From Armatimonadota bacterium (GTDB lineage Bacteria > Armatimonadota > DTGP01 > JAKQQT01): 64,000 nucleotides of DNA. Below the pieces are notes generated by a model that was not told the DNA's origin, did not search any database, and saw only the letters and a list, made by a program, of their open reading frames with translations. A program made the translations under genes and the position numbers. Position 1 is the stretch's first letter. The number at the start of each line of letters is the position of its first letter. Positions 1 to 64,000 of the stretch are shown piece after piece. The stretch lies in NCBI GenBank assembly GCA_036504095.1, contig DASXVS010000080.1:186001-250000 (forward strand), in the 5' to 3' direction.

Positions 1-1
1 G

Positions 2-523
2 GCTATCGCCATCCTGCGAAACGCCCGCGAGCGCATCATGGGCAAAGTGCTACCCTACACGATAGAGCACATGCGCCGCATCCTGCCCGCCCTCACGATG
101 GAGCGCTACCACGACGCCAAGCTGACTCCCGACTACAAGATCGAGGTCTGGGATGAGCGGGCAAGCATGTGGAAATCGAAGAACATCTTCAGCGGCGGCA
201 CGCGCGACCAGTTCAGCCTGGCGCTCCGCCTGGCGTTCGCGGTGGCAACGTTGCCCCAGGAAAGGGGCGCCGCTCCCGGGTTCATCTTCCTGGACGAACC
301 GCTGAGTTCATTCGACGCCGAACGCTCCGAGGCCCTGATGTACCTGCTGACGAAGGGCGAGATAGCCGAAACGTTCGACCAGATACTGGTCATCTCGCAT
401 AGCCAGGCGATCGCCGCGGACGAGTTTCAATACCGCCTGAAGATGAACGAAGGGCGGGTGGAGGACGCGCCGGAAGAGATGCGCCCGCTTGCCGCCCAGA
501 TGGAACTGGCAGCGGAAGGTTGA
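2..523 (+). CDS. SMC/Rad50-type ATPase, C-terminal fragment
   Basis: The reading frame is open from the window edge, so only the C-terminal part of a larger ATPase is present. It carries the second half of an ABC-type head domain: a signature motif (SGGTRDQ), a Walker B strand ending in GFIFLDEP followed by SSFD, and an H-loop (VISHSQ). In this family these close the ATP sandwich of SMC, RecN, SbcC and Rad50 type proteins acting on DNA. The Walker A half and any coiled coil lie upstream of the window. The next gene resembles a piece of replicative DNA polymerase, which fits a DNA-metabolism role. The exact family member cannot be named from this fragment. Confidence 0.85.
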   Translation, partial: AIAILRNARERIMGKVLPYTIEHMRRILPALTMERYHDAKLTPDYKIEVWDERASMWKSKNIFSGGTRDQFSLALRLAFAVATLPQERGAAPGFIFLDEPLSSFDAERSEALMYLLTKGEIAETFDQILVISHSQAIAADEFQYRLKMNEGRVEDAPEEMRPLAAQMELAAEG

Positions 524-540
524 ATGCCGTGCCCAGCCCA

Positions 541-554
541 CCGACTGAAGTCGG
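541..554. repeat. Single REP-like hairpin
   Basis: A 6-bp stem with a two-base loop (CCGACTGAAGTCGG) lies 17 bases after the ATPase stop. Its form, CGRYT-GA-ARYCG, is that of the hairpins in the REP clusters near 20.4-21.2 kb. It may be a solitary REP copy or a weak transcript-end hairpin; there is no T run. Confidence 0.45.
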
Positions 555-626
555 CGGCTGATTGGAGCCAAGTCGGCGGACGCCAACGGGGCGCGGCGCT
601 GACGATTCATAGAAAGGTGTGAGACG

Positions 627-1049
627 ATGCAGATCAAATCGCATTCATCGGTCGCAAGACCGGACACTGCGGCACAGGACGCGGCGCGATACGGCATGCG
701 CCTGGCCGAAATCGGCGAACACCTGGCTTCCATCCCCGGCGAGGAGATCGCCCGCGCGCGCGTGCTGCTGGCGCAGGCTGGAAACGCGGCGGAGGAGGCA
801 TCGCGCCTGATGCAGGGGGTGAAACCGCAGAAACTGCGGCTTCACGTGAACGTCGCCAACCAACCCGAGATCCTCTCCGAAGCGGCCCGGTTCCTGCTGG
901 AAAAGAACGCCGGCGACTCGCCGGTTACGCTGCACCGCGGAGTGGGCCAGCAGAACCTGCCGTTCGGCGTGCAGCCAAGCGCCCGACTCGTGTCTCAGCT
1001 CAGAGCCCTTCTGGGCGACGATGCCGTTTGGACCGAAGTACGGAAGTGA
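627..1049 (+). CDS. Stand-alone protein resembling the DnaE C-terminal domain
   Basis: A 140-residue protein with an A+G-rich ribosome site (GAAAGGTGTGAG) before the ATG. Residues 20-65 look helical. Residues 70-140 follow the pattern of the extreme C-terminal domain of DNA polymerase III alpha: a strand (LRLHVNV), a helix, a G-D-S-P-V-T-L strand matching the usual hpGdxPVxL pattern, and a terminal helix ending LRALLGDDAV. In DnaE this region helps contact tau. No polymerase catalytic sequence precedes it, so it is either a free domain or a detached piece of a split polymerase. The assignment rests on pattern recognition only. Confidence 0.5.
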   Translation: MQIKSHSSVARPDTAAQDAARYGMRLAEIGEHLASIPGEEIARARVLLAQAGNAAEEASRLMQGVKPQKLRLHVNVANQPEILSEAARFLLEKNAGDSPVTLHRGVGQQNLPFGVQPSARLVSQLRALLGDDAVWTEVRK

Positions 1050-1073
1050 GCGATGAACGAGGAACGATGAGCG

Positions 1074-1577
1074 ATGACCGTTCGGACCGCCGAGCATTCA
1101 GATTTGCCGGCTATCCTGGCCATTTACAATGAGTCCGGCGTCGGGACAACGGCATCGGCCGACCTCGAACCGATCACATTGGAACAGAGGACGGCCTGGT
1201 TTGACGAGCACATCGCCGGAGGATATCCGGTCCTCGTCGCCGAGGACGACAATGGCCGCGTGGTCGGCTGGGCGTCGCTGAGCGCCTACCATCGCAAACC
1301 CGGCTACCGCCTCACGGCCGAGGATTCCGTGTATGTGGCGCCGGATCGACTGGGCAAGGGCATCGGCGCCCTGTTGCTGCCACGTTTGATTGAAGCCGGC
1401 CGCGCGGCGGGTTTCCACACTATCGTTGCCGTGATCGGCGGAACGAACGAAGCCAGCGTCCGCCTGCACGAACGCAACGGCTTCAAACACGCCGGCACTA
1501 TCCGGGACGCGGTCCGCAAGTTCGACCGCTGGCAGGACATCGTCTACATGCAACTCGTCTTGAACGATGAAGTCTGA
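1074..1577 (+). CDS. GNAT N-acetyltransferase, phosphinothricin acetyltransferase-like
   Basis: A 167-residue single-domain GNAT protein. It begins with the usual TVRTAEHSDLPAILAIYNE strand-helix. The acetyl-CoA loop is seen as VYVAPDRLGKGIG followed by a helix, and the family end motif NEASVRLHERNGF sits near residue 140. The overall plan matches the Pat/Bar branch, which acetylates small amines such as phosphinothricin or methionine derivatives; the true substrate is unknown. The start lies inside a GATGAACGATGAGCGATG repeat, which leaves only a weak ribosome site, and the last codons plus the spacer after the stop are again the same repeat. Confidence 0.85.
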   Translation: MTVRTAEHSDLPAILAIYNESGVGTTASADLEPITLEQRTAWFDEHIAGGYPVLVAEDDNGRVVGWASLSAYHRKPGYRLTAEDSVYVAPDRLGKGIGALLLPRLIEAGRAAGFHTIVAVIGGTNEASVRLHERNGFKHAGTIRDAVRKFDRWQDIVYMQLVLNDEV

Positions 1578-1606
1578 GCGATGAACGATGAACGACCGAA
1601 TGTAGC
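1563..1606. repeat. GATGAACG-type dispersed repeat
   Basis: Tandem GATGAACG-like heptamers and octamers cover the end of the acetyltransferase gene and its spacer. Related sequence occurs at 1048-1078 and, as a perfect 14-bp inverted repeat, at 58057-58097. Confidence 0.55.
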
Positions 1607-1639
1607 GCGGGCGCCTCGCCCGCATCGGGCATTCATCGA

Positions 1640-1672
1640 TCCCTTAGTGTCTTTGTGCCTTTGTGGTCTACT
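1640..1672. repeat. Copy of the TTTGTG/CTTTGTGGT dispersed repeat
   Basis: The string TTAGTGTCTTTGTGCCTTTG followed by TGGTCT sits between convergent genes just beyond the RNase Z-like stop. The same word family appears at 9966-9982, 10090-10112 and 17973-18042. Confidence 0.55.
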
Positions 1673-2558
1673 GGAGCGTATCACATCGGTCCAGGCGCCA
1701 CTCGTAAAGCAGCCACGCCTTCGACAGGTCGAAACCGTGGCGATTGAGCGCCTTCACGGCCTCCGCGCGGATCTGCTTCCTCGGATACCGGCTGCTCACA
1801 TGGAACAGAACCAGGTTCCCGGCGCACGCCGCCTGCGCTGTTGAGATCGCCTCGTCCAACGTGCTGTGGACGTACTGCTCACGGTCTTCCGCGTTGATGA
1901 ACGTGGCCTCGTGCAACAGGATGTCCGCGTCCGCGAACGGCGAAACTTCCATCGGCACGCAATCGCCGAGATAGGCAAGCAGGCGGTGGTCGTACTGCTC
2001 CGTGATGGCATCGCGGCCGGACTCCTTGACCAGGTCCCGTATCTCGTTCTGCAGCTTGCCCGCGAACTCCGGCTTCAGGCGGTGTCGATGCTCCACCACG
2101 CGGTATCCGAGCGTAAGGCGGCCACGTGCGTGCTGCGTGGTGAAAGTCTCCAGCCACCGCTCGTGCTGGCGCGGCGGATCGTCTTCCTCGGCGGTCAACG
2201 GGATCCGGCAGTCAGGACCGATAGGATGCCAGTTGAGCTCGAAGGTTCGTCTGCCCATCGCACGGTCCAGGTGCTGGCGAAGCCCCTCGATGTAGCCGTC
2301 GCCCGCCGGGTAGTAGACGTCCAGCGGCAGCGTCTTCTCGCCCATGCCCGCCATCCGGATATGGATCAGGGTGGGAAGCCCCGAGATGTGATCCAGATGC
2401 CCGTGCGACAAGCAGACGCGGCGGATGGCGAACGCGCGGTTCTCCATACGGCTTGCCACGCCCTCACCCGCATCGAAGAGGACGCGGTCCGGTGCGTAGT
2501 AGAACCACGTGGAATAAATGGCCTTGGAGTAGCCCTCGAGAACGTCAGCAAGATTCAT
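1668..2558 (-). CDS. RNase Z-like metallo-beta-lactamase fold hydrolase
   Basis: A 296-residue protein with the metallo-beta-lactamase HxHxDH zinc site (SHGHLDH, about residue 50), a further LGDC aspartate and a late FHVSSRY motif matching the HFSxRY motif of tRNase Z. RNase Z removes 3' trailers from tRNA precursors. An insert near residues 95-150 differs from the short bacterial enzymes, so a relative such as an arylsulfatase-like or phosphonate hydrolase is possible. I chose the ATG at 2558 over an ATG 13 codons upstream, because MNLADVLEG gives a normal N-terminus and the longer start falls in intergenic repeat sequence. It follows the MFS gene on the same strand with an 88-base gap holding a hairpin. 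Confidence 0.75.
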   Translation of the reverse strand: MNLADVLEGYSKAIYSTWFYYAPDRVLFDAGEGVASRMENRAFAIRRVCLSHGHLDHISGLPTLIHIRMAGMGEKTLPLDVYYPAGDGYIEGLRQHLDRAMGRRTFELNWHPIGPDCRIPLTAEEDDPPRQHERWLETFTTQHARGRLTLGYRVVEHRHRLKPEFAGKLQNEIRDLVKESGRDAITEQYDHRLLAYLGDCVPMEVSPFADADILLHEATFINAEDREQYVHSTLDEAISTAQAACAGNLVLFHVSSRYPRKQIRAEAVKALNRHGFDLSKAWLLYEWRLDRCDTLQ

Positions 2559-2592
2559 CAGTTCTGAGCATAGCACGTGTGCGAGAGCATCC

Positions 2593-2634
2593 AGCATCCG
2601 GCATTCACGCTCCGATTCCTGAATGCCGGATGCT
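2593..2634. repeat. 15-bp perfect inverted repeat
   Basis: AGCATCCGGCATTCA and its exact complement are separated by 12 bases between the MFS and RNase Z-like genes, and the right arm continues into a further GAATGCCGAATGCT copy. There is no T run on either side. GAATGC words also occur in the spacer before the aspartokinase gene at 25766-25805. Confidence 0.6.
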
Positions 2635-2646
2635 GAATGCCGAATG

Positions 2647-3870
2647 CTATTCGCGCGGCACCGGTACCTTCCGGAACACCTGCCAGATGGCCAGGTCGTA
2701 GGCGCTCTTCATGGCGCCGCTCACGAAGAACGGTATGCCGGCCACAATGGCCGCGTGGGGGAAGATGCCGCTGATGGTCGGTCCGACGGCCTGGGCGACG
2801 CTGCGGACGCTGGCGCTGATGCCGGCCGCGGCGCTGCGCTCGTCTGGATCGACTAGTGCCATCGTGTAGGCCTGGCGTGTGGGCACGTCCATCTGTGAGA
2901 GAAGGTGGCGGAAGAGGAGCATGCCGACCGCCGTGTAGAATGTCGGCATCAGCGGGACGAGCGCCAGCAGGATGTTGCTGGGCAGGTGCGTGAACACCAT
3001 CGTGTTCAGGAGACCGATCCGTTTCGCCAGCGGCGCGGCGGCCAGGAATGAAACCGCCGAGAGGATGTTGGTCCCGAAGAAGATCGGCCCCAAATGCTCT
3101 GCATTCACGCCGAATCGCGTGTGGAACCACGCAACGACGATCGTCTGGACGATGAGGCCGCCAGCGAGGGCATCGATGCCCTGCAACCCGGCGAGTTTCG
3201 CCACGATGACCTTCGACTTGTGCAGCCCCATCACGACCTTGCGCCCGACCACCACGGCGGCCGCCTTCGCCTCCGCGCCGGCGGAAAGACGCGCCGCGAT
3301 GAGCATCAACAGCACGCCGATGACCGCGTATCCCCACAGCATCGCGTTGAAGGCAGTCAACTCATCTAGGCCGTTCCGGCGGAAGGCGTATGTCACCACA
3401 CCCGCCGCTCCCGCGCCCAGCGCGGCGAACAGCGAACCCGCCACGTTGTACCACGAGAGCAGGGTTGTCCGCTTGTGCCCTTCGGCGGTCTGCGACAGGA
3501 CCGCCTGCTCCACGGCGAGAAACGGACCGGCCTCAACGCCGCCGGGGCTGATGGTGCCGACAACCGCCACGACCATCAGCACCCAGACGCTGTGCTGGCC
3601 GAGCACGAATCCCGCGCCGGCGACCGTGATGAGGAGCGGCGCCACGGACAGAACGATCCGCCGCCCGAATCGGTCCGCGATGGCGGCGATCGCCGTCGTC
3701 GCGATGGCGTCCTCAATCAGGGTCAGCGTGAGCGCCAGCCCAAACAGGCTGGCTGACAGCCCGCAGTGGTTCAGCAGGTACAGCGGGAGGACCACCGAGA
3801 CCATGCCAAACCCGAAAGTGCGCAGCATACGCGCGATGAAAACAAGCGTGCGATTCGTATCAGATAGCAT
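2647..3870 (-). CDS. Major facilitator superfamily transporter
   Basis: A 407-residue polytopic membrane protein with about 12 hydrophobic segments. The loop after the second segment carries the MFS signature (ADRFGRR, about residues 65-72). The first half contains GMVSVVLPLYLL and the second half FTHLPSNILLALVPLMPTF. It most resembles drug or sugar efflux-type MFS proteins; direction and substrate cannot be told. It starts 12 bases after the URO-D family gene, so the two are probably cotranscribed, which raises the possibility of a linked substrate. Confidence 0.85.
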   Translation of the reverse strand: MLSDTNRTLVFIARMLRTFGFGMVSVVLPLYLLNHCGLSASLFGLALTLTLIEDAIATTAIAAIADRFGRRIVLSVAPLLITVAGAGFVLGQHSVWVLMVVAVVGTISPGGVEAGPFLAVEQAVLSQTAEGHKRTTLLSWYNVAGSLFAALGAGAAGVVTYAFRRNGLDELTAFNAMLWGYAVIGVLLMLIAARLSAGAEAKAAAVVVGRKVVMGLHKSKVIVAKLAGLQGIDALAGGLIVQTIVVAWFHTRFGVNAEHLGPIFFGTNILSAVSFLAAAPLAKRIGLLNTMVFTHLPSNILLALVPLMPTFYTAVGMLLFRHLLSQMDVPTRQAYTMALVDPDERSAAAGISASVRSVAQAVGPTISGIFPHAAIVAGIPFFVSGAMKSAYDLAIWQVFRKVPVPRE

Positions 3871-3882
3871 CGGATCTCCGGG

Positions 3883-5016
3883 TCAGGCGGCTTCGGCCAG
3901 CCGAACGATGGTCTCGTAATTCCGCATGGTGCGCTCGGTGATGGTCCGGCCGTAGGGCGAGGCGCTGGGCATCAGAACGAAACCCTTGCCTTCGCCGGAA
4001 GTACCCTCACGCAACGCGGTGGCGACCACCGCCTCGAACTCGGCGGGCTCCATGTTCTCGATGTCGCTCGCCTCCAGATTGCCGAACAGCACCAGGTCCC
4101 GTCCATAGTCGCGGCGCATCTCGGCAAGCGTAACGTCACCCTGGGGCGGCGGCTCGACCGGATCGAGGGCAGCGGCGCCCATGCCTACGATCATTTTCGC
4201 GACGTTCTTCACCCGCCCGTGACAGTGTATGCGCGGGTAACCGCCGGTTGAGCGGATAGCCTCGATCATCGGGCTGTCGTATCGAACTACGTACTCATCG
4301 AAAAGGCGCGGCGGCAGGTACGGCTCCGCGGCGTACTCCGAACCACAGATTCGCCATAAGTGACCCGGGAAGGCTTTTGCGACCACGCGCACCCGTTCGT
4401 GGATACCCCGCGCCACTTTGCTCAGCAGTTCGTGAAACAGCGACGGTTCCGCGAACGCCAGCATGATGTAATCCGCCATCGAGAATTGCTCCGCCGCGCT
4501 GCAAAGGGGGTCGCCGATATCCACCATCGCTATCCCGCGGTCTCCCACTGCGGCGTCCGCCCCGCGCAGAGCGTCCACCGAAACCTCGAAATCGAAGACC
4601 TCGTCCGGAAGCTGCAAATAGGCGCGAACGTCGTCCTCGTCCTTCAGAAGGTGCTCCAGCGTCCAGACGGTGTCCACACCGCGGTCCCGCCGTTCCAGTG
4701 AGGTAAGGGTACGCCCGCCAATCTCGAGCGTCGTGCGTGTGAACCGCGAACCGGCCTCTTCGTAGGCCTCTACGCGGAAGTACTCGTCGCGTGGGTTGTG
4801 TGCTGAGGGCGTCAGTTGGGGCGAAACCATGCGAATGATGTCCGTGCGCTCCTCCGCGAGTTGCAGAAGCGGCAGCCACGACGGATCGTTATAGACGTTG
4901 AAAGGGTCGGGATCGGTGGGGTCCGAGTGGAAGCCGCCAATCTCGTAGAGGCTGACCGCGGGCCGGTCCACCGGCTCGCCGCGAAGTGTCGCCATCAGGC
5001 GTTGTCTGGAAGTCAT
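3883..5016 (-). CDS. Uroporphyrinogen decarboxylase (URO-D) family protein
   Basis: A 377-residue protein starting MTSRQRLMATLRGEPVDRPA, the standard N-terminus of URO-D family members (an R-x-R-hydrophobic helix followed by g-e-p-v-D-r-P). Near residue 270 it has RIHCHGRV, where the His-Cys pair matches the metal-ligand motif of the methyltransferase (MtaA/MtbA-like) branch rather than true HemE. Late GNLEASDIE and an FVLMPSASPYGRTI end are typical of the barrel. It probably moves a methyl group or acts on a corrinoid-linked substrate; heme synthesis is unlikely. It sits directly before the MFS transporter. Confidence 0.75.
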   Translation of the reverse strand: MTSRQRLMATLRGEPVDRPAVSLYEIGGFHSDPTDPDPFNVYNDPSWLPLLQLAEERTDIIRMVSPQLTPSAHNPRDEYFRVEAYEEAGSRFTRTTLEIGGRTLTSLERRDRGVDTVWTLEHLLKDEDDVRAYLQLPDEVFDFEVSVDALRGADAAVGDRGIAMVDIGDPLCSAAEQFSMADYIMLAFAEPSLFHELLSKVARGIHERVRVVAKAFPGHLWRICGSEYAAEPYLPPRLFDEYVVRYDSPMIEAIRSTGGYPRIHCHGRVKNVAKMIVGMGAAALDPVEPPPQGDVTLAEMRRDYGRDLVLFGNLEASDIENMEPAEFEAVVATALREGTSGEGKGFVLMPSASPYGRTITERTMRNYETIVRLAEAA

Positions 5017-5047
5017 TGGTTCAAGTAGTCAGTCGACAGTAGGCAGT

Positions 5048-5097
5048 AGCCAGAAGTGAGCTTCTGGCTTCGCCTTTGGATTGCCCGTTTACGGGCA
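5048..5097. repeat. Paired intergenic hairpins
   Basis: Two hairpins lie between the methyltransferase and URO-D family genes. One has a 9-bp stem (AGCCAGAAG, loop TGAG, 5048-5069); the other is TGCCCGTTTACGGGCA at 5082-5097. Neither has a T run, so mRNA processing or attenuation are as likely as termination. Confidence 0.5.
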
Positions 5098-5098
5098 T

Positions 5099-6007
5099 TC
5101 AGGCCGAAGGCCGAACGGCCGGGGCATTCATGCCCCGGAGCGCAGTGGTTGAATGGAGAACCCAGAGTCTTAGTTTCGGGCGCAAACGCTCAAGCGTGTC
5201 TGACGGCAGATTCAGGCGCGTGACGGAAACTACGCGGCCAGCCTCATCGACCTGATTGCGCACATCGGCCTGGAATCCGGTTTCGTCGAAGAATGCCTGC
5301 AATGCCGCCTCGTCCGCGAAGGCACATTCGTACATATCGCGGTCGATCTCCCCGGAAACGGCCCGCCGAACTGCCTTCTGTTGTTCAGAAACGTCAGTCT
5401 CTTGGGATACAAACGAGAAGTCCGGCGTTATCCAGATGCCGCCGAAGCGATCCAGCACATCATGTACGATCGCGGCCACCGACCGCAATTCGGCGCGGGT
5501 CAGATATTGCATCAGGCCCTCGTTGATGATGGCGACGGGGCCAACCTCCAGGCCGTCCGCGACGGCGGCAAGTTGGGCCGGATCCGTCGCGTCCGCGGAT
5601 ACTATGCGGTAGTTCTCTGTCGGCGCCAGCTCCCGCTTGCGCCGGATATCCGCCACGAGGGCAGTCTTCTCGGCGGTGATGGCCGGCATATCGGTTTCGA
5701 TGTATGTAAGCGCCGGGTCCCGGGTCATCGCAAGCCCGCGCAATGAGAGTCCGCTTGCCAGCTCGATGGCTTGCCTGATGCCGGATTTCCGCAGCACCGC
5801 CGCGATGCTCTTGTACCGGGCCTCAAAGATGGGCGCATACCACGTGAACTGCTCCGGCTTCAGGCCGGTCTTCCGCAGCATCGCGTCGAATGCGGCGTTG
5901 GCCTGAACGTACTCGGCGACATCGTCGGCGAACGGGATGTCGGTGAACTGGCGCATGTAAGCGGCGAGTTTCGCGGTCACATCGATCTTCTCGTACGTCG
6001 TTGCCAT
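5099..6007 (-). CDS. Class I SAM-dependent methyltransferase, leucine carboxyl methyltransferase-like
   Basis: About 302 residues. Features of the LCM/O-methyltransferase branch are visible: an AIELASGLSLRGLAM stretch in place of the usual glycine-rich SAM loop, YIETDMPAI for the acidic ribose-binding residue, ADATDP, and INEGLMQYL, which is the family's motif after strand 4. The methyl acceptor is unknown. A start eight codons upstream (6031) is possible; MATTYEKID at 6007 gives a more usual N-terminus, but neither has a strong ribosome site. It is followed by the URO-D family and MFS genes on the same strand. Confidence 0.7.
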   Translation of the reverse strand: MATTYEKIDVTAKLAAYMRQFTDIPFADDVAEYVQANAAFDAMLRKTGLKPEQFTWYAPIFEARYKSIAAVLRKSGIRQAIELASGLSLRGLAMTRDPALTYIETDMPAITAEKTALVADIRRKRELAPTENYRIVSADATDPAQLAAVADGLEVGPVAIINEGLMQYLTRAELRSVAAIVHDVLDRFGGIWITPDFSFVSQETDVSEQQKAVRRAVSGEIDRDMYECAFADEAALQAFFDETGFQADVRNQVDEAGRVVSVTRLNLPSDTLERLRPKLRLWVLHSTTALRGMNAPAVRPSA

Positions 6008-6094
6008 ACACGTGCCGCGATATCCGCCCACCCGTTCCCCCTTCCCCCCGCGCGCAGCGCGGAATTGGGGAAGGGGGCCAGGGGGTAAGGGGCT

Positions 6095-7873
6095 TTACAG
6101 TTCGGACTTCATCCGCGCCATCAGGGCATCAACCTTGATGGAGCCTTCGTCGCCCTTTTCACGGCTGCGCACGCTCACAGCTCCGGCCTCAATCTCGCGG
6201 TCGCCGACCACAAGCATGTACGGCGTCTTCTGAAGTTGGGCCTCGCGGATCTTGTAGCCGGTCTTCTCGTTGCGCGTGTCAACTTCCACCCGGAACCCGG
6301 CTTCCTTCATGCGGTCCAGCACCGCCTGGGCGTATGCGTTGTGGCGGTCCGCGATCGGGATGATCACGGCTTGTACCGGCGAGAGCCAGAGCGGGAACGC
6401 GCCGGCGTACTGCTCGATGAGCAGCCCGAGGAAGCGCTCCGTGGTACCCGTTACGGCGCGGTGCAGCACAACCGGCGTGTGCGGCTTGCCGTCCTCGCCG
6501 ATGTACTCGCAGCCGAGGCGTGCGGGCTGAATGAAGTCCACCTGGATCGTCGAAGCCGTCCACTCACGTCCCAGGACATCCTTCGTCTGGAAGTCGGCCT
6601 TTGGTCCATAGAACGCTGCCTCTCCGGGCGCTTCGTAGTATTCCACGGCGTTCGCTTCCAGCGCGCGGCGCAACGCGCTCGTGGCGCGCTCCCACTTCTC
6701 GTCGTCGGCCACGTATTTCCCGCCCGGCTCCGTTCCACGCATGCTCAGCCGGACCTTATAATCGCTGAAGCCATAACGATCGAGCACTTCGTGGATGAGG
6801 CGGAGCGCCAGGCCGAACTCACTTTCAACCTGCTCTTCCGTACAGAAGATGTGGCAATCGTCCTGCGTCAGGGCGCGGACGCGCGTCAGACCGGTCAACT
6901 CGCCCGTCTTCTCATACCGGTAAAGCGTAGCGAATTCGGCGAAGCGAGCCGGCAGGTCGCGGTAGCTGTGCAGCCGCGTGTTGAAGAGCGTCATGTGGCT
7001 CGGGCAGTTCATCGGCTTCAACCGATACGTCGGACCGTCCGTGTCGGTCATCGGCGGGAACATAACGTCGATGTAGTTTTCCAGATGGCCGGATTTCCGG
7101 AACAGCTCCTCCTTCACGATATGGCCCGTCCACACGTGGTCGTAGCCGTAGCGCGTCTGCACGTCGCGGACATACGTCTCCATAATTCGCCGCAGCATCT
7201 CGCCGCGCGGCAGGAAGAGCGGAATGCCCGGACCGATTTCGTCGCTGAACGTGAAGAGGTTCAGCTCCTTGCCGAGTTTGCGGTGGTCTCGCTTCTTCGC
7301 TTCTTCCAGGCGGTACAGGTGCTGATCGAGCTCCGCTTTGGTGGCGTAGGCCGTGCCGTAGATGCGCTGGAGCATCTTGTTGCTCTCGTCGCCGCGCCAG
7401 TACGCCCCGGCCACGCTCAGCAGTTTGTACGCGCCGATCTTTCCCGTGCTTGGCACATGGGGGCCGCGGCACAGATCGCTGAACGTCGAGTGCTGGTAAT
7501 AGGACACCGGTTCGTCGGGCGGAAACCCTTCAATCAGGTCTACCTTGTAGATCTCGTTTTCCTTGCGGAAGTGCTCCAACGCTTCTTCACGCGAGACAGG
7601 CTTGAGTTCAAACGCGAAATCGCCCTTGATGATCTCGCCCATTCGCTTTTCGATCGCGTCAAAATCGTCCGCGGTGAAGGTGTGCGGTGAGTCCAGATCG
7701 TAATAGAAACCCTCATCGGTTGAAGGTCCGATGGCTAGTTTGGTGCCGGGGAAGAGCTCAACCACGGCCTGCGCCATCACGTGCGACGCCGAATGACGAA
7801 GCGCAGCGAGATCTTCGGCCGAGAGGAAAGGCGGTACTTCGACAGGTGCGTCGGCAGCGACTGGGGATGACAT
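6095..7873 (-). CDS. thrS: Threonyl-tRNA synthetase lacking the TGS domain
   Basis: A 592-residue class II synthetase that charges tRNA-Thr. The editing domain is intact: HSASH near residue 27 and CRGPH near residue 133 supply the zinc-site-like His/Cys set. The catalytic core has the zinc ligands in MNCPSH, TQDDCHIF and VLHRAVTGTTERF, and the C-terminal anticodon-binding domain is complete to DALMARMKSEL. The N-terminal TGS domain of about 60 residues found in the E. coli type is absent; the protein goes straight from a 20-residue leader into the editing domain. The start is supported by AAGGAG eight bases before the ATG. I saw no T-box leader. Confidence 0.95.
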   Translation of the reverse strand: MSSPVAADAPVEVPPFLSAEDLAALRHSASHVMAQAVVELFPGTKLAIGPSTDEGFYYDLDSPHTFTADDFDAIEKRMGEIIKGDFAFELKPVSREEALEHFRKENEIYKVDLIEGFPPDEPVSYYQHSTFSDLCRGPHVPSTGKIGAYKLLSVAGAYWRGDESNKMLQRIYGTAYATKAELDQHLYRLEEAKKRDHRKLGKELNLFTFSDEIGPGIPLFLPRGEMLRRIMETYVRDVQTRYGYDHVWTGHIVKEELFRKSGHLENYIDVMFPPMTDTDGPTYRLKPMNCPSHMTLFNTRLHSYRDLPARFAEFATLYRYEKTGELTGLTRVRALTQDDCHIFCTEEQVESEFGLALRLIHEVLDRYGFSDYKVRLSMRGTEPGGKYVADDEKWERATSALRRALEANAVEYYEAPGEAAFYGPKADFQTKDVLGREWTASTIQVDFIQPARLGCEYIGEDGKPHTPVVLHRAVTGTTERFLGLLIEQYAGAFPLWLSPVQAVIIPIADRHNAYAQAVLDRMKEAGFRVEVDTRNEKTGYKIREAQLQKTPYMLVVGDREIEAGAVSVRSREKGDEGSIKVDALMARMKSEL

Positions 7874-8260
7874 GCGGTGTTCTCCTTATTTCCGGCCGCC
7901 CCTACTACGGGAGGTCCGGGAGACTTGGCCCGCGAGGGCCGGGCATTGGGCGAAGCCCAAGGCCAAAGCTGGACCGAACAGATCGAGCTCACAACGCCCA
8001 ATCCACGTCGACGGTCCCTGAGATCATTGTACAAAGCGGTGCAATTGGTGTCAAACAGTGAATGAGTCAGGAAACAGGAGGCAGTACAATGGGAGGCAGC
8101 GTCTCAGCCGTGAACGACCGGGCCAGCAAACGCGCGAACTACTAATCTGACATTGATTAGTAGTACTCTAGTAGTTCCCCGGCTTGACCCTTCACGCTGA
8201 ATCGCGATCCCTGAAACCTGCCAGCCAACCTCAGCGTATCGGCTCCCGGAGCAATTGTGA
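7874..8260. other. Divergent intergenic region between thrS and the 8261 gene
   Basis: A gene-free stretch of 387 bases that must hold the promoters of both flanking genes. On the thrS side there is a nested hairpin (outer arms GGCC-rich, inner TTGGGC-GAA-GCCCAA at 7946-7960). Further out is a perfect 10-bp inverted repeat at 8138-8164. No T-box specifier or antiterminator signature and no clear consensus promoter were seen. Confidence 0.5.
8138..8164. promoter_or_regulatory. Perfect 10-bp inverted repeat, possible operator
   Basis: ACTACTAATC is followed by seven bases and then GATTAGTAGT. It is AT-rich against a GC-rich background, lies upstream of the 8261 gene and is followed by another TAGTAGT word. 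This is the shape of a dimeric regulator site. No regulator is encoded next to it. Confidence 0.4.
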
Positions 8261-8701
8261 ATGGACGTTCCGCACATCGCTTTCGTCTTGTTGCTTGTGA
8301 TCGGTTCGCAGGTGGTGGTGTGGAGCCTCATCTTCTATCGCATGGGACGGCAGAAGGAAGCGATCCGCGCAGAATCCTGGCGGTCGGGCGAAAAGGTCAT
8401 CCTCGGGCCGGTTCGCGCCAACTACCAGGGTTGGAACGGGCGGTTCGGGGTGTCCAAGAGTATCGGAACGCTTGCCCTCCTGGATCACCGGATCCTGTTC
8501 AAACGCCCCCTGGGTCCGGACATCAGCATCGATCTCGACTGGGTTGCCGAGGTTTCCGACACAGTGCCGTTGGGAACGCGGACGATCACGTCTGCGAACT
8601 ACGTCTCGATGAGGCTGGCAAACGAATCCTCGGTTGTGTTTCTGGTCCCGAACGGTAGGCAGTGGATAGAGGCGATCCGCGAACGGCTTGTCGCCAACTG
8701 A
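8261..8701 (+). CDS. Small protein with one N-terminal membrane segment
   Basis: A 146-residue protein. Residues 5-27 form a hydrophobic segment (IAFVLLLVIGSQVVVWSLIF) followed by a basic FYRMGRQK, so the C-terminal part probably faces the cytoplasm. Residues 45-140 alternate strands (VILGPVRANYQG, GTLALLDHRILF, ISIDLDWVAEVSD, YVSMRLANESSVVFLV) and end in a helix (QWIEAIRERL), the layout of a bacterial PH-like domain. The fold suggestion is inference. It precedes the NlpC/P60 gene by about 110 bases on the same strand. A GGAG lies before the start. Confidence 0.65.
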   Translation: MDVPHIAFVLLLVIGSQVVVWSLIFYRMGRQKEAIRAESWRSGEKVILGPVRANYQGWNGRFGVSKSIGTLALLDHRILFKRPLGPDISIDLDWVAEVSDTVPLGTRTITSANYVSMRLANESSVVFLVPNGRQWIEAIRERLVAN

Positions 8702-8809
8702 GGCGGCAGGACATCTGGATTCCACCCGAAACGCCCGTTCCCTACATAAATGCGGTTTGAAGTCCGATGAGCATTTCGGTAACCCTTTCCTTATCCCATG
8801 GGAGGCTTC

Positions 8810-9958
8810 ATGCGTCACTGGTTCCTCATCGGCGGACTGCTGACGGCGTCAGCAGGTCACGCGACGGTACACGTCAATAGCGTCACGCTGACTCCGACCG
8901 CCCGTGGATTCCGCCTCAGCGTGAACGCGTCCGGCAAGACGCGGTACACCCTGCACACCTATCCGGAACCTGCCAGACTCATCATGGACATCCCCGACGC
9001 CGTGCTGGACCCGGACGCCCGAGTTGCACCCGTTGAAGCCGACGAGGCGCCCGTTCTGCGGTTCAGCCAATTCACGCGTAAACCGGACGCTGTCCGCGTA
9101 GTGGTCCACCTGCCCGATGGCGCTCAAACGTGGCGTGATACCGGCGTTTCGCCGTCTTCCGCGATCGTCATCGAAATACCGTCTTCCGCGCCGCGTGCTG
9201 TCGCCGCGAACCCCGGGCCGCGTACGCGCACGCGACGCCACCCGGCGCCCGCCGCTGAGCCAACACGCTCGAATGCCACTCAGCACCCGCGCCTTCCAGG
9301 CGACATTTCCGCGAAGGAACTAGAGCACAGGCAGATTCAGGCGGCACAGGAACGCGCCGGCCGGGTGTACGGCCCGCCCCCCCACGGAACGGCGGCAGCC
9401 CGGGCGAGCCGGGCGGAGAGGACGCAACTGGCTTCTCGCCGTGGCGCGGTAGACGTAACCGACCTGATGGTTGACCCCGCGGCAGCGCCAGCGCAGGCCT
9501 GGGATCCCGACGAAGCGGTCTCACTCATCAAAGAGACCGACTGTCCGGTCGCGCTGCGAAAACGGCTCATCGACGTCGTATCGGACCCCGCGATACAGAC
9601 CAGCCGTTACGTCTGGGGCGCTCAGACACCGGGCCAGTTCGACTGCAGCGGCCTCGTCCTGTATATCTACGAACCGCTGGGGGTGAAACTGCCGCGGTGT
9701 TCGTGGCAGCAGTGCGCGGTCGGCGAGGCGGTAGAGCGCGACAGCCTGCAGGCCGGCGATTTGTTGTTCTTCAACACGAAGGGGAACGGCGTGTCGCACG
9801 TGGGCATTTACCTTGGCGACGACCGCTTCCTCCACGCGGCCAATCCGAAAAGTAACCTCAAGATCACGTCGTTGGATAGCCCGTATTACGCGACCCGGTA
9901 TGTCGGCGCCCGCCGTGTGTACGGCGGCACGACGGACACATCCAACCTCGGCGGGTAA
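8810..9958 (+). CDS. Secreted AMIN-domain NlpC/P60 cell-wall hydrolase
   Basis: About 382 residues. A signal peptide (MRHWFLIGGLLTASAGHA) is followed by an AMIN domain at about residues 20-125, which in this family targets proteins to peptidoglycan or septa. A basic, Pro/Arg-rich linker leads to an NlpC/P60 domain at about 255-375. The catalytic Cys is in FDCSGLVLYIYE, the His in VSHVGIYLGDDRF and the third polar residue in HAAN. It should cleave peptide links in peptidoglycan stems. The start at 8810 is chosen because GGGAGG stands just before it; an ATG four codons upstream lacks one. Confidence 0.88.
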   Translation: MRHWFLIGGLLTASAGHATVHVNSVTLTPTARGFRLSVNASGKTRYTLHTYPEPARLIMDIPDAVLDPDARVAPVEADEAPVLRFSQFTRKPDAVRVVVHLPDGAQTWRDTGVSPSSAIVIEIPSSAPRAVAANPGPRTRTRRHPAPAAEPTRSNATQHPRLPGDISAKELEHRQIQAAQERAGRVYGPPPHGTAAARASRAERTQLASRRGAVDVTDLMVDPAAAPAQAWDPDEAVSLIKETDCPVALRKRLIDVVSDPAIQTSRYVWGAQTPGQFDCSGLVLYIYEPLGVKLPRCSWQQCAVGEAVERDSLQAGDLLFFNTKGNGVSHVGIYLGDDRFLHAANPKSNLKITSLDSPYYATRYVGARRVYGGTTDTSNLGG

Positions 9959-9965
9959 AGAGGTC

Positions 9966-10112
9966 AGCACAAAGGCACAACGAGAGTGATCGGTGCGGGG
10001 GTTGGAGTGATGCTTGCCGGATATGGGATGGGCGCCCGCGCCACAGTCCGGACATCCATCAATCATCATCAATGACTCATCATTCCTAGCTTTGTGTCTT
10101 CGTGCCTTTGTG
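9966..10112. repeat. Inverted pair of TTTGTG-type repeats
   Basis: GCACAAAGGCACAACGAG at the left and CTTTGTGTCTTCGTGCCTTT at the right form a long imperfect inverted pair around about 105 bases of unremarkable sequence, between the NlpC/P60 gene and the convergent beta-helix gene. It is the same family as at 1640 and 17973. Confidence 0.55.
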
Positions 10113-10113
10113 C

Positions 10114-12105
10114 TTATTCATACTTCGGCAGAATCACCGGAAACGCCGGCGGCACATCGTCCTTCGGGAATTTCATTCGCGGCCCCGCCTTCGTGTAGTC
10201 CCACGGCTTGAATCCGATTTTCAGCGCCGGTGAGCCGGGCTTCAGGTGGAAGTCACCGTGCTCCGGGTCCACGAACCCCGGATCGGCAACGACGCTGTGC
10301 AGTTCCTTCCCCTTGTCCTTCTGCCATTCGTTGAGAGGATGGCTCAGGAATCGGACCGAGTCCTTCGGGTTCCAGTACAGGTTGTAGTCCATCGTGAAGT
10401 TGGCATCGCCCCAGTTGCTGCCCAGCAGCACGCCCTGCCGGTAGTAGACGACGTTGCGCTCGAACGTGAAAGACAGATGCGGCTCCATGCGCGTGCGCTG
10501 GATCTGGCTCTCGCGCGACAGCGCGAAGATGTTGTTCCGCAGGATGTTGTTCTCGCCGTAGTGCTGGTGAAAGCCGCCGGTCTTTGTGTGATAAACGAGG
10601 TTGTTTTCGGCCAGCATGCCGGTTGTGCCCTCGTCAAAGTAGATCCCCCAACCGCCGTAGGTGTCGGAGTCGCAATCGTGAATGATGTTGCCGCGCAGGA
10701 CCGAGCCTGGCGAAAGCCCCAGCGTGTAGATGCCGCCCAGGTCGCTTAGGACAGCCTGCCCGATGTTGGCGATAACGTTGTCCTCGATGCGGTTGTGATG
10801 GCTGCCGGACGCGGCATAGCCCCAGACCCAGCCAACCGAGACGCCGGTGTAGTAGAAGTCCTCGATGCTGTTGTGGCTGATGAGGTTGTTAGCCGACTGG
10901 CCGATCCATACTCCGATGGCGGCCGGGTGGATGCGTCCTCCGTGCGCGATGCGGCAATCCTGCACGGTGATGCGCTCCGTGCGGTCGGGCGATGTATCGC
11001 CGACCTTAATGCCTCCCGCGCCGAGATCGGTCAGATGGCACCGGCGCATCGCGCAGTCCGTTGAGCCGCCCTTCCATTCAACGGCATACTCGCCGGTGTG
11101 AGTTATAGTACAGGAATCCAGCGCGCAGTTGCGGGCGTTGCTGGCCGTGATCGCCGCTCCGAGGTCGATCTCCGCCTGCGGGAAGCTGCGCCCTGCTGGC
11201 GGCGTGATGTAGCCTGTGTGGGCGAAAGTAATCCCCCGGAACGTCACATCGTGCGCACCTTTGATCTCCATGAGTTGGCTCAGCACCGGCGCCACTATGT
11301 CGGCGGTTTCGATCTTCTCTCCCGGCATCGGAATATAGGTGACGACGCCGGTCGAGGGCTCGCGGTACCACTCGCCGGGCTCGGAGAGCGCTTCCTTCAC
11401 GTTCTCGATGAGGAATCGATCGCCTGCCCCAAGCGCAGCCATCGTCGGGTGCCACGTTGCGCCAGTGAACGTGACCGTGTTGGCAGCGTCATCGACCGCC
11501 GCCACCCGTAGCCGTTGCATCGTCCACTGGTGGAAGCAGAGCGCCTGGACGTCGCTCAGGTTTGCCCAATCCGGGCGAAACTCGCCGGGCTGGAAGCGGA
11601 AGCGGTCCGGCTTGTCGCCTTTGGATGGAGCGAGATAGCCCGCGATACGGTAGTAGCCGTTCTTCGGCAGGCGCGGCCGGTACCGGCGATGCCCATTCAC
11701 GAAGAGCTGCTCGAAGGCCGGCGTTCCGGCAGCGAACCGCAGTTCCCAGCGTCCGTTGGGCAGGAGCCTGCGGTCCGTTGGCTGTATTCCACCGCTGATG
11801 ACAGGCGTCTCACGCCGGTAAGCCGCCCACGTGACGCCGGAATCCGCCGGGATAAGGACCAGCGGTTGGGGAAGCCTGTACATACCGCCCCGGAACAGGA
11901 TACTGGTACCCGGCTTGTTCCGCGCCGCCATCTGCGCCTTCACTGGTGTGGCAAACGGACCATCCGTGTGTTTGACGTTTGGAGCGGGCAGCCGACCGGA
12001 CCATGCGTCGTTTCCCTTTGGCGAAACGTAGAGCGTGGCAGCAAGCGCATTGAGGCTCGCGCCAGCGAGGCCGAGTGAGAGGCAGAGTCTACTGAGAGTG
12101 CCCAT
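10114..12105 (-). CDS. Secreted right-handed parallel beta-helix protein
   Basis: About 663 residues. It has a signal peptide (MGTLSRLCLSLGLAGASLNALA) and then ATLYVSPKGNDAWSG, the usual opening of secreted beta-helix and polysaccharide-lyase-like proteins. Residues 250-600 contain many short N/G-rich rungs such as NLISHNSIEDF, NRIEDNVIANIG, SVLRGNIIHDCD and ENNLVYH, the ladder of a pectin-lyase-like fold. Likely a periplasmic or extracellular carbohydrate-active or binding protein; the catalytic residues are not clear. The start is 50 codons inside a longer open frame and is supported by GGAGGA eight bases upstream. Confidence 0.82.
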   Translation of the reverse strand: MGTLSRLCLSLGLAGASLNALAATLYVSPKGNDAWSGRLPAPNVKHTDGPFATPVKAQMAARNKPGTSILFRGGMYRLPQPLVLIPADSGVTWAAYRRETPVISGGIQPTDRRLLPNGRWELRFAAGTPAFEQLFVNGHRRYRPRLPKNGYYRIAGYLAPSKGDKPDRFRFQPGEFRPDWANLSDVQALCFHQWTMQRLRVAAVDDAANTVTFTGATWHPTMAALGAGDRFLIENVKEALSEPGEWYREPSTGVVTYIPMPGEKIETADIVAPVLSQLMEIKGAHDVTFRGITFAHTGYITPPAGRSFPQAEIDLGAAITASNARNCALDSCTITHTGEYAVEWKGGSTDCAMRRCHLTDLGAGGIKVGDTSPDRTERITVQDCRIAHGGRIHPAAIGVWIGQSANNLISHNSIEDFYYTGVSVGWVWGYAASGSHHNRIEDNVIANIGQAVLSDLGGIYTLGLSPGSVLRGNIIHDCDSDTYGGWGIYFDEGTTGMLAENNLVYHTKTGGFHQHYGENNILRNNIFALSRESQIQRTRMEPHLSFTFERNVVYYRQGVLLGSNWGDANFTMDYNLYWNPKDSVRFLSHPLNEWQKDKGKELHSVVADPGFVDPEHGDFHLKPGSPALKIGFKPWDYTKAGPRMKFPKDDVPPAFPVILPKYE

Positions 12106-12150
12106 AAGCCATTCCTCCGATATTCCGTGACAGCACGCTATCATTGCGAT

Positions 12151-13272
12151 ATGAACCGCCGCTGTTTCGCTTTCATCTTGGCGATAACCGTTGCCACCGC
12201 GTCCAGCGCCCGCGCCGACGCCGGAACGCCGCTGATGTGGGTAGGCTTCGGTCAACTGGTCATCCTCAATTGGCTGATCGCCTTGATCGAAGCCCTGGTG
12301 ATCTGGAGGGTGTTTCGCGTCAGGTATCTACAGTGCGCCTGCTGGCTCATCGCTGCGAACTACGCCTCGTTCTTTGCCGGAATCGGCTTGCTGTCAGTGG
12401 TTTCCTCCGCCGGGAAGCACGCCTCCGGCGAGTCTATCTTGCGTCACGGCCTGATGCTGCTACTGGTCGCCATCGGTATCTCCTTTCTGGCAACCATCGT
12501 TCTGGAATGGCCCTTCTGCCGCGTCCTGGCTCGCGGGACCGCCCATCCGTGGCGAAAAGCGTTTCGGATGTCTCTTCTGGCGCAAACGGTGTCCTACGCT
12601 CTCCTGGTCCCGTTGTACATTTCCGCCTCCCCCATCACATTCCTGACGAAGGCGCGGTTGAGCCCTGCCATCACTTTCGCTTCGCTCCCGGTTGCCACGG
12701 CCTACTACGTCGGCAAGGGCGACGCGGTGTGGCAAGTCAACTTGGACGGTACTGGCCTCCGTTACGCCGGCATTGGCGCCGTGAAGGCGGACGAAGATAT
12801 ATGGATCAGGCCAGGCAAGGATGGCATAGGCGACCTGTGTGCGATGAGCGGTGGAAGCGCCTATCCGTTCATACACGCGGCCCGTAGTCTTTCCGAACGG
12901 ATCGCGCCCGTGGGGACATACGCCAAACGCACCAGCCGTTCTGTGAAGCGCGGGCAACCCCTTACCTTCGAAGATTGGGAATTCGTGTATCCCGCCGACC
13001 TGCGCGCCCCCGGCGATACCGACTGGTATATTGAAACAGATGTTTTCGCCGGACGCGGCATCACAGTGAACAAGAAGGGCGAGGAGTACAACCTCGCCCT
13101 GGAAACGCCTTACCTGGCCTGGACACCCCGGTTCGCGACACTGCTCCCTGGCGATATGGCCGTGTTCCAGCTTGGTCCTAACATCATGCTGCTGCACATG
13201 CCGACCAAGCGCATCGCCATCCTCGCCGAGGGACGCAGTCCGGTCGTCGTCCTCAAACAACCGGTCAGGTAG
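12151..13272 (+). CDS. Membrane protein with C-terminal extracytoplasmic-type domain, function unknown
   Basis: About 373 residues. A signal-like segment (RRCFAFILAITVATASSARA) is followed by four or five membrane segments to about residue 170 (for example QLVILNWLIALIEALVIW and MLLLVAIGISFLATIVLEW). Residues 185-370 form a soluble beta-rich domain with a PVATAYYVGKGDAVWQVNLDGTG stretch like a propeller or DPP-IV-type blade. I do not recognise the family. It is divergent from the beta-helix gene with only 45 bases between, so the two may share a control region. Confidence 0.6.
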   Translation: MNRRCFAFILAITVATASSARADAGTPLMWVGFGQLVILNWLIALIEALVIWRVFRVRYLQCACWLIAANYASFFAGIGLLSVVSSAGKHASGESILRHGLMLLLVAIGISFLATIVLEWPFCRVLARGTAHPWRKAFRMSLLAQTVSYALLVPLYISASPITFLTKARLSPAITFASLPVATAYYVGKGDAVWQVNLDGTGLRYAGIGAVKADEDIWIRPGKDGIGDLCAMSGGSAYPFIHAARSLSERIAPVGTYAKRTSRSVKRGQPLTFEDWEFVYPADLRAPGDTDWYIETDVFAGRGITVNKKGEEYNLALETPYLAWTPRFATLLPGDMAVFQLGPNIMLLHMPTKRIAILAEGRSPVVVLKQPVR

Positions 13273-13273
13273 T

Positions 13274-13291
13274 GTCGGCGTCCTCGCCGAC
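13274..13291. repeat. Single GTCGGCG-TCCT-CGCCGAC hairpin
   Basis: A 7-bp stem with a four-base loop directly after the stop of the preceding gene. The 25 bases at 13268-13292 are identical to 60727-60751, where the unit is repeated five times. Confidence 0.75.
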
Positions 13292-13443
13292 ATGTAAGTG
13301 CCGGCAGCGGGGGTGACTTCGGCTCGCTGTGGGTGGTCAGCGGGACGCCGACCCTACCTAGTCCGGAATCCCGACCTCCAAGTTCCAGATATCGTGCGGC
13401 GGGAGGAGAGGGCGCCTCAGTCCGTGCTTCCTTGAAAAACCCG

Positions 13444-13472
13444 TTGACAGACGCGTTCTCTGCCGCTATAAT
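13444..13472 (+). promoter_or_regulatory. Exact consensus sigma-70 promoter of the IclR operon
   Basis: TTGACA at 13444-13449 and TATAAT at 13467-13472 are separated by exactly 17 bases, matching the sigma-70 consensus at every position. The transcript should begin near 13479, leaving an untranslated leader of about 20 bases before the IclR start. Confidence 0.85.
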
Positions 13473-13494
13473 CCTCCATGAGGAATATTGTTCC
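13472..13494 (+). promoter_or_regulatory. Two overlapping palindromes at the transcription start, probable operator
   Basis: TCCTC-CAT-GAGGA (13472-13484) and GGAA-TATTG-TTCC (13482-13494) are perfect inverted repeats sharing three bases. They cover the -10 edge and the predicted start of transcription. IclR-family regulators commonly bind such short GGAA/TTCC palindromes at their own promoters, so autoregulation is likely. Binding is inferred, not shown. Confidence 0.6.
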
Positions 13495-13499
13495 GTATT

Positions 13500-14270
13500 A
13501 TGGAAAATCAATCATCCGTCAAATCCGTGGTGAAGGCGATGGCCCTGCTGGACCGAATCGCCCTGGATGACGTCTCGCACAAGGGCGTCACTCTGGCGTC
13601 ACTGGCCCAGGAGCTGGGTCTGCCCCAGAACACGGCGCACAACCTCCTCAAATCCCTCGTTGCCAGCGGATATGTTGCGCAGCAGGGACGGGGCATCTAC
13701 GTTGCCGGCCCGAAATGCGCACAGATCGGCCGGGTGACCCAGTGCGCGGATCCCCGCACATACCAGCGGGTGATGGCTTCGCTCCACAAGTTCGTCGATG
13801 CGGAGGGAGAGGCGTGCGTCTGCTCTACGCTCATCAACGGTGAGCGGGTGACCGTTGCCGTTGTTGACAGCACGCACACCGTCAGTGTTTCGCACGCGCT
13901 CGTCGATGGTGAGCCGTTCTGGGCAAAAAGCACCGGCCGAATGCTGGCAGCCTCCGCGGGAGAAGCGGAGCTTCAGCAAGTGATCGCGCGGCAAGGCATG
14001 CCAGGCCGGCATTGGAACGACATCGGCGATGAAGCAGGCCTCCGCGCGGCCCTGTCGGAAACACGGTCGCAAGGGTTCAGCCTTCTGCACGATGAGCGGG
14101 CGGAACTGGTGGCGATCGCCTGCCCCATCACCGACGGTGCCAACCCGGTCTGGGGCACACTGGCCACCTTTGCACCCGCCTACAGATGCCCCGAAAAGCG
14201 GCGCCGACAGTTGCTTGAACGCCTTCGCGCCGTTGCCGGAGACCTGTGCGAGGAGATCGCACAAGCCTGA
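13500..14270 (+). CDS. IclR-family transcriptional regulator
   Basis: A 256-residue regulator with the IclR plan. The N-terminal winged helix begins SVKSVVKAMALLDRI, with a recognition region TLASLAQELGLPQNTAHNLLKSLVASGYV. The C-terminal effector domain (about residues 90-250) contains GEACVCSTLINGERV, PFWAKSTGRMLAA, the G-x-S-x-L-x-DER segment (GFSLLHDERAEL) and AIACPI. The ATG at 13500 is preferred to a TTG four codons upstream; the leader is very short either way. The next gene starts 22 bases after the stop, so it is probably the regulator of its own operon. Confidence 0.9.
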   Translation: MENQSSVKSVVKAMALLDRIALDDVSHKGVTLASLAQELGLPQNTAHNLLKSLVASGYVAQQGRGIYVAGPKCAQIGRVTQCADPRTYQRVMASLHKFVDAEGEACVCSTLINGERVTVAVVDSTHTVSVSHALVDGEPFWAKSTGRMLAASAGEAELQQVIARQGMPGRHWNDIGDEAGLRAALSETRSQGFSLLHDERAELVAIACPITDGANPVWGTLATFAPAYRCPEKRRRQLLERLRAVAGDLCEEIAQA

Positions 14271-14292
14271 TCGCAGGTATTGAGGAAACCCC

Positions 14293-16584
14293 ATGTCACT
14301 CAAAGAACGTATTAAGGACGCAGCGTACAGGCTTGGCGCCGATCTCGTCGGTTTCGGCGGCATCGATCGCTGCGCCCAGGCCCCACTGATGATGAGCCCG
14401 CAGGGGCTCTACCCAGATGCCCGGACGGTCATCGTGATGGCTATCCACCACCCGGACGCATGCATCGAGTTGGGAGGCGTTGAGCACCCCCAGAAGATCG
14501 GGCCCTACTCCATCCAGTACCTGATGAACTCCCGCCTCGACGAAATGGCGTACCGCCTGGCTACATTCATCGAGCGCCAGGGATACGGCGCGATGCCGAT
14601 CGCGTCCAGCAATATCTGGCGGTACAACTCCTACAAGGAACTGGATGCGGTGTTCGCTCCGGACGTGAGCCATATCTACATGGCGGTCGTTGCCGGCCTT
14701 GCCGACATGGGATTCAACGGCCTTGCGCTGACGCCGGAGTACGGTGCGCGCAACCGCTTCATCACCGTGATTACGAACGCGGCCATCGAGCCCGATCCGC
14801 TGATTCCGCCGGGTACGATCTGCGATAAGTGCATGCTCTGCCGCAAGCACTGCCCGTCAAAGGCATTGTCCACGGAAATCGACGGCGAAAAGGTGCTGCG
14901 CATATCCGACTACGAGTATCGCTTCCCGAACAAGAACCTATGGCGCTGCGCCTGGGGTGAGCATTTCGACCTCGACCTCGATCTGGAGATACCGGAAAAG
15001 GTGAACGAGCAGGTCATCCTCAAGATGGTGAAGCAGCACGGAGTGCGCGCGGGAGAGATGGGGCAATGCCTGAAGTTCTGCGTGCCCAAGCCCAACCGGA
15101 GTTTCGATCTCAATTACTCGAAAACCCCGATGCGCAAGCACTGGGTGTCCACAGACGAGACCCGTGTCTCGCGCGGAGTCGTGGACCGTCTGTTTGCCAG
15201 AGTTTGCGCGGAAGGCGCCGAACAACTCATCGTCACCAGCGCGGATGACCTGCGCGCGATGGGCGTGGATCCCGAGTCGGTGCTGCCGGGTACGAAGAGC
15301 GCGTTGACATTGGTGCTCTCCCTGCCACAGGAAGCGGACACCGAGGCCGCACGGTTTGGGGCACAATACCAGATCGACTCTCTGAGTTATGACCTCGCCC
15401 GCAATATCGAGACTCTCGGTTTCCGCTCCATCGTCAGCGTCGAACACATCACCCAGCCTGATGCGGTCACCACGGCTTCTGCGACCAAAGCGGTTGTGTC
15501 CGCTCAGGCGGATCTGAACGGGCGCCTGGTTCTGGCCAACACTGTGTTGACGCGCATGGCCATTCAGCCGCAACGGCGCGGACCCTCGGGCGATACGGTC
15601 AAGCCTGACTGGGGTGACGCCACTTCGGATCTGGCTAGCCAACTGTCAGAACTCGCACGGGCGTGCGGTGCTGACCTGATGGGTATCGCGTCGGCAGCGC
15701 GCATGGACGCCATTGTTGACCAACTCAGGCCCGCCTTCGATGGCGAGGAGATCCTGGACGCGGCGGACCGTTCCATCCGGTTCACTCCGTGGGAGCCGGA
15801 AATCACCGCGCGACGACGCACCTTTCAAACGCCGGAAGATCACCTGCCCGGAGCCCAGTCCGTCTTTGTTTTCGGCCTTCGCATGCACGAGGAAGTCCTG
15901 CGCTGGGCAACCAAACCTCCCGCGGAGGCGGCCGGCCCGTATTCGTTCGAAACCTACGTGACCAACTACGTCGGATGGCCGATCGCTGTTCGAATCATCA
16001 AGCAGTTGGAGGCGTGGGGGTACCGTGCGCGCCTTGTGACGGACGTTACAGGTTCGGATTCCGTGACCGCCAACCCCCGCGGACCGCAGCCGGATCTGTT
16101 CACAAACCGGTTCGCGGGAGTGGCGGCCGGACTGGGATACCTGGCCACTAGCGGTCACCTGGCAACGCCCCAGTTCGGCATCCGCCAGAGGGTGTTCGCC
16201 ATCGTGACCGATGCGCCACTATGGCCGTCCGACCTGTATCAGCCGGATTCCGCGGAGGATCGCTGCGTCACGTGTGGCGCCCGGTGTATCGCCGCTTGCC
16301 CATCGCATGCCTTCACAGGCAGACGGGTAGAGTTCACGCTCGAGGGGCGCACGTACGGGTTTCAGCACATCGACGCAAAGAGGTGCGACTGGGTGAAAAG
16401 GTATGCCCTGATGGGCGAAAGCGGCTTCCAGTATCTGGGTTCTCCGGCCGACGTCTTCCCGGACGAGAACGTCGCCGCCTCGGAACTGGACCACGCGCTG
16501 CGGCAACACGATCCCATCAAGAAATACCGACCGGTTGTGGTGGAGCCGTGCGTGATCCGGTGTCCGCTCGCCTACGCGGACTAA
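14293..16584 (+). CDS. Large iron-sulfur protein made of repeated QueG/RdhA-like modules
   Basis: A 763-residue protein with GAGGAA before the start. Module 1 (about 1-270) has an N-terminal QueG/reductive-dehalogenase-like fold (YPDARTVIVMAIHHP), then LADMGFNGLALTPEYGARNR and a ferredoxin-type site with Cys 177, 180, 183 and 187, followed by Cys 219, 259 and 263. Residues about 290-425 repeat only the N-terminal part (LPGTKSALTLVLSLP) without cysteines. Module 2 (about 445-763) repeats everything: LPGAQSVFVFGL, LGYLATSGHLATPQFGIRQR, Cys 658, 661, 665 and 669, then 698, 753 and 757. QueG and RdhA use cobalamin and two 4Fe-4S clusters; whether cobalamin is bound here cannot be told. Probably a cytoplasmic reductase, since no Tat signal is present. 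Confidence 0.72.
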   Translation: MSLKERIKDAAYRLGADLVGFGGIDRCAQAPLMMSPQGLYPDARTVIVMAIHHPDACIELGGVEHPQKIGPYSIQYLMNSRLDEMAYRLATFIERQGYGAMPIASSNIWRYNSYKELDAVFAPDVSHIYMAVVAGLADMGFNGLALTPEYGARNRFITVITNAAIEPDPLIPPGTICDKCMLCRKHCPSKALSTEIDGEKVLRISDYEYRFPNKNLWRCAWGEHFDLDLDLEIPEKVNEQVILKMVKQHGVRAGEMGQCLKFCVPKPNRSFDLNYSKTPMRKHWVSTDETRVSRGVVDRLFARVCAEGAEQLIVTSADDLRAMGVDPESVLPGTKSALTLVLSLPQEADTEAARFGAQYQIDSLSYDLARNIETLGFRSIVSVEHITQPDAVTTASATKAVVSAQADLNGRLVLANTVLTRMAIQPQRRGPSGDTVKPDWGDATSDLASQLSELARACGADLMGIASAARMDAIVDQLRPAFDGEEILDAADRSIRFTPWEPEITARRRTFQTPEDHLPGAQSVFVFGLRMHEEVLRWATKPPAEAAGPYSFETYVTNYVGWPIAVRIIKQLEAWGYRARLVTDVTGSDSVTANPRGPQPDLFTNRFAGVAAGLGYLATSGHLATPQFGIRQRVFAIVTDAPLWPSDLYQPDSAEDRCVTCGARCIAACPSHAFTGRRVEFTLEGRTYGFQHIDAKRCDWVKRYALMGESGFQYLGSPADVFPDENVAASELDHALRQHDPIKKYRPVVVEPCVIRCPLAYAD

Positions 16585-16593
16585 CCGGATTCG

Positions 16594-17055
16594 CTACTCA
16601 AGCGTGTGCTCAAGGATGTCGTTGTCGTTGCGGAAGCCGGCGCGCTCATAGAACGGTACGCTGCCTAAGGACGGCCAGAGGATCAGCGTATCACATTCCC
16701 CGGCTTTGGCCCATTCCACAAGATGCGCCATCAGGGAAGCGCCGATCCCCTGCCGCCGCCGGTCAGGCACGGTACAGACATTGGTGACGTAGCCGAGCCA
16801 TTTCGACTTTCGTCGCGGGTGCGGAATCTTGGGGACGCGGAACACCGAGGCATTGGACAGCAGGGCGCCGTCTTCGGTGGCGATCCAGTGGGCCCAGTCG
16901 CCTGCCTCGATACCGCGCCGTAGGAATGCCTCACACTCACGAAGGAATTCCTCTAGCGTCAGATCGGCGTGTGGGTTCTCCTCAAGCTTCCAATCCCAGC
17001 GCATCCGCGCGAGGGCTGGAACGTCGTCCGGTCCGGCGAGACGGTATTCAATCAA
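16594..17055 (-). CDS. GNAT N-acetyltransferase
   Basis: A 153-residue single-domain protein. The N-terminus EYRLAGPDDVPALARMR is typical. Motif A is seen as YVTNVCTVPDRRRQGIGASLM at about residues 90-110, followed by LILWPSLGSVPFYERAGF. Substrate unknown. It lies 38 bases after the atpG stop on the same strand, where atpD would stand in the common ATP synthase gene order, and ends nine bases from the convergent iron-sulfur gene. Confidence 0.85.
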   Translation of the reverse strand: MIEYRLAGPDDVPALARMRWDWKLEENPHADLTLEEFLRECEAFLRRGIEAGDWAHWIATEDGALLSNASVFRVPKIPHPRRKSKWLGYVTNVCTVPDRRRQGIGASLMAHLVEWAKAGECDTLILWPSLGSVPFYERAGFRNDNDILEHTLE

Positions 17056-17093
17056 GGGACAACTCCCAAACCGGCGGCGCGGATTCCGATCCC

Positions 17094-17957
17094 CTACGCG
17101 TTGGCCAGCGCTTCAGCGCCGCCGACGATTTCGGCGAGTTCCTTCGTGATGGCGGCCTGACGGACCCGGTTGTACTGGAGAGTGAGGTCGCTTATCATTT
17201 CCGCAGCGTTGTCGCTGGCGCTGGTCATGCTTGTCATGCGCGCGCCGTGCTCGCTGGCGACGGCCTCGGTCATGGCGCGGTAGACCTGCACGTCCACGTA
17301 GCGCGGGAGCAGGTGGCCAAGAAGCGTGGGGGCGTCCGGCTCGAAGATGAGGTCGTCGGCAACCGGGATGTTGGCGTCGTGAGCCGGCGCCTCGAAGGGC
17401 AGGACCTTCAGGACGGTCGGGCGCTGCGTGATAGCGCTCACGAACCGGCTGTATACGAGGTAAACCTCGTCCACATCACCGGCCTCGAATTCGGCCCTCA
17501 CACGGGCCGACAGCGCTCGCACTTCGCCCAGGTTCACTTCGGTGCCGGGCATCGAGGCTTCGTAGACCACGTCATATTTGCGGCGCCGCAGGAAACCGGC
17601 GCCCTTCTTCCCGATAACGTACAGGCGCGCCGGTACCGGCAGCGAGGACACAAGCACCGCCACCTCGCGCATGATGTTGGTGTTGTAGGACCCGGCCAGG
17701 CCCCGCTCAGCGCAGAGAACGATGACGGCGGCGGCCTTCGATTCGCGATCGGCCAGTAACGGGTGGTCGAGGCCCTTCAGGCTGGGCGCCAGTTGCTGGA
17801 TGGTCTTCTGCATCAGGTCGGCGTAAGGACGGGCGGCTTCCGCGCGCTCCTGTGCCCGACGCAAACGGGCCGCCGCGACGAGTTTCATCGCGGTGGTAAC
17901 CTGCTCGATCTTCTTTACAGTTGCTATGCGAGCACGAATCTCGCGAACCGTCGCCAT
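17094..17957 (-). CDS. atpG: ATP synthase F1 gamma subunit
   Basis: A 287-residue protein starting MATVREIRARIATVKKIEQVTTAMK, the standard gamma N-terminal coiled-coil helix, with AAARLRRAQ after it. The C-terminal helix has SASDNAAEMISDLTLQYNRVRQAAITKEL, the rotor contact region. It forms the central stalk that turns within the alpha/beta ring. It is separated from atpA by 87 bases filled by an inverted repeat, and it is not followed by atpD. Confidence 0.96.
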   Translation of the reverse strand: MATVREIRARIATVKKIEQVTTAMKLVAAARLRRAQERAEAARPYADLMQKTIQQLAPSLKGLDHPLLADRESKAAAVIVLCAERGLAGSYNTNIMREVAVLVSSLPVPARLYVIGKKGAGFLRRRKYDVVYEASMPGTEVNLGEVRALSARVRAEFEAGDVDEVYLVYSRFVSAITQRPTVLKVLPFEAPAHDANIPVADDLIFEPDAPTLLGHLLPRYVDVQVYRAMTEAVASEHGARMTSMTSASDNAAEMISDLTLQYNRVRQAAITKELAEIVGGAEALANA

Positions 17958-17972
17958 GGAGTTACCTTTATT

Positions 17973-18042
17973 TCACCACAAAGGCACAAATGCACAAAGC
18001 GTATTCCGGTCTTTGTGCCTTAGTGTCTTTGTGGTTTGTGTG
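17973..18042. repeat. Inverted repeat of the TTTGTG family between atpA and atpG
   Basis: ACCACAAAGGCACAAATGCA and its continuation are mirrored, with a few mismatches, by CTTTGTGCCTTAGTGTCTTT and its continuation around an 11-base centre. This gives a long hairpin with arms of about 25 bp inside the ATP synthase transcript. It is the most complete copy of the family in the window. Confidence 0.7.
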
Positions 18043-18044
18043 CT

Positions 18045-19583
18045 TTACGCTGCCGGTTTGAACTGCGAATTATACTCTTCGATTGCTTTGCGCAGTTTCG
18101 CTTCGGTGTCCTTGTCCAGATCCTTCGTTGACGCGATGGACTGCGGCACATCCGGGTAACGGCTGTGCACGAACGGATACAGCCCGACTTCCCACTGCCT
18201 GATATCGGCAACCTCGATGTGGTCCAGATAGCCGTTGGTGCCGGCGAACAGGACCATTACCTGGTCCTCCATCGCGATCGGGGTATACTGCGGCTGCTTC
18301 AGGATTTCCGTCAGGCGCTCGCCGCGGGCCAGCTGGGCCTGCGTTGCCTTGTCGAGGTCGCTGGCGAACTGTGAAAAGGCGGCGAGTTCACGGTACTGAG
18401 CCAGTTCCAGGCGCAGTTTGCCGGCGACCTTCTTCATGGCCTTCGTCTGGGCGTTTCCGCCGACGCGGCTCACGGACAGACCCGCGTTCATAGCCGGGCG
18501 GATGCCGCTGTAGAACAGGCTGCTCTCCAGGAAGATCTGGCCATCCGTAATGGAGATCACGTTGGTCGGGATGTAGGCGCTGATGTCGCCCGCCTGCGTC
18601 TCGATCAGCGGGAGCGCCGTGAGGCTTCCTTTGCCGAGGCCATCGTTCAACTTCGCGGCGCGCTCCAGCAACCGGCTGTGGAGGTAGAAGACGTCACCAG
18701 GATACGCCTCGCGGCCCGGCGGGCGGCGAAGGAGCAGCGAAATCTGGCGGTAGGCCACGGCCTGTTTGGAAAGGTCGTCGTAGATGACCAGCGCGTCCTG
18801 CCCGTTGTCCCGGAAGTATTCGCCCATGCTGGAACCGGCGAGCGGAGCGAGATACTGCAGCGACGCGGGGTCCGAGGCGCACGCGCTCACGACCGTTGTA
18901 TACTCCATCGCGCCGTGCTGCTTGAGGGCTTCCACCACCTGGACTACCGTGCTCTGCTTCTGGCCGATGGCCACATAGATGCACTTCATGTCCTGGCCCT
19001 TCTGGGCGATGATGGTGTCCACGGCGACGGCGGTCTTGCCGGTCTGGCGGTCGCCGATGATGAGCTCGCGCTGCCCGCGGCCGATCGGTGTGATGGCGTC
19101 GATGATCTTGATGCCGGTCTGGACCGGTTGCTTCACGGGCTGGCGCTGAACGACGCCGGGGGCGCGGGTTTCGATGTGGTAGCGATGGTCCGTGACGATG
19201 GGACCTTCGTTGTCAATCGGCTCGCCAAGCGCATTCACGACACGCCCAATCAGTGCGTCGCCAACGGGGACGTCCGCGATGCGCCCGGTGCGTCTGACCT
19301 GATCGCCTTCCTGGATGTGTATGTCTTCCCCGAGGATGATGACGCCGATGTTGTCCTCTTCGAGGTTAAGGACCATGCCGGTGATGCGGAGTTCCTCGCC
19401 GGTCTTCGTTTTCACCTCGAACTCGACGAGTTCGGACGCCATCACCTCCGCCAGACCGTAGACGCGAGCGATTCCGTCTCCCACCTGGAGGACGGTTCCC
19501 ACGCCCACTTCCTCGACGCTGGGTTGATAGGCGCCTAGTTCACGTTCCAGAATCGCCGTCACTTCATCGGGTCGTATTGCCAT
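18045..19583 (-). CDS. atpA: ATP synthase F1 alpha subunit
   Basis: A 512-residue protein of normal length. The nucleotide-binding loop is [13 protein letters not shown], the following strand has [10 protein letters not shown], and the family signature appears as [17 protein letters not shown], including the arginine finger. It forms the catalytic hexamer with beta, binds non-catalytic nucleotide, and works at the inner face of the cytoplasmic membrane. The beta gene is not next to it. It is separated from atpH by about 1.7 kb carrying a SIMPL protein and a transposase. Confidence 0.97.
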
Positions 19584-19642
19584 TGTTCCTACTGTCTCCT
19601 GCTGTTTGCGCCATAAACCACCCGTGAGGGCGCTGAATCTGC

Positions 19643-20401
19643 CTACTCAAATCTGTATTCCGCCGTCACGTTCGCGGTGACTACTACTTCGCCCGCGCTG
19701 ATGGGAGTCGACGGCCCCGAGACCTTGGCAGCCATGCGGTAGCTCATCGTCCCACCCACATCCTCTGCGCTGGGCACATTTGTGCCCTGCTCGCTCAGGT
19801 GATCCAGGCCCGTGATCTTCACACCCGCCGCTGCCGCCATCGTGTCCGCCATTGCGCGCGCATCCTTCACTGCGTCGGCCAGCGCCTGCTTCTCTTGCGG
19901 CGAGCCGTCCTTCAAGCCGAAAGTCGGCCCGTTGATATCATTCGCACCCGCCTTCACCACCGCGTCCAGGATCTCCCCCGCCTTCTCCAGAAGCCCGGTA
20001 CGCACGGACACGCTGTTGGCGACCTGGTAGACGAAGTGTCCCTTGTTGGACGGTCCGGAGTATTCGACCGGCTGGTTCTGATCGTTCAGCGGTTCCCACA
20101 CGCGGTTCACACTGAACCGCGAAGTCCGGATCTCCGCTTCCTTCACACCCGCGGATTTCAGAGCGTCGACGATGTCGGTCACCTTCTTCGCGGCGCGGCT
20201 CCTGGGTCCGGCGATCTCGGCGCCCCGCTCCTGAACGCCGATAGACATCAGAATGACATCCGGTTTCACGCGTACTTCGCCGCGCCCGGACGCCGAGATC
20301 AGGTGGCTGACGTTGCGCATCAGCGGTTCACTCTGCGCCCTCGCCACCACAGGGGCGAGGGCCAGCAGCGATGCCAATACGATCGATTTCACCGTTTTCA
20401 T
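19643..20401 (-). CDS. Exported SIMPL-domain (DUF541) protein
   Basis: A 252-residue protein. A signal peptide ([22 protein letters not shown]) is followed by [23 protein letters not shown], the hallmark opening of SIMPL/DUF541 proteins, and the domain runs to the end ([14 protein letters not shown]). Members are periplasmic or outer-membrane proteins; some are linked to oxidative stress and others to signalling-partner stabilisation. Its place between atpH and atpA is unusual and suggests insertion into the ATP synthase operon. Confidence 0.88.
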
Positions 20402-20435
20402 TGTCGTTTCCCCCCAGGTTGCGCCGACTTTGGCC

Positions 20436-20546
20436 CCATCGGCTGAAGCCGACGTCTGATGTACAAACCCGGCTGAATCCGGCTACCGTACGAATTCAGT
20501 CGGTTTCAACCGACTTCGTCGCCCATCCGTCGGATTCAACCGATGG
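20436..20546. repeat. REP cluster copy A
   Basis: A 111-bp unit made of four successive short hairpins built on the CGGYTGAARCCG theme: CGGCTGAAGCCG, CCGGCTGAATCCGG, AGTCGGTTTCAACCGACT and TCGGATTCAACCGA. It overlaps the 3' end of the transposase gene, whose stop codon lies inside the last hairpin. Copies B and C on the other side of the gene have the same order and orientation. Confidence 0.85.
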
Positions 20547-20976
20547 CACTTAATGGCTCCAGCGCGTCCTTCGTTGTACCATCGCGATGATGCTCTACCT
20601 GATTCGCTATGTATCCAGCGACCTTTGGGGCGTCCCATCTCGACACGCTGAATGCTGCATACCCGTCCTGCCATCGGAAGCCACGATCGTCCCCCGAATG
20701 GTTCACAAAGTGCGATGAAGCGCCTTTCGCCTGCCGCACCACATCCGCAACGGTTGTCGTGGTAGTCATTCGCACCAGCAAATGCACGTGATCTTCGATC
20801 CCGTTCAGTGCTACGACAGTCAGTCCCTGGCGCGCACAGCCACTACGGATGCACGCATACACATCTTCCCGAATATCCGGAGACAGGTAAGGGGCTCTCC
20901 CCATGGTCGACCACGTGAAGTGGATGAACACCTCAGTGTGATTCCCCGACAACCTGGAATCTCTTTCAGATGCCAT
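20536..20976 (-). mobile_element. REP-associated tyrosine transposase (RAYT, Y1/IS200-like)
   Basis: A 146-residue HUH nuclease. The metal-binding pair is in EDHVHLLVRM, and the nucleophilic Tyr is probably in PKVAGYIANQVEHHR near the C-terminus. The opening HTEVFIHFTWSTMGRAP is typical of the family. RAYTs are single-copy, domesticated relatives of IS200/IS605 transposases that cut REP hairpins. Here the gene is bracketed by REP clusters in the same orientation: copy A at its 3' end, B and C upstream. No second transposase or TnpB is present. Confidence 0.88.
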
Positions 20977-21010
20977 TCTCCAGCCTCCGTCAATCCCAGA
21001 TCTTTGCGCC

Positions 21011-21121
21011 CCATCGGCTGAAGCCGACGGCTGACGAACAAACCCGGCTGAAGCCGGCTACCGTACGAATTCAGTCGGTTTCAACCGACTTCGTCGCCCA
21101 TCCGTCGGATTCATCCGATGG
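21011..21121. repeat. REP cluster copy B
   Basis: A 111-bp unit with the same four hairpins as copy A; most differences keep pairing (for example ATTCATCC for ATTCAACC). Confidence 0.85.
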
Positions 21122-21134
21122 CCCAGGTTTCGTA

Positions 21135-21243
21135 ATCGGCTGAAGCCGAAGACTGACGTACAAACCCGGCTGAAGCCAGCTACCGTACGAATTCAGTCGG
21201 TTTAAACCGACTTTGTCGCCCAGCCGTCGGATTCATCCGATGG
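21135..21243. repeat. REP cluster copy C
   Basis: A 109-bp unit directly after copy B and only 26 bases from the atpH stop. It is slightly more diverged: the first hairpin is broken (CGGCTGAAGCCGAAG continues without its outer pairs) and the third reads TCGGTTTAAACCGA. Confidence 0.85.
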
Positions 21244-21269
21244 CCAAGGCGAGAATCCAATAGTGTCTT

Positions 21270-21836
21270 CTAACTTCCAACTACCGGCATCGTGGCCTTC
21301 ATGAGGCGCGCGCCGATCTGCTCCAGGTAACCCTTCACGCTGCCGTCCATCACGGTGTCGCCGATGCGGACGATCACGCCGCCAACCAGTGACGGGTCGG
21401 TGGTCAACGTCAGCCGCGTCTCCCTGCCTGTTAGCGCGTCGAGACGGGCTTTCAGCCGGGCAGTCTGGCCTTCGTCCATCGGCGATGCGGACCGCACTTC
21501 GGCATTCACCGCGCCTCTGGCCTCGTCCGCCAGCTGCGCGAACGCCTGGGCCGTCTCCGGCAGTGATGCCTCGCGACTGTGATCCAGGACCATATCCAGG
21601 AATCGTCGCGTCACCGGTTGAACCATCTGCGAACCGACGATGGCCTGCAGCGCGGCCTTTTTCCGCTCGACCGGCACGCGCGGAACGGCCAGGGCCGCAA
21701 GGACCTGAGGGCTCTGGTCAAGGATGCCTGACATTACAGTCAGGTCCGCCGAAACCGCGTCAACGGTGTTTTCGCGCTGGGCGATGTGGAACAGCGCGTT
21801 AGCATAGCGGCGCGCCACGCTGGAAGGCGGTCTCAC
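21270..21836 (-). CDS. atpH: ATP synthase F1 delta subunit
   Basis: A 188-residue protein opening with SVARRYANALFHIA, the family start. The C-terminal part contains LTLTTDPSLVGGVIVRIGDTVMDGSVKGYLEQI, matching the signature of delta/OSCP. It ties the peripheral stalk to the top of F1. Its ATG overlaps the atpF stop by four bases. It is the last gene before the inserted REP/RAYT and SIMPL block. Confidence 0.95.
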   Translation of the reverse strand: MRPPSSVARRYANALFHIAQRENTVDAVSADLTVMSGILDQSPQVLAALAVPRVPVERKKAALQAIVGSQMVQPVTRRFLDMVLDHSREASLPETAQAFAQLADEARGAVNAEVRSASPMDEGQTARLKARLDALTGRETRLTLTTDPSLVGGVIVRIGDTVMDGSVKGYLEQIGARLMKATMPVVGS

Positions 21837-22447
21837 TGCGGCTGCCCCACTCCCTCGATGAACCGGTCAATCAACGTTCGCTGAGAGTCCACGGTGATAT
21901 TTTGCTCGATGATACGCCCCGCGAGTTCGACGGCCATCCGCGTGGAGGCCTCCCGTATCTGTGCCTGCGCCTTTTCCATTTCCTGGCGCACGCTTTCGTT
22001 GCCGGACGCGATCATGCGGTCGGCCTGCTGGCGCGCATTCGCCAGGATCTCATCCTTCATCGCGTTGGCCTGGACCAGCGCATCGGCGATCCGTTTCCGG
22101 CTCTCCTCATCCGCTGCAGCCAGGTGCGCTTCGTATTCTTTGCGCGCGGTCTCGGCCGCCGCCTTCGCCTGTTCGGCCACGGAATAGATATCGGCGACCT
22201 CGGTCTGGCGTTCGGCGATGATGCTAAGAACCGGACCCCACAGGACTTTCTTCAACACCCAGAGCAGAACGATGAACGCGAGGGCCTGGGCGATGACGGT
22301 ACGCGGGTCCAGCCCCAGCGATCCGAGCAGACCGCCGGGCTTGGCTTCCGAACCCGCGGCCTCCTCGGCGAATCCGGCAGAGCAGACGATAAGTCCGACC
22401 GCCGCCACGCTCAGCGTGCGATACGTGTTTTTCAGGAATCTCTTCAT
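21833..22447 (-). CDS. atpF: ATP synthase F0 b subunit with signal-like N-terminus
   Basis: About 204 residues. A membrane helix (VIAQALAFIVLLWVLKKVLWGPVLSII) is followed by a long charged coiled coil (ERQTEVADIYSVAEQAKAAAETARKEY onwards), the peripheral stalk. Before the helix there is an unusual 45-residue extension that looks like a cleavable signal peptide (RTLSVAAVGLIVCSAGFAEEA). The start is taken at MKRFLKN; an upstream ATG 12 codons earlier is less likely. Confidence 0.92.
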   Translation of the reverse strand: MKRFLKNTYRTLSVAAVGLIVCSAGFAEEAAGSEAKPGGLLGSLGLDPRTVIAQALAFIVLLWVLKKVLWGPVLSIIAERQTEVADIYSVAEQAKAAAETARKEYEAHLAAADEESRKRIADALVQANAMKDEILANARQQADRMIASGNESVRQEMEKAQAQIREASTRMAVELAGRIIEQNITVDSQRTLIDRFIEGVGQPQ

Positions 22448-22524
22448 AGGCTGGTGCGCCTCCCCCGGGCGAAGCGCCCGCAACGAGACGCCCCGCCGGG
22501 GCGGGACGTCTGCAGAGAGGGATC

Positions 22525-22800
22525 CTATTTGCCTGTCGCCATCTGAATGGCCTGTTCCGGCGACATCTGCGGCAGCAAGCCCTTGGTGAGGAAGAACATT
22601 ACCAGCGCGTAGATGACCAGGGCCTCGATGAGCGCCAGGGCGAGGATCATGGCGAGTTGGATTCGGCCGGAGGCTTCGGGCTGACGCGCGATTCCTTCCA
22701 TGGCGGCGGCGCCAACCTTGCCCTGGCCCATGCCGGCGCCAAGTACGGCGATCGGCAGGCCGAGTGTCACTCCGAGTGCGAGAAATGCGAGGTACAGCAT
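22525..22800 (-). CDS. atpE: ATP synthase F0 c subunit
   Basis: A 91-residue hairpin of two membrane helices. The polar loop is ARQPE, the family signature, and the ion-binding carboxylate is the Glu in LALIEALVIYALVMFF of helix 2. That Glu is followed by Ala rather than the Ser/Thr typical of sodium-binding rings, which favours protons. It forms the rotating c ring. Confidence 0.95.
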   Translation of the reverse strand: MLYLAFLALGVTLGLPIAVLGAGMGQGKVGAAAMEGIARQPEASGRIQLAMILALALIEALVIYALVMFFLTKGLLPQMSPEQAIQMATGK

Positions 22801-22863
22801 TTTCAGTTTGCTCCTTTGATAGCTAACGGGGAACCGCCGCGAGGCCGAACCCTCTTCAAGACC

Positions 22864-23655
22864 TTAGTGTGCAGGCGCTTCTTCGTGCGATTCGCCCACC
22901 ATAACCGCAATGTAAATTGATGCCAGCAACGAGAACACCAGCGCCTGGATCACTCCAAACAGGATCATCAGGGGCAGGATAAGTATCTGCAACGGGAAGA
23001 ATGGTACTTCCTTCGCCCACGGGCTGTGCTTCAGAAACAGATAGAGCACCGGCGACAGCGTTCCGAAGATGAAGATGACGGAATCCTCTGCGAAGATGTT
23101 TCCCGCGAGACGCAAACACAGCGAAAGTGGTTTGGCCAGTTCGCCGATGAGGTGTAGCGGAAACATGAACACGCCCAGAAATACGTCGAATATCCAATGG
23201 ATGCCCGTCGGTTCGCCCGCGAAATGCCTCACATAAGCGAGGAAACCGTGCGATCGGATGCCCTCATACTGGACCCTGAAGAACACGATGAGCGCCAGGG
23301 CGACCGTGGTGTTCATGCTGGCCGTCGGCGAAAGCATCCCGGGGATGAGGCCGAACAGGTTCATCGTGAGGATAAACAGAAACAGGGTTCCAATCAGTGG
23401 AACGAGGCGTTCGCTGTGGGGGCCGAGAACGCTTTCCACGAAGCCAACGAACCCGCTCACCACGACCTCGGAAAACGCCTGTCCCCCGGAAACGTCACGA
23501 GTGCTCAACCGCCGCGCGAGCAGGGCGAACGTGCCAATCAGAATCAGCGCCACCAGTACCGTGATGACCACGAACTCCCCGTACGGGAGGACACTCTCCG
23601 GGATCAGTTTCGCGAGAGGGTGAAGCCAGGTTGGTTCGGGATGTCCGAAATTCAT
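22864..23655 (-). CDS. atpB: ATP synthase F0 a subunit
   Basis: A 263-residue polytopic protein. The essential Arg is in SLCLRLAGNIFAED, and the last helices (FGVIQALVFSLLASIYIAVMVGES) match the conserved end of subunit a. It supplies the half-channels for the ions that turn the c ring. Its start overlaps the preceding atpI stop by four bases. Confidence 0.95.
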   Translation of the reverse strand: MNFGHPEPTWLHPLAKLIPESVLPYGEFVVITVLVALILIGTFALLARRLSTRDVSGGQAFSEVVVSGFVGFVESVLGPHSERLVPLIGTLFLFILTMNLFGLIPGMLSPTASMNTTVALALIVFFRVQYEGIRSHGFLAYVRHFAGEPTGIHWIFDVFLGVFMFPLHLIGELAKPLSLCLRLAGNIFAEDSVIFIFGTLSPVLYLFLKHSPWAKEVPFFPLQILILPLMILFGVIQALVFSLLASIYIAVMVGESHEEAPAH

Positions 23656-24038
23656 CGTTTTTTCGCGGACGCTTCGGCCAGCAATTGGCCTAACGCCTTC
23701 AATACAATCACCGCGGGGACCGTCGTGGCCCCAGCGAGAAAGAAACCCATTCGAGCGTGCGGCCAGCGGACCATCAAGGCGATCAGCCAGCCGGCCAGCC
23801 CGTATTTCACCACCGCTCCGATGACGGTTACCACACGCGCCTTCCGGCCCGCGCCGGGCCGGAATCCGTGCTCAATCCCTGCCCGCAACGCCAGAAAGAA
23901 GCCGATGGAAACAGCGGCGCCGATCGCGAACGAAAGGCCTTCCCAGGCGCGGCCCAGCGAGGCCACGTAAAGCGTCACGAAGACGGTCACGCCAACCGAC
24001 ATCTTCAGGATACGGTCGAGCAGCCCGTCCTCTTTCAT
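23652..24038 (-). CDS. atpI: AtpI-type ATP synthase assembly protein
   Basis: About 128 residues with four hydrophobic segments (for example VGVTVFVTLYVASLGRAW and GFFLAGATTVPAVIVLKALG). Position before atpB and this plan fit AtpI, which helps c-ring assembly. The ATG at 24038 overlaps the stop of the upstream gene by four bases; the longer open frame upstream is Arg/Gly-rich shadow sequence. Confidence 0.75.
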   Translation of the reverse strand: MKEDGLLDRILKMSVGVTVFVTLYVASLGRAWEGLSFAIGAAVSIGFFLALRAGIEHGFRPGAGRKARVVTVIGAVVKYGLAGWLIALMVRWPHARMGFFLAGATTVPAVIVLKALGQLLAEASAKKR

Positions 24039-24301
24039 CACCGGTTCCGCTTCTGGCGGTCTTCCTCTTCTTCCGCGCGCTTGATGCGCTGTACCACCGT
24101 GAAAAGGTTCACGAACCCGGCTCCGACGCCAAGCAGGACCCCCACCAGCACCCCATTCGGCGCCACGTGGAAGTGCTTGTCCGCCCACTCTCCGCCGAGC
24201 GCCCCGATGACGATGCACACCACGAGCATCCAGCCGGCGATGGATGCGTCCCCGGTGTCGCGCAATTCCCGGCGCTTCTCGGGGGTCAGTTTGAACCGCA
24301 T
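24038..24301 (-). CDS. AtpZ-like ATP synthase accessory membrane protein
   Basis: An 87-residue protein with two membrane segments (AGWMLVVCIVIGALGGEWAD and NGVLVGVLLGVGAGFVNLFTVV) and a charged C-terminus (RIKRAEEEEDRQKRNR). This is the AtpZ/AtpQ-type gene that often heads ATP synthase operons and is linked to AtpI. It is the first gene of the operon, 103 bases after the aspartokinase stop. Confidence 0.75.
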   Translation of the reverse strand: MRFKLTPEKRRELRDTGDASIAGWMLVVCIVIGALGGEWADKHFHVAPNGVLVGVLLGVGAGFVNLFTVVQRIKRAEEEEDRQKRNR

Positions 24302-24302
24302 G

Positions 24303-24410
24303 TCAGTTTCGAGTTCCGCGTTCCGGGTTCCGAGTTCCGGGTTCCGGGTTCCGAGTTCCGGGTTTCGGGTTCCGAATCCGTGCTCGGAACTCGAGACTCT
24401 GAACTCACCC
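24303..24410. repeat. GTTCCGG/GTTCCGA heptamer array before the ATP synthase operon
   Basis: About twelve tandem words of the form GAGTTCC, GGGTTCC, GCGTTCC or GGTTTCG fill most of the spacer between the aspartokinase stop and the atpZ start. The 3' part also overlaps the aspartokinase end. Confidence 0.75.
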
Positions 24411-25763
24411 GGGCCTTTGCCCCACGAATCTTGTGTGCAGCGCTCTCACAGCGCGCTCCACTTCGCTTTCAAGCACCAGAAGCGAGAGTGAATACTGGCT
24501 GTCCGCGATCTGATATATTTCTACCCCGGCCTCCGCCAGCGTCTCGGCCACTTCGGCCAGCACGGATGGCGACTGGAAGATCGATCCGGAGATCAACGAG
24601 ACAACCGAGCAGTTCTCGGTCATCGTCGCTTCCGCCACGCGGTAGTCCAGCTTGCCCTGGCATTTTTCCAGCAGCATCCGCTGCCCCTGCATGCCGGCGC
24701 TTTCGCCGAGACTCAGTATATACCATCGCAGGTTTCCGCCAGCGAGTTCCACCGGTATCATCAGCCCCTGCAGCATTTCCTGAACGCGGGGCAGCATGCC
24801 GCGCTCGACGGCAAACCCAACGCTCTTCGGACTGGCGGAAATCAGGTAAATATTGACCTTGGCCTGGGCGAACAGCCGGTAGAGTTCCAGCTCAATTTTG
24901 GCTTTGTCGCCCGGGTCCTCCACCGTAAGGTTGAAATAGACAACCTTGCCGGAATGCGCAACGCCCGTGATGCGCGGCCACGCGACCGGGTTGTCCACAT
25001 GCGTTATCAGGGTGCCCCGCTCGTCCGTGAACGTGGACTTCACCCAGATAGGGACGTTGTAGTCCATGCCGATTTCGGCGGCCCGTGGGTGCAGAACCTT
25101 CGCGCCGAGGTGAGCCAACTCGGCGATTTCCAGATATGTGACCGTGTCCAGGGTGATGGCGTCCGGGATAATCGATGGGTCCGCCGTTTTCACACCGTCA
25201 ACATCCGTAAATATCTCCACCGCTTCCGCGTGCAGCGCAGCGCCCAGCGCGGCGCCGGAAGTATCGCTCCCGCCGCGGCCCAGCGTGGTGATCTCCGGAG
25301 AATGCCGCTTGTCCCTCGGCTGGGTAACGCCTTGGAAGCCGGCGACCACAGGGATAATCCCATCCTCAAGCACGGCGAGCAGGTGTTCCGGGTCAACCGA
25401 CAGGATGCGGGCATCCGCGTGCCGGTCTTCGGTGATGACGCCAGCCTGCTGACCGGTCATGGATTTGGCTGCGTAGCCCTTGCTTCGGAGAAGCTGCGCG
25501 AAAATTGTGGTGGAAATGATCTCGCCCACGGAGACGAGCATGTCGTACTCGTGGTTGTCCGGTTTCGTTGCCGGATCGACGGCTCTGAGCTCATCGATCA
25601 GGGTGTCGGTGGCGTACGGCTGCCCCCTGCGACCCATCGCCGAAACCACGACCACAGGCAAAAAGCCGTCTTCCTTGGCCTGTATAACCTTTGCCGCCGC
25701 CAGCTCCCGGTTTTCGGCCGTTGAAACACTGGTGCCGCCGAATTTTTGAACAATGATCTTCAT
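24405..25763 (-). CDS. lysC: Aspartate kinase
   Basis: A 452-residue enzyme phosphorylating aspartate at the head of Lys, Thr and Met synthesis. It opens MKIIVQKFGGTSVSTAENR, the ATP-binding signature, and has TTLGRGGSDTSGAALGA for substrate binding. Two ACT domains follow from about residue 280 (NLTVEDPGDKAKIELELYRLFAQAKVNIYLISAS, then VVSLISGSIFQSPSVLAEVAETLAEAGVEIYQI), so feedback control is expected. The neighbouring upstream gene is a free ACT protein resembling this tail. Confidence 0.95.
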   Translation of the reverse strand: MKIIVQKFGGTSVSTAENRELAAAKVIQAKEDGFLPVVVVSAMGRRGQPYATDTLIDELRAVDPATKPDNHEYDMLVSVGEIISTTIFAQLLRSKGYAAKSMTGQQAGVITEDRHADARILSVDPEHLLAVLEDGIIPVVAGFQGVTQPRDKRHSPEITTLGRGGSDTSGAALGAALHAEAVEIFTDVDGVKTADPSIIPDAITLDTVTYLEIAELAHLGAKVLHPRAAEIGMDYNVPIWVKSTFTDERGTLITHVDNPVAWPRITGVAHSGKVVYFNLTVEDPGDKAKIELELYRLFAQAKVNIYLISASPKSVGFAVERGMLPRVQEMLQGLMIPVELAGGNLRWYILSLGESAGMQGQRMLLEKCQGKLDYRVAEATMTENCSVVSLISGSIFQSPSVLAEVAETLAEAGVEIYQIADSQYSLSLLVLESEVERAVRALHTRFVGQRPG

Positions 25764-25939
25764 AGAAAATGCAGAAGTCAGAATGCTGAATGCAGAATGT
25801 CGGACAATCTACCTCCGGGACTTGGCTGTATTGATGTACGCGATGAATATAGACGTGAGTTGGTCTGCCTCGTCCCGAAATGCACCCGCGTTGTCTTGAA
25901 CTCCACAACCCTCCATCAGCGGTTCGATCCAGTGCATTT

Positions 25940-26422
25940 TCATAGTGCAAACGCCTTTCGCAGCGCCGCCACTGCCGTTTCCGCCTGGGCGCCGGGAACC
26001 ATCACCAGTACCGCGTCGTGCGCATCCCCCACCTGAACGGTCTCGACGGATGCATCCAGGAGCGTTTCCGCCATCTTGGCCATCACGCCGAACATTTCGC
26101 GCATGTTGACCGCCGTGATCGCCAGGATCACCAGATCGTCCGTTGCCTCGAACGTATAGCCGAGCCGGCTGATGATCTGCTGCGCCTCGGCGAATTGATG
26201 GCGCTCGACGGCGAAACTCACCCCGCCCGGGTGCATCTTCACCAGGCGGAGCGCCATCCCCGCGCCTCCAAGGCCCTTGTAGATGTCCAGGTGCTTGTCC
26301 GGCGTCAGTTTCTGCCTCGGGAGCGAAACGACAATGTGCGCGACCTCGGCGTCGATATGGACGTCGTTAACGCCGCGTTCCTTTTCGAAACTCGTATGTT
26401 GTGTCGGTCTCATTGAATGCAT
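25940..26422 (-). CDS. Free-standing ACT-domain protein similar to the LysC tail
   Basis: A 160-residue protein with two ACT-like repeats. The first has AHIVVSLPRQKLTPDKHLDIYKGLGGAGMALRLV and a VSFAVERHQFAEAQQII strand-helix like the SVGFAVERGMLPRVQEML of the next gene. The second has LVILAITAVNMREMFGVMAKMAETLLDASVETVQVGD. There is no kinase domain. It probably binds an amino acid and may act as a regulatory partner of aspartokinase. The start is uncertain between the ATGs at 26422 and 26413. A 176-base spacer separates it from lysC. Confidence 0.75.
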   Translation of the reverse strand: MHSMRPTQHTSFEKERGVNDVHIDAEVAHIVVSLPRQKLTPDKHLDIYKGLGGAGMALRLVKMHPGGVSFAVERHQFAEAQQIISRLGYTFEATDDLVILAITAVNMREMFGVMAKMAETLLDASVETVQVGDAHDAVLVMVPGAQAETAVAALRKAFAL

Positions 26423-26439
26423 TTGGGCGGGGACCCGCC

Positions 26440-26958
26440 TCAGGCGGAATCCGCCAGGAACTCTTGCGCCAGAAGTACGTAGTGCTCGGCATTAGCCCGG
26501 AACCGGTTCTTCTCCGCTTCCGTGACCTCCCGGACCGCTTTCGCCGGTACGCCCATCGCGACCATTCCGGGCGGGACCACTGCACCCTCCGTCACCAGCG
26601 CCCCGGCGGCAACCACGGCCCCGGCGCCTATTACGGCCCGGTTCAGCACCGTGGCCCCGATGCCGATAACGGCGCCGTTCTCCACCGTGCAACCGTGAAG
26701 TGTGACGTTATGCCCCACGGTGACATCATCGCCCACTACGCATGGCGCGCCCCGTTCGCAGTGCAGAACGCAGCCGTCCTGGATGCTCGTGCGCGCGCCG
26801 ACCGTTATCGAATCGACGTCGCCTCGCAGGGTAGCGGAGTACCAGATGCTGGACCCGGCCCCTACGCGAACCGCGCCGACGAGCGCGGCCGTCTCGGCGA
26901 CGAATGCATTCGGGCCAATCTCCGGCTGAACGCCGTTATAGCTTCTGATGATGGCCAC
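26440..26958 (-). CDS. Gamma-class carbonic anhydrase family protein
   Basis: About 172 residues of left-handed beta-helix hexapeptide repeats (PNAFVAETAALVGAVRVGAGSSIWYSATLRGDV onward). The three zinc His are seen in CVLHCE and VGHNVTLHG. Members hydrate CO2 or act as acyl-CoA-linked or structural relatives such as YrdA/PaaY. The usual start (M-A-I-x-x-Y-x-G) aligns with GTG at 26958; another GTG at 26982 is possible and neither has a clear ribosome site. The frame stays open far upstream, which is not coding. Confidence 0.82.
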   Translation of the reverse strand: MAIIRSYNGVQPEIGPNAFVAETAALVGAVRVGAGSSIWYSATLRGDVDSITVGARTSIQDGCVLHCERGAPCVVGDDVTVGHNVTLHGCTVENGAVIGIGATVLNRAVIGAGAVVAAGALVTEGAVVPPGMVAMGVPAKAVREVTEAEKNRFRANAEHYVLLAQEFLADSA

Positions 26959-27180
26959 AGGTCCATATATCAAACTGGCCACGATCCGGTCGGTCAGAGA
27001 GGACCGGATGTGGCCGACAGGCAATTTTCTTGGCGAAGCGTCGCGCGTCTGCTCATCATTGTAAACGCCGGGGTGTTTGAGCGTCAAGCGGGGACGCACT
27101 TGGCGCGCCTGTTGCCCGGCGATGCCACGACGTCGCTCGTGTGGGATGCGGCGGTGGTGTTTAAGCATCACCGCGCCTCC

Positions 27181-27186
27181 TATAAT
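27181..27186 (+). promoter_or_regulatory. TATAAT box placing transcription at the ECF sigma start codon
   Basis: A perfect TATAAT ends seven bases before the GTG start of the sigma gene, so transcription would begin at or within a base or two of the start codon. The -35 region (TGTTTA at the ideal distance) is poor. Confidence 0.4.
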
Positions 27187-27192
27187 GTCCTC

Positions 27193-27816
27193 GTGGAAAC
27201 CAATCCCCGCCCCGGAAGAATCGCACCGTTGGACCCTGACGCGGAGCGCCGCCTGGTCGACAGATCGCAGCGCGGCGACCTCGACGCGTTCGACGCGCTC
27301 GTTCGGGCCTACGAAAAACCGGTCTACAACCTCGCCTACCGCATGAGCGGCAACTACGACGATGCGAACGACATCGCATCCGAAGCGTTCGTGCGGGTCT
27401 TCAACGCCATTCCGCGGTTCCGCGGCGAGTCCTCCTTTTCTACCTGGCTCTACCGAATTGCCACGAACGTGTTCCTCGACGAACGGAAGCGCCGGCGGGC
27501 GCACCCTCAGGTTTCCCTCGACGACGAGTTCGAATCCGAAGGCTCGGTCCTTCAAAGGCAGGTAGAGGATTCAACGCCCGGCCCCAACGCTCTGGCCGAG
27601 GAACAGGAGCGAAGGCGGATCCTGGACGAGGCCATCCGCGAACTCCCCGACTTCCAGCGCGAGATGATCACCATGTACCACGTTCTGGACCTCAGCTACG
27701 AAGAGATCGGCGAGATCACCGGAGCGCCTATTGGTACGGTGAAATCGCGCCTGAACCGCGCAAGGCTGGCATTACGGGCGAACCTTGACAAAGCTCGGGA
27801 TGTTTTTTCGCGGTAG
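27193..27816 (+). CDS. ECF-type RNA polymerase sigma factor
   Basis: A 207-residue ECF sigma factor. Region 2 contains RAYEKPVYNLAYRMSGNYDDANDIASEAFVRVF and FSTWLYRIATNVFLDERKRR; region 4 contains LPDFQREMITMYHVLDLSYEEIGEITGAPIGTVKSRLNRAR. The start is GTG at 27193; no in-frame ATG or ribosome site fits, and the frame upstream is antisense to the carbonic anhydrase gene. The next gene is a zinc-finger anti-sigma, so this is a standard sigma/anti-sigma pair. Confidence 0.92.
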   Translation: METNPRPGRIAPLDPDAERRLVDRSQRGDLDAFDALVRAYEKPVYNLAYRMSGNYDDANDIASEAFVRVFNAIPRFRGESSFSTWLYRIATNVFLDERKRRRAHPQVSLDDEFESEGSVLQRQVEDSTPGPNALAEEQERRRILDEAIRELPDFQREMITMYHVLDLSYEEIGEITGAPIGTVKSRLNRARLALRANLDKARDVFSR

Positions 27817-27880
27817 CCTGCTTCGGCGGGAACAATGGCGGTACCGGTGTGGTCGGAATTATTGAGCCAAGTCGGCTCGG

Positions 27881-27898
27881 GCTGTTAAATGTAACAGC
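27881..27898 (+). repeat. 7-bp hairpin between sigma and anti-sigma genes
   Basis: GCTGTTA-AATG-TAACAGC. There is no T run. It may set the ratio of sigma to anti-sigma transcript or simply protect an mRNA end. Confidence 0.35.
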
Positions 27899-27936
27899 AA
27901 TCGTGCGTTCTACGCCCAAAGGGGGCGATCCGACAA

Positions 27937-28923
27937 ATGCGGTGTGAAACCATATCTGAATACCTTTCCGCTTATGTGGAAAACGACCTGGAGCCGGGCC
28001 TGCGCCTGAACGTTGACCAGCACATAGAATCGTGCGAAACGTGCCGGGCCGATCTGGCGGCCGTCGCCGATCTCTTTCGCGTGCTGGACGAGCCGGTCCT
28101 GCTGGTTGAATCGCCGGGCAGCCTTGCCGACGATGTCATGCGGCGCTTGAGGGTTGAGCAGAAGGCGAGCCGGAAGACCGCCGGCGGCTGGTTCGCTTCC
28201 CTTTCACGCGGTTGGCAGTTCGCCACGGCCGGCGCCGGCGTCGTCGCGGTGTTGGCCGTCGTGCTCGCGCTGGGTCCTTTCCACGAAGGCGTCACTGGCG
28301 GCATCGGTGGACGGATTCCGTGGAAAACGCCCGCTCCGGCGGTTTCGACGCCCCCCACCGTCTCCGTCGTTGGTTCGTTGGCGGGATTCCGCGCGGCCGG
28401 AACGCCGGATGACCTGTTGCTTGATGTTTCCGTCCCGCGCACCGGGCACTGGCGGATGACTGTCCGCTCTTCGGCGGATGTGACCGTTACCGCGGGAGGT
28501 TCACCCGAGCCGGATGGCAGCGTTTCCGTGTGGCAGGGTGATCTGGCGGCGGGAGACAAGCAGCGGGTAAGCGTCCGGTTGCTTCCGAATGGGCAGGCGG
28601 CGGTTCACGAAGTGACCCTCCGATTGGTGGGCCCGAGTTTTGCGGACGCCGCGGCGGTGAGCGTGATGCTCCCCGCGCAAATGGCGCCGTCCACGAGCTC
28701 TCCGCTCCAATGGCGCACATCTCAGGCCACCACGCTCCGCCAGGCGCTTGCCGCGCTGGCCGCGTACCGCGCAACACCGATTTCCGCGCCCTCCGGCGCT
28801 CTGGATCAGCCGGTCACCGTAAACGCCAGCGGAATAAATGCCGAAGATGTGCTTGACGCAGTTGCAGCCGCCGCATCGTTGAAGGTGGATCGCTCCGATA
28901 GCGCGTGCAACCTGCACCGATGA
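27937..28923 (+). CDS. Zinc-finger anti-sigma factor with STN-like C-terminal domain
   Basis: A 328-residue membrane protein. Residues 1-45 hold the zinc anti-sigma motif with His 29, Cys 33 and Cys 36 (QHIESCETC). A membrane segment lies at about 93-115 (FATAGAGVVAVLAVVLALG). The outer part contains a beta domain at about 135-225 and, at about 245-320, a segment (TLRQALAALAAYRATPIS then PVTVNASGINAEDVLDAVAAAASLKV) with the pattern of a secretin/TonB N-terminal (STN) domain. It should hold the upstream sigma factor inactive and release it on an envelope signal. Confidence 0.85.
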   Translation: MRCETISEYLSAYVENDLEPGLRLNVDQHIESCETCRADLAAVADLFRVLDEPVLLVESPGSLADDVMRRLRVEQKASRKTAGGWFASLSRGWQFATAGAGVVAVLAVVLALGPFHEGVTGGIGGRIPWKTPAPAVSTPPTVSVVGSLAGFRAAGTPDDLLLDVSVPRTGHWRMTVRSSADVTVTAGGSPEPDGSVSVWQGDLAAGDKQRVSVRLLPNGQAAVHEVTLRLVGPSFADAAAVSVMLPAQMAPSTSSPLQWRTSQATTLRQALAALAAYRATPISAPSGALDQPVTVNASGINAEDVLDAVAAAASLKVDRSDSACNLHR

Positions 28924-28938
28924 CACTGGGCCGAAAAA

Positions 28939-28972
28939 GCGGGAGACCTGTACAGGTCTCCCGCTTTCTTTT
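28939..28972. terminator. Bidirectional intrinsic terminator
   Basis: A perfect 26-bp palindrome (28939-28964, arms beginning GCGGGAGACCTG) is followed by TTTCTTTT on the plus strand and flanked by AAAAA on its left, so it can end transcription of the anti-sigma gene and of the convergent sigma-70 gene. Confidence 0.92.
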
Positions 28973-29796
28973 CATCCTGCTGCCTGGTGGCGCAATTTCT
29001 GCAGCGCCTGATGCTCGATCTGGCGGATGCGTTCCTTGCTGAGGTGAACCCGCTTCCCCACGTCCGCAAGCGTTCGCTCGCCGCCGCCATCCAACCCGAA
29101 ACGCAGCCTCACGATCTCGCGCTCGCGCGGATCCAGCCTCTGAAGCATGTCTTCGACAGTCTCCTGCTTCCACTCCTCGCCCGGCTCCGGTGTCGGTGTC
29201 GCCTGCGTATCTGCAAGTAAATCGCCGAGCATTTCGTCGGTATCGTCGCTCAACGGCGCGTCGAGGCTCACGGTCTGGGTCGCCAGGGTGGACAGCTCCT
29301 GCACGAGTTCCGCGGGCAGCCCGCTGGCGTCCGCGATCTCTTCGTTCGTGGGTTCGCGCCCCAGCTCCTGTCGGAGAGTCTGCGCCACGTGCGACACTTT
29401 GAGTGTGAGGCGGGCCACGTTGTTGGGAAGGCGGATGCTTCGCCCCTGATTCACGACGGCGCGCGTGACGGCCTGGTAAATCCAGGGCGTGGCGTAGGTC
29501 GAGAACCGGACACCGCGCGTGGGGTCGAACTTCTCAACGGCGCGCAGCAGGCCGATATTGCCTTCCTGGATAAGGTCTTCGAAGGGGACGCCAAGGCCCC
29601 GGAAACGCTTGGCAACGCTTACCACGAGGCGGTAGTTGGCTTCGGCAAGCCGTTCCGCCGCCGCGTCATCGCCGCTCTGGCACAGCCTGGCCAGCCCAAT
29701 TTCCTCGTGTGCCTTAAGCAGCGGCTTTCGGCCCACTCGGTTCATCCAGGACTGGACTGCATTTCCTTCGGAAACGTCATGGGATCTCTTCGGCAT
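28972..29796 (-). CDS. Sigma-70 family RNA polymerase sigma factor, group 2 type
   Basis: About 274 residues, shorter than a housekeeping RpoD. Region 1.2 begins VQSWMNRVGRKPLLKAHEEIGLA. Region 2 has PFEDLIQEGNIGLLRAVEKFDPTRGVRFSTYATPWIYQAVTRAV. Region 3 is LGREPTNEEIADASGLP, and region 4 is LDPREREIVRLRFG to HLSKERIRQIEHQALQKLR. It keeps all promoter-recognition regions but has no region 1.1, fitting an alternative group 2 factor for stress or stationary phase. The start may instead be GTG at 29805. Confidence 0.9.
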   Translation of the reverse strand: MPKRSHDVSEGNAVQSWMNRVGRKPLLKAHEEIGLARLCQSGDDAAAERLAEANYRLVVSVAKRFRGLGVPFEDLIQEGNIGLLRAVEKFDPTRGVRFSTYATPWIYQAVTRAVVNQGRSIRLPNNVARLTLKVSHVAQTLRQELGREPTNEEIADASGLPAELVQELSTLATQTVSLDAPLSDDTDEMLGDLLADTQATPTPEPGEEWKQETVEDMLQRLDPREREIVRLRFGLDGGGERTLADVGKRVHLSKERIRQIEHQALQKLRHQAAG

Positions 29797-30168
29797 ATGC
29801 CTCACCAGCCTCGGTAGTGCGCTCGCTGGGCGAACAAATGGCCACCCCTGTGGTTTCCACCCTGACGGAACGGGCCGCCATTATCTCACGGCGCCGAGAG
29901 CGCGTGTACGCGGCACGACAAAGCGCCCCCACCATCCATGATTGTGGCGTTCACGAGGCGCGGGAACAGCCTCGGCCAAACCGGTGATGGACATCACTTG
30001 TGTATTTGATTCCCGAATCGTGTGTCCGGCAAACACTCCTCAAGCTGCAAGGCCCAAAAAGTATGCCGCGAGGAGGGCAGGGCGCACCCAGTCTCGCGGC
30101 ATTCCGTTCAGGAGTGAACAATTATATATACACCTTCGCGGCCACATTTCCTACAGGTATTCGGCTCT
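29797..30168. other. Intergenic region upstream of the sigma-70 gene
   Basis: Some 370 bases without a credible gene. It holds an inverted repeat with ATGCCGCGAG and CTCGCGGCAT arms (30063-30072 and 30093-30102), which could end the LCP transcript, and a smaller GTTCA-GGAG-TGAAC palindrome at 30106-30119 next to an AT-rich ATTATATATA run. No tRNA or clear consensus promoter was seen. Confidence 0.5.
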
Positions 30169-31182
30169 CTACGACCGAAAGGCCAGGCGTTTCATGGCGA
30201 CTTTGTCCGGGCGCCATCCGCTGCGATGAAACGCGCCCGGCAACGTCTCGGTTACGAGCGAGCCTTTCGGCAGGGACTTGGCGAACCGTCCGAGGGCAAT
30301 CATCTGCGCGGGTGTGAGATCGGTTTCTGTATGAGACGCAACGGCGCGCACCACGCCCGGCCACTGGGCGATGGCGGATGGCTTCTGCATCGCTTCCCGG
30401 AGCGCGCGCATGAAATCCTGCTGCCTCTTCACGCGGCCGATGTCCGCCATGGCGTCGTGCCGGAATCGGACGAACTGCATAGCGTGCTCGCCGTCCAGGT
30501 GGTTCGGCCCGGCGGGGATATTGATCTCCAGATTGGCCCAGTGGTCTGTATACCGGAGCGGTTTTTCCACGGTGACGTCCACGCCGCCGAGGGCATCCAC
30601 CGCGTCCCGGAACGCGTCCAGGTTCACGGCAACCGTATGGTCCACCTTGGCGCCGATGAGGTTTTCCACCGTGCGCCGCGAAAGGTCGACGCCGCCAAAT
30701 GCGTACGCGGCGTTGATCTTGTGCATGCCACGGCCGGGGATTTCGGCTTCGGTGTCCCGGGGAATCGAGATCAGGTGGGCTTTACCGCCATCCAGGTCGA
30801 GATCGGCCAGCATCATGGTGTCGGACCTGCCCGGAGCATCGATGCGTTGACCGTTGGTCCCGTAATCGCGGTCGGAGCCCATCACAAGGAGCAGAACCCG
30901 GGGGCTTCCGAACGTCTGGGCGGGCGTAGCGGCAGGCCACGCGGCCGCGGCGGCGGCTCTGATATCGGGAAACGCCAGCAGGGCGCCGCACGTCGCAACC
31001 ATCGTGAAGATCGCCAGCGTTCGGACGATCCCCCACGCGGAGCGGCGCTTCCGGGATGCGCGAGGCGAGCGTCCGGCGGGCCGCCGTTTCGTTACGAGTT
31101 CTCCGTGCGAAGTCCGCCAAGGCTGATGGGCGGTGGTATTAAGTGTTCGGGAAGGGACGAAAAGGTCGAGCGGCCGCGGCAT
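30169..31182 (-). CDS. LytR-CpsA-Psr (LCP) family glycopolymer transferase
   Basis: A 337-residue protein. A basic cytoplasmic N-terminus is followed by a membrane segment (WGIVRTLAIFTMVATCGALLAF). The LCP domain begins near residue 92 with VLLLVMGSDRD, then APGRSDTMMLADLD, HLISIPRDTEAEIPGRGMHKINAAYAFGG and FVRFRHDAMADIGRVKRQQDFM. The Arg and Asp residues of these motifs bind pyrophosphate in the family, which attaches polymers to the cell wall. GGAGA stands before the start. It is divergent from the glycosyltransferase cluster. Confidence 0.92.
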   Translation of the reverse strand: MPRPLDLFVPSRTLNTTAHQPWRTSHGELVTKRRPAGRSPRASRKRRSAWGIVRTLAIFTMVATCGALLAFPDIRAAAAAAWPAATPAQTFGSPRVLLLVMGSDRDYGTNGQRIDAPGRSDTMMLADLDLDGGKAHLISIPRDTEAEIPGRGMHKINAAYAFGGVDLSRRTVENLIGAKVDHTVAVNLDAFRDAVDALGGVDVTVEKPLRYTDHWANLEINIPAGPNHLDGEHAMQFVRFRHDAMADIGRVKRQQDFMRALREAMQKPSAIAQWPGVVRAVASHTETDLTPAQMIALGRFAKSLPKGSLVTETLPGAFHRSGWRPDKVAMKRLAFRS

Positions 31183-31408
31183 TGAGGCTTCTCCATGTGT
31201 TAAAAGAGGATATGGTCACATAATAGGACGAATAAGAGCACACGTGTAGGGAACGTTCGTTTGCTTCGACACATTTCCTCTGATGTAACGTTTACCATAG
31301 ATGCATCGTACGGTCCGAAGAGGACAAATCGAAGGCGCCGGCGCGCTCCGCGTTGACCCTTGGCCGGCGGTGTGCTACCGTAGAGGAGTTCGAAGGGAAG
31401 TACCAAAC

Positions 31409-32623
31409 GTGAACGTGGGTCTGGTCCGCTTTGTGGACCGCAAAATCGGGGTCCCGCTCTGTTGCGCCGCAGCATTCGCGCAAAAAGTCTCGCCCAGGCG
31501 ATGGCTTGGGCGGGAACGCGCCGCGCAGGCACTGACATATCCCCGCAAGATTTTGATGATGAAATGGGTGGGCTTCGGGAACCTCATCCTCGCCTCGCCA
31601 GCGGTTGCCGCGTTCCGCGAGAAGTTCCCCGATGCCGAGATCACATTCGTCACCATCTCCGCGAACCGCGGGCTCCTGGAACGCTACCCGATGGTGGACC
31701 ACGTTCACTACTTCAACGTCACCGGCCTCCGCTCCGTCGTTCACGAAACCCTGCGACTCTTGCGCTTCATGTACCGCGAGCGCTTCGACATGGTTGTGGA
31801 TTTTGAGCAGTTTTCCCGCTACTCCGCGCTGATCGCGGGCCTCGGCAACGCACCGGTGCGCGTGGGGTTCGCTACGGCGGGCCAGGGGCGTTCCGGCGTA
31901 TACAGCCACCCGGTGGAATACCGCGACGGCGTGCATATGGCGGACGTGTTCTGTGATCTCGCGCGCGCCGTCGGCGGCGTCCCACGGCCGGAAGGTCTGG
32001 CGGAGTTCTCACTCAGCGACGCCGACCTGCTGAAAGCGGAAGCCTTCCTTGGCGCGGAGGGGCTGTTGGACAGGCCGTTTGTCGTGATCCACCCCGGAAC
32101 GGGGGAAAACGCGCCGCAGAGACGCTGGCCCGCCGAGAGGTTCGCCGAACTGGCCGACCAGATTATCCAGGAATCCGGGATGGCCGTTGTCTTCAGCGGT
32201 TCGCCGCGGGAGAAAGAGCTTGTGGACTCGGTGCGCGGGCGCATGAAATCGCCGGCCTCCTCCACCGCCGGCCTCCTCAATCTGAGCGCGTTCGCGGCGG
32301 TTCTACAGAGCGCGCAAATGATAGTATGCGCCGACACCGGTCCGGTCCACCTTGCCGCGGCGCTCCAGGTGCCGGCGGTGGCGTTCTACGGGCCCAACGA
32401 TCCCACGCTTTACGGCCCGGTTGGCGCGCAGAACACGGTGCTTTACAGGAACCTTCCCTGCAGCCCCTGTATTACGAATTTCAACGACAAGTCCACGAAT
32501 TGCCCGCACGGAGAGTGCATTCAGGGCATCACGGTTGAGGAGACATATCTTGCGATCCAGCGACGCCCGGTCCGGAGAATCCCCGGCGGACCTTCCGGAA
32601 CAGGTTCCCAGCGAGTGGTATGA
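31409..32623 (+). CDS. Glycosyltransferase family 9 (heptosyltransferase-like)
   Basis: About 404 residues. The start at GTG 31409 gives VNVGLVRFVDRKIGVPLC, typical of this family, with AAGGGA ten bases upstream; an ATG 36 codons earlier has no support. KILMMKWVGFGNLILASPAV is the acceptor-side opening, VVIHPGTG begins the nucleotide-sugar domain, and the donor-site motif is MIVCADTGPVHLAAALQVPAVAFYGPNDP. A C-terminal Cys-rich CSPCITNFNDKSTNCPHGEC segment is normal for GT9. It probably adds heptose or a related sugar to a surface polymer. Confidence 0.88.
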   Translation: MNVGLVRFVDRKIGVPLCCAAAFAQKVSPRRWLGRERAAQALTYPRKILMMKWVGFGNLILASPAVAAFREKFPDAEITFVTISANRGLLERYPMVDHVHYFNVTGLRSVVHETLRLLRFMYRERFDMVVDFEQFSRYSALIAGLGNAPVRVGFATAGQGRSGVYSHPVEYRDGVHMADVFCDLARAVGGVPRPEGLAEFSLSDADLLKAEAFLGAEGLLDRPFVVIHPGTGENAPQRRWPAERFAELADQIIQESGMAVVFSGSPREKELVDSVRGRMKSPASSTAGLLNLSAFAAVLQSAQMIVCADTGPVHLAAALQVPAVAFYGPNDPTLYGPVGAQNTVLYRNLPCSPCITNFNDKSTNCPHGECIQGITVEETYLAIQRRPVRRIPGGPSGTGSQRVV

Positions 32624-33425
32624 CCGCGATTACTACCTCCAGAACATGGAGGGAGGAGAACTCTTCGTCTCCACCGGCGGCCGCCAGATAACCCCGCGGC
32701 ACGCGAAACTCCTCTCCATGACGTCCATCAAGCCCGGCCAGCGCGTGTTGGATGTGGGCTGCGGTCGCGGCGAATTGGTCCTGCAGGCCGGTATTCTGGG
32801 CGCAACGGCAAAGGGAATGGACTACTCGCGAGACGCCATCGCCCTTGCCAACGATGCGCTTGCTACCTACGACGACGAGTTCCGCGCGCGCGTCTCTTTC
32901 AGCGTCGGCGACGCCGTGGAACTGAGCCTGGCGGGGGAGACTTTCGACCGGATATTCTTCATCGACGTAGCGGAGCACCTTCATCAGCACGAATTGGAGA
33001 GGACCCTCAACACGTTGAGGACGCTCCTGGCGCCCGGCGGCGAACTCATCGTTCACACGGCCCCCAACAAGCTGTTCTACAGGTACTCCTATCCCGTGAT
33101 CCGCGCCCTCTATCCGGTCATCCGGCGCGTCTTCCCAGCGGCCGCGGCGCTCGCCGCCACCAAGCCCAACTGGAAAGGCGACCGCCTGCCGAAGAATCCC
33201 GAGGAAGGCCAGGGGTACAATGAGCACGTCCACGTCAATGAGCAAACGCCTTTCACGCTGAAAGCGACGTTGACCAAGTGCGAAATGACTTCGGAAATCC
33301 GGATGGTTCCGTTCCTCCGACAGGTGGACGGCAAGGCCCTGCGCACGCTCTACAACATCCTCGGCATGAAGCCTTGGTCCTATGTGACCAGCGCGGAGAT
33401 TGTGGCCATCTGTCACGCCGCGTAG
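32550..33425 (+). CDS. Class I SAM-dependent methyltransferase
   Basis: About 291 residues. The start is TTG at 32550, supported by GAGGAG a few bases upstream, which makes it overlap the end of the glycosyltransferase gene by 74 bases. The SAM loop is VLDVGCGRGELVLQAG, followed by GMDYSRDAI, VSFSVGDAVELS and FDRIFFIDVAEHLHQHELERTL. It probably methylates a sugar or lipid-linked glycan built by its neighbours. Confidence 0.85.
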   Translation: MRSSDARSGESPADLPEQVPSEWYDRDYYLQNMEGGELFVSTGGRQITPRHAKLLSMTSIKPGQRVLDVGCGRGELVLQAGILGATAKGMDYSRDAIALANDALATYDDEFRARVSFSVGDAVELSLAGETFDRIFFIDVAEHLHQHELERTLNTLRTLLAPGGELIVHTAPNKLFYRYSYPVIRALYPVIRRVFPAAAALAATKPNWKGDRLPKNPEEGQGYNEHVHVNEQTPFTLKATLTKCEMTSEIRMVPFLRQVDGKALRTLYNILGMKPWSYVTSAEIVAICHAA

Positions 33426-33525
33426 ACTGCGGGCCTGGGGCGGCCGCGCGAGCAAGGCTTTCGGCCGGGCGCCGGCGATATCCGGCCAGTTGAAGCGCGC
33501 CCCCATTCCCGCGTATCGTATTGGT

Positions 33526-35130
33526 ATGCGATCCGACCCGGTACCATCACCCACGCCTGCGATATCCCCGAAAGAATGGCGAAACGTTGCGCTCATCTGG
33601 ATCGGGGCCCTGCTGCTGTGGATTCCATTTTACTGGCACGCGCGCCCGATAGCCCTCCAGGATCCGGACGCCCAGGACTATGCTCAAATTGCCCGCAATG
33701 TGGCCGAGGGCAAGGGCTTCATCACCAGCATCATGCCGTTGGGCGGCCTCGAGTGGATGAAGCAGACCGGCCGCCTCGGTCAGCCATGGTGGAACCTCCA
33801 CCGGTTTCCGCTGCCGTCCCTGATACAGGCCGGGTTGATGAAGGTCGTCGGCCCGCGCGATTTCGCAATCAGCCTGTCCTCGGCGCTGTTCTTTTTCTTC
33901 GCCATACCGCTGGTCTACCTGTTCGCGCGGAGGATGTTCTCACACCGGGTAGCGCTGCTGTCCACGTTTCTGTTCGCGTTCAACGGCGGGCAATTGGGCG
34001 ATTCGATCACCGGGCTCACGGAACCCGCCGCACTGTTCTTCTTCCTCGCGGCGCTGTACCTGGTGCTATGGCCCTCGAGATGGTGGCACATACCGCTCGC
34101 CGGCCTCATCACCGGCCTGGCGTTTCTCAACCGCTACAGCGTCGCTTTGTATGCCCTGCCGATGCTGATTCTCATCTGGAAGACGCATCGCCGGCGTCCT
34201 CTGGCCGCCGCGCTGGAGTTCGTTGTCCCGGCCGCGGCGGTGGCGTTTCCCTGGCTGTACCGAAACTACCTTCTGGCGGGCGACCCGCTGTTCAGCCTTA
34301 CAACGGCGTTGATGGTGCGATACATGACCGCCGCGAGCCCGCACACACACGACTGGTATCAGTTCATCTACGAGAAACCGGCGCATTTCTGGATGGCACA
34401 CCCGGGTTGGACGGTTAAGAAGTGGTTGATCCAGACCGGCGACCTCTGGTGGAACAACATCGACAGCATCGGAGACCTTGGCAAGGTGTTTCCCTTCTTC
34501 GTCGTCAGCACACTGCGGCCTATGGTGAACGAGGCCCAGCGCCTGCGCCGATGGCTGCTGGGCGTCTTCGTTCTGCACTTCGTGACGCTTGGGCTCCTGT
34601 CCAACATCCCGCGCTACTACGCGATATTCACGCCGTTTCTCATCATCTACGCGGCGGACGCCCTCCTGTGGATATGGGACCAGGTGCGACCAGGCCTCTC
34701 GCCGTCCCGCGCGTCCTTTGCCGTCTTTGTCACGGTACCGCTGTTGTTTGGCTCTCTGTACATCATCGGCCCCCCGCGCCGACCCCGCGAGGACCGCACC
34801 TGGGTGGAATGGAAACTCAACAACCAGCGATGGATCCACACCTCAACGCCCAAGGGCGCCATCATACTGAGCGACGTCCCCTGGAGCGTGGCCTGGTACG
34901 GCTACCGGCGCAGTCTACCTCTACCGCCCACCCCCGCCGACCTGCCGCGGTTCGCCGATTATGGCGTGACCCCCGACGGCATTTACCTGAAATCCCCGCG
35001 AAAGCGCATGAATGTACCGGACGGATGGGACGAATGGCGTGTTGTACAATTTGGACGCCTGCCGCTGCCCGGCTATGGGCCGCCGCACGTGTTCCCGGAC
35101 CAAAGCGTGTACTACGCTCGCCTGCGATGA
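33526..35130 (+). CDS. ArnT/PMT-type membrane glycosyltransferase
   Basis: About 534 residues and 10 to 12 membrane segments. The first outer loop carries the acidic motif of GT39/GT83 enzymes (QDPDAQDYAQIARNVAEGKGF), in which the Asp residues bind the polyprenyl-phosphate sugar donor. A C-terminal soluble part follows the last segment (about residue 430). It should move a sugar from undecaprenyl phosphate to an outer-face acceptor. It belongs with the GT9 and methyltransferase genes upstream. Confidence 0.82.
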   Translation: MRSDPVPSPTPAISPKEWRNVALIWIGALLLWIPFYWHARPIALQDPDAQDYAQIARNVAEGKGFITSIMPLGGLEWMKQTGRLGQPWWNLHRFPLPSLIQAGLMKVVGPRDFAISLSSALFFFFAIPLVYLFARRMFSHRVALLSTFLFAFNGGQLGDSITGLTEPAALFFFLAALYLVLWPSRWWHIPLAGLITGLAFLNRYSVALYALPMLILIWKTHRRRPLAAALEFVVPAAAVAFPWLYRNYLLAGDPLFSLTTALMVRYMTAASPHTHDWYQFIYEKPAHFWMAHPGWTVKKWLIQTGDLWWNNIDSIGDLGKVFPFFVVSTLRPMVNEAQRLRRWLLGVFVLHFVTLGLLSNIPRYYAIFTPFLIIYAADALLWIWDQVRPGLSPSRASFAVFVTVPLLFGSLYIIGPPRRPREDRTWVEWKLNNQRWIHTSTPKGAIILSDVPWSVAWYGYRRSLPLPPTPADLPRFADYGVTPDGIYLKSPRKRMNVPDGWDEWRVVQFGRLPLPGYGPPHVFPDQSVYYARLR

Positions 35131-35204
35131 TGCCGCCCGCATTTTTGCGCGGCAAATCGGTGTAACCGGGCACTCGTCATCGGGCGTATCAGGTAATAAA
35201 TCTA

Positions 35205-35222
35205 CCGGGGCCGCGGCCCCGG
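35205..35222. repeat. GC-rich palindrome before the carbonic-anhydrase-like gene
   Basis: CCGGGGCCGCGGCCCCGG is a perfect 18-base palindrome ending just before the ribosome site (AGGAGG). It has no T run and is probably too close to the start to be a terminator; it could limit translation. Confidence 0.4.
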
Positions 35223-35236
35223 CCACAGGAGGCACC

Positions 35237-35794
35237 ATGATCTTCGAGCCAGTCAGACCCAGTGTCCCCGACACATCCGTGTCCGAGCCCGCCGGGAATC
35301 CCGAAGCGAATGCGGATTTTGTCAGCCGCCATCAATGGAGCGCCGAACGGCCGTCCGCGCTGGTCATCGCGTGTTCCGACGGCCGCATGCGCGCGCATCT
35401 GGACGATTTTCTCAACAACCATCTCGGCATCAACGCCTACGACAGGCTGTACGTTCCCGGCGGACCGGGGGGCCTGGCCGGCGGCGCCGCAGAGTTTTCC
35501 CGTGCGGCGCAGATGGTGAGCGAATGCCAGTTCCTGGTGAAATCCCACGGAACCAGCGAAGTCATCCTCATCTTCCACGGTGCGGCGCCGGACGGGCCGG
35601 ACGAGGCTGTTTGCGCCGATTATTCCCGCAAACACTCAGATCGCGCTCGCGTGCCGCAAATGCAGGATACGGACCTGAAAGAGTTGCTCCGCACCGCCTT
35701 CTCCGGGCCGGATGCCCCAAAGGTGCGGGCCTTCAATGCCAACGTGACGGCCGCCGGAAAGGTCCTGTTCACGCGCCTGGATTGTGGCCGGTAA
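35237..35794 (+). CDS. Beta-carbonic-anhydrase-like protein lacking one zinc cysteine
   Basis: About 185 residues with AGGAGG before the ATG. LVIACSDGRMRAHLDDFL holds the beta-class CxDxR motif (Cys 46, Asp 48, Arg 50), followed by LYVPGGPGGL in the usual R-N-A-G position. The second zinc site, normally GHxxCG, reads FHGAAPDG: the His is present (114) but the Cys is replaced by Ala. Normal CO2 hydration is therefore doubtful, and a relative with another role is possible. It is preceded by the envelope glycan genes and followed by HtrA. Confidence 0.7.
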   Translation: MIFEPVRPSVPDTSVSEPAGNPEANADFVSRHQWSAERPSALVIACSDGRMRAHLDDFLNNHLGINAYDRLYVPGGPGGLAGGAAEFSRAAQMVSECQFLVKSHGTSEVILIFHGAAPDGPDEAVCADYSRKHSDRARVPQMQDTDLKELLRTAFSGPDAPKVRAFNANVTAAGKVLFTRLDCGR

Positions 35795-35958
35795 ACCGCC
35801 CGCCTGCACGCAAGCACAATAGCGGTTTCCCCTTCACCCGCTATGCTCAATTTGGGAACCAAACGGGCCCGATATACGACTTATACTGTGGACGGGATGC
35901 CTCGGCTCGCCGGGGTACCCGCCCCTCGCAACATATGACATCTGGAGGTAGATCCGAA

Positions 35959-37581
35959 ATGCACAAACAAGATGGGTTCTGGCAGAAGCCTTCCAACACA
36001 GTTTTGATGGTTATCAGTGTTTTGGCTTTGGGTTTCTCGCTCGTGGCGCTTTTCCGCCGTGACGCGATCGAAACCGCCTCGGCGCAGCAGGCGGCTGCAA
36101 CCACCGGCAAGCAGCGCGTCGCCCTGGGCGTCCTGCAGGACGGTTTCGTGGGAATCGCCGATGCGGTGGAGCCGAGCGTGGTGAGCATCGAGGCGACGAC
36201 GAGGCCGGATGCCAACGCCACCCCCGATTCCGGCGACAACGGGGACAACAGCGCCCCGTTCCAACTCCCGGACCCGTTCGGGTTTTTCCGAAACTCGCCT
36301 AATCAGCCCTCCCCCCAGCCGCAGCCCCGAATGGGCATCAGCACCGGCAGCGGCGTTATCGTGCGCGTGGACGGCAACACCTGCTACGTGCTGACAAACC
36401 TCCATGTGGTGGATGGCGCCAGCAAGATCCAGGTCATCCTGGCCGGCAAGGACGGCGAGAAGGTAGACGGCAAGGTCGTCGGTTCCGATGACAAGACCGA
36501 CCTCGCGTTGATCAGCATGGCGACGCCGGCGGGCGTTACACGGGCCAATATCCCCAAGCTGGCGGACTCCAATAAGGTGAAGGTCGGCCAGTGGGCCATC
36601 GCCATCGGCAACCCGCTGGGCGTTGGCGAAACGCTGACGGTGGGCGTCATCAGCGCCACCGGGCGCGAATTGTCCGGCGTGGAAGGGTTCAAAGATTATC
36701 GCGACATGATCCAGACGGACGCCAGCATCAACCCCGGAAACTCCGGCGGACCGCTGGTGGACATCAACGGTGACGTGATCGGCATCAACACGGCCATCGC
36801 CAGCCCGAACCGCGGCGGCGTGGGCATCGGCTTCGCCATTCCAATCAACGTGGCCAAGAGCATTCTGGATCAGTTGATCTCCAAGGGCAGCGTAACGCGC
36901 GGCTACCTGGGCGTCGCTGTGAGCCAGATGAACCGCAAGCTCAGCCCTGAACTGAAGAAGTATTACGGCGTTGAGTATGGCGCGCTTGTGGAACAGGTGA
37001 ACGACAACACCCCCGCCGCCAAGGCAGGCGTTAAGCCCGAGGACGTCATCACCTCCTGGAACGGTCAGAAGATCGCGGACTTCGACGACCTTGAGGCCGC
37101 CGTTACGTCCACGCCTCCCGGTCGCCAGGTGGATCTGGTGGTCGTGCGCGGCGGCAAGCAGGTCACGCTTAAGGTGACGACCGAGAAGCGCAAGTCGGAA
37201 GAGGAACTGGCCAAGGACATCAACGGCGCGCCGTCGCCCGGCGCCGCGGATCAGCCCGGCAAGGAGACCAAACTCGCCACGCTCGGCATGTCCGTAAGCT
37301 CATTGTCCCCGCAGGACGCGCAGCGCCTCGGCCTGGACGCGGCCATCAAGGGCGTGCTCGTCACGAAGTGGGACCTCAGCGGTCCCGCCTACGAAGCGGG
37401 CATCCCTCCGGGCAGCGTGATCCTTCGCGTCGGACGCACTCCCACGCCGACGGTTTCGGCCCTGATGGCCGCCATCAAGAACGTGAAGCCGGGCGAAGCG
37501 ATCATCATGCAGGTGAACGCGCCCAGCGCCAGCGGCGGACGCAGCACCGGCATCCGGACGATCAAGCCCGAAGCGAAGTGA
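35959..37581 (+). CDS. HtrA/DegP-type trypsin-like serine protease with two PDZ domains
   Basis: About 540 residues with GGAGG upstream. A single membrane anchor (SNTVLMVISVLALGFSLVALF) places the protease outside the membrane. The triad is His in TNLHVV, Asp in DDKTDLALI and Ser in NPGNSGGPL. The first PDZ spans about residues 310-405 (RGYLGVAVSQMNRKLS), the second about 440-535. It degrades or refolds damaged envelope proteins. A GGAACC-N16-CGAC sequence about 100 bases upstream is compatible with control by an ECF sigma factor, but weakly. Confidence 0.92.
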   Translation: MHKQDGFWQKPSNTVLMVISVLALGFSLVALFRRDAIETASAQQAAATTGKQRVALGVLQDGFVGIADAVEPSVVSIEATTRPDANATPDSGDNGDNSAPFQLPDPFGFFRNSPNQPSPQPQPRMGISTGSGVIVRVDGNTCYVLTNLHVVDGASKIQVILAGKDGEKVDGKVVGSDDKTDLALISMATPAGVTRANIPKLADSNKVKVGQWAIAIGNPLGVGETLTVGVISATGRELSGVEGFKDYRDMIQTDASINPGNSGGPLVDINGDVIGINTAIASPNRGGVGIGFAIPINVAKSILDQLISKGSVTRGYLGVAVSQMNRKLSPELKKYYGVEYGALVEQVNDNTPAAKAGVKPEDVITSWNGQKIADFDDLEAAVTSTPPGRQVDLVVVRGGKQVTLKVTTEKRKSEEELAKDINGAPSPGAADQPGKETKLATLGMSVSSLSPQDAQRLGLDAAIKGVLVTKWDLSGPAYEAGIPPGSVILRVGRTPTPTVSALMAAIKNVKPGEAIIMQVNAPSASGGRSTGIRTIKPEAK

Positions 37582-37640
37582 GGTGACGGGTGACAGGTGT
37601 CAGGTGACTGGTACCCGCGCCCAAGGAAAATCGGTGAACT

Positions 37641-37680
37641 GGGAAGCGGTCCGGAAACGGGCCGCTTCCCTTCTTTATTT
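37641..37680 (+). terminator. Intrinsic terminator after the HtrA gene
   Basis: A 12-bp stem (GGGAAGCGGTCC with one G-T pair) and a six-base loop, followed by TTCTTTATTT. Confidence 0.9.
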
Positions 37681-37814
37681 GGGGGAGCGGCGCAAACGTC
37701 ACAACCGATCAGGCATTCATATTAACACCGGGGATGGGTCATCGTGATACATCAGAATGGACTACAATCACGTCAGATTGATTAGCGTTCTTTCTTTGAG
37801 CGAGGAGGAATTGA

Positions 37815-38627
37815 TCCAGCGGCCAGTACGTGGAGGACGAAATCCTTTACGACGCCTTCGGAAACGTGGTGATGCGCGACCTCTCCACGGTCGGCGACTA
37901 CACCGTTCCCACCCCCACCCCGTTCCTCTGGGGCGGCAGCCACCAGTACCAGGCGGACTACGAGAGCGGTCTAATGCTGCTGGGCAACCGCTACTACGAT
38001 CCTGCCATCGGCCGGTTCATTAGTCAGGACCCGGCGCAAGACGAGAGCAACTGGTATTCGTATTGCGGCAACAACCCGCTGGTCGCGGTGGACCCGAGCG
38101 GGCTGACTGAGAAAAAGGATCAAACGGCTTTGATTGTGATTGCCGATACCAAGGTTGGCAAGATGCAAGGTGCAAACGACCGTGCTGTCCAGAATCTCGC
38201 CAAGACGGCGGCTGGCTATTATGATGCCGAAGGATATGGCTCAGTCAAGATTCGTACAAACCCCACGGAGAAGCAGGTAGACCTCGCCTTGGCGGACAAG
38301 TCCGTGAACGCGCTCACATGGATTGGCCACGAAGCCTTCCCTGGCGCTGTCTCTGTCAACCCCGGGAAAGGTGGAAAAGGCAGCGATGGCATGCGCGGAG
38401 CCGATTTCGAGAGGGCATTGAGCGGACGGAAACTCGATGAGGCTCGATTCTTCGCTTGTCATTCAAATCACAACTACGAACTCCGGGACGGAATAGTTGG
38501 CCCCGGCGGCCACTGGACGGGGGCTGACGGATTCTACCAGCCTGTCACCGGAATAAACTCGAGCATCCGCGGCCTCAAAACGCTGTATGAGTACGAACGC
38601 GAGCGTGCAATTATGAACGGCTGGTAG
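37815..38627 (+). pseudogene. Orphan Rhs C-terminal tip with caspase-like toxin domain
   Basis: The frame opens just after a stop and has only a GTG (37830) as possible start, without a suitably placed ribosome site, so this looks like the displaced end of a full Rhs protein. Counting from that GTG, residues 1-92 are the end of the Rhs core (YDAFGNVV, GLMLLGNRYYDPAIGRFISQDP, then NPLVAVDPSGL). Residues 95-265 are the variable tip: a strand (ALIVIAD), a helix, a strand (SVKIRT), ALTWIGHEAF with His 167 and ARFFACHSN with Cys 210. This order suits a caspase/CHAT/C80-like cysteine peptidase. The fold call is inference. It ends nine bases before a small membrane protein gene. Confidence 0.7.
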
Positions 38628-38636
38628 GGGGATTCT

Positions 38637-38789
38637 ATGCGCAGTTCACATCCCAATGGGTCAAGCGACGTTCGCCAATTCATGCGAGGTGTCTTTCTCT
38701 TTGTATTGTGCCTTGTGATTGTACTGGTTATTGGCGTGCTCCTCACAGTGGCGCTTTCAATCGTGCAGCACCCGTTACGCCATATGTAG
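38637..38789 (+). CDS. 50-residue single-span membrane protein, candidate immunity partner
   Basis: A short gene placed nine bases after the Rhs tip, with TAGGGGGA just before the ATG. A polar N-terminus of 18 residues (MRSSHPNGSSDVRQFMRG) leads to one hydrophobic helix (VFLFVLCLVIVLVIGVLLTV) and a short tail. Rhs toxin tips are almost always followed by a specific immunity gene, and this is the only candidate here. Its small size and lack of known family make the role an inference. Confidence 0.55.
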   Translation: MRSSHPNGSSDVRQFMRGVFLFVLCLVIVLVIGVLLTVALSIVQHPLRHM

Positions 38790-38855
38790 CCAACCAGGCA
38801 GACGAGTGCCCGACAAGCCCAGGACAACCGGCAAATATGACCGAGTCAGGCTTAC

Positions 38856-38972
38856 CTGCTTGGCAACCGCTACTACGATCCCGCCATCGGCCGGTTCATC
38901 AGCCAGGACCCGGCGCAGGACGAAAGCAACTGGTACGCCTACTGCGGCAACAACCCGCTGGTAGCGGTGGAC
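38856..38972 (+). pseudogene. Rhs core relic
   Basis: Encodes LLGNRYYDPAIGRFISQDPA and onwards to NPLVAVD in one frame. It is about 91 percent identical in DNA to 37977-38093, with almost all differences at synonymous positions and one changed residue (Ser to Ala). The frame then runs out of homology, with no tip domain. It is the remains of another Rhs end left by recombination. Confidence 0.8.
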
Positions 38973-39049
38973 TCCTATCCCCATCCCCCATCCCCCAACG
39001 TCCCTTGCCCTCCTCGCCGCCTCGCGCCATACTTAGGCTTAACTAGGTT

Positions 39050-39076
39050 GCCACGGCCGAACCAAAGGGCCGTGGC
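39050..39076 (+). promoter_or_regulatory. Hairpin in the pckA leader
   Basis: GCCACGGCC, a nine-base loop, and GGCCGTGGC, ending about 23 bases before the pckA start. No T run. It could be a leader structure or the end of an upstream transcript. Confidence 0.4.
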
Positions 39077-39099
39077 GCGCGTATCGTCGGGAGGCAGCT

Positions 39100-40701
39100 A
39101 TGCAGGTTATGGGCAGATTTCAGAGCAGGGTGGGACTCGAGGCCCACGGTATCCAGAACGTTCAGTCGGTGTATTGGAACCTTTCAACTTCTCTCCTCTA
39201 TGAAGAGGCCATCCGCCGGCGGGAGGGGCGCCTCGCCCATCTGGGGCCGCTGGTGGTCCGCACCGGCACTCACACGGGCCGCGCACCCAACGACAAGTTC
39301 ATCGTGAAGGAGCCGTCCAGCGAGAACGCCGTCGCATGGGGCAAGGTTAACAAGCCGATGGACCCCGCCAATTTCGAGCGCCTCAAGGGCCGCATGCTGG
39401 CCTATCTCCAGGGCAAGGACCTCTTCGTGCAGGACTGCTTCGCCGGCGCCGATCCGCGCTACCGGCTTCCCATCCGCGTCATCACGGAGACCGCCTGGCA
39501 CAGCCTCTTTGCGCGCAACATGTTCATTCAGGCGCAGCCGGAGGAACTTGTCGATCACGAACCGCAGTTCACGGTCATCAACGCCCCCAATTTCCACGCG
39601 ATTCCGGAGGTCGACGGCACCCGCAGCGAAGTGTTCGTAGTCATTAATTTCGGCCAGCGGCTCATCCTCATCGGCGGTTCCGAGTACGCCGGTGAGATTA
39701 AGAAATCCATCTTCACGCTGCTGAATTTCCTGCTGCCGCAGAAGGACGTCCTGTCCATGCACTGCTCGGCCAATATCGGAACCGGCGGAGACGTAACGAT
39801 CTTCTTCGGCCTCTCCGGCACCGGCAAAACGACCCTCAGCGCCGACCCCGAACGCCAGCTCATCGGCGATGACGAGCACGGCTGGAGTGACCACGGCGTC
39901 TTCAATTTCGAGGGCGGCTGCTACGCCAAGGTGATCCGCCTGTCCGCCGAGAGCGAACCGCAGATTTACCAGACCACGCGCCGCTTCGGCACGGTCCTGG
40001 AGAACGTGGGCTTCGACAGCGACACGGGGCGCCTCAACCTGGATGACGACAGCCTCACGGAGAACACCCGCGCCGCGTACCCCCTCACCCACATCCCGAA
40101 TATCAAACGCGACGGCCTCGGACCGCACCCCACCAACATCATCATGCTCACCGCCGATGCGTTCGGCGTTCTGCCCCCCGTGGCCCGGCTGACCCCCGAG
40201 CAGGCGATGTACCACTTCCTCAGCGGATACACAGCCAAAGTCGCCGGCACCGAGAAGGGCGTTACGGAGCCGCAGGCCACCTTCAGCACGTGCTTCGGCG
40301 CGCCGTTCATGGTCCTCGACCCGACTGTCTATGCGCGGCTCCTGGGTGAACGGATCAAAAAGCACAACGCGAACGTCTGGCTCATCAACACTGGCTGGAC
40401 GGGCGGCCCGTACGGCACCGGCAAACGGTTCCGCATCGAGCACACCCGCGCGATGGTGCGTTCGGCGCTCGACGGAAGCCTCGCCGAGGCGCCGACCGCC
40501 AGGGACCCGTTCTTCGGCCTGAATGTCCCGACAGCATGTCCCAACGTACCGCCGGAGGTTCTCAACCCGCGCAACACCTGGGCGGACCGCGATGCCTACG
40601 ACGCTCAGGCGCGCAAACTCGCCGGGATGTTCGTCGATAACTTCAAGTCGTTTGAGAGCGAGACCACGCCCGAGGTGAAAGCAGCCGGCCCGCAGGGCTA
40701 A
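39100..40701 (+). CDS. pckA: Phosphoenolpyruvate carboxykinase (ATP)
   Basis: A 533-residue enzyme that turns oxaloacetate and ATP into PEP, the entry to gluconeogenesis. It has the substrate loop RTGTHTGRAPNDKFIV, the P-loop FFGLSGTGKTTLS, the metal-binding LIGDDEHGW and the late NTGWTGGPYGTGKRF adenine-binding stretch. Length is normal. GGGAGG stands before the ATG. It has its own terminator. Confidence 0.96.
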   Translation: MQVMGRFQSRVGLEAHGIQNVQSVYWNLSTSLLYEEAIRRREGRLAHLGPLVVRTGTHTGRAPNDKFIVKEPSSENAVAWGKVNKPMDPANFERLKGRMLAYLQGKDLFVQDCFAGADPRYRLPIRVITETAWHSLFARNMFIQAQPEELVDHEPQFTVINAPNFHAIPEVDGTRSEVFVVINFGQRLILIGGSEYAGEIKKSIFTLLNFLLPQKDVLSMHCSANIGTGGDVTIFFGLSGTGKTTLSADPERQLIGDDEHGWSDHGVFNFEGGCYAKVIRLSAESEPQIYQTTRRFGTVLENVGFDSDTGRLNLDDDSLTENTRAAYPLTHIPNIKRDGLGPHPTNIIMLTADAFGVLPPVARLTPEQAMYHFLSGYTAKVAGTEKGVTEPQATFSTCFGAPFMVLDPTVYARLLGERIKKHNANVWLINTGWTGGPYGTGKRFRIEHTRAMVRSALDGSLAEAPTARDPFFGLNVPTACPNVPPEVLNPRNTWADRDAYDAQARKLAGMFVDNFKSFESETTPEVKAAGPQG

Positions 40702-41092
40702 GCTCGCTCGTCGGTTGATAAACGGGGAAACGATCCCAATGCGGATCGTTTCCCCGTTTTGCCGTGGAAGGGGACCCTGTCACGGCGGCGGTGTTCAGTG
40801 GCCCGCCATTGTCGTGTCTCCCCGCGCGCATGCACCGGCTCGAGGAGTGTGATAAACTCGAAGAGTCCGCAGCGCCATGGCAACGTCGTACCCGTTGCGG
40901 CGGCAACGGTGGGACACTGGCGAGCGACGCTCCGGGACCTGGGCCACACGCGCCCGGAACGCTCCGCCTGCTCACCCCGTGCAAGCTCTCGACCCTGGCA
41001 GATCCGCTGATAATGGCTTCGTCAACTGGGAACGCGAGGCTCGCACACGCAACCCGGCCGGCAAAGGCGCCGGCGATGGAGGTACAGATCCC
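40702..41092. other. Intergenic region between pckA and the sedolisin gene
   Basis: The first 60 bases hold the pckA terminator. The remaining 330 bases are open in the sedolisin frame, but the predicted peptide is Arg/Pro-rich without a signal sequence and looks non-coding. No clear promoter was found. Confidence 0.5.
40721..40762 (+). terminator. Intrinsic terminator after pckA
   Basis: A perfect 16-bp stem (AACGGGGAAACGATCC) with a six-base loop; the right arm ends CCCCGTTTTG. The stem uses the same GGGGAAACG words seen at 43284 and 63180-63340. Confidence 0.88.
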
Positions 41093-43273
41093 GTGTGCAA
41101 ACCCTATTCTCCGGCGTGGCTGACCCACGTCGTTAAGGCCGTCGGCGCCGCCGTCGCCATAACCCTGGCCGCGCCCGTCTCCGCGCAGTCGGGACCCTAC
41201 GTAAGGCTTCCTGGCCACTTTCCGGCTTCGGTCTACCGGGCCCGTGTGGTTGGCCGGTTGCAGCCGCAGGACCCGATCGCTCTGGCCATCGCGCTGCCAC
41301 TGCACCACGAGCGCGAGCTCCAGTCGCTCCTGGGCCGCCTCTATGACCCGGCCGATCCGGGCTACGGCCATTTCCTGACGTCCGAGGAATTCACCTCGCG
41401 CTTCAGCCCAAGCCCCGAGGACTACCGCGCGGTGAAGGCTCTCGCCGAAGCCTCCGGTCTTCGCGTGACGGCGGAGCACGCCAACCGCCTCGTGCTGGAC
41501 GTGGAAGGCCCGGCGGCCGCCGTGGAGTCGGCCTTCCGGCTTCACCTGCTGCGCTATCAGGATCCGGGCGGAAGGACCTTCCGCGCCCCGGACGCCGAAC
41601 CTTCCGTCCCAAAAGCCCTGGCAGGCGTCATAAGCGGCGTCATCGGGCTGGACAACGCCGCAATCTGGCAGACGCACAACCGTCCGATGGCCGATGCGTC
41701 GGCGTCCGTTTCGCCGCTCCAGGTCGGCTCCGGTCCCGGCGGCGCGTTGACACCGTCCGACATCCGCTCGGCCTACAACCTCTCCACCGTGACCGAAAAG
41801 GGAACCGGGCAGACCCTGGCGCTCTTCGAACTCGACGGCTACGCCGCCAGCGACATCCACACATACGAAAGCTACTTCGGCCTGCCTGCCGTGCCGCTGC
41901 AGAATGTGCTGGTGGACGGCTATTCGGGCGCGGCCGGCAGCGGCGCCGGCGAGGTGACGCTGGACATCGAGTTGATGATCGCCGTCGCGCCGGGCGCCTC
42001 CAAGATCGTCGTCTACGAAGGCCCGAATTCCGGATCCGGCGTGGTGGACACGTACAACCGTATTGCCTCGGATAACGCCGCGAAAGAGATCAGCACATCG
42101 TGGGGCCTCGCAGAAGGCAGCACCGGGGCCGCCACACGCAACGCGGAGAATACGGCGTTTCAGCAAATGGCCGCCCAGGGACAATCGATCTACGCCGCGT
42201 CCGGTGACAGCGGGGCGTACGACAACGGCTCATCCCTCAGCGTGGATGATCCGGCGTCTCAGCCTTACATGGTCGGCGTTGGCGGCACGCGTCTCACGAC
42301 GAGCGGGGCCGGCGGCGCGTGGTCGTCCGAGACCACGTGGAACGGAGGCTCGACCAGTAAATCGGGCGGAGGAGGCGGCATCAGCACCGTCTGGTCCATG
42401 CCCTCCTGGCAGTCCGGCGTTGTATCCTCCGCGTCCAAGGGGTCGACCACAATGCGCAACGTGCCGGACGTATCGCTGGACGCCGACCCGTATTCGGGTT
42501 ACTCCGTGTATTTCGGCAGCTGGCAGATTTACGGTGGAACAAGCTGCGCTGCGCCGCTCTGGGCCGCGTACACAGCGCTCGTCAACCAGCGCCGCGCGGC
42601 CAACGGGACCTCTCCACTGGGATTCGCCAACCCTGCCATCTATCAGGTCGGCAAGGGCGGCCGCTACACCACCGATTTCCACGACATCGCCGACGGCAGC
42701 ACCAACCTCTATTACCCCGCCGTGACGGGTTATGACGACGCGACCGGTTGGGGCACGTTCAACGGCGCCAACCTGCTGGCGGATCTCGCGCCCTATCCGG
42801 CAAGCCAACTGCTTCTCAATCCCGGCTTCGAAAACGGCTCGACAAACCCCGGCCCATGGTACGTGACCCCAGGCGTGGTGGACAACAGCACCACGCTGCC
42901 CGCGCTCTCCGGCGTCTGGAAGGCCAAGCTCAACGGCTATGGGACGCAGCATGTGGACGCCATCTATCAGGATGTGGCAATTCCATCCACCGCCTCCAGC
43001 GCTACACTCACCTTCTGGCTGCATATCATTTCCGCGGACACGACAGGAGTACTTCACGATAAGCTGTCAATCCAGGTCCGCAACAGCGCCAGCGCCATCC
43101 TTGCGACTCTTGCGACCTATTCAAACCTGAATCAGAACGCCGGCTACGCACAGCAGACGTTTGACGTCTCCGCCTACAAGGGCCAGACAATCCGCGTTTG
43201 CGCCATCGGGAATGAAGACAGCTCGCTGGCGACGTGGTTCCTGATGGACGACTTCGCCCTGACGGTCCGCTAG
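41093..43273 (+). CDS. Secreted sedolisin (peptidase S53, kumamolisin-like)
   Basis: About 726 residues. The start is GTG at 41093 with GGAGGT nine bases upstream; a signal peptide follows (LTHVVKAVGAAVAITLAAPVSA). Residues 30-200 are the pro-domain (YGHFLTSEEFTSRFSPSPEDY). The catalytic Glu and Asp are in GEVTLDIELM, the oxyanion Asp is in AASGDSGAY and the Ser is in YGGTSCAAPLWAAY. The calcium site is near DDATGWGTFNG. Residues about 575-726 form an extra beta-sandwich domain. It should be a self-processing protease active at acidic pH outside the cell. Confidence 0.92.
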   Translation: MCKPYSPAWLTHVVKAVGAAVAITLAAPVSAQSGPYVRLPGHFPASVYRARVVGRLQPQDPIALAIALPLHHERELQSLLGRLYDPADPGYGHFLTSEEFTSRFSPSPEDYRAVKALAEASGLRVTAEHANRLVLDVEGPAAAVESAFRLHLLRYQDPGGRTFRAPDAEPSVPKALAGVISGVIGLDNAAIWQTHNRPMADASASVSPLQVGSGPGGALTPSDIRSAYNLSTVTEKGTGQTLALFELDGYAASDIHTYESYFGLPAVPLQNVLVDGYSGAAGSGAGEVTLDIELMIAVAPGASKIVVYEGPNSGSGVVDTYNRIASDNAAKEISTSWGLAEGSTGAATRNAENTAFQQMAAQGQSIYAASGDSGAYDNGSSLSVDDPASQPYMVGVGGTRLTTSGAGGAWSSETTWNGGSTSKSGGGGGISTVWSMPSWQSGVVSSASKGSTTMRNVPDVSLDADPYSGYSVYFGSWQIYGGTSCAAPLWAAYTALVNQRRAANGTSPLGFANPAIYQVGKGGRYTTDFHDIADGSTNLYYPAVTGYDDATGWGTFNGANLLADLAPYPASQLLLNPGFENGSTNPGPWYVTPGVVDNSTTLPALSGVWKAKLNGYGTQHVDAIYQDVAIPSTASSATLTFWLHIISADTTGVLHDKLSIQVRNSASAILATLATYSNLNQNAGYAQQTFDVSAYKGQTIRVCAIGNEDSSLATWFLMDDFALTVR

Positions 43274-43283
43274 ACAAATCGTA

Positions 43284-43329
43284 AACGCGGAAACGGGGAG
43301 ATGAACGCTCATTTCCCCATTTCCGCGTT
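43284..43329 (+). terminator. Terminator-like hairpin after the sedolisin gene
   Basis: A 16-bp stem with one mismatch (AACGCGGAAACGGGGA) and a 13-base loop. There is no T run, so termination would be weak or factor-dependent. A TATAAT box at 43340-43345 follows, without a good -35. Confidence 0.6.
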
Positions 43330-43381
43330 CCGATGCCCCTATAATGATTCCGGAGCGTCCTGCAACCGCTCCCGACAACTC

Positions 43382-44398
43382 ATGGAAAATCCAGCCTCCA
43401 TCCCCCAACCTCCTCCGTCTATCGCGCGTCTCATTGCGCTCCAGCGCCGCATGCGCGATGCCCTACTGGCGCACCTGCGCGTACAGGGCAATGCGATGGC
43501 CGACGTCGCGGAAGACCACTCCAGCGACGGCGACACGATCTACCGAATCGACGAGAAGGGCGAGGACGTCCTGTTCGAGGAGTGTGAGCGCTGGGGCCGA
43601 GAAACGCCGTTCGTGCTGATCGCCGAAGGCGTTCCGGGCGATGGCTGGCGCGCGTTCCCCGCGGGCACGGCCTTCGATCGGGCGGAATTCCTGCTGATCG
43701 TGGACCCGATTGACGGTACTCGCGAAATCATGTACGACAAGCGCTCCGCCTGGGCGCTTGCGGGCATCGCTCCCAATAAAGGCGCGGCTACGACCCTGGC
43801 CGACATCGAAATGGCCGTGATGACCGAACTGCCCACCACACGCCATCTTTACGGCGACACGCTGTGGGCGGTCCGCGGGCATGGCGCTCACGGTGAACGC
43901 CAGAACCTGCTCACGGGAAGCGTTGAGCCGTTTACCCCGCGCCCTTCGCGATCGGCGACGATCGCGCACGGATTCGCATCGATCACCAAGTTTTTCCCGG
44001 GCACAAAGGTGCAGGCGGCGCAACTGGAAGAAGACCTTTTCGCCGAAGTCCTCGACGGCGTCCAGGGCGGGAATCCGCTCGCGTTCGATGACCAGTACAT
44101 CTCCACCGGCGGACAGTTGTACGAACTGGTCGTCGGGCACGACCGGTTCAATGCGGACCTGCGGCCGGTGTTCCTCGGGCCAAACCCGGCCCGCCTGTGC
44201 TGCCACCCCTACGATATCTGCGTCGAACTGATCGCAAAGGAAGCGGGCGTCATCATCACCGACGAGCGCGGCGACGCTTTGTCGGCGCCCCTGGACATCC
44301 GCGAACCCGTCTCCTGGATCGGCTACGCCAACGAGGGTATCAGGGCTCAAATTCAGCCCGCGCTGAGAAGACTGCTTATACCATTCAGCCGGCCGTGA
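43382..44398 (+). CDS. Inositol monophosphatase-like phosphatase
   Basis: About 338 residues. The metal-site motif DPIDGTREIMYD is that of the IMPase/FBPase superfamily, and the late HPYDICVELIAKEAGVIITDERG replaces the usual W-D-x-A-A segment. The GEE metal ligand appears as IAEGVPG. It should dephosphorylate a sugar or inositol phosphate. It is followed 13 bases later by a sugar-nucleotide transferase gene, so the two probably act in one sugar-phosphate route. Confidence 0.78.
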   Translation: MENPASIPQPPPSIARLIALQRRMRDALLAHLRVQGNAMADVAEDHSSDGDTIYRIDEKGEDVLFEECERWGRETPFVLIAEGVPGDGWRAFPAGTAFDRAEFLLIVDPIDGTREIMYDKRSAWALAGIAPNKGAATTLADIEMAVMTELPTTRHLYGDTLWAVRGHGAHGERQNLLTGSVEPFTPRPSRSATIAHGFASITKFFPGTKVQAAQLEEDLFAEVLDGVQGGNPLAFDDQYISTGGQLYELVVGHDRFNADLRPVFLGPNPARLCCHPYDICVELIAKEAGVIITDERGDALSAPLDIREPVSWIGYANEGIRAQIQPALRRLLIPFSRP

Positions 44399-44411
44399 CA
44401 CAAACAATCCT

Positions 44412-45356
44412 ATGCGAATCACGAAAGCTCTCATAACCGCCGGCGGAAGAGGCACGCGCCAATACCCGGCAACGCAAGCCATACAGAAAGCGCTGATCCC
44501 TGTGGTGGACCGGGACGGGATCACCAAACCGACGCTCCAGATCATTATCGAGGAAGCCCTGGCGTCCGGCATCGAGGAAATCGGCGTCGTTACATCCCCG
44601 GAGGACGAAGAGGCCTTCCGCGGATTCTTCCAGGGGATGGACGAGAACATGCGGCCCCGCTTCGCGACCAAGCCGTGGGGTCTCACGGTGAGCGATCGCC
44701 TCGCCGACATCGGCGCGCGGCTTACCACTATCGTCCAACCAAGTCCCGAAGGCTACGGGCACGCCGTCTGGTGCGCCCGGGATTGGGTATGCGATGACCC
44801 GTTCCTGTTGCTGCTGGGTGACCACGTTTACGTGTCTCGCGAAGAGCGCCCCACGATGCGGCAGGTGCTGGACATGGCGGAGCGGTGCGACCGCCCCGTG
44901 TTCGCCGTGCAGAGGACACCCGAGAGCCGGTTGCGGTTGTACGGCACGGTCGGCGGCGACCCAATACGAGGGCAGCCCGGAGCGTACAACATCACCAGTG
45001 TCGTAGAGAAGCCCACCGTCGACTTTGCGCGCGCCCATCTGCGAGTACCGGGCCTCCCGGAGGACCAGTATCTGTGCTTCTTCGGGATGCACGCACTTCC
45101 ACCCGAGATATTCGACTGCCTTGATGAACTGGTGGCGGCCGACCAGCGGACGCGCGGCGAAATCCAGTTCGCCGCCGCGCAGGCGATGTTCGCGGAACGC
45201 GTGCCGACCATCGCCATCGAGGTTAACGGTGATCGCTACGATATGGGCGTGCCGCTCGGACTCATCGAAACGCAAATCGCCCTTGCGCTGAACGGAAGAT
45301 ATGCCGAGGAAGTCAAGACATTCTGGCGCGCAATGACGCAATTGGTTGCCCCATAG
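44412..45356 (+). CDS. Nucleotidyltransferase, GalU-like
   Basis: A 314-residue enzyme. The nucleotide loop is ALITAGGRGTRQYPAT, followed by QKALIPVVDRDG and a catalytic LLLGDHVY. Late VVEKPTV and MHALPPEIFDCL match UTP-glucose-1-phosphate uridylyltransferases. It makes a nucleotide sugar from a sugar 1-phosphate and an NTP; the sugar is not certain. It is in one operon with the IMPase-like gene. Confidence 0.85.
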   Translation: MRITKALITAGGRGTRQYPATQAIQKALIPVVDRDGITKPTLQIIIEEALASGIEEIGVVTSPEDEEAFRGFFQGMDENMRPRFATKPWGLTVSDRLADIGARLTTIVQPSPEGYGHAVWCARDWVCDDPFLLLLGDHVYVSREERPTMRQVLDMAERCDRPVFAVQRTPESRLRLYGTVGGDPIRGQPGAYNITSVVEKPTVDFARAHLRVPGLPEDQYLCFFGMHALPPEIFDCLDELVAADQRTRGEIQFAAAQAMFAERVPTIAIEVNGDRYDMGVPLGLIETQIALALNGRYAEEVKTFWRAMTQLVAP

Positions 45357-45446
45357 CGCATGAATGTGCCAATTATGAAGCGGCGTCCCGTGATGGTAAG
45401 GCACGCTGGAAATCACTAACCCCATCAACCCACTGAGGAGAGGTTC

Positions 45447-46082
45447 TTGAGCGCCCCGCGTTTTGACGCACTGATCGCCGTTGGCGATAATCTATGTATT
45501 GACTCCGCCTCTGTCGGCGCCCACCGTGGCCCCGCATCCCTTCTCTACCGCAATCGCGACGCCGAGTGGCCCGAGTTCCACGGCCGCGATATGGTCACGC
45601 GCGATCCGGCGGCCCGCCTCCTGATTTTCGGACAGGACGGCGCCACGGCGAAGACAACGCTCTCCCACCAGATGAAGCGTGTGGGCAACGCGGACGATCC
45701 CGTGCTTGTGACCGTAACCGCCGGCGCGAAGGACCTCCTGAAAATGGGCGACTGCGTTGGCGATGCGGACCAACTGTACGAGGCGCTGGTCGCGGTCTTC
45801 GATGAACTTGGCCGGCGTCTGGCCGAGGCCTACTTCATGCTCGGCAACATCCCGGACCCCGGCGCCGGCGATGACGTCTCCGCGACTCTGGTTGAGTACA
45901 ACGCCGCCATTGCGGATGTTGCGCGCGAACAGGGAGCGTCGCTCATAGACATCTGTTCCCATTTTGAAGGACACGGCCCAAAGTCCGGCGAAGACGCCTG
46001 GCTCACGCCGGTTCTCGATCCCACCCCGGAAGGCGCCCACCAGATCAGAACCCTGTTCTGGCAGGCGCTGATGGAATTCTGA
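45447..46082 (+). CDS. SGNH-hydrolase-like protein lacking catalytic Ser and Asn
   Basis: A 211-residue protein starting at TTG, supported by GAGGAGAGG. The block order is that of SGNH/GDSL hydrolases: IAVGDNLCID in place of G-D-S, VTVTAGAKDLL in place of G-x-N-D, and DPTPEGAHQI as the D-x-x-H block. The nucleophile Ser reads Asn and the block III Asn reads Lys, so esterase activity is doubtful; it may bind a carbohydrate or act as a structural partner. It lies 90 bases after the nucleotidyltransferase. Confidence 0.6.
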   Translation: MSAPRFDALIAVGDNLCIDSASVGAHRGPASLLYRNRDAEWPEFHGRDMVTRDPAARLLIFGQDGATAKTTLSHQMKRVGNADDPVLVTVTAGAKDLLKMGDCVGDADQLYEALVAVFDELGRRLAEAYFMLGNIPDPGAGDDVSATLVEYNAAIADVAREQGASLIDICSHFEGHGPKSGEDAWLTPVLDPTPEGAHQIRTLFWQALMEF

Positions 46083-46184
46083 GGGCCGAGACACGAAAGC
46101 TGATGTAGCTGGTTCTGTCTCAGCCCTCAGCCGCTCGACCTCAGCCCCTGTCTCAGCCGCCCAATCGCTTTGGAAGGTCACAAT

Positions 46185-47216
46185 ATGTCTCGTATCATCA
46201 ATTTCGGCATCGTCGGATGCGGCGTCATCAGCGGCACCCACGCGGATGCGCTCAAGGCAAATCCGGACGTTGCTTCACTCGTCGCCTGCTGCGACATCCT
46301 GCCCGACCGGGCGCAGGCCCTCGCCACCAAGTTCGGCTGTAAGCCGTACAATTCGCTGGAGGCCATGCTTGAGCACGAAGGTCTCGATTGCGTCTGCGTC
46401 TGCACTCCCAGCGGCATCCACCATCAGGGCGTAATCGGCGCCGCGAAGAAGGGGATCAACGCCATCGTGGAGAAGCCGATGGACATCACCAGGGAGAAAC
46501 TGGACGCCATCGCCGAAGTGCCCGCGAAATACGGCGTGAAGGTCGGCTGCATTTTCCAGCGCCGCGCGATGGACGTCATCAACCAGGTCCGCGATGCCGT
46601 CCAGGGCGGCGAGTTGGGGACCCTGTTCCTGGCCGAAGCGAATATGAAGTGGTTCCGCAGCCAGGAGTACTACGACAGCGGCGAATGGCGCGGCACGTAT
46701 GCTCTCGACGGCGGCGGCGCCCTTATGAACCAGGGCATCCACGGCGTGGACCTGATCTACTACCTCATGGGACCAATCGCGTCCGTTAAGGCCTACCAGG
46801 CCACGCTGACCCACAAGATCGAGGTCGAAGACAACCTCACGGCGGCCATCAAGTTCAAGAACGGCGCCATTGGCAACCTGACAGTGTCAACATCCTGCGT
46901 GCCCGGGTATTCGATGGTCCACAACGTTCACGGTTCGAAGGGCTCCATCAGCATCTCGGATGACCAGATCGTCGAATGGTACATCGAAGGCGACGAGGCC
47001 AACCGGATCACCGGCGGCAAGGGTGATATGCAGGGCGCGATCGACCCGAGACTTCTCAGTTCCGGTGGCCACACCCGCCTGATCAGGGATATGGCGGAAG
47101 CCATCCGAGACGATCGCGACCCGATGATCACTCCGGACTTGGGGCGCACGGCCGTCGATCTCATCCTGGCGATCTACGAAAGCGCCAGGACGGGCAAGGA
47201 AGTGCTCATGCCGTAA
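46185..47216 (+). CDS. Gfo/Idh/MocA family oxidoreductase
   Basis: About 343 residues. The NAD(P) loop is FGIVGCGVISGTHADAL, the family motif is AIVEKPMDI with the catalytic-site Lys, and the C-terminal domain has GGGALMNQGIHGVDLIYYLMG with the active-site His. It oxidises or reduces a sugar, inositol or similar hydroxyl. GGAAGGT before the ATG favours this start over a TTG five codons upstream. It follows the sugar-phosphate genes on the same strand. Confidence 0.9.
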   Translation: MSRIINFGIVGCGVISGTHADALKANPDVASLVACCDILPDRAQALATKFGCKPYNSLEAMLEHEGLDCVCVCTPSGIHHQGVIGAAKKGINAIVEKPMDITREKLDAIAEVPAKYGVKVGCIFQRRAMDVINQVRDAVQGGELGTLFLAEANMKWFRSQEYYDSGEWRGTYALDGGGALMNQGIHGVDLIYYLMGPIASVKAYQATLTHKIEVEDNLTAAIKFKNGAIGNLTVSTSCVPGYSMVHNVHGSKGSISISDDQIVEWYIEGDEANRITGGKGDMQGAIDPRLLSSGGHTRLIRDMAEAIRDDRDPMITPDLGRTAVDLILAIYESARTGKEVLMP

Positions 47217-47221
47217 GGCGA

Positions 47222-47265
47222 TCTTACCGCAGAGGACGCCGAGTACGCAGAGGGGCGCGGAGGGA
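47222..47265. repeat. Left arm of an inverted pair (CCGCAGAGGACGC family)
   Basis: ACCGCAGAGGACGCCGAGTA followed by CGCAGAGGGGCGCGGAG. Its near-exact reverse complement stands at 47757-47800 on the other side of the small gene. Confidence 0.75.
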
Positions 47266-47306
47266 TTGTTAGATTCCCGCGCCCCTCCTGGCTTTGGAGG
47301 CTGCAG

Positions 47307-47714
47307 ATGCCCCGAACAGAGAGCATCGATATCGAGGGCTTCACCCCTGATGAGATCCTGGCGATTCCTGACGCCGAAATCGGAGCTCTGCTGTTAACGG
47401 GTGAGCCTGTGGTCTTCCAGGCGGGCACTGCTTGCGTGCTCGGCCAGTTCAGCGTGTCGGACGACTGCCTTTCCGTAGAGCTGTCACATATTGATGGCGG
47501 CGGAGAGGGTGTACTTCCGACGCTTTGGCTGCTTGCTGAGCGCTTCGCAAAGGGCCGGGAGTGTACCGCGATGGAATGGATAGTCCACGCCGTTAACTGC
47601 GCTCACCCCAATCTCAAACTAAGGCGCATTCTGGACCGCAAGGGCTTCAAGATACGGATCCCCGATGGTGGTGCAGACGTGTACTTCAAACGCACCGAAC
47701 TCGCCAGCTCGTAG
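47307..47714 (+). CDS. Small GNAT-like protein
   Basis: A 135-residue protein of no family I can name. Residues 40-120 follow the second half of a GNAT fold: a strand (CLSVELSHI), a GGGEGVLPTLWLLAERFA loop-helix in the acetyl-CoA position, a strand (AMEWIVHAVNC), then NLKLRRILDRKGF, the usual GNAT ending. The N-terminal part of the fold is short. It sits alone between two inverted copies of a dispersed repeat, which suggests the segment may have moved as a unit. Confidence 0.5.
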   Translation: MPRTESIDIEGFTPDEILAIPDAEIGALLLTGEPVVFQAGTACVLGQFSVSDDCLSVELSHIDGGGEGVLPTLWLLAERFAKGRECTAMEWIVHAVNCAHPNLKLRRILDRKGFKIRIPDGGADVYFKRTELASS

Positions 47715-47756
47715 GGCAAATTTGCCATTCGCCACGAAGGGCGCAGAAGACTCCCA

Positions 47757-47800
47757 TCCTCTGCGCCCCTCCGCGTTCTCAGCGTCCTCTGCGGTAAAGG
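47757..47800. repeat. Right arm of the inverted pair (CCGCAGAGGACGC family)
   Basis: CTCTGCGCCCCTCCGCGTTC followed by TCAGCGTCCTCTGCGGTAAAG, the complement of the left arm at 47222-47265 with three or four differences. Confidence 0.75.
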
Positions 47801-47804
47801 TGTC

Positions 47805-50699
47805 CTACTTCGCGCAGGCCACCTTTACCGTTGCGATGCCGTTGCCGTCCACTCTCACGCTGAACCCGTTTCCCGCGAGTGCGGCCGTTCCGGAAGTCAG
47901 CGGTCGCTCGATGAGGTCGGCCTCCACGGCGGCCGTTACCTTGCCGAACAGCGTGGTATCCAGCGTCACGTGCACGGTGGTCGCCTTGCCCTCTGCCTCC
48001 TGAAGGCGGAACACCAGTTCATTGCTGTCTTCTGCGCGCTTCAACTGCGTCACGAGCACGTTGTCCTCAGCGCAGAACACGGCCATCCCAATTGACGCCG
48101 GAAGCGGGCCTTCGTGAACGTCGGTCGGCACGCTCAGCAGCGGATGGTTGAAACCGGCGCCGAGACGGATGAGTTCCGCGTTCGAAATGTCCGGCCCGTG
48201 CGGCGCGACGGCGAATTTGATCGTGTGGTCGCCGATCTCGGGCAGCGGATCCGGATTGCAGGTTGAGCGGATCAGTGCGACGCGAATCGACTTGCCGTCA
48301 AAGGCATGGCCGTACTTGCTGTCGTTCAAGACCGCCAGCCCGGCGTCCTGGCTCCTCAGGTCCGCCCAGCGGAGGGCGGGGACGTCGCGCGCGTTACCGG
48401 GCTCGCGCTCCAGCGTGCCGAAAGGTATTTCATACAGCGCGGTTTTCGATGTGAAATTCACAGGGAAGCGCATCGATAGCCGAGGTGTGCCGATACTGTC
48501 TCCCCCGATTTCGACCCAGCGAGTGTCCACGGTGATGTCCACCCAGGGCTGCCCTGCCTTCAACTGGTACATCACGGTAAACGTGGAACCGCCGATCTTC
48601 CCTTTCGCCGTCACGGTGGCGACGTAAGGGCCGTTGGCGCTCACGTCCGTGTTCCACGCTCCTGGGGTGCCGACGCCGAAACTCGTGAGTTCCAGCGGAC
48701 AGACGGTCTTCTCGGGCGCGCCGAGTATCCACGCGCTGCCACCCTGTGCCCGCTCCAGGGTGTATTCGAGCAAGCCGATCGGGTTGGCGGGATCCGCCAC
48801 ATCCTTTCCGGTGCGCTTATCAAGCAGGCTGATGATACCGCCGGAGGCCTTGTCGAAGACCACCTTCAGGAATTCGTTCTCCATCGTCAGTTCGCCGGCC
48901 GGAAGGTTCACATGGTCCTTGCCCTCCGATCCGGCTTTCAGAACCACTGCCGGCTCGGATCCCTCGACGGCTCCCTCCTCGACGCTGTATGCGGCGTATC
49001 CCATGGGGCCGACATTCGCAGGGAAGGCGAGGTCCACGAATTTGTGGCCCCAGTAGTCGCCGTGGTCCGTTCGCTGTGCGGGGATGAGCGTTCCGTCGGC
49101 GGCCTTCACCACCCATGTCTTGTCTTCCAGCTTGCCGGGGCAAGCGCCTGTCTGAGCGTCCCAAACAGAAACCTTCACCACCTCGTCGCGCTGCCAGGCG
49201 GTGGGGTTAAAGACTATCACGGGACGGGGGCCGTCCACAACGTGTCCGGCCGAGGATATTTCGCCGCGGTTGCTGAAGCGTCCCGGCCCGCCACCGAGGC
49301 CCATCGCGGCGATGTCGGCGGGGACAACGCGGCTGTCCGTTTCTCCGGCGAAAGACGTGTTGACGGCCGCGGCGACGGCCCGCAGGCTGTTGGTCTTCAC
49401 CATGCCGGTAGCGGCCACGATCTTCTGGAAGGTCCCCTGGTTGAAAGTTCGTGTATCCGCGACGCCCGAGCCGGGCAGGATATCGTGGAAATGGCTGAAA
49501 AGAACGTCCACCCAGGCGTTGCGCAGGGTCTCCGCGGGATAATCCCGGCCCAGAGCCGCAAACGCCAGCGCCGCGGCGGATTCCGCCTCGCCAACGGCAT
49601 TCTCGCCGTGCCGGTTGTTGCGCTTGATATCACTCTGGGACGTATAACAGCCGGAGAACTCGAAGTTGAGCTCGCGGGTGACAACCGGGAAATCCCCGGA
49701 GTTCGCCTCTATCGCCGCAAAATACTCGCGCGTGGTGCTGAACCTGAAATTGGGGAACACCGGCCAGGAATCCATCTCGATAGCGAGCTTCAGGTCGCGC
49801 CGCGTTGGACCGCCGCCGTGGTCTCCCACTCCGTACACCTGCATCCAGTCCTTCATGCCGCATTCCTCGCGGAAATCGAGCAGCATCATCGCGGATTGCG
49901 GCGCCAGTTCGCTGTTGTACCAGTGCTTTTCGCGGTTGACCAGTATCCGGCCGCCGTCGGGGCCCTCCCACCAGAAAAGCGGTGGCAGGGGCGCATCTCC
50001 GCCGCGGCACAAATAGTAATGCTTCACCGCGCCGCGCGCATCGATGCTGGGGATAGACCACGCGTGGCCGAACGTGTCCGGCGACCAGTCAACGGTGACT
50101 TCCTCAGGCTCGAGCCCGAAATGCTCTTTCATGAACCGGCGCGTGTAGAGCAGGTGCCGCGTGAGACTTTCGCCGGAGGCCAGGTTCTTGTCGCCTTCCA
50201 CCCAATGCGAGGCGGCGATTTCCCATCGCCCCTCCTTCACGCGCTTCTTGATCCCTTCGAAGATCTCCGGGTTGTGCCTGCGTACAATCTCGTAGACCGA
50301 CGCCTGGCTCTGCGTGTACTTGAACGTCGGGAATTCGTCCATCAGTTTGAGGACGGTGAGGAACGTGTCGTTGGTGGTCGCAACGGTCTCCGGCCAGCCC
50401 CACATCCAGTTCATGTCGATATGGCCGTGGCCGACGCAATAGACCGTGTGTCCCTTGGCGATGGGGGCGATGGGAGCAAGGACCGCCTCAGCGCGCTCAA
50501 CCGCGGCCCGGAGGTCTTCCAAACTGCCCGCAACGCCGGCTGAGAACAGGGCTTCCGCCTCGGCGATCAGGCTGTCCCAATCTTTCTTCTCCACCTTCGC
50601 CAGCTGCCGAACAAAAGCGATCTCGGCCAGGAATCGCTGGGTGTGCGCATTTCGCGCGGCTGTGATGAGTTCTGTGTTATTCCTCAGGCTGTCTGACAT
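47805..50699 (-). CDS. Alpha-mannosidase, glycoside hydrolase family 38
   Basis: About 964 residues, normal for the large GH38 enzymes. The metal site is GHGHIDMNWMW near residue 100, and the nucleophile Asp lies in VDWSPDTFGHAWSIPSI. The middle three-helix region contains LFSHFHDILPGSG and the C-terminal half is the beta-sandwich domain. No signal peptide is visible, so it probably trims mannosides inside the cell. The start at 50699 gives MSDSLRNNTEL with GGGGGAGAG upstream; an ATG 19 codons earlier is possible. Confidence 0.93.
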   Translation of the reverse strand: MSDSLRNNTELITAARNAHTQRFLAEIAFVRQLAKVEKKDWDSLIAEAEALFSAGVAGSLEDLRAAVERAEAVLAPIAPIAKGHTVYCVGHGHIDMNWMWGWPETVATTNDTFLTVLKLMDEFPTFKYTQSQASVYEIVRRHNPEIFEGIKKRVKEGRWEIAASHWVEGDKNLASGESLTRHLLYTRRFMKEHFGLEPEEVTVDWSPDTFGHAWSIPSIDARGAVKHYYLCRGGDAPLPPLFWWEGPDGGRILVNREKHWYNSELAPQSAMMLLDFREECGMKDWMQVYGVGDHGGGPTRRDLKLAIEMDSWPVFPNFRFSTTREYFAAIEANSGDFPVVTRELNFEFSGCYTSQSDIKRNNRHGENAVGEAESAAALAFAALGRDYPAETLRNAWVDVLFSHFHDILPGSGVADTRTFNQGTFQKIVAATGMVKTNSLRAVAAAVNTSFAGETDSRVVPADIAAMGLGGGPGRFSNRGEISSAGHVVDGPRPVIVFNPTAWQRDEVVKVSVWDAQTGACPGKLEDKTWVVKAADGTLIPAQRTDHGDYWGHKFVDLAFPANVGPMGYAAYSVEEGAVEGSEPAVVLKAGSEGKDHVNLPAGELTMENEFLKVVFDKASGGIISLLDKRTGKDVADPANPIGLLEYTLERAQGGSAWILGAPEKTVCPLELTSFGVGTPGAWNTDVSANGPYVATVTAKGKIGGSTFTVMYQLKAGQPWVDITVDTRWVEIGGDSIGTPRLSMRFPVNFTSKTALYEIPFGTLEREPGNARDVPALRWADLRSQDAGLAVLNDSKYGHAFDGKSIRVALIRSTCNPDPLPEIGDHTIKFAVAPHGPDISNAELIRLGAGFNHPLLSVPTDVHEGPLPASIGMAVFCAEDNVLVTQLKRAEDSNELVFRLQEAEGKATTVHVTLDTTLFGKVTAAVEADLIERPLTSGTAALAGNGFSVRVDGNGIATVKVACAK

Positions 50700-50954
50700 G
50701 GTTCTGTATAGACTCTCCCCCCCGGAGCGGGCACGTATGACGATATCTACCTTCATACTTTGCCGGAGGCGGCGACGTTTGCCAGAGCCGCGATGAAAAT
50801 GTGGCGCAGGGGGGATAGGACTGGATGCGATGAACGGCGCGCGGCGCACCACGACAGACGACCTGATGCGTCATCCAGGGTTGTCAAAACGCGTCAACGT
50901 GAGCAACGTGTCTGCGGACCCGTTGACTCATTCACCCGTTGACTTGACGCATCA

Positions 50955-51314
50955 CTACGGCTTGTCACCGCTCGAGGGCTGGGTTCCCGGCTTGTAGTGG
51001 AGGATTTCGACTTCGTCCGCCGTAACGAGGCCGCCACCCACCATCGGGAGGAGTGTCGGGAGGAAGGAATCGAGCCGGTCGGCGTTGTCAACCAGCTCCA
51101 CGAGAATCGGCAGGTCTTCGGAAAGCCGAAGGATTCGGGCAGTGTGGATCCTGCTCTCCGCGCCGAAACCCTCGATCCCGCGAAGGACCGTCGCGCCCGC
51201 CAACCCGGCCTTGCGGGCCTCCTGGACGATCGCCGTGTAGAGCGATTGCCCGTGCCAGTGATCGCTTTCCCCGATGTATATGCGCAGCCTCTTCGCCTGA
51301 CCCACGATTTCCAT
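50955..51314 (-). CDS. DUF190 protein, partner of the fluoride channel
   Basis: About 119 residues of the DUF190 family: RLRIYIGESDHWHGQSLYTAIVQEARKAGLAGATVLRGIEGFG is the signature stretch, followed by DLPILVELVDN, the PII-like fold. The gene starts ten bases after crcB ends; the second of two ATGs is better spaced from GAGGT. DUF190 proteins often accompany CrcB/Fluc and are thought to regulate or assist it. Confidence 0.88.
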   Translation of the reverse strand: MEIVGQAKRLRIYIGESDHWHGQSLYTAIVQEARKAGLAGATVLRGIEGFGAESRIHTARILRLSEDLPILVELVDNADRLDSFLPTLLPMVGGGLVTADEVEILHYKPGTQPSSGDKP

Positions 51315-51323
51315 TGCCATACC

Positions 51324-51704
51324 TCAAACCGCGCGACCGACAAGAATGCCCAGCAACCCGGCGAGGATGCCCGCCGCAACCGAGGCGACCACATTGTATC
51401 CCGCGCGGGCCCAACTCCCTTCGGCGGCCAGCCGCAGGGTCTCGTATGAGAAAGTGGAGAACGTCGTGTAGCCGCCGCAAAAACCGACGCCGAGCGCGAT
51501 GAACCACGTACGTGAGAGAGTGAACCGCTCCAGCGCCAGCGTTGCGAGCAGGCACAGGACAAAGGAGCCGCTGGCGTTGATGACAAGCGTTCCCCAGGGA
51601 AAGCCCGGGCCCGCACGAACGGAGATCCAGCCCCCCAGCACATAACGGGCGACGGCGCCTCCGCCTCCGCCAAGGGCCACCACGGCTATGTGGATAGTTT
51701 TCAT
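51324..51704 (-). CDS. crcB: CrcB/Fluc fluoride ion channel
   Basis: A 126-residue protein with four membrane segments. Signature parts are GGGGGAVARYVLGGW, FPWGTLVINASGSFVLCLL and GFCGGYTTFSTFSYET; the Asn and the Phe/Thr residues line the fluoride pore. It works as an antiparallel dimer and relieves fluoride poisoning. The ATG at 51704 fits MKTIHIA; the longer frame is not supported. I saw no fluoride riboswitch signature in the leader. Confidence 0.93.
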   Translation of the reverse strand: MKTIHIAVVALGGGGGAVARYVLGGWISVRAGPGFPWGTLVINASGSFVLCLLATLALERFTLSRTWFIALGVGFCGGYTTFSTFSYETLRLAAEGSWARAGYNVVASVAAGILAGLLGILVGRAV

Positions 51705-51943
51705 GAGTTCGAGTGGGCCAGGACCTTGCTGATGCGCGTCCGCCGCTCGGCCGGACGCACCGCCCCATAGGGCTTCACGCTGGACAGCGCGCACAAATGA
51801 CGCAGATGTGAAGGCCGTCGGTTGGATGTTATGGGCGCACATCCGCGCGGGTCAAACCAAAGTGTTGTTGCGCGCCCCGCAGCGCTATCATCACGTCATA
51901 GATGGCGCGTGCATAGCAGTGGAGGCAACCGGGCGGAGGGCCA

Positions 51944-54900
51944 ATGGATCAACCGGAGACATTTCTGGCAACAGACTTACACGCTCTGCGAGATCGTGTC
52001 CTCGCCGCCGCGCGTGAGGGTGGCGCGACCGATGCGTCGTGCGCTGAAGCGCTTCGGCGGTTTGAATTGTGGGTCACCGGCAATCCCGCACTGGAGCCCC
52101 CGGCGTACCTTGCCTCGGGGCTTCCGGCGGCCCTGCGGAATCTCCTTGCGCTGAACGGCGCCATCGCGAAGGCAGCCGCGGAGGTGTTCCCAGAGGGGCA
52201 CGCAAGGGCGGCCGAAATCGGCCTCGCGTACGCGGCGTTTTCCCTGGAAGAAGCCGAACGCTGCGCGTGCGCGGAGTCGTCCGATCCGGGGGCCCAGGCC
52301 GCCGGCGCAGCAGGCGATCCCGAGCCGCGGTTCCGAATCCTCTTCGAGAACGCTCCTATAGGGATCTTCCAGGCCACCGTCTCGGGGCGCTTCATTGACG
52401 TCAATCAAACCACCGCAGACATGTTCGGATTCGCCTCGCCCGCTCAAATGCTGGCCGAAGTGAAGGATATCCCTAACCGCTTGTTCGTGGATCCCGCGCA
52501 GCGAATCGCAATCGTGCAGAATGCGTTGGAAAGCGGTTCCTTCGTGCGCCGTGAGGTGGAGTACCGCCGCCGCGATGGTTCGGAGTTTACCGCCAACCTG
52601 CATATGAGAGCCGTGCGGTCCGGGGACGGAGCGATCGATTATGTGGAAGGGTTCGTGGAAGACATCACGGCCCGTCGCCAGAGCGAGCGCGAGCTGCGCG
52701 CGAGTGAAGCAATGCATCGCCGCCTCGTCGAGACGCTCCAGGAAGGCGTCTGGGTCATCGATGCGGACGGGCGAACCACCTATGCGAACGCGAACATGGC
52801 GCGAATGCTGGGCTACACGCCCGAGGAGATGCTCGGCCGGCATATGTTCTCGTTCATGGACAAGTCCGGTGTCGGCACGGCGCGCCGGAATCTGGAGCGC
52901 AGGCTGGAGGGCATAGACGAGCAGCACGACTTCGTGCTCCACGCAAAAGACGGCCACCGCGTGGACGTTGTCATCGCGACCTCGCCCCTCGCCGACGGAG
53001 ACGGGGAATACATCGGCGCGATCGCGGGCGTGATCGACATCACCGAACGCAAGCGCACCGAAACCGCGATGATTCAAAGCGAACAGCGCCTTCGATTTGC
53101 TCTGGAAGGGGCGAACGATGGCCTCTGGGATGTGCGCCTGCCGGAAGGCACTGTTTACCTCAGCCCGCGCGGTTGCGAGATTCTGGGCTATTCCCCCGAC
53201 GAAATGGCCGAGGTTGCCCGGGTGTGGAACGACCTCGTTCACCCCGACGACATGCCGCTGACCAACAAACTCCTGCAGTCCTATCTGCAGGGGCACACGC
53301 CGCTGTTTGAGGTCGAGCAACGCCTTAAGACTAAGTCCGGCCAGTGGAAATGGATTCTGGCGCGTGGGAAGGTCGTGGAACGCAACGAATCCGGCGAACC
53401 GATCCGGATGACGGGCACCCACACGGACCTCACAGATCGCAAGCGGGCGGAGGAAGCCCAGGCGGCCTCGGCTCAATTCCTGAGGGAGACCCAGCTGATC
53501 GCCGGGCTTGGCGCCTACACCCTGGATATTGAAACGGCCCGGTGGGAAAGCTCGGACATCCTCGACGGAATATTCGGGATTGACGAAAGCTTCGACCGAA
53601 CGGTGGAGGGATGGTCTACCCTCGTGCATCCCGACGATCGGGCCGCGATGGTAGAATACCTGGCGAGCGCTGTTCTGGAAACGGCGGAGCCCTTCGACAA
53701 GGAGTACCGGATCTTCCGAAAAAGGGACGGGGTGGAACGGTGGGTGCACGGCCGTGGCAGGCTCGAATACGACGCCCGGAACCAACCCATCAGGATGATC
53801 GGAACGATACAGGACACCACTGAGGCGCGGCGCGCGGATGAAGCGTTGCGCGTTTCGCTGGCCAAATACAGGACCCTTTTCGAGTCTTTCCCGCTCGGCA
53901 TCAACGTCGTTGACGAGGCTGGGCGTATCATGGAATCCAATCCGATCGCGAAAACGCTGCTTTCGGCGCGTCTGGGCGGGCAACTCCCCCGCGAGATCGC
54001 CAGTCCGCAGTGGCAAATCGTCCGCCCGGATGGATCGCCGATGCCGTCCGATGAGTTTCCCAGCGTGCTGGCCCTGACCGAACGGCGCGTGATATCCGGC
54101 GGCGAGATCGGCATCGTCGGCCCCGACCAGACCGTCACCTGGCTCAGCGTCACCGCCGCCCCTCTGCCGCTGGAAGGACACGGCGTTGTGATCACCTACA
54201 GCGATGTCACGGAGCGCAAACGGGCGGAGGAAGCGCTGATCGAGGCTGCCAGGGCGAAGGACCGGTTCATCGCTCTGCTCTCGCACGAATTGCGCAATCC
54301 GCTGTCGACTATCGTGAACGCGGCGCAAGTGCTCAAGTCCGTGCAACCCGCCGAGCCGAGGCTGCTCCGGGCGCGCGACGCCATCGAGCGGGCGTCGGCA
54401 ACCCAGGCGCGTCTCCTGGAAGACCTCCTGGATGTTTCGCGCATTGCCCTTGGCCGCGTCGCCCTCAGGCTGGCTCCGGTTGACCTGGGCTCGCTGGCCG
54501 CTACAGTCGTCCGCTCGCTGGCAGCTTTGGCGGCAGCCAAGGGCATTGATCTGAGCGTGGACACGGAACCGGATCTGCTGGTGACCGCCGATGAGATCCG
54601 CCTGGAGCAGGTTCTCTTCAACCTGGTTGTGAATGCCGTCAAATATACGAACGAAGGGTCCGTGTGGGTAACCGCGTACCGTGACGGGCCGGCGGTAGTC
54701 CTCACAGTCCGGGATACCGGCGTGGGGATCGGCGCAGAGATGCTGCCTCAGGTCTTCGAGGTGTTCACCCAGGCGGACGAAACTCTCGCTCACGCCGGCG
54801 GAGGCCTTGGGCTGGGTTTATCTTTGGTGAAATCGTTCGTCGATCTGCACGGCGGAACCGTAGTCGCGGAGAGCGCCGGGCCGGGGCGCGGTGCAACATT

Positions 54901-55363
54901 CACGGTGCGCCTCCCCGCCGCCAGCACTCAGGATCTGCGTGAACCTCAGCCGACGCGACACGAATCGCACGAAGCGGTCCGCCCCGGAATCACAGTCTTA
55001 CTGGTGGACGATAACGTCGATGCCCGGGAGACGCTGCGAGACATCCTGGAGCTCGACGGGTGCATCATCTTCGAGGCCGAAGACGGTCGGGCGGCCATCG
55101 AAGTGGCCGTCAGGCAACGGCCGGATGTCGTTCTGCTGGACATCGGCCTGCCGGGATTGGACGGCTACGGAGTTGCGAGGGAATTGCGCGGGCGGCCCGA
55201 AACCGCCGGGGCCAGGATAGTCGCCGTGACGGGGTATGGTCAGGAGTCCGACCGGGAGCGGGCGGTGAGTTCGGGTTTCGACGACCACCTGACCAAGCCG
55301 GTTGACCTCGATCTCCTGCGCGCGGCACTTCTCGGGCCGTCAGGCGGGGGAGAAGGGGAATGA
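51944..55363 (+). CDS. Hybrid histidine kinase with five PAS domains and a receiver
   Basis: A 1139-residue cytoplasmic sensor; no membrane segments are visible. After a helical N-terminus, PAS domains begin near residues 130, 250, 375, 510 and 640 (for example FRILFENAPIGIFQATVSG and HRRLVETLQEGVWVIDADG), several followed by PAC-type tails. The phosphorylated His is in LLSHELRNPLSTI (about 780). ATP-binding boxes are NLVVNAVKYTNEG, DTGVGIG and GGLGLGLSLVK. The receiver starts VLLVDDNVDARE with Asp about 1065 in VVLLDIGLPGLDGYG. No output domain or partner regulator is adjacent, so phosphate probably passes on elsewhere. GGAGGG precedes the ATG. Confidence 0.95.
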   Translation: MDQPETFLATDLHALRDRVLAAAREGGATDASCAEALRRFELWVTGNPALEPPAYLASGLPAALRNLLALNGAIAKAAAEVFPEGHARAAEIGLAYAAFSLEEAERCACAESSDPGAQAAGAAGDPEPRFRILFENAPIGIFQATVSGRFIDVNQTTADMFGFASPAQMLAEVKDIPNRLFVDPAQRIAIVQNALESGSFVRREVEYRRRDGSEFTANLHMRAVRSGDGAIDYVEGFVEDITARRQSERELRASEAMHRRLVETLQEGVWVIDADGRTTYANANMARMLGYTPEEMLGRHMFSFMDKSGVGTARRNLERRLEGIDEQHDFVLHAKDGHRVDVVIATSPLADGDGEYIGAIAGVIDITERKRTETAMIQSEQRLRFALEGANDGLWDVRLPEGTVYLSPRGCEILGYSPDEMAEVARVWNDLVHPDDMPLTNKLLQSYLQGHTPLFEVEQRLKTKSGQWKWILARGKVVERNESGEPIRMTGTHTDLTDRKRAEEAQAASAQFLRETQLIAGLGAYTLDIETARWESSDILDGIFGIDESFDRTVEGWSTLVHPDDRAAMVEYLASAVLETAEPFDKEYRIFRKRDGVERWVHGRGRLEYDARNQPIRMIGTIQDTTEARRADEALRVSLAKYRTLFESFPLGINVVDEAGRIMESNPIAKTLLSARLGGQLPREIASPQWQIVRPDGSPMPSDEFPSVLALTERRVISGGEIGIVGPDQTVTWLSVTAAPLPLEGHGVVITYSDVTERKRAEEALIEAARAKDRFIALLSHELRNPLSTIVNAAQVLKSVQPAEPRLLRARDAIERASATQARLLEDLLDVSRIALGRVALRLAPVDLGSLAATVVRSLAALAAAKGIDLSVDTEPDLLVTADEIRLEQVLFNLVVNAVKYTNEGSVWVTAYRDGPAVVLTVRDTGVGIGAEMLPQVFEVFTQADETLAHAGGGLGLGLSLVKSFVDLHGGTVVAESAGPGRGATFTVRLPAASTQDLREPQPTRHESHEAVRPGITVLLVDDNVDARETLRDILELDGCIIFEAEDGRAAIEVAVRQRPDVVLLDIGLPGLDGYGVARELRGRPETAGARIVAVTGYGQESDRERAVSSGFDDHLTKPVDLDLLRAALLGPSGGGEGE

Positions 55364-55393
55364 CGGCGAACCGTCATCCCCCCGGATATCGGT

Positions 55394-55774
55394 TCAGATG
55401 TCCTTGATCGCCTGGCCGAGATCTTCGGCGGCTTCCTGAACGCGCTGTACCCCGCCCATCTTGTCGCGCATAGTGTCTCCAAGGTCCGCGGCCTTGTCGC
55501 GTACGGCGCCGCTGATATCCGCGGCCTTTCCGCGAACGACGCCCCCAAGGTCGGTCGCCTTTTCACGGACGGTGTCGGTCAGGTCAGCCGCTTTGTCACG
55601 GATGGTGTGGGAGTATTCGCCTGCCTTTTCCTTGACGGTGCCGCCCAAGTCGGTCGCTTTTTCCTTCACTGTTGCGCGGAATTCGTCTCCGGTAGTTGGC
55701 GCATAGAGCAGAGCAAGTGCGGCTCCCAGGGCGCCGCCAACCAGTAGTCCTACGGCGAAATCAGTTTTTGCCAT
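55394..55774 (-). CDS. YtxH-like protein with 11-residue LEA-type repeats
   Basis: A 126-residue protein. Residues 5-27 form a Gly/Ala-rich membrane segment (FAVGLLVGGALGAALALLYAP, then TTGDEF), typical of YtxH proteins. Residues 35-110 repeat an 11-residue unit of the form V-K/R-E/D-K-A-x-D-L-x-x-T about seven times. Such amphipathic repeats resemble LEA group 3 and apolipoprotein helices, linked to desiccation or membrane-surface binding. AAAGGA precedes the start. It is followed downstream by no gene on this strand until the kinase, which is convergent. Confidence 0.75.
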   Translation of the reverse strand: MAKTDFAVGLLVGGALGAALALLYAPTTGDEFRATVKEKATDLGGTVKEKAGEYSHTIRDKAADLTDTVREKATDLGGVVRGKAADISGAVRDKAADLGDTMRDKMGGVQRVQEAAEDLGQAIKDI

Positions 55775-55854
55775 TTTACGGTCCTTTCGGTGCTATCGCG
55801 TTGGTGTCGCGGCTAACGTGCCCGCGAACACTGGATGCGGCCTGTCCGCCGCGG

Positions 55855-56328
55855 TCAGGAATCGGCGCCGGGGGGCTGGCCCATATGGTCGGCCTCCATC
55901 GCCCGCGCAGCGCCACCTTGTGTTGCCTTTGCCGTCTTCCAAACGGTGATCCCGCGTTGGACGCCGGTGAGCAGCGCGGCAATGTTGGCCATCGGCTTCG
56001 CAATGCCCTCTGTTACGATGCTGGAAGTGGTCTTCACTTTCGACGTCACGTTATGAACGGCGCTTTCGCCGTCCGATGCCATGCGCTCCACCTTCGGAGC
56101 AACCGACTTCACCACATCGCTGACCTGCGATGTGATGCCGGTGACATTGTCTATAACAGGCTGCACCCGTGGCAGAGTTTCGTTCAGCGCCTGTTTGACG
56201 GTATCCGATACGATGGTTTTCAGTTTGAAAGCCAGGAAAACAACCGCGCCGACGAGCAACAACTGCCCCAGCGCCATCACCAGAATGGCGATGTTGGTGA
56301 GCGGACTCAGTGTGAGCGTGTGGTCCAA
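55855..56328 (-). CDS. DUF948-like membrane-anchored coiled-coil protein
   Basis: About 157 residues starting at TTG, which has AAGGAGGTT just upstream. One membrane helix (NIAILVMALGQLLLVGAVVFLAF) is followed by a long helix (KLKTIVSDTVKQALNETLPRVQPVIDNVTG and on) of the DUF948/YtxG pattern. It stands 80 bases before the YtxH-like gene, the same pairing as the YtxG-YtxH stress genes of other bacteria. Confidence 0.7.
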   Translation of the reverse strand: MDHTLTLSPLTNIAILVMALGQLLLVGAVVFLAFKLKTIVSDTVKQALNETLPRVQPVIDNVTGITSQVSDVVKSVAPKVERMASDGESAVHNVTSKVKTTSSIVTEGIAKPMANIAALLTGVQRGITVWKTAKATQGGAARAMEADHMGQPPGADS

Positions 56329-56469
56329 TGGAACCTCCTTATGCTGAGGCGTGGGCCGCCTTTGCACCCAATGTTAGCATGGCGCGCCACGAACGTTATA
56401 ATGTAACGGCCAGCCGGATCGCCGGACCAGGTGACTTGACACAACAATACCCCGAAATGAGGCTTTGAT

Positions 56470-57540
56470 ATGCAGATTGGCATCGTGGGATTGCCCAATA
56501 CCGGAAAAACTTCGCTGTTCAACGCTATCACGCGCTCGCATGCGGCGGTGGGCGCCTATCCGTTCACCACGGTTGAACCCAATCAGGGCACCGCCCATGT
56601 GCCCGACAGCCGCCTTCAGGCGCTGGCGACTCTCTTCGACCCCAAGAAGATCACCCCGGCCACCGTCGAGTTCGTCGACATCGCGGGCCTGGCGGCCGGC
56701 GCCAGCAAAGGAGAAGGCCTCGGCAACAAATTCCTGGCGCAGATCCGCGAGGTGGACGCCATCGTTCACGTGGTCCGGTGCTTCACCCTCGCCGAAGAGC
56801 CGGACAAAGCGGTAGACGCCGTGGACGACATGGAAACCATGGAAATGGAACTCATCCTTGCCGACCTCCAGAGCGTGGGCAAGCAGATACAGAAGGCTGA
56901 CCGTCCCGTCAAAAAGGGGGACAACGCGCCCAAATGGACGAAGTCGGAGCTTCAGGCGCTGGAGGCCCACCTCTCCGATGGCCAGCCGGCCCGTACGCTC
57001 GCCCTGGGCGCCGAAAACCGTCGCGAGTTGTTCCTCCTCACTGACAAACCGGTCATTTACGCGGCCAACGTCCCGGAGGCGTTCGTTGCCGGCGGCAGTC
57101 CGGACGCCGGGAAACTCCGCGCCGCACTGCCACAGGGCACGCACGTCATGGAGATCTCCGCGGCCATCGAGGCTGAACTCTCCGACCTCGACGAGGAGGA
57201 GGAGAAGGAATTCCTGGCGGATCTCGGTCTCGCGGAACCAGGCCTCAACCGCCTGATCCAACACGGTTACGACCTTCTTGGCCTGATGTCGTTCCTCACG
57301 GCAGGCCGCGACGAGGTTCGCGCCTGGAGCATCCGCAAAGGCACACGCGCGCAGGACGCCGCCCGCGAGATCCACAGCGATATCGCCCGCGGCTTCATCC
57401 GCGCCGAGATCATCTCGTTCGACGACCTGATGGCAACCGGCAGTTGGGCCGCCGCCAAGGAAAAGGGCCTCGCCCGCCTCGAAGGCCGCGACTACATCAT
57501 GCTGGACGGCGACGTCGTGAACTTCCGGTTCCAGGTGTAG
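56470..57540 (+). CDS. ychF: YchF/Ola1-type P-loop ATPase
   Basis: A 356-residue protein. G1 is [19 protein letters not shown]3 is [22 protein letters not shown], and the coiled-coil insert follows at about 130-200. The C-terminal TGS domain ends [27 protein letters not shown] and [18 protein letters not shown]. YchF binds ribosomes, prefers ATP over GTP and is tied to stress control of translation. Confidence 0.96.
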
Positions 57541-57596
57541 TGTTGGATATTCGGCAGAGCCTCTGCTGTTAAGGCTTTGCCTGAAAGGATAACACG

Positions 57597-57968
57597 ATGG
57601 CGAATGCCTGGCGGGAACTCGTCCCGGAACTGCCCGTGGCCGATCTGGAGCGCGCGCTGAACCACTATCAGGGCACGCTGGGGTTCACATTGCAGTGGGT
57701 GTATGAAGCACACGGTTTCGCCTCGGTTATCCGGGACGGTGTCCGCCTGTTCCTGCGCCGGCAGAACCCGCCCTTCGACGAAGTCGTCTGCAACTTCTAC
57801 GTGGACGACGTGGATGCCGTCTACGCAGAGCTGGTCGCGAGCGGCGCCCATGTCTTGTGCGCGCCGGCGGACAAGCCCTGGGGCACGCGTGAATTCTCCT
57901 TCGATGACCCGGACCAGAACCTCTTCCGCGTCCACCGCCTGCTGAAAAAGGCGGATGAGGCGGCTTGA
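57597..57968 (+). CDS. VOC-superfamily (glyoxalase/bleomycin resistance) protein
   Basis: A 123-residue protein with two beta-alpha-beta-beta-beta units. It opens WRELVPELPVADLERALNHYQGTLGFTLQW and ends with WGTREFSFDDPDQNLFRVHR, the family's last strands, with the Glu/Asp near the metal-site position. It may bind a hydrophobic drug or modify a small molecule. AAAGGAT stands before the start. Confidence 0.82.
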   Translation: MANAWRELVPELPVADLERALNHYQGTLGFTLQWVYEAHGFASVIRDGVRLFLRRQNPPFDEVVCNFYVDDVDAVYAELVASGAHVLCAPADKPWGTREFSFDDPDQNLFRVHRLLKKADEAA

Positions 57969-58056
57969 TGCCCGTGTCCGCAATCTGAAAAACCGCAGCA
58001 TGCGACGCTGCAAGCGGAGACGACCACAAGGACACCCTGAGTGATGAAATCAGGTT

Positions 58057-58097
58057 GATGAACGATGAACCCCCTCATAGGGCGTTCATCGTTCATC
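58057..58097. terminator. 14-bp inverted repeat between convergent genes
   Basis: GATGAACGATGAAC, 13 bases, and its exact complement. It lies between the VOC gene and the convergent secreted HExxH gene and may end both transcripts; there is no T run. It is a palindromic copy of the GATGAACG repeat at 1048 and 1563. Confidence 0.55.
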
Positions 58098-58105
58098 GCT
58101 CATCG

Positions 58106-60703
58106 TTACGGCGCCAGCAGGTCTTCCTCGTCCACCGGCGGGTTGTTGCCCAGCCAGGTGTCGAGTACCAGCACGACGCGGCCGTTCAGATTGTCTCCAC
58201 GCGGCACGGTGTAGTAGCCGATTACACGGTCCGCATGGCTCTTGATGCCGCGCTTCGCAGCCTCCGGGGAGACCCTGGCGATGCTCGTGAACGCTTCGTA
58301 CATCTCGGGGCGGAGGAATACGAGATCGCGCGCCTGCGCGGCCCCCCTCTTGTATCGCAGAACCCCGACCATCTCTTTTGGCGAGAAGAACCAGTTCAAC
58401 TCGTTGTTCAGCGCGATTTCGTTCGGGTCCGCTTTGCCGTTGTGGAAGAGCCGCGCCGGTTTGAGCGTCGTGGGCTGGCCCGGATCGAACAGCATTTCTT
58501 CCGATGCGTTCAGCTTGCTGTAGCCCGTGATCGCGCGGAGGTCCATGGTCGTCAAGTGCGGCAGCAGCCAGGTGTAGTCGTCCTTCACCTTGGCCCACTG
58601 GTAATACGTTGGCTTCGGGTTCTTCTGCTCTCCGAGCGTCGGAACGTGAGCCAGCAGCGATGCCTCGAACATCGACGGGCGTTTGGCCTGCCATTTCACG
58701 CCCTCAAGCGGTTCGTTCTGGAATCCGCAAAGGCGCATGCTGAAGCCCCACGAATCCGGGTTTCCATAGTAGAAGGGATGTGGCGGCGGCGGGTTAGATG
58801 TGAAGCGCGGCACGTTGCTTACCTGCATCAGCACGCTGTTCCATCCGCGTTTCAAGCCAAGGGCGCAGCATATTTGGTCTTTCTCCTGCGTCTCTTCCCA
58901 CTTGCAGACGCTCCAGTACTGGCCGGGATACTGAAGCTGATTGTTCACCCAGATTTTAGCGTTGTCGTCGGCGCCATACCAGCAGCGCACCTTCTGGTCC
59001 TTCGGCGACCAGACGTATGTGTGCGCAAACGAATAGGCTGCCTTGCGTCCATGCTCGATGGCGTACAGGTCAACGTACCCATCGACGGCGTTGGTGGACG
59101 CCCAAGTCGTGCTCACGCTCGGCACGTTCCGTGGCGAAAGAGGCGATTGCACCGCGAGGACCGCTGCGCGAAGTCGATTCTGGTCTTTCTCGGTCGTCGG
59201 TGTCGCCCCCGCATCCAGTGACGTAGGGTTCGATATCAGCCACTCGTCAATCCAGGGAGTCGTTGGTTTGTCGCTTCCGTGAATCGTGCGGTACATCCCC
59301 GGCGTCATGTAGTAGCGGTTGCAGGAGTGATGGCCCATGCCCATGCTGGAAATTGGCTCAAACCCGCACCAGTCGCTGCTGTGTGTGTCCGGCACGCCGA
59401 TGCCCTGGCCGCTGAACGTCATCAGCCAGTCCAGGGTGTGATTCCATTCATGGTAGAGGACGTCCCATTCGCGCTGGCCAATGTTCACGTCGGCGCCACG
59501 GTTGGCGCCGCAGTCCGGCCCGATAGCGTCTGAAGCGCCCCAACCCGCGAATTTCATGAACGTCTCGATGGTGCCGGTTTCGAACAGGCCCTCGTAGGGC
59601 GCCGGGTCGTGTTCCATGGGCGCGCTGTTGTCGAACTCCCGGTCGTACTCGGCCCAGTTGTTGACCATCCGCATGGAGCCGCGGCTTGACGCTTCGAACA
59701 GCGCCGTGCACCATTTCCATTTCAGTTTCGTCGCGGCGATCTGCTCGTCCGACATCGTAATGACTGTCGTGCCGCCCTTGCCGTCGCTCACGCGCAGCTT
59801 CCGGAAGAGCGCGAGGTGGTTGCGGAACGTGTTGCTGTTCTTTCGGGGATATAGATCGGCCGCCTTCTGATAGTACGGGTAGACCTGTGCGAAGTTCATA
59901 TCCAGGTCGCTGTGAACGTAACTGGCGGCGTCTCCAAGCATGTACCACGCGTCCGGGTTCTTCGGGTTGGCCTTGGTGGATGCCATGAACGACTTCTCGG
60001 CCAACTCCCAGAAGCCGTTGACCATGCAGTACAGCCCCAGGTTGTAGTAAGCCTTCGCGTCGGTCTTCACGATCTTGGGGAATCGCGTCTCGGCATCGCA
60101 CCAGCGGATCATATGGCGCGCGTACCGTGCCTGCTCGGTGGTGAGACGGTTCTTGAGCACGCGAATAAACCACTCGCTTGCTTCAGGGAGTTTTCCTGCG
60201 AGAAGTCGCTCCACGCCACACGCGTAGTAATTGGTTGTTTCTGCGGAACTCTTCCAGAGCGGCTGTGGGTCTCTGAGCCGTGGCCATACACGCATATCAT
60301 CCGAGAAGTAGAATCGATAGGCCTTGGGGAGAGCGCCCTTCGCGTCGGAAGTCACCTTGAGAGACGCTGGGGCCGCCGTTTCCGCACGTGGTATGAGGAA
60401 CAGGTTTCCCCATAGCCGTACGCCATTCGTCACCTCAGCATCGACTGGCCCTACGGTCAGCACATACAAGTTTCCGGATGGGGTATCAAAGCGCGTCTTG
60501 CGCAGGGGTACATCGAACGTGACCGTGTTGCCTTCGCGCCGGAAGTTGTAGCGCTTCTCGCTGACCTTGTCACCGACGGTCAGCTTCCCGTTCGGCAGCC
60601 AGAAAGCGTAGCCGTCGTGCGGATTGGTCTCCGCGCGCGCACTGGCCGCCACCATCACCGCGATTCCGGCCATAACCGCCACGGCCCTGATTATCCGCAT
60701 CAT
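58106..60703 (-). CDS. Secreted large protein with HExxH metal-site motif
   Basis: About 865 residues. The start at 60703 has AAAGGAT upstream and gives a signal peptide (MRIIRAVAVMAGIAVMVAASARA). Residues about 150-300 include TPR-like helices (KAYYNLGLYCMVNGFWELAEKSFMAS, PKNPDAWYMLGDAASYV). Near residue 410, WDVLYHEWNHTLDWLM carries HEWNH, a zinc-metallopeptidase-type HExxH. Further on, YVWSPKDQKVRCWYGADDNAKIWVNNQ is like a PA14 or sugar-binding beta domain. Family not recognised; a secreted peptidase or glycan-active protein is possible. Confidence 0.65.
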   Translation of the reverse strand: MMRIIRAVAVMAGIAVMVAASARAETNPHDGYAFWLPNGKLTVGDKVSEKRYNFRREGNTVTFDVPLRKTRFDTPSGNLYVLTVGPVDAEVTNGVRLWGNLFLIPRAETAAPASLKVTSDAKGALPKAYRFYFSDDMRVWPRLRDPQPLWKSSAETTNYYACGVERLLAGKLPEASEWFIRVLKNRLTTEQARYARHMIRWCDAETRFPKIVKTDAKAYYNLGLYCMVNGFWELAEKSFMASTKANPKNPDAWYMLGDAASYVHSDLDMNFAQVYPYYQKAADLYPRKNSNTFRNHLALFRKLRVSDGKGGTTVITMSDEQIAATKLKWKWCTALFEASSRGSMRMVNNWAEYDREFDNSAPMEHDPAPYEGLFETGTIETFMKFAGWGASDAIGPDCGANRGADVNIGQREWDVLYHEWNHTLDWLMTFSGQGIGVPDTHSSDWCGFEPISSMGMGHHSCNRYYMTPGMYRTIHGSDKPTTPWIDEWLISNPTSLDAGATPTTEKDQNRLRAAVLAVQSPLSPRNVPSVSTTWASTNAVDGYVDLYAIEHGRKAAYSFAHTYVWSPKDQKVRCWYGADDNAKIWVNNQLQYPGQYWSVCKWEETQEKDQICCALGLKRGWNSVLMQVSNVPRFTSNPPPPHPFYYGNPDSWGFSMRLCGFQNEPLEGVKWQAKRPSMFEASLLAHVPTLGEQKNPKPTYYQWAKVKDDYTWLLPHLTTMDLRAITGYSKLNASEEMLFDPGQPTTLKPARLFHNGKADPNEIALNNELNWFFSPKEMVGVLRYKRGAAQARDLVFLRPEMYEAFTSIARVSPEAAKRGIKSHADRVIGYYTVPRGDNLNGRVVLVLDTWLGNNPPVDEEDLLAP

Positions 60704-60732
60704 GCTTTGCATCCTTTCACTCAACTGGTAGT

Positions 60733-60853
60733 GTCGGCGTCCTCGCCGACAAACCTCTGTCGGCGTCCTCGCCGACAAACCTCTGTCGACGCCTCGCCGA
60801 CAAACCCTGGTCGGCGTCCTCGCCGACAAACCCTGGTCGGCGTCCTCGCCGAC
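60733..60853. repeat. Five tandem GTCGGCG-TCCT-CGCCGAC hairpins
   Basis: Units begin at 60733, 60759, 60785, 60810 and 60836, a period of 25-26 bases. Each is a 7-bp stem with a four-base loop; the third is damaged. Linkers alternate AAACCTCT and AAACCCTG. A single matching unit with identical left flank is at 13274-13291. Confidence 0.9.
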
Positions 60854-60885
60854 ATTAGCGTGCGTCCGATCACTACGGCATCAAA

Positions 60886-62127
60886 CTAGTCAAGCCGATA
60901 CAGCGCCCCTGAACCGGCCGGGAGGCGTTCGGACCACACCAAACCGCCATTCTGGCGGCGGGCCGCAACTCGTTTTCCGCCCGGCAGCCGTGTGACGGCG
61001 GAGCTTTCCCCATTAGGCAGTTGAATCCGCGTCTCAACGTCCCGCGCCGAAACAGTGTCCAGATTGACGGTGAAAACGTACCGTCTGCCCTTTCTGTCCT
61101 TGAGATAATGAGTCGTTGCGTGGGGGCGTGTATCCTCCGGCGAGGCAATCGGCGTCAATCTCAGCAGCGTCGGCTCCAGCGCGCGGGTCTCCTTCGTGAG
61201 CCGGCCGACCTCCTCCCAACGGGCATCGCCGTCGCCATCGGTGTCGATGAGGCCGGACATCATCTCGCCCTTGGCCTTGTTCCAGTATTCGGTCTGGTAC
61301 AGGAACCAGAACAGGCCTTTGCTGCCCGAAGCCAGGGCCAGGTACGTCATGCACCGGATTTCGCCCGGCGTTGGGAACCTGTGGATTCCGGTGATGGCGT
61401 GGACCTGCATCACCGCCCAGGACGCGGCGCCGGTTTTCGCGCACGCGAGCCCCGCCTTGGTCGCCACCCGCTCGAAATCGCGCATAGCGGCGACGTCGCC
61501 CAGCGGGGTACCGACGCCGATGGGATACCGGTCGAACGCCGCAACGTCGCTTCCGGTTGTCTTCAAAAACTCGTCGAAGCCGTCAGCGCCGATGAGGCAA
61601 GTAAACGGCTTGAGGCGGCGCGCGTAGGCTTTCAACCCTTTGGCCACCTCGGCATATCGCGGAAAGGTGCCCGGCGGCGGCTCATCCAGAAGTTGCACGC
61701 GCCACAACGCCGCATGGTCCATCACCGGCCGGAGGTCGCGGGTGAGCGTCGCGTTGATCGCCGCCTCGGAGACCGGTTTCCCGCCGCGAATCATGGTTCC
61801 GAGATCCCCGCCCTCTTTGTTGACCTCGATGATGAGTTTCACGTCCGCCGACCGCGCCGCATCGAGGATCGCCTGATGGTGATCCGGCGGGGTGTTCGGG
61901 ACGACGGCGCAGTTGATGCCGTGCGCCGCCATATCCCTGAAGTGCTTCAGATAGATCGGCGCGGCCAGCGCGGGATCGGCGGGGATGAGGTCGTCGCGGA
62001 ACGCGCCGACGCCGCCCTCATACCAAACGCCCAGCGGGAACTCGGGCCCTTTCCCTGCCGCCGTCGCCCGAACGCAGTAAAACGCTGCGAACGCCGCCAG
62101 CATCGCACTCTTCCAGGATTTAGTCAT
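60886..62127 (-). CDS. Secreted TIM-barrel-like glycoside hydrolase-type protein
   Basis: A 413-residue protein with a signal peptide (SWKSAMLAAFAAFYCVRATAA). The barrel opens FPLGVWYEGG, with strands such as INCAVVPNT, VKLIIEVNKEGG, WRVQLLDEPPPGTFP and DVAAFDRYPIG. The Asp-Glu in LLDEPP at a strand end is the usual acid/base position of clan GH-A-like proteins. A C-terminal beta domain follows residue 330. The exact GH family is not clear. Its ATG overlaps the stop of the DUF4185 gene by four bases, so the two are translated together. Confidence 0.75.
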   Translation of the reverse strand: MTKSWKSAMLAAFAAFYCVRATAAGKGPEFPLGVWYEGGVGAFRDDLIPADPALAAPIYLKHFRDMAAHGINCAVVPNTPPDHHQAILDAARSADVKLIIEVNKEGGDLGTMIRGGKPVSEAAINATLTRDLRPVMDHAALWRVQLLDEPPPGTFPRYAEVAKGLKAYARRLKPFTCLIGADGFDEFLKTTGSDVAAFDRYPIGVGTPLGDVAAMRDFERVATKAGLACAKTGAASWAVMQVHAITGIHRFPTPGEIRCMTYLALASGSKGLFWFLYQTEYWNKAKGEMMSGLIDTDGDGDARWEEVGRLTKETRALEPTLLRLTPIASPEDTRPHATTHYLKDRKGRRYVFTVNLDTVSARDVETRIQLPNGESSAVTRLPGGKRVAARRQNGGLVWSERLPAGSGALYRLD

Positions 62128-63329
62128 CGCTTCAATGTCACTTTCAGGAGTTGCAGCCAGTAGCGCTGCTGGTCAACGTAAGTTATGTACACAATCCGCC
62201 CGCCGTCTTCCGCCAGTTCAGGGTGTTCCTTCCCGGCGTAGCACGGGTTCTTCTGGAGCGCCTGCCTCGGAGCGCCGATATCCGCGATCTTGGTGAACGG
62301 TCCCCACGGGTGCGGCGCCAGGCTGAGGCGGATGCGGTCGTCCAGGATCACGTTGTGCACGGCGAGGTAGCCTCCGAGGTAGCGGTTGTATGCGACCGAC
62401 AGCTCGCTCGGGAAATCGCGCAACCCTTGGACGTCGGCCGCGTCTTCCTGCTTTCTGCTCCACGATGGCTTATCCGGCGATCCGCTGAAGTACTCATACG
62501 CCTCGGGATCAGTTACATCTGTTTTTCGGACTCGGGCGAGGCGGGCGGAACTGCCCGGCCTGTCGTCGTGCGCTCCATACACGTACAGCCAATCGCCGCC
62601 GTCCAGCGTCGCATTCCCGTATACTGTGGCGCCCGGCGCGTTCGGCCACATCCACTCTCGGCCCTTTGGGTGAAGCCGGTCGAAACGGATGGCCTCCGGC
62701 TTCGAGGTATCCGCCACGCATAGCCCCCAACCGTTGCACCGAAAATTGTAGACACCATCGCCGAGAATGCTGATGCCCGAATAGTACAGATAGAGCCGTT
62801 TCGTGGCGGCGTCGTACCAGGAGCCTCCGGGCCAGAGCCGGGTATCGTCCTTCTCACGGTTCGCCAGCGGGATCAACTGCCGCGCCAGTCCCGTCTGCGG
62901 GTTTGTCAGGAACCCGTAGCGTTTCAATGGCGCGGTCCCCTTCCCTGTCGGAACCAGCAGACCGCAGTTGCTCACGTTGCCGACATACGGCTTCTCCGGC
63001 TTACTGGGATCGAGGAGGAACACATCGCCGAAGATCCAGAGCGTCTTGTCGCCGATGGGCGACGAAAACCCGGCGTCCGTCCCGCTCACCCCGGCCGGAT
63101 TGTCCGTGAAAAGCAGCCCGCCATTTTCAACCGCGACCACGGATGGCGCGGCATGGGCGGAAGCGGCGAGGAAAATGGAAACGAGGAAACGGGGAAACGA
63201 GGAAATGAGCCAGCGAGCTAGACAGCCAGCGGAGCAACGAGTCAATGTCCTTCCATTGACTCGTTGACCCATTTCCTCATTGCCCCCATTTCCCAGTTTC
63301 TCAATTTCCCCGTTTCCCCGTTTGCTCAT
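62124..63329 (-). CDS. Secreted DUF4185 protein
   Basis: Up to 401 residues. The mature part opens NGGLLFTDNPAGVSGTDAGFSSPIGDKTLWIFGDVFL, the DUF4185 pattern (a five-bladed propeller related to glycoside hydrolases), and continues LWPGGSWYDAATKRLYLYYSGI and DDRIRLSLAPHPWGPFTKIAD. A hydrophobic RFLVSIFLAASAHAA signal precedes it. The true start is uncertain: the first 40 codons run through GAGGAAACGGGGAAAC-type repeat sequence, and several ATG or TTG codons are possible. Confidence 0.7.
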   Translation of the reverse strand: MSKRGNGEIEKLGNGGNEEMGQRVNGRTLTRCSAGCLARWLISSFPRFLVSIFLAASAHAAPSVVAVENGGLLFTDNPAGVSGTDAGFSSPIGDKTLWIFGDVFLLDPSKPEKPYVGNVSNCGLLVPTGKGTAPLKRYGFLTNPQTGLARQLIPLANREKDDTRLWPGGSWYDAATKRLYLYYSGISILGDGVYNFRCNGWGLCVADTSKPEAIRFDRLHPKGREWMWPNAPGATVYGNATLDGGDWLYVYGAHDDRPGSSARLARVRKTDVTDPEAYEYFSGSPDKPSWSRKQEDAADVQGLRDFPSELSVAYNRYLGGYLAVHNVILDDRIRLSLAPHPWGPFTKIADIGAPRQALQKNPCYAGKEHPELAEDGGRIVYITYVDQQRYWLQLLKVTLKR

Positions 63330-63340
63330 TTCCTCATCCC
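63180..63340. repeat. GAGGAAACGGGGAAACG low-complexity repeat
   Basis: Runs of GAAACGGGGAAACGAGGAAA on the left and the complementary TTTCCCCGTTTCC on the right surround ACGAGTCAATG-TCCTTC-CATTGACTCGT. The whole forms a large inverted structure over the 5' part of the DUF4185 gene. Confidence 0.65.
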
Positions 63341-63391
63341 CTCACTGGCGGGCGTTCAGCCCGATCTCCACGCTGCCGTTGCTGTTGTTGG

Positions 63392-63970
63392 CTATACACT
63401 TGGGAAAGCAGCCCTCGTTACTGGCAAGCGTTCTTCCCTAGCGATCCTAACCGCCCAATCGGCGAGACGCCTGAGCTGATCACTTGGTAACTCTCTGAGA
63501 AGTACTGACCACAAGGGAGCTGCTGCAATGCTGTCCGCAGTCTGGATGATTTGCGATCTTACGTCGAACCAGTCGGAATAGCGGGATGCCACCATCGGGT
63601 CCCATTCCGAACGCGATCTTTCCAGGAGATCATCGACCTCATCCCTTAGGATGCATGAATGGGTTACCCGCTGACGTATCAGCACCCTAACCCACGCGTA
63701 TTCCTCTTCACATAGCGGATCGCGGCTGTTCTGCTCGGCGGCTTCCCACACATCTCGAAGCTTGAGGAACAACATCATCCAAACCCAGCGGCGAACCGAC
63801 TCGATTTCTCTTGGGAACGCCATTTTCCGCCAGTGTGCAATGGCGCCCACCATAGGCTTGCCAAGTTCTGCCTGTGCACCGCGCACTGAGTTTTGCAGAC
63901 CGTCGAGGTCAATGTCATCATCGTGAAAGGACGACAGGAGTTTCTTTCTGGCCCAGTCGCGTAACTCCAC
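63392..63970 (-). CDS. Uncharacterised helical protein
   Basis: A 192-residue protein I do not recognise. It is mostly amphipathic helix with many Trp and Arg residues (SVRRWVWMMLFLKLRDVWEAAEQNSRD, EEYAWVRVLIRQRVTHSCILRDEVDDLLERS). No signal peptide, membrane helix or known motif is visible. Its base composition is lower in GC than its neighbours, which may mean recent transfer. The upstream region is cut by the window edge 30 bases beyond the start. Confidence 0.6.
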   Translation of the reverse strand: MELRDWARKKLLSSFHDDDIDLDGLQNSVRGAQAELGKPMVGAIAHWRKMAFPREIESVRRWVWMMLFLKLRDVWEAAEQNSRDPLCEEEYAWVRVLIRQRVTHSCILRDEVDDLLERSRSEWDPMVASRYSDWFDVRSQIIQTADSIAAAPLWSVLLRELPSDQLRRLADWAVRIAREERLPVTRAAFPSV

Positions 63971-64000
63971 GGTAAGAAAACCATCAACGGCTAGCTCTGG

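Follow-up and report, generated by a model that had tools for sequence, protein, structure and literature searches.

A family of tandem QueG/RdhA-type iron-sulfur proteins with two complete modules and a vestigial middle domain

Main finding

The 64,000-nucleotide stretch of Armatimonadota DNA analysed here (the window) encodes a 763-residue iron-sulfur protein in which two complete QueG/RdhA-type modules flank a third copy of their N-terminal domain. This anatomy arranges units of a known kind in a new way, and the protein family that carries it is widespread in bacteria but unnamed. To our knowledge, dehalogenation and epoxyqueuosine reduction are the only reactions of class III cobamide enzymes. 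The existence of a family that spans several phyla, has its own regulators and carries two modules on each chain suggests that class III chemistry reaches more widely into ordinary carbon metabolism.

The gene and its product

The gene is intact, occurs as a single copy in the 4.68 Mb host genome, and lies directly downstream of a regulator gene. The relevant features of the window are:

13488-14270, + strand: IclR-family regulator, 260 residues (PF09339, E 6.8e-11; PF01614, E 4.8e-13)
14293-16584, + strand: tandem QueG/RdhA-type iron-sulfur protein, 763 residues, intact open reading frame (ATG at 14293, stop at 16584)
14293-14808, + strand: module 1 N-terminal cobalamin-binding-type domain, residues 1-172 (QueG and RdhA profile probability about 98)
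14809-15147, + strand: module 1 ferredoxin part, residues 173-285 (C177, C180, C183, C187, C219 and C259xxxC263)
15148-15612, + strand: middle vestigial N-terminal domain, residues 286-440, without a cluster motif (profile match, shuffle control)
15613-16248, + strand: module 2 N-terminal cobalamin-binding-type domain, residues 441-652 (profile probability 98.8 for QueG, 99.1 for RdhA)
16249-16581, + strand: module 2 ferredoxin part, residues 653-763 (C658, C661, C665, C669, C698 and C753xxxC757)
Residues Y72, N107 or D124, and R155: candidate active-site residues of module 1 (sequence alignment)

No Pfam or NCBIfam model covers the protein above its cut-off. TIGR02486 RDH (E 3.1e-23; 83.1 bits, cut-off 160.35) and TIGR00276 QueG (E 2.5e-10; 39.9 bits, cut-off 200) are the first-matching NCBIfam families for all 40 aligned homologues, with RDH the best, and Pfam yields sub-threshold ferredoxin matches and a trace of QueG_DUF1730. 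Literature searches of partial coverage returned no description of the 2.5-module order. The earlier note on this DNA had allowed that the order might already be that of a named and characterised family; neither the models above cut-off nor the literature searched contains one. An artefactual or frameshift fusion is ruled out by the identical order across independent genomes, and an apparent natural split into two genes in genome G259 proved to be an assembly gap (NN). The chain begins MSLKERIKDAAYRLGADLVG and runs straight into the first helix of module 1, with no Tat-type signal of the PceA kind visible at this start.

Three related segments

The repeats were compared profile against profile with HH-suite, using slices of the 40-sequence alignment; the pairwise E-values of hhalign refer to a one-entry database and were left unused. 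Module 1 (residues 1-285) matches module 2 (441-763) with a probability of 100, a score of 326 and 25% identity. The middle segment (286-440) matches the N-terminal domain of module 1 (probability 98.6, score 91.7) and that of module 2 (97.9 and 82.7), with no match to either ferredoxin part. Since 30 column shuffles score at most 21.4 and reversed profiles about 13, far below the middle segment itself, the third copy is not a chance resemblance.

An AlphaFold model of the full protein, built with 40 sequences (pLDDT 89.9, pTM 0.93), has an identical order of helices and strands in all three segments. Searched against the PDB with Foldseek, it matches NpRdhA (E 2.3e-13), PceA (1e-10) and QueG (2.5e-8), followed weakly by MMACHC, a B12-processing protein. 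The whole-chain TM-score to any solved structure is low (0.26), as expected if single modules alone superpose. Modelled by itself, the middle segment (pLDDT 89.0, pTM 0.84) finds QueG and NpRdhA first (probability 1.00, TM 0.51-0.59, E 1.3e-3 and up) and FMN nitroreductases after them. By model, Foldseek and profiles, the protein has the build of class III cobamide/iron-sulfur reductases, in which a ferredoxin with two clusters follows a cobalamin-binding-type (nitroreductase-like) domain.

The layout read from the letters alone, two complete QueG/RdhA-type modules with a middle copy of the N-terminal domain, is upheld by these comparisons, as is the relation to QueG and RdhA, since each full module matches both profiles. 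Its borders move slightly, from 1-270, 290-425 and 445-763 to those used here. The middle copy had been described as free of cysteines, which is incorrect: C305 is present, though not conserved, and the segment is properly described as having no cluster motif. To call QueG and RdhA single-module enzymes was likewise an overstatement, as the cobalamin-binding domain is present a second time, in vestigial form, in NpRdhA and other catabolic RdhAs, where this duplicate mimics the interface of a dimer (PMC10463259).

NpRdhA (PDB 4RAS, 6ZXX), the top Foldseek match and likewise of cytosolic type, thus offers a counterpart to residues 286-440, combining its vestigial duplicate with a full two-cluster module. 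It has only one such module, however, and no equivalent of its Lys488 was identified in the tandem protein. The novelty over catabolic RdhAs is the second complete, ferredoxin-bearing module; the reductase fusion of some of their relatives is absent here. PceA (PDB 4UQU) is homologous to the modules across domain and ferredoxin, and its Arg305 aligns without gaps to Arg155, but PceA has one module per chain, forms a homodimer, and bears eight cluster cysteines and an N-terminal Tat-type signal, whereas the tandem protein has 2.5 modules per chain, no such signal and seven cysteines per module. QueG (PDB 5T8Y, 5D6S) shares the order of domain and ferredoxin and the CxxCxxCxxxC start; in contrast to QueG, the tandem protein lacks the DYH motif, the HEAT-repeat tail and an equivalent of C236, and ends at its second ferredoxin.

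Cluster cysteines

The cysteine pattern is as first described, with C177/180/183/187, C219 and C259xxxC263 in module 1 and C658/661/665/669, C698 and C753xxxC757 in module 2. All seven in module 1 are kept in 40 of 40 aligned homologues and in 21 of 21 members of an HMM-selected set; in module 2, six are kept in 40 of 40 and C661 in 39. In QueG, the distal cluster is held by C184, C187, C190 and C243, and the cluster beside cobalamin by C194, C210, C236 and C239 (PMC4646009). By alignment, C177, C180, C183 and C263 of module 1 are equivalent to the distal ligands, and C187, C219 and C259 to those on the cobalamin side.

The exception is the equivalent of C236, the other cluster cysteines being invariant or nearly so in both sequence sets. 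At this position (256) module 1 has M, F or A in all 40 homologues, so that its proximal cluster lacks one cysteine ligand in every member, unlike those of QueG and PceA. In module 2 the equivalent is absent from 35 of 40, a cysteine at 750 occurring only in L006, L009, L010, L012 and L017. Each module therefore has seven of the eight cysteines of the ligand set for two [4Fe-4S] clusters, a shortfall that concerns cluster type and not fold. C219 sits in a nearly invariant stretch, NLWRCAWGEHF, which could, as a guess, supply the missing ligand.

Conservation across the chain

Conservation falls from module 1 through module 2 to the middle segment. In homologue set A1, 40 aligned sequences fetched partly with module 1 peptides, mean pairwise identity is 61.5%, 40.5% and 23.9%, respectively. 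As a control for this bias, 20 full-length Armatimonadota members were selected by profile instead of by such peptides, and give 54.8%, 42.9% and 27.7%; the order stands, and the size of the gradient in the first set was inflated by selection. The most conserved stretch consists of pocket-type residues around 70-155.

This stretch holds the candidate active-site residues. R155 aligns without gaps to PceA R305 and is invariant (40/40 and 21/21). Asn107 and Asp124 are both candidates by alignment for the position of PceA Asn272 and QueG Asp130; D124 is kept in 40/40 and 21/21. Y72, a Tyr in 40/40 and 19/21, was placed by helix position alone, where the long helix begins, the place to which alignment assigns QueG Tyr101 and PceA Tyr246. 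The catalytic Tyr and Arg of reductive dehalogenases, to which Y72 and R155 are compared, are the Tyr246/Arg305 (Tyr426/Arg552) set. Module 2 is laxer: Y550 is Tyr in 33, Phe in 6 and Cys in 1 of 40 and some members have Phe, Cys or Trp at this position, R633 is Arg in 35/40 and elsewhere Lys, Cys, Val or Asn, and Asp584 is kept in 37/40. This difference favours module 1 as the catalytic one while leaving room for a working module 2. The gradient in sequence conservation supports the earlier suggestion of one catalytic and one accessory module.

Distribution and neighbourhood

In a collection with one genome per species, relatives were found on 56 contigs, nearly all of them full length and with the same module order, the full-chain homologues being 38-61% identical. 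A further survey of Armatimonadota found matches in 31 of 291 genomes, and the layout is fixed throughout these 56 loci and 31 genomes, bearing out the proposal that full-length homologues share the 2.5-module order. The host groups are Planctomycetota, Lentisphaerae, Kiritimatiellae, Spirochaetes, Clostridia/Oscillospiraceae, Brocadiaceae and Armatimonadota, mostly polysaccharide degraders of gut, sediment and digester. The window protein is most similar to copies from planctomycetes and clostridia (60-61%), and gene transfer between phyla is therefore likely on these sequence identities. A search of plasmids returned QueG and RdhA only, with no full-length family member.

The adjacent IclR regulator noted earlier was confirmed, its gene (13488-14270, + strand) ending 22 bp upstream of the enzyme gene. 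In about 20 loci, drawn from several phyla, a homologous IclR gene lies next to the enzyme gene in the same orientation, and AraC genes lie beside the enzyme gene in about 15 loci, often divergently. Over 20 loci the divergence of IclR correlates with that of the enzyme (Mantel r 0.67, p 0.0005), which indicates that the pair tends to travel together. Only regulators recur, with no conserved partner enzyme or subunit among the neighbours. These are otherwise mixed (glycoside hydrolases, sulfatases, sugar transporters and Gfo/Idh/MocA oxidoreductases), and sugar-type enzymes and regulators lie beside the fusion or its paralogues. This link to sugars is suggestive, such genes being common anyway in polysaccharide degraders.

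Two other parts of the window are of separate interest. At 10114-12255 (- strand) lies a gene for a 713-residue right-handed beta-helix protein (PF13229, E 1.4e-25, with a weak match to a GH141 insertion domain), homologues of which lie close to the fusion in L011 and L012. In the ATP synthase genes at 17094-22483 (- strand; atpF, atpH ... atpA, atpG), two other genes break the order between atpH and atpA, one for a SIMPL/DUF541 protein (19643-20401) and one for an IS200-like Y1 transposase (20536-20976).

Cobamide context of the hosts

No sequence motif marks cobalamin binding in class III enzymes (PMC4646009). The host genome has a separate QueG above cut-off and a cobalamin riboswitch, although none lies within the window. 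Among Armatimonadota such a riboswitch occurs in 30 of 31 carriers of the tandem gene and 216 of 260 non-carriers (Fisher p 0.03), a weak association that ignores genome size and ancestry and concerns an element too common to decide the matter. It was also found in 9 of 10 further carrier genomes, with none found in carrier G296. The host genome has three COX1 genes, so the enzyme encoded here may operate in a cell exposed to oxygen, by analogy with the oxygen-tolerant catabolic RdhAs.

Proposed function and alternatives

The reading given slightly better than even confidence is that of a cytosolic class III-type family in which module 1 is catalytic, module 2 is a relay, store or second site, and the middle copy is an interface. 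The fixed order, domain and ferredoxin, vestigial domain, domain and ferredoxin, would define a class III family of its own. Module 1 would bind a base-off cobamide beneath a pocket of Tyr72, Asn107 or Asp124, and Arg155, and reduce it via its own clusters. Module 2, which keeps its clusters and not a strict active site, would relay or store electrons or hold a second, relaxed site, and the middle copy would act as a dimer-like interface or scaffold, as does the vestigial domain in catabolic RdhA. The gene would be turned on with the substrate by a dedicated IclR or AraC sensor; this substrate is probably carbohydrate-derived or a related plant metabolite. The enzyme probably acts reductively on a small molecule, perhaps derived from a sugar, and takes from it a group bound through oxygen or something similar. 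The anatomy, homology, conservation gradient and recurrent regulator pairing are shown by the data above; cobamide binding, the division of labour, the reaction and the substrate we infer. The simplest explanation is a pseudo-dimer on a single chain, in which one module is strictly catalytic and the other relaxed. A bolder version is rated as rather unlikely: this would be the first described cobamide enzyme family with two complete class III modules per chain and a three-Cys cluster on the corrinoid side, either [3Fe-4S] or site-differentiated [4Fe-4S], with module 2 storing a second electron or running a second reaction. In that version the family would be part of a large group of undescribed class III reductases, regulated by sugars and not directed at halogens, in polysaccharide degraders of gut and sediment.

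It is unlikely, though far from fanciful, that both modules bind cobamide and catalyse, acting on two ends of a substrate or in successive steps. The RdhA profile probability is in fact higher for module 2 than for module 1 (99.1 and 97.9), its cluster cysteines are near-complete, and Tyr550, Asp584 and Arg633 are kept in most members; yet module 2 is the less conserved in both samples, and some members have replaced its Tyr (by Phe or Cys) and its Arg (by Lys, Cys, Val or Asn). Somewhat less credible is a protein without a corrinoid, whose modules would be multi-cluster electron-transfer or flavin proteins serving a separate enzyme. The fold is common to FMN nitroreductases, which the middle domain matches, a proximal cluster ligand is missing, and cobalamin binding has no sequence motif to point to. 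However, the neighbourhoods contain no conserved partner enzyme to be served, conservation peaks at the pocket-type residues around 70-155, and the nearest homologues of known cofactor are cobamide enzymes.

A genuine organohalide reductive dehalogenase, a tandem relative of the catabolic RdhAs, is distinctly improbable. RDH is the best named family in 40 of 40 homologues, the protein is cytosolic like catabolic RdhAs, and many paralogues per genome occur, as in organohalide-respiring bacteria; but the RDH score of 83 bits falls well below the cut-off of 160, and the hosts are mostly polysaccharide degraders whose regulators and neighbouring genes indicate sugars. Scarcely any probability attaches to a queuosine-pathway role as a substitute for QueG, despite the homology to TIGR00276 (E 2.5e-10). 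That role is rejected on account of the separate above-cut-off QueG and the missing DYH motif, to which the absence of C-terminal HEAT repeats and the score of 39.9 against 200 bits may be added.

Single-module relatives

Genomes that encode the fusion contain many undescribed pairs of single-module QueG/RdhA-like genes, and such genes adjoin the fusion in L009, L013, L018, L047, L055 and L061. The paired genes are separate, encode 277-382 residues, and in several cases also adjoin IclR or AraC genes. Some single-module relatives have a compensating cysteine, with CxxC at the equivalent of C219. In a tree of modules, module 1 and these single-module proteins form a group (support 0.926) outside which module 2 falls. 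Origin by fusion of an adjacent single-module pair is unsupported, because both members of such pairs belong to one clade beside module 1.

A cultured representative of the family is Oligosphaera ethanolica (L082-L093), which has about 25 QueG/RdhA-like matches, all under the QueG cut-off, and they form an expanded, undescribed enzyme set. Three are 2.5-module fusions, and many are adjacent single-module pairs beside IclR, AraC or GntR genes; L085:6495-8246, L089:5283-7436 and L093:6465-8604 are example loci. In L009 (5357-8226, - strand), an IclR gene is followed by three single-module genes in a row (277, 291 and 382 residues), which adjoin two tandem full-length fusions (774 and 780 residues). 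A single-module pair in L088 (3284-7751, - strand) adjoins the gene of a glycyl-radical (pyruvate formate lyase-like) enzyme.

What the first reader, a model, noticed from the sequence alone, without database searches (positions are those of the whole stretch)
38637..38789. A 50-residue membrane protein as candidate immunity factor
It sits nine bases after the Rhs tip with a good ribosome site and is one polar segment plus one transmembrane helix. Immunity proteins against cytoplasmic toxins are normally larger and soluble. A single-span partner would suit a toxin acting at the membrane or during entry.
Basis: partly seen in the sequence, partly recalled or inferred. Interest (0 to 1): 0.58.

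Follow-up and report, generated by a model that had tools for sequence, protein, structure and literature searches.

The report
Anchor-only partner of caspase-like toxin
The small gene sits in the immunity slot behind a stranded toxin tip that resembles a caspase protease; related tips nearly always have a membrane-anchored partner in that slot, and this one appears to keep only the anchor.

Summary
The 50-codon frame is real, starts nine bases after the tip stop, and has one very hydrophobic segment. Its length alone is not significant (20% of shuffles); its hydrophobicity is (0 of 20,000). The "Rhs protein" is an orphan cassette: a short Rhs core cap, one tip, this frame, then a second core remnant. 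The tip looks caspase-like (clan CD): strands ending in GH and AC, with its Cys falling on the catalytic Cys of caspases in structural alignments (model of moderate quality). Fourteen Rhs-linked relatives were found in the phylum. In 13 of 14 the next gene encodes a protein with an N-terminal hydrophobic anchor or lipobox, against 13 of 40 other Rhs tips (p = 9e-5). Twelve of those 13 add 79 or more residues after the anchor; one is membrane-only. The window's protein has 14 and no sequence relative. Best reading: the immunity-slot gene of a protease toxin that acts outside the cytoplasm. Whether this copy is a minimal working immunity protein or a truncated leftover is undecided.

The parts
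37641..38104 (+). 464-nt leader plus core block shared at about 95% identity with contig C51, where it precedes a different tip; begins with a terminator-like hairpin (37641-37670)
   Evidence: blastn; hairpin
37848..38105 (+). end of the Rhs core (RHS repeat-associated core domain); no Rhs repeats or secretion part upstream; only in-frame start is GTG 37830
   Evidence: TIGR03696; sequence
38106..38627 (+). tip: caspase-like (clan CD) domain, His77 (codon 38328-38330) and Cys120 (codon 38457-38459) of P0003
38626..38632 (+). AGGGGGA, probable ribosome site of the small frame, overlapping the tip stop
   Evidence: sequence
38637..38789 (+). 50-residue single-span protein in the immunity slot (P0001); 14 residues after the hydrophobic segment
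38856..38972 (+). remnant of a second Rhs core end (91% identical to 37977-38093), marking the 3' edge of the cassette; no tip follows it
   Evidence: one search places the core match at 38844-38975

Best explanation
The frame is the immunity-slot gene of an orphan Rhs toxin cassette. Inferred working: once fused to a delivery-competent Rhs shell, the tip is a caspase-like cysteine protease that cuts a substrate on the outer side of the inner membrane or in the periplasm. Its partner protects by being anchored in the inner membrane with an inhibitory domain on that side. The window's copy keeps the cytoplasmic tail and the anchor but not the domain. Shown by computation: cassette anatomy, the H/C pattern and fold, and the anchored partners of relatives. 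Inferred: protease activity, site of action, and immunity.
For: Orphan cassette: core cap only, second core remnant 66 nt after the small frame, same leader-core block with another tip at C51, 19 core places in the genome. Caspase-like tip: AlphaFold core blocks pLDDT 76-85; Foldseek top rows are caspases (E 3e-3); VIA-align Z 8.0-8.8, with untrimmed caspase rows ending at model residue 120 against residues 163, 186, 285, 258 and 254 of caspase-3, -7, -1, -4 and -11 (catalytic status from entry titles for caspase-1, -4, -11 and from recall for -3 and -7). The relative L058 independently gives SAVED-CHAT as its four best rows. Weak clan-CD Pfam hits in different relatives: CHAT 0.008, C14 0.04, C50 0.046, C13 0.24. 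GH in 14 of 15 Rhs-linked tips and the Cys in 15 of 15. Partner: 13 of 14 anchored vs 13 of 40 controls, Fisher p 9.3e-5; 5 of 5 in the set found after the idea was formed.
Against: The models are of moderate quality (mean pLDDT 54-55; two-sequence alignments; no Foldseek E under 1e-3). Window tip: no Pfam match; relatives stay below Pfam cut-offs. The 50-residue protein has no ectodomain and no sequence relative. Own-genome partners of other tips are often hydrophobic too (6 of 14), so membrane character alone is not specific. Partner groups are not demonstrably homologous to each other (hhalign probability 1.4%).
Confidence: 0.62

Rival explanations
1. Truncated leftover: the cassette once carried an anchored partner with an ectodomain; recombination at the core remnant and loss of constraint in a silent orphan left only the 5' part. 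The 50-residue protein no longer protects.
For: 12 of 13 anchored partners of relatives keep 79 or more residues after the anchor, the window 14; the core remnant begins 66 nt after the stop; the toxin frame lacks a proper start and delivery part; relatives also show decay: L058 has no partner, L052 has a TGA in its partner and lacks the His.
Against: The frame ends in cassette-unique DNA, before the core junction; one relative (L071) also has a membrane-only partner of 84 residues; the toxin frame itself is intact with both catalytic residues.
Confidence: 0.45
2. Minimal working immunity protein: a single span that binds the tip, its substrate or its entry route within the membrane, with no ectodomain needed.
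For: Position, spacing and hydrophobicity; membrane-only partner in L071; small membrane immunity proteins are known for other toxins (CdzI, three predicted TM, PMC5380434, passages).
Against: No conservation of the sequence; a protease inhibitor is hard to build from 14 exposed residues.
Confidence: 0.35
3. Chance frame in the gap between tip and core remnant.
For: A frame of this length in this gap arises in 4,018 of 20,000 shuffles; codon use is not host-like.
Against: 0 of 20,000 shuffles are as hydrophobic; it matches the position and anchor type of relatives' partners.
Confidence: 0.15
4. The caspase-like domain is a self-cleaving release peptidase, not the toxin.
For: Most caspase-like domains in polymorphic toxins are releasing peptidases (PMC3482391, passages).
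Against: Here it is the C-terminal-most domain with nothing to release and a partner gene behind it; the same paper lists such C-terminal versions as likely toxins.
Confidence: 0.1
5. Membrane-inserting toxin neutralised by a single-span partner.
For: Partner is membrane-embedded.
Against: No hydrophobic span in any tip; conserved H/C and caspase-like fold.
Confidence: 0.04

Closest known systems
Orphan Rhs toxin/immunity modules (Poole 2011 PMC3150448, one passage read; Koskiniemi 2014 PMC3967940, abstract read)
   Same: Core fragment, tip and immunity gene without start or export signals
   Different: Here at a locus without a main rhs gene, with a leader-core block shared between two contigs; no near-identical intact Rhs core found in the assembly
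Tox-Caspase class of polymorphic toxins (Zhang 2012 PMC3482391, passages and the first of two parts of the immunity section read)
   Same: Caspase-like fold with H and C, C-terminal position, Rhs carriers
   Different: Listed partners are Imm36 and Imm57; here partners are anchored or lipoproteins, without an Imm match in Pfam for the four scanned
CHAT / SAVED-CHAT proteases
   Same: Best structural rows for the relative L058; weak CHAT match in L040; the profile reaches CHAT-looking proteins
   Different: No SAVED or NB-ARC part; delivered as an Rhs tip; Pfam cut-off not reached
[quoted passage not shown]
   Same: Immunity held at the membrane, matching where the toxin acts
   Different: Other toxins; the window protein has one span and no lipobox

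Membership tests
Orphan Rhs toxin/immunity cassette | Rhs core end fused to a variable tip | tested here: met
   TIGR03696 over residues 7-92 then the tip
Orphan Rhs toxin/immunity cassette | Lacks repeats, proper start and export part | tested here: met
   Frame opens just upstream of GTG 37830; no repeats above it
Orphan Rhs toxin/immunity cassette | Core remnant downstream | tested here: met
   38856-38972, 91% to 37977-38093
Orphan Rhs toxin/immunity cassette | Can recombine with a main rhs gene | tested here: inconclusive
   DNA search found no near-identical intact Rhs core in 80 contigs; draft assembly
Orphan Rhs toxin/immunity cassette | Downstream gene gives specific immunity | not testable with these tools
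   Needs co-expression
Tox-Caspase / clan CD peptidase | Catalytic His and Cys after two core strands | tested here: met
   H77 and C120; GH in 14 of 15 and C in 15 of 15 Rhs-linked tips
Tox-Caspase / clan CD peptidase | Caspase-like alpha/beta fold | tested here: met
   Model of moderate quality
Tox-Caspase / clan CD peptidase | Cysteine protease activity | not testable with these tools
   Needs assay
Pfam CHAT PF12770 or Peptidase_C14 PF00656 | Pfam gathering score | tested here: not met
   Window tip no match; L040 16.1 vs 24 and 14.0 vs 21.4 bits
Anchored partners of this tip family | N-terminal hydrophobic anchor, next gene after tip | tested here: met
   Residues 18-36, +9 nt
Anchored partners of this tip family | Ectodomain of about 80 residues or more (12 of 13 relatives) | tested here: not met
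   14 residues after the segment
Imm-CdiI / Imm17 two-TM immunity | Two TM helices | tested here: not met
   One hydrophobic segment
Imm65-type lipoprotein immunity | Lipobox | tested here: not met
   No lipobox in P0001 by eye

The most novel reading that the evidence does not exclude
A clade of Rhs tips in this phylum is a caspase-fold protease that works outside the cytoplasm and is regularly paired with a membrane-tethered inhibitor; in the window the inhibitor has been pared down to a 50-residue single-span protein that still protects, acting inside the membrane, for example by blocking the tip's entry or holding it away from its substrate.
Probability: 0.2. Interest if true: 0.7.

Novelty: new variant of a known kind. 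Interest (0 to 1): 0.47.

Why it matters
Caspase-like polymorphic toxins are known, and the 2012 survey lists Imm36 and Imm57 as their immunity families, in a collection where all but a few immunity proteins are cytoplasmic. A clade whose partners are consistently tethered at the membrane would mean caspase-fold toxins that work in the envelope, and would give a set of candidate membrane-bound caspase inhibitors. The 50-residue copy makes a sharp test of how little an immunity protein can be.

Tried and rejected
Single-protein searches with the tip found nothing in plasmids, phages, viral contigs, genome contigs or PDB sequences; weak matches in 40 close relatives were judged chance on inspection. 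Pfam Cortexin, DUF3040 and Baculo_11_kDa matches to the small protein are below cut-off. Weak matches of the small protein in other genomes: of the four read, three are in frames with a type IV pilin-type N-terminus and one in a long unrelated frame; three more had no locus and were not read. A pseudopilin origin of the partners was tried: PDB pilin rows at E 1.3-1.4 only, so a lead, not a result. The PDB row for the L040 partner (E 0.89) is chance. Partner groups A6 and A9 are not detectably homologous. A first attempt at the control with motif patterns found no rows or only part of the loci and was replaced by one using match positions. Longest-frame partner picking chose wrong-frame ORFs for the window and L064 and anchored ones for 7 of 10 family rows; the control on that rule was 13 of 37; the Fisher figure printed used 7 of 9 and gave p 0.026. 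The rule counts any qualifying frame and was applied alike to both sets. Its form was chosen after the first eight relatives were seen; the five later ones are the fair test. Rows dropped before counting: controls L023, L028, L098, L101 (tip under 50 residues) and L103 (runs off), 45 examined, 40 kept; L039 left out as near-copy of L040; eight standalone caspase-like hits left out as not Rhs-linked.

Full report
What is there. The frame 38637-38789 is exactly as described: 50 residues, nine bases after the tip stop, one hydrophobic segment at residues 18-36 with a mean hydropathy of 3.38. A frame of that length in that gap is not rare: 4,018 of 20,000 shuffles have one. One this hydrophobic is: 0 of 20,000, and 336 reach the usual threshold of 1.6. 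Codon usage neither proves nor excludes translation.

The 'Rhs protein' is a fragment. Upstream of the tip there is only the end of the Rhs core (TIGR03696, E 1.8e-18, residues 7-92 of the 265-residue frame). No repeats or export part lie above it; the only in-frame start is GTG 37830. A second core remnant lies at 38856-38972, with no tip behind it. The block 37641-38104, from a terminator-like hairpin to the last codons of the core, is about 95% identical to a block on contig C51, where it leads into a different tip that matches Peptidase_M91 above its cut-off and is followed by a 172-residue protein with an N-terminal hydrophobic segment. The genome has 19 core places, ten of them on one stretch of contig C42. 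This is the anatomy of orphan Rhs toxin/immunity modules (PMC3150448, one passage; PMC3967940, abstract).

What the tip is. It has a strand-GH and a strand-AC pattern (H77, C120). Profile searches of 291 genomes of the same phylum, repeated with growing alignments, found relatives that also lie behind Rhs cores: L040 (near-copy L039), L041 (the same locus as L058, bacterium HR15), L052, L053, L064, L079, L065, L070, L071, and later L123, L124, L125, L126, L129. L053, L070 and L129 lie in open frames of 1467, 1352 and 1444 residues. For L041 and L129 the core is degraded or not in the lines shown, so their Rhs context rests on a short core-like stretch and on frame length. GH is present in 14 of the 15 tips counting the window (not L052) and the Cys in all 15. 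The profile also reached proteins that look like CHAT proteases (L067, L072, L078; named by eye). Relatives give weak clan-CD Pfam matches, all below cut-off: CHAT and C14 for L040, C50 for L070, C13 for L123. The window tip itself has none. A model of the window tip from a two-row alignment has mean pLDDT 54 with a better core (blocks at 76-85). Foldseek's best PDB rows are caspases (E 3e-3). VIA-align gives Z 8.0-8.8 for caspase chains, and the untrimmed caspase rows end at model residue 120 against residues 163, 186, 285, 258 and 254 of caspase-3, -7, -1, -4 and -11. These are catalytic cysteines: entry titles C285A, C258A and C254A say so for three; for caspase-3 and -7 it is recall. Z near 8 alone can be a common arrangement, as the tool warns; two lumazine synthase rows and a mutase row score about the same. 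The model of the relative L058 gives SAVED-CHAT as its top four rows, with caspases and some unrelated alpha/beta folds below. I read this as a caspase-like domain with fair confidence.

What the partners are. In relatives the next gene encodes: a 265-residue anchored protein (L040, +23 nt), an anchored protein with an internal TGA (L052), anchored proteins of 110, 114 and 105 residues (L053, L064, L079), proteins with lipobox-like LSGC and LVGC ends (L065, L070, by eye), an 84-residue membrane-only protein (L071), and anchored proteins of 135, 100, 119, 136 and 214 residues (L123, L124, L125, L126, L129). L058 has no partner frame; a transposase-like remnant lies behind it (by eye). One mechanical rule applied to both sets: 13 of 14 family tips (window not counted) have a downstream frame with an N-terminal hydrophobic segment, against 13 of 40 other Rhs tips (6 of 14 in the window's genome, 7 of 26 elsewhere); Fisher one-sided p 9.3e-5. 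The five relatives found after the idea was formed are 5 of 5. Sequence similarity among partners is low; two groups could not be joined by profile comparison, so this is a shared type, not a proven family. Eight further members of the profile are standalone proteins, mostly about 150 residues, without Rhs; one of the eight (L120) has a LemA-like anchored neighbour, the others no anchored partner.

How it most likely works. Immunity proteins are usually found where the toxin acts. The 2012 survey says all but few are cytoplasmic globular proteins, lists Imm36 and Imm57 for caspase-type toxins, calls Imm65 the only lipoprotein in its collection, and notes secreted or TM immunity proteins for a cell-surface peptidase (PMC3482391, passages and the first part of the immunity section). 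A consistent anchor on the partners of this clade therefore suggests a protease acting on the outer face of the inner membrane or in the periplasm, with a tethered inhibitor. The window's protein has the slot, the spacing and the anchor, but only 14 residues after it, against 79 or more in 12 of 13 relatives. It is either a minimal immunity protein or what is left of one in a silent cassette. I slightly favour the leftover. Its frame ends in cassette-specific DNA 66 nt before the core remnant, so it was not cut by that junction directly.

Verdict. In the library searched, no paper held Armatimonadetes, Rhs and toxin together; that phylum name is my recall for HR15, whose NCBI lineage is only 'unclassified Bacteria'. 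Searches for caspase-like, CHAT and interbacterial toxin terms (listings only, apart from the papers named) showed no title on a caspase-like Rhs tip with anchored immunity; this is a limited search.

Noticed in passing
G000 contig C42:39500-56000 (L011): Array of ten Rhs core ends in about 12 kb on one strand, most with different tips and partner genes behind them; several partners are hydrophobic.
   Followed up: partly
G000 contig C51 (L009:1270-2965, minus): Same leader-core block as the window in front of a Peptidase_M91-type tip with an anchored 172-residue partner, then another core remnant with a third tip and a two-segment 89-residue partner.
   Followed up: partly
L119, L120, L121, L122, L127, L128, L130, L132: Standalone caspase-like proteins related to the tip, outside Rhs context; L119 has a stop inside the match.
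   Followed up: partly
window 37641-37670; start of the shared block on C51 (L009:2965); C26:1378-1407: A 30-nt terminator-like hairpin at three places next to Rhs remnants in this genome.
   Followed up: partly
L052 (G085:C136): Tip lacks the catalytic His and its partner frame has an in-frame TGA: looks like a decaying pair.
   Followed up: no
phylum of G000: Rhs core ends are very common: 117 of 151 genomes searched have at least one.
   Followed up: no
window 35335-37581 and 39100-40701: Flanking genes read by eye as an HtrA-like serine protease and a phosphoenolpyruvate carboxykinase; not tested by any search.
   Followed up: no
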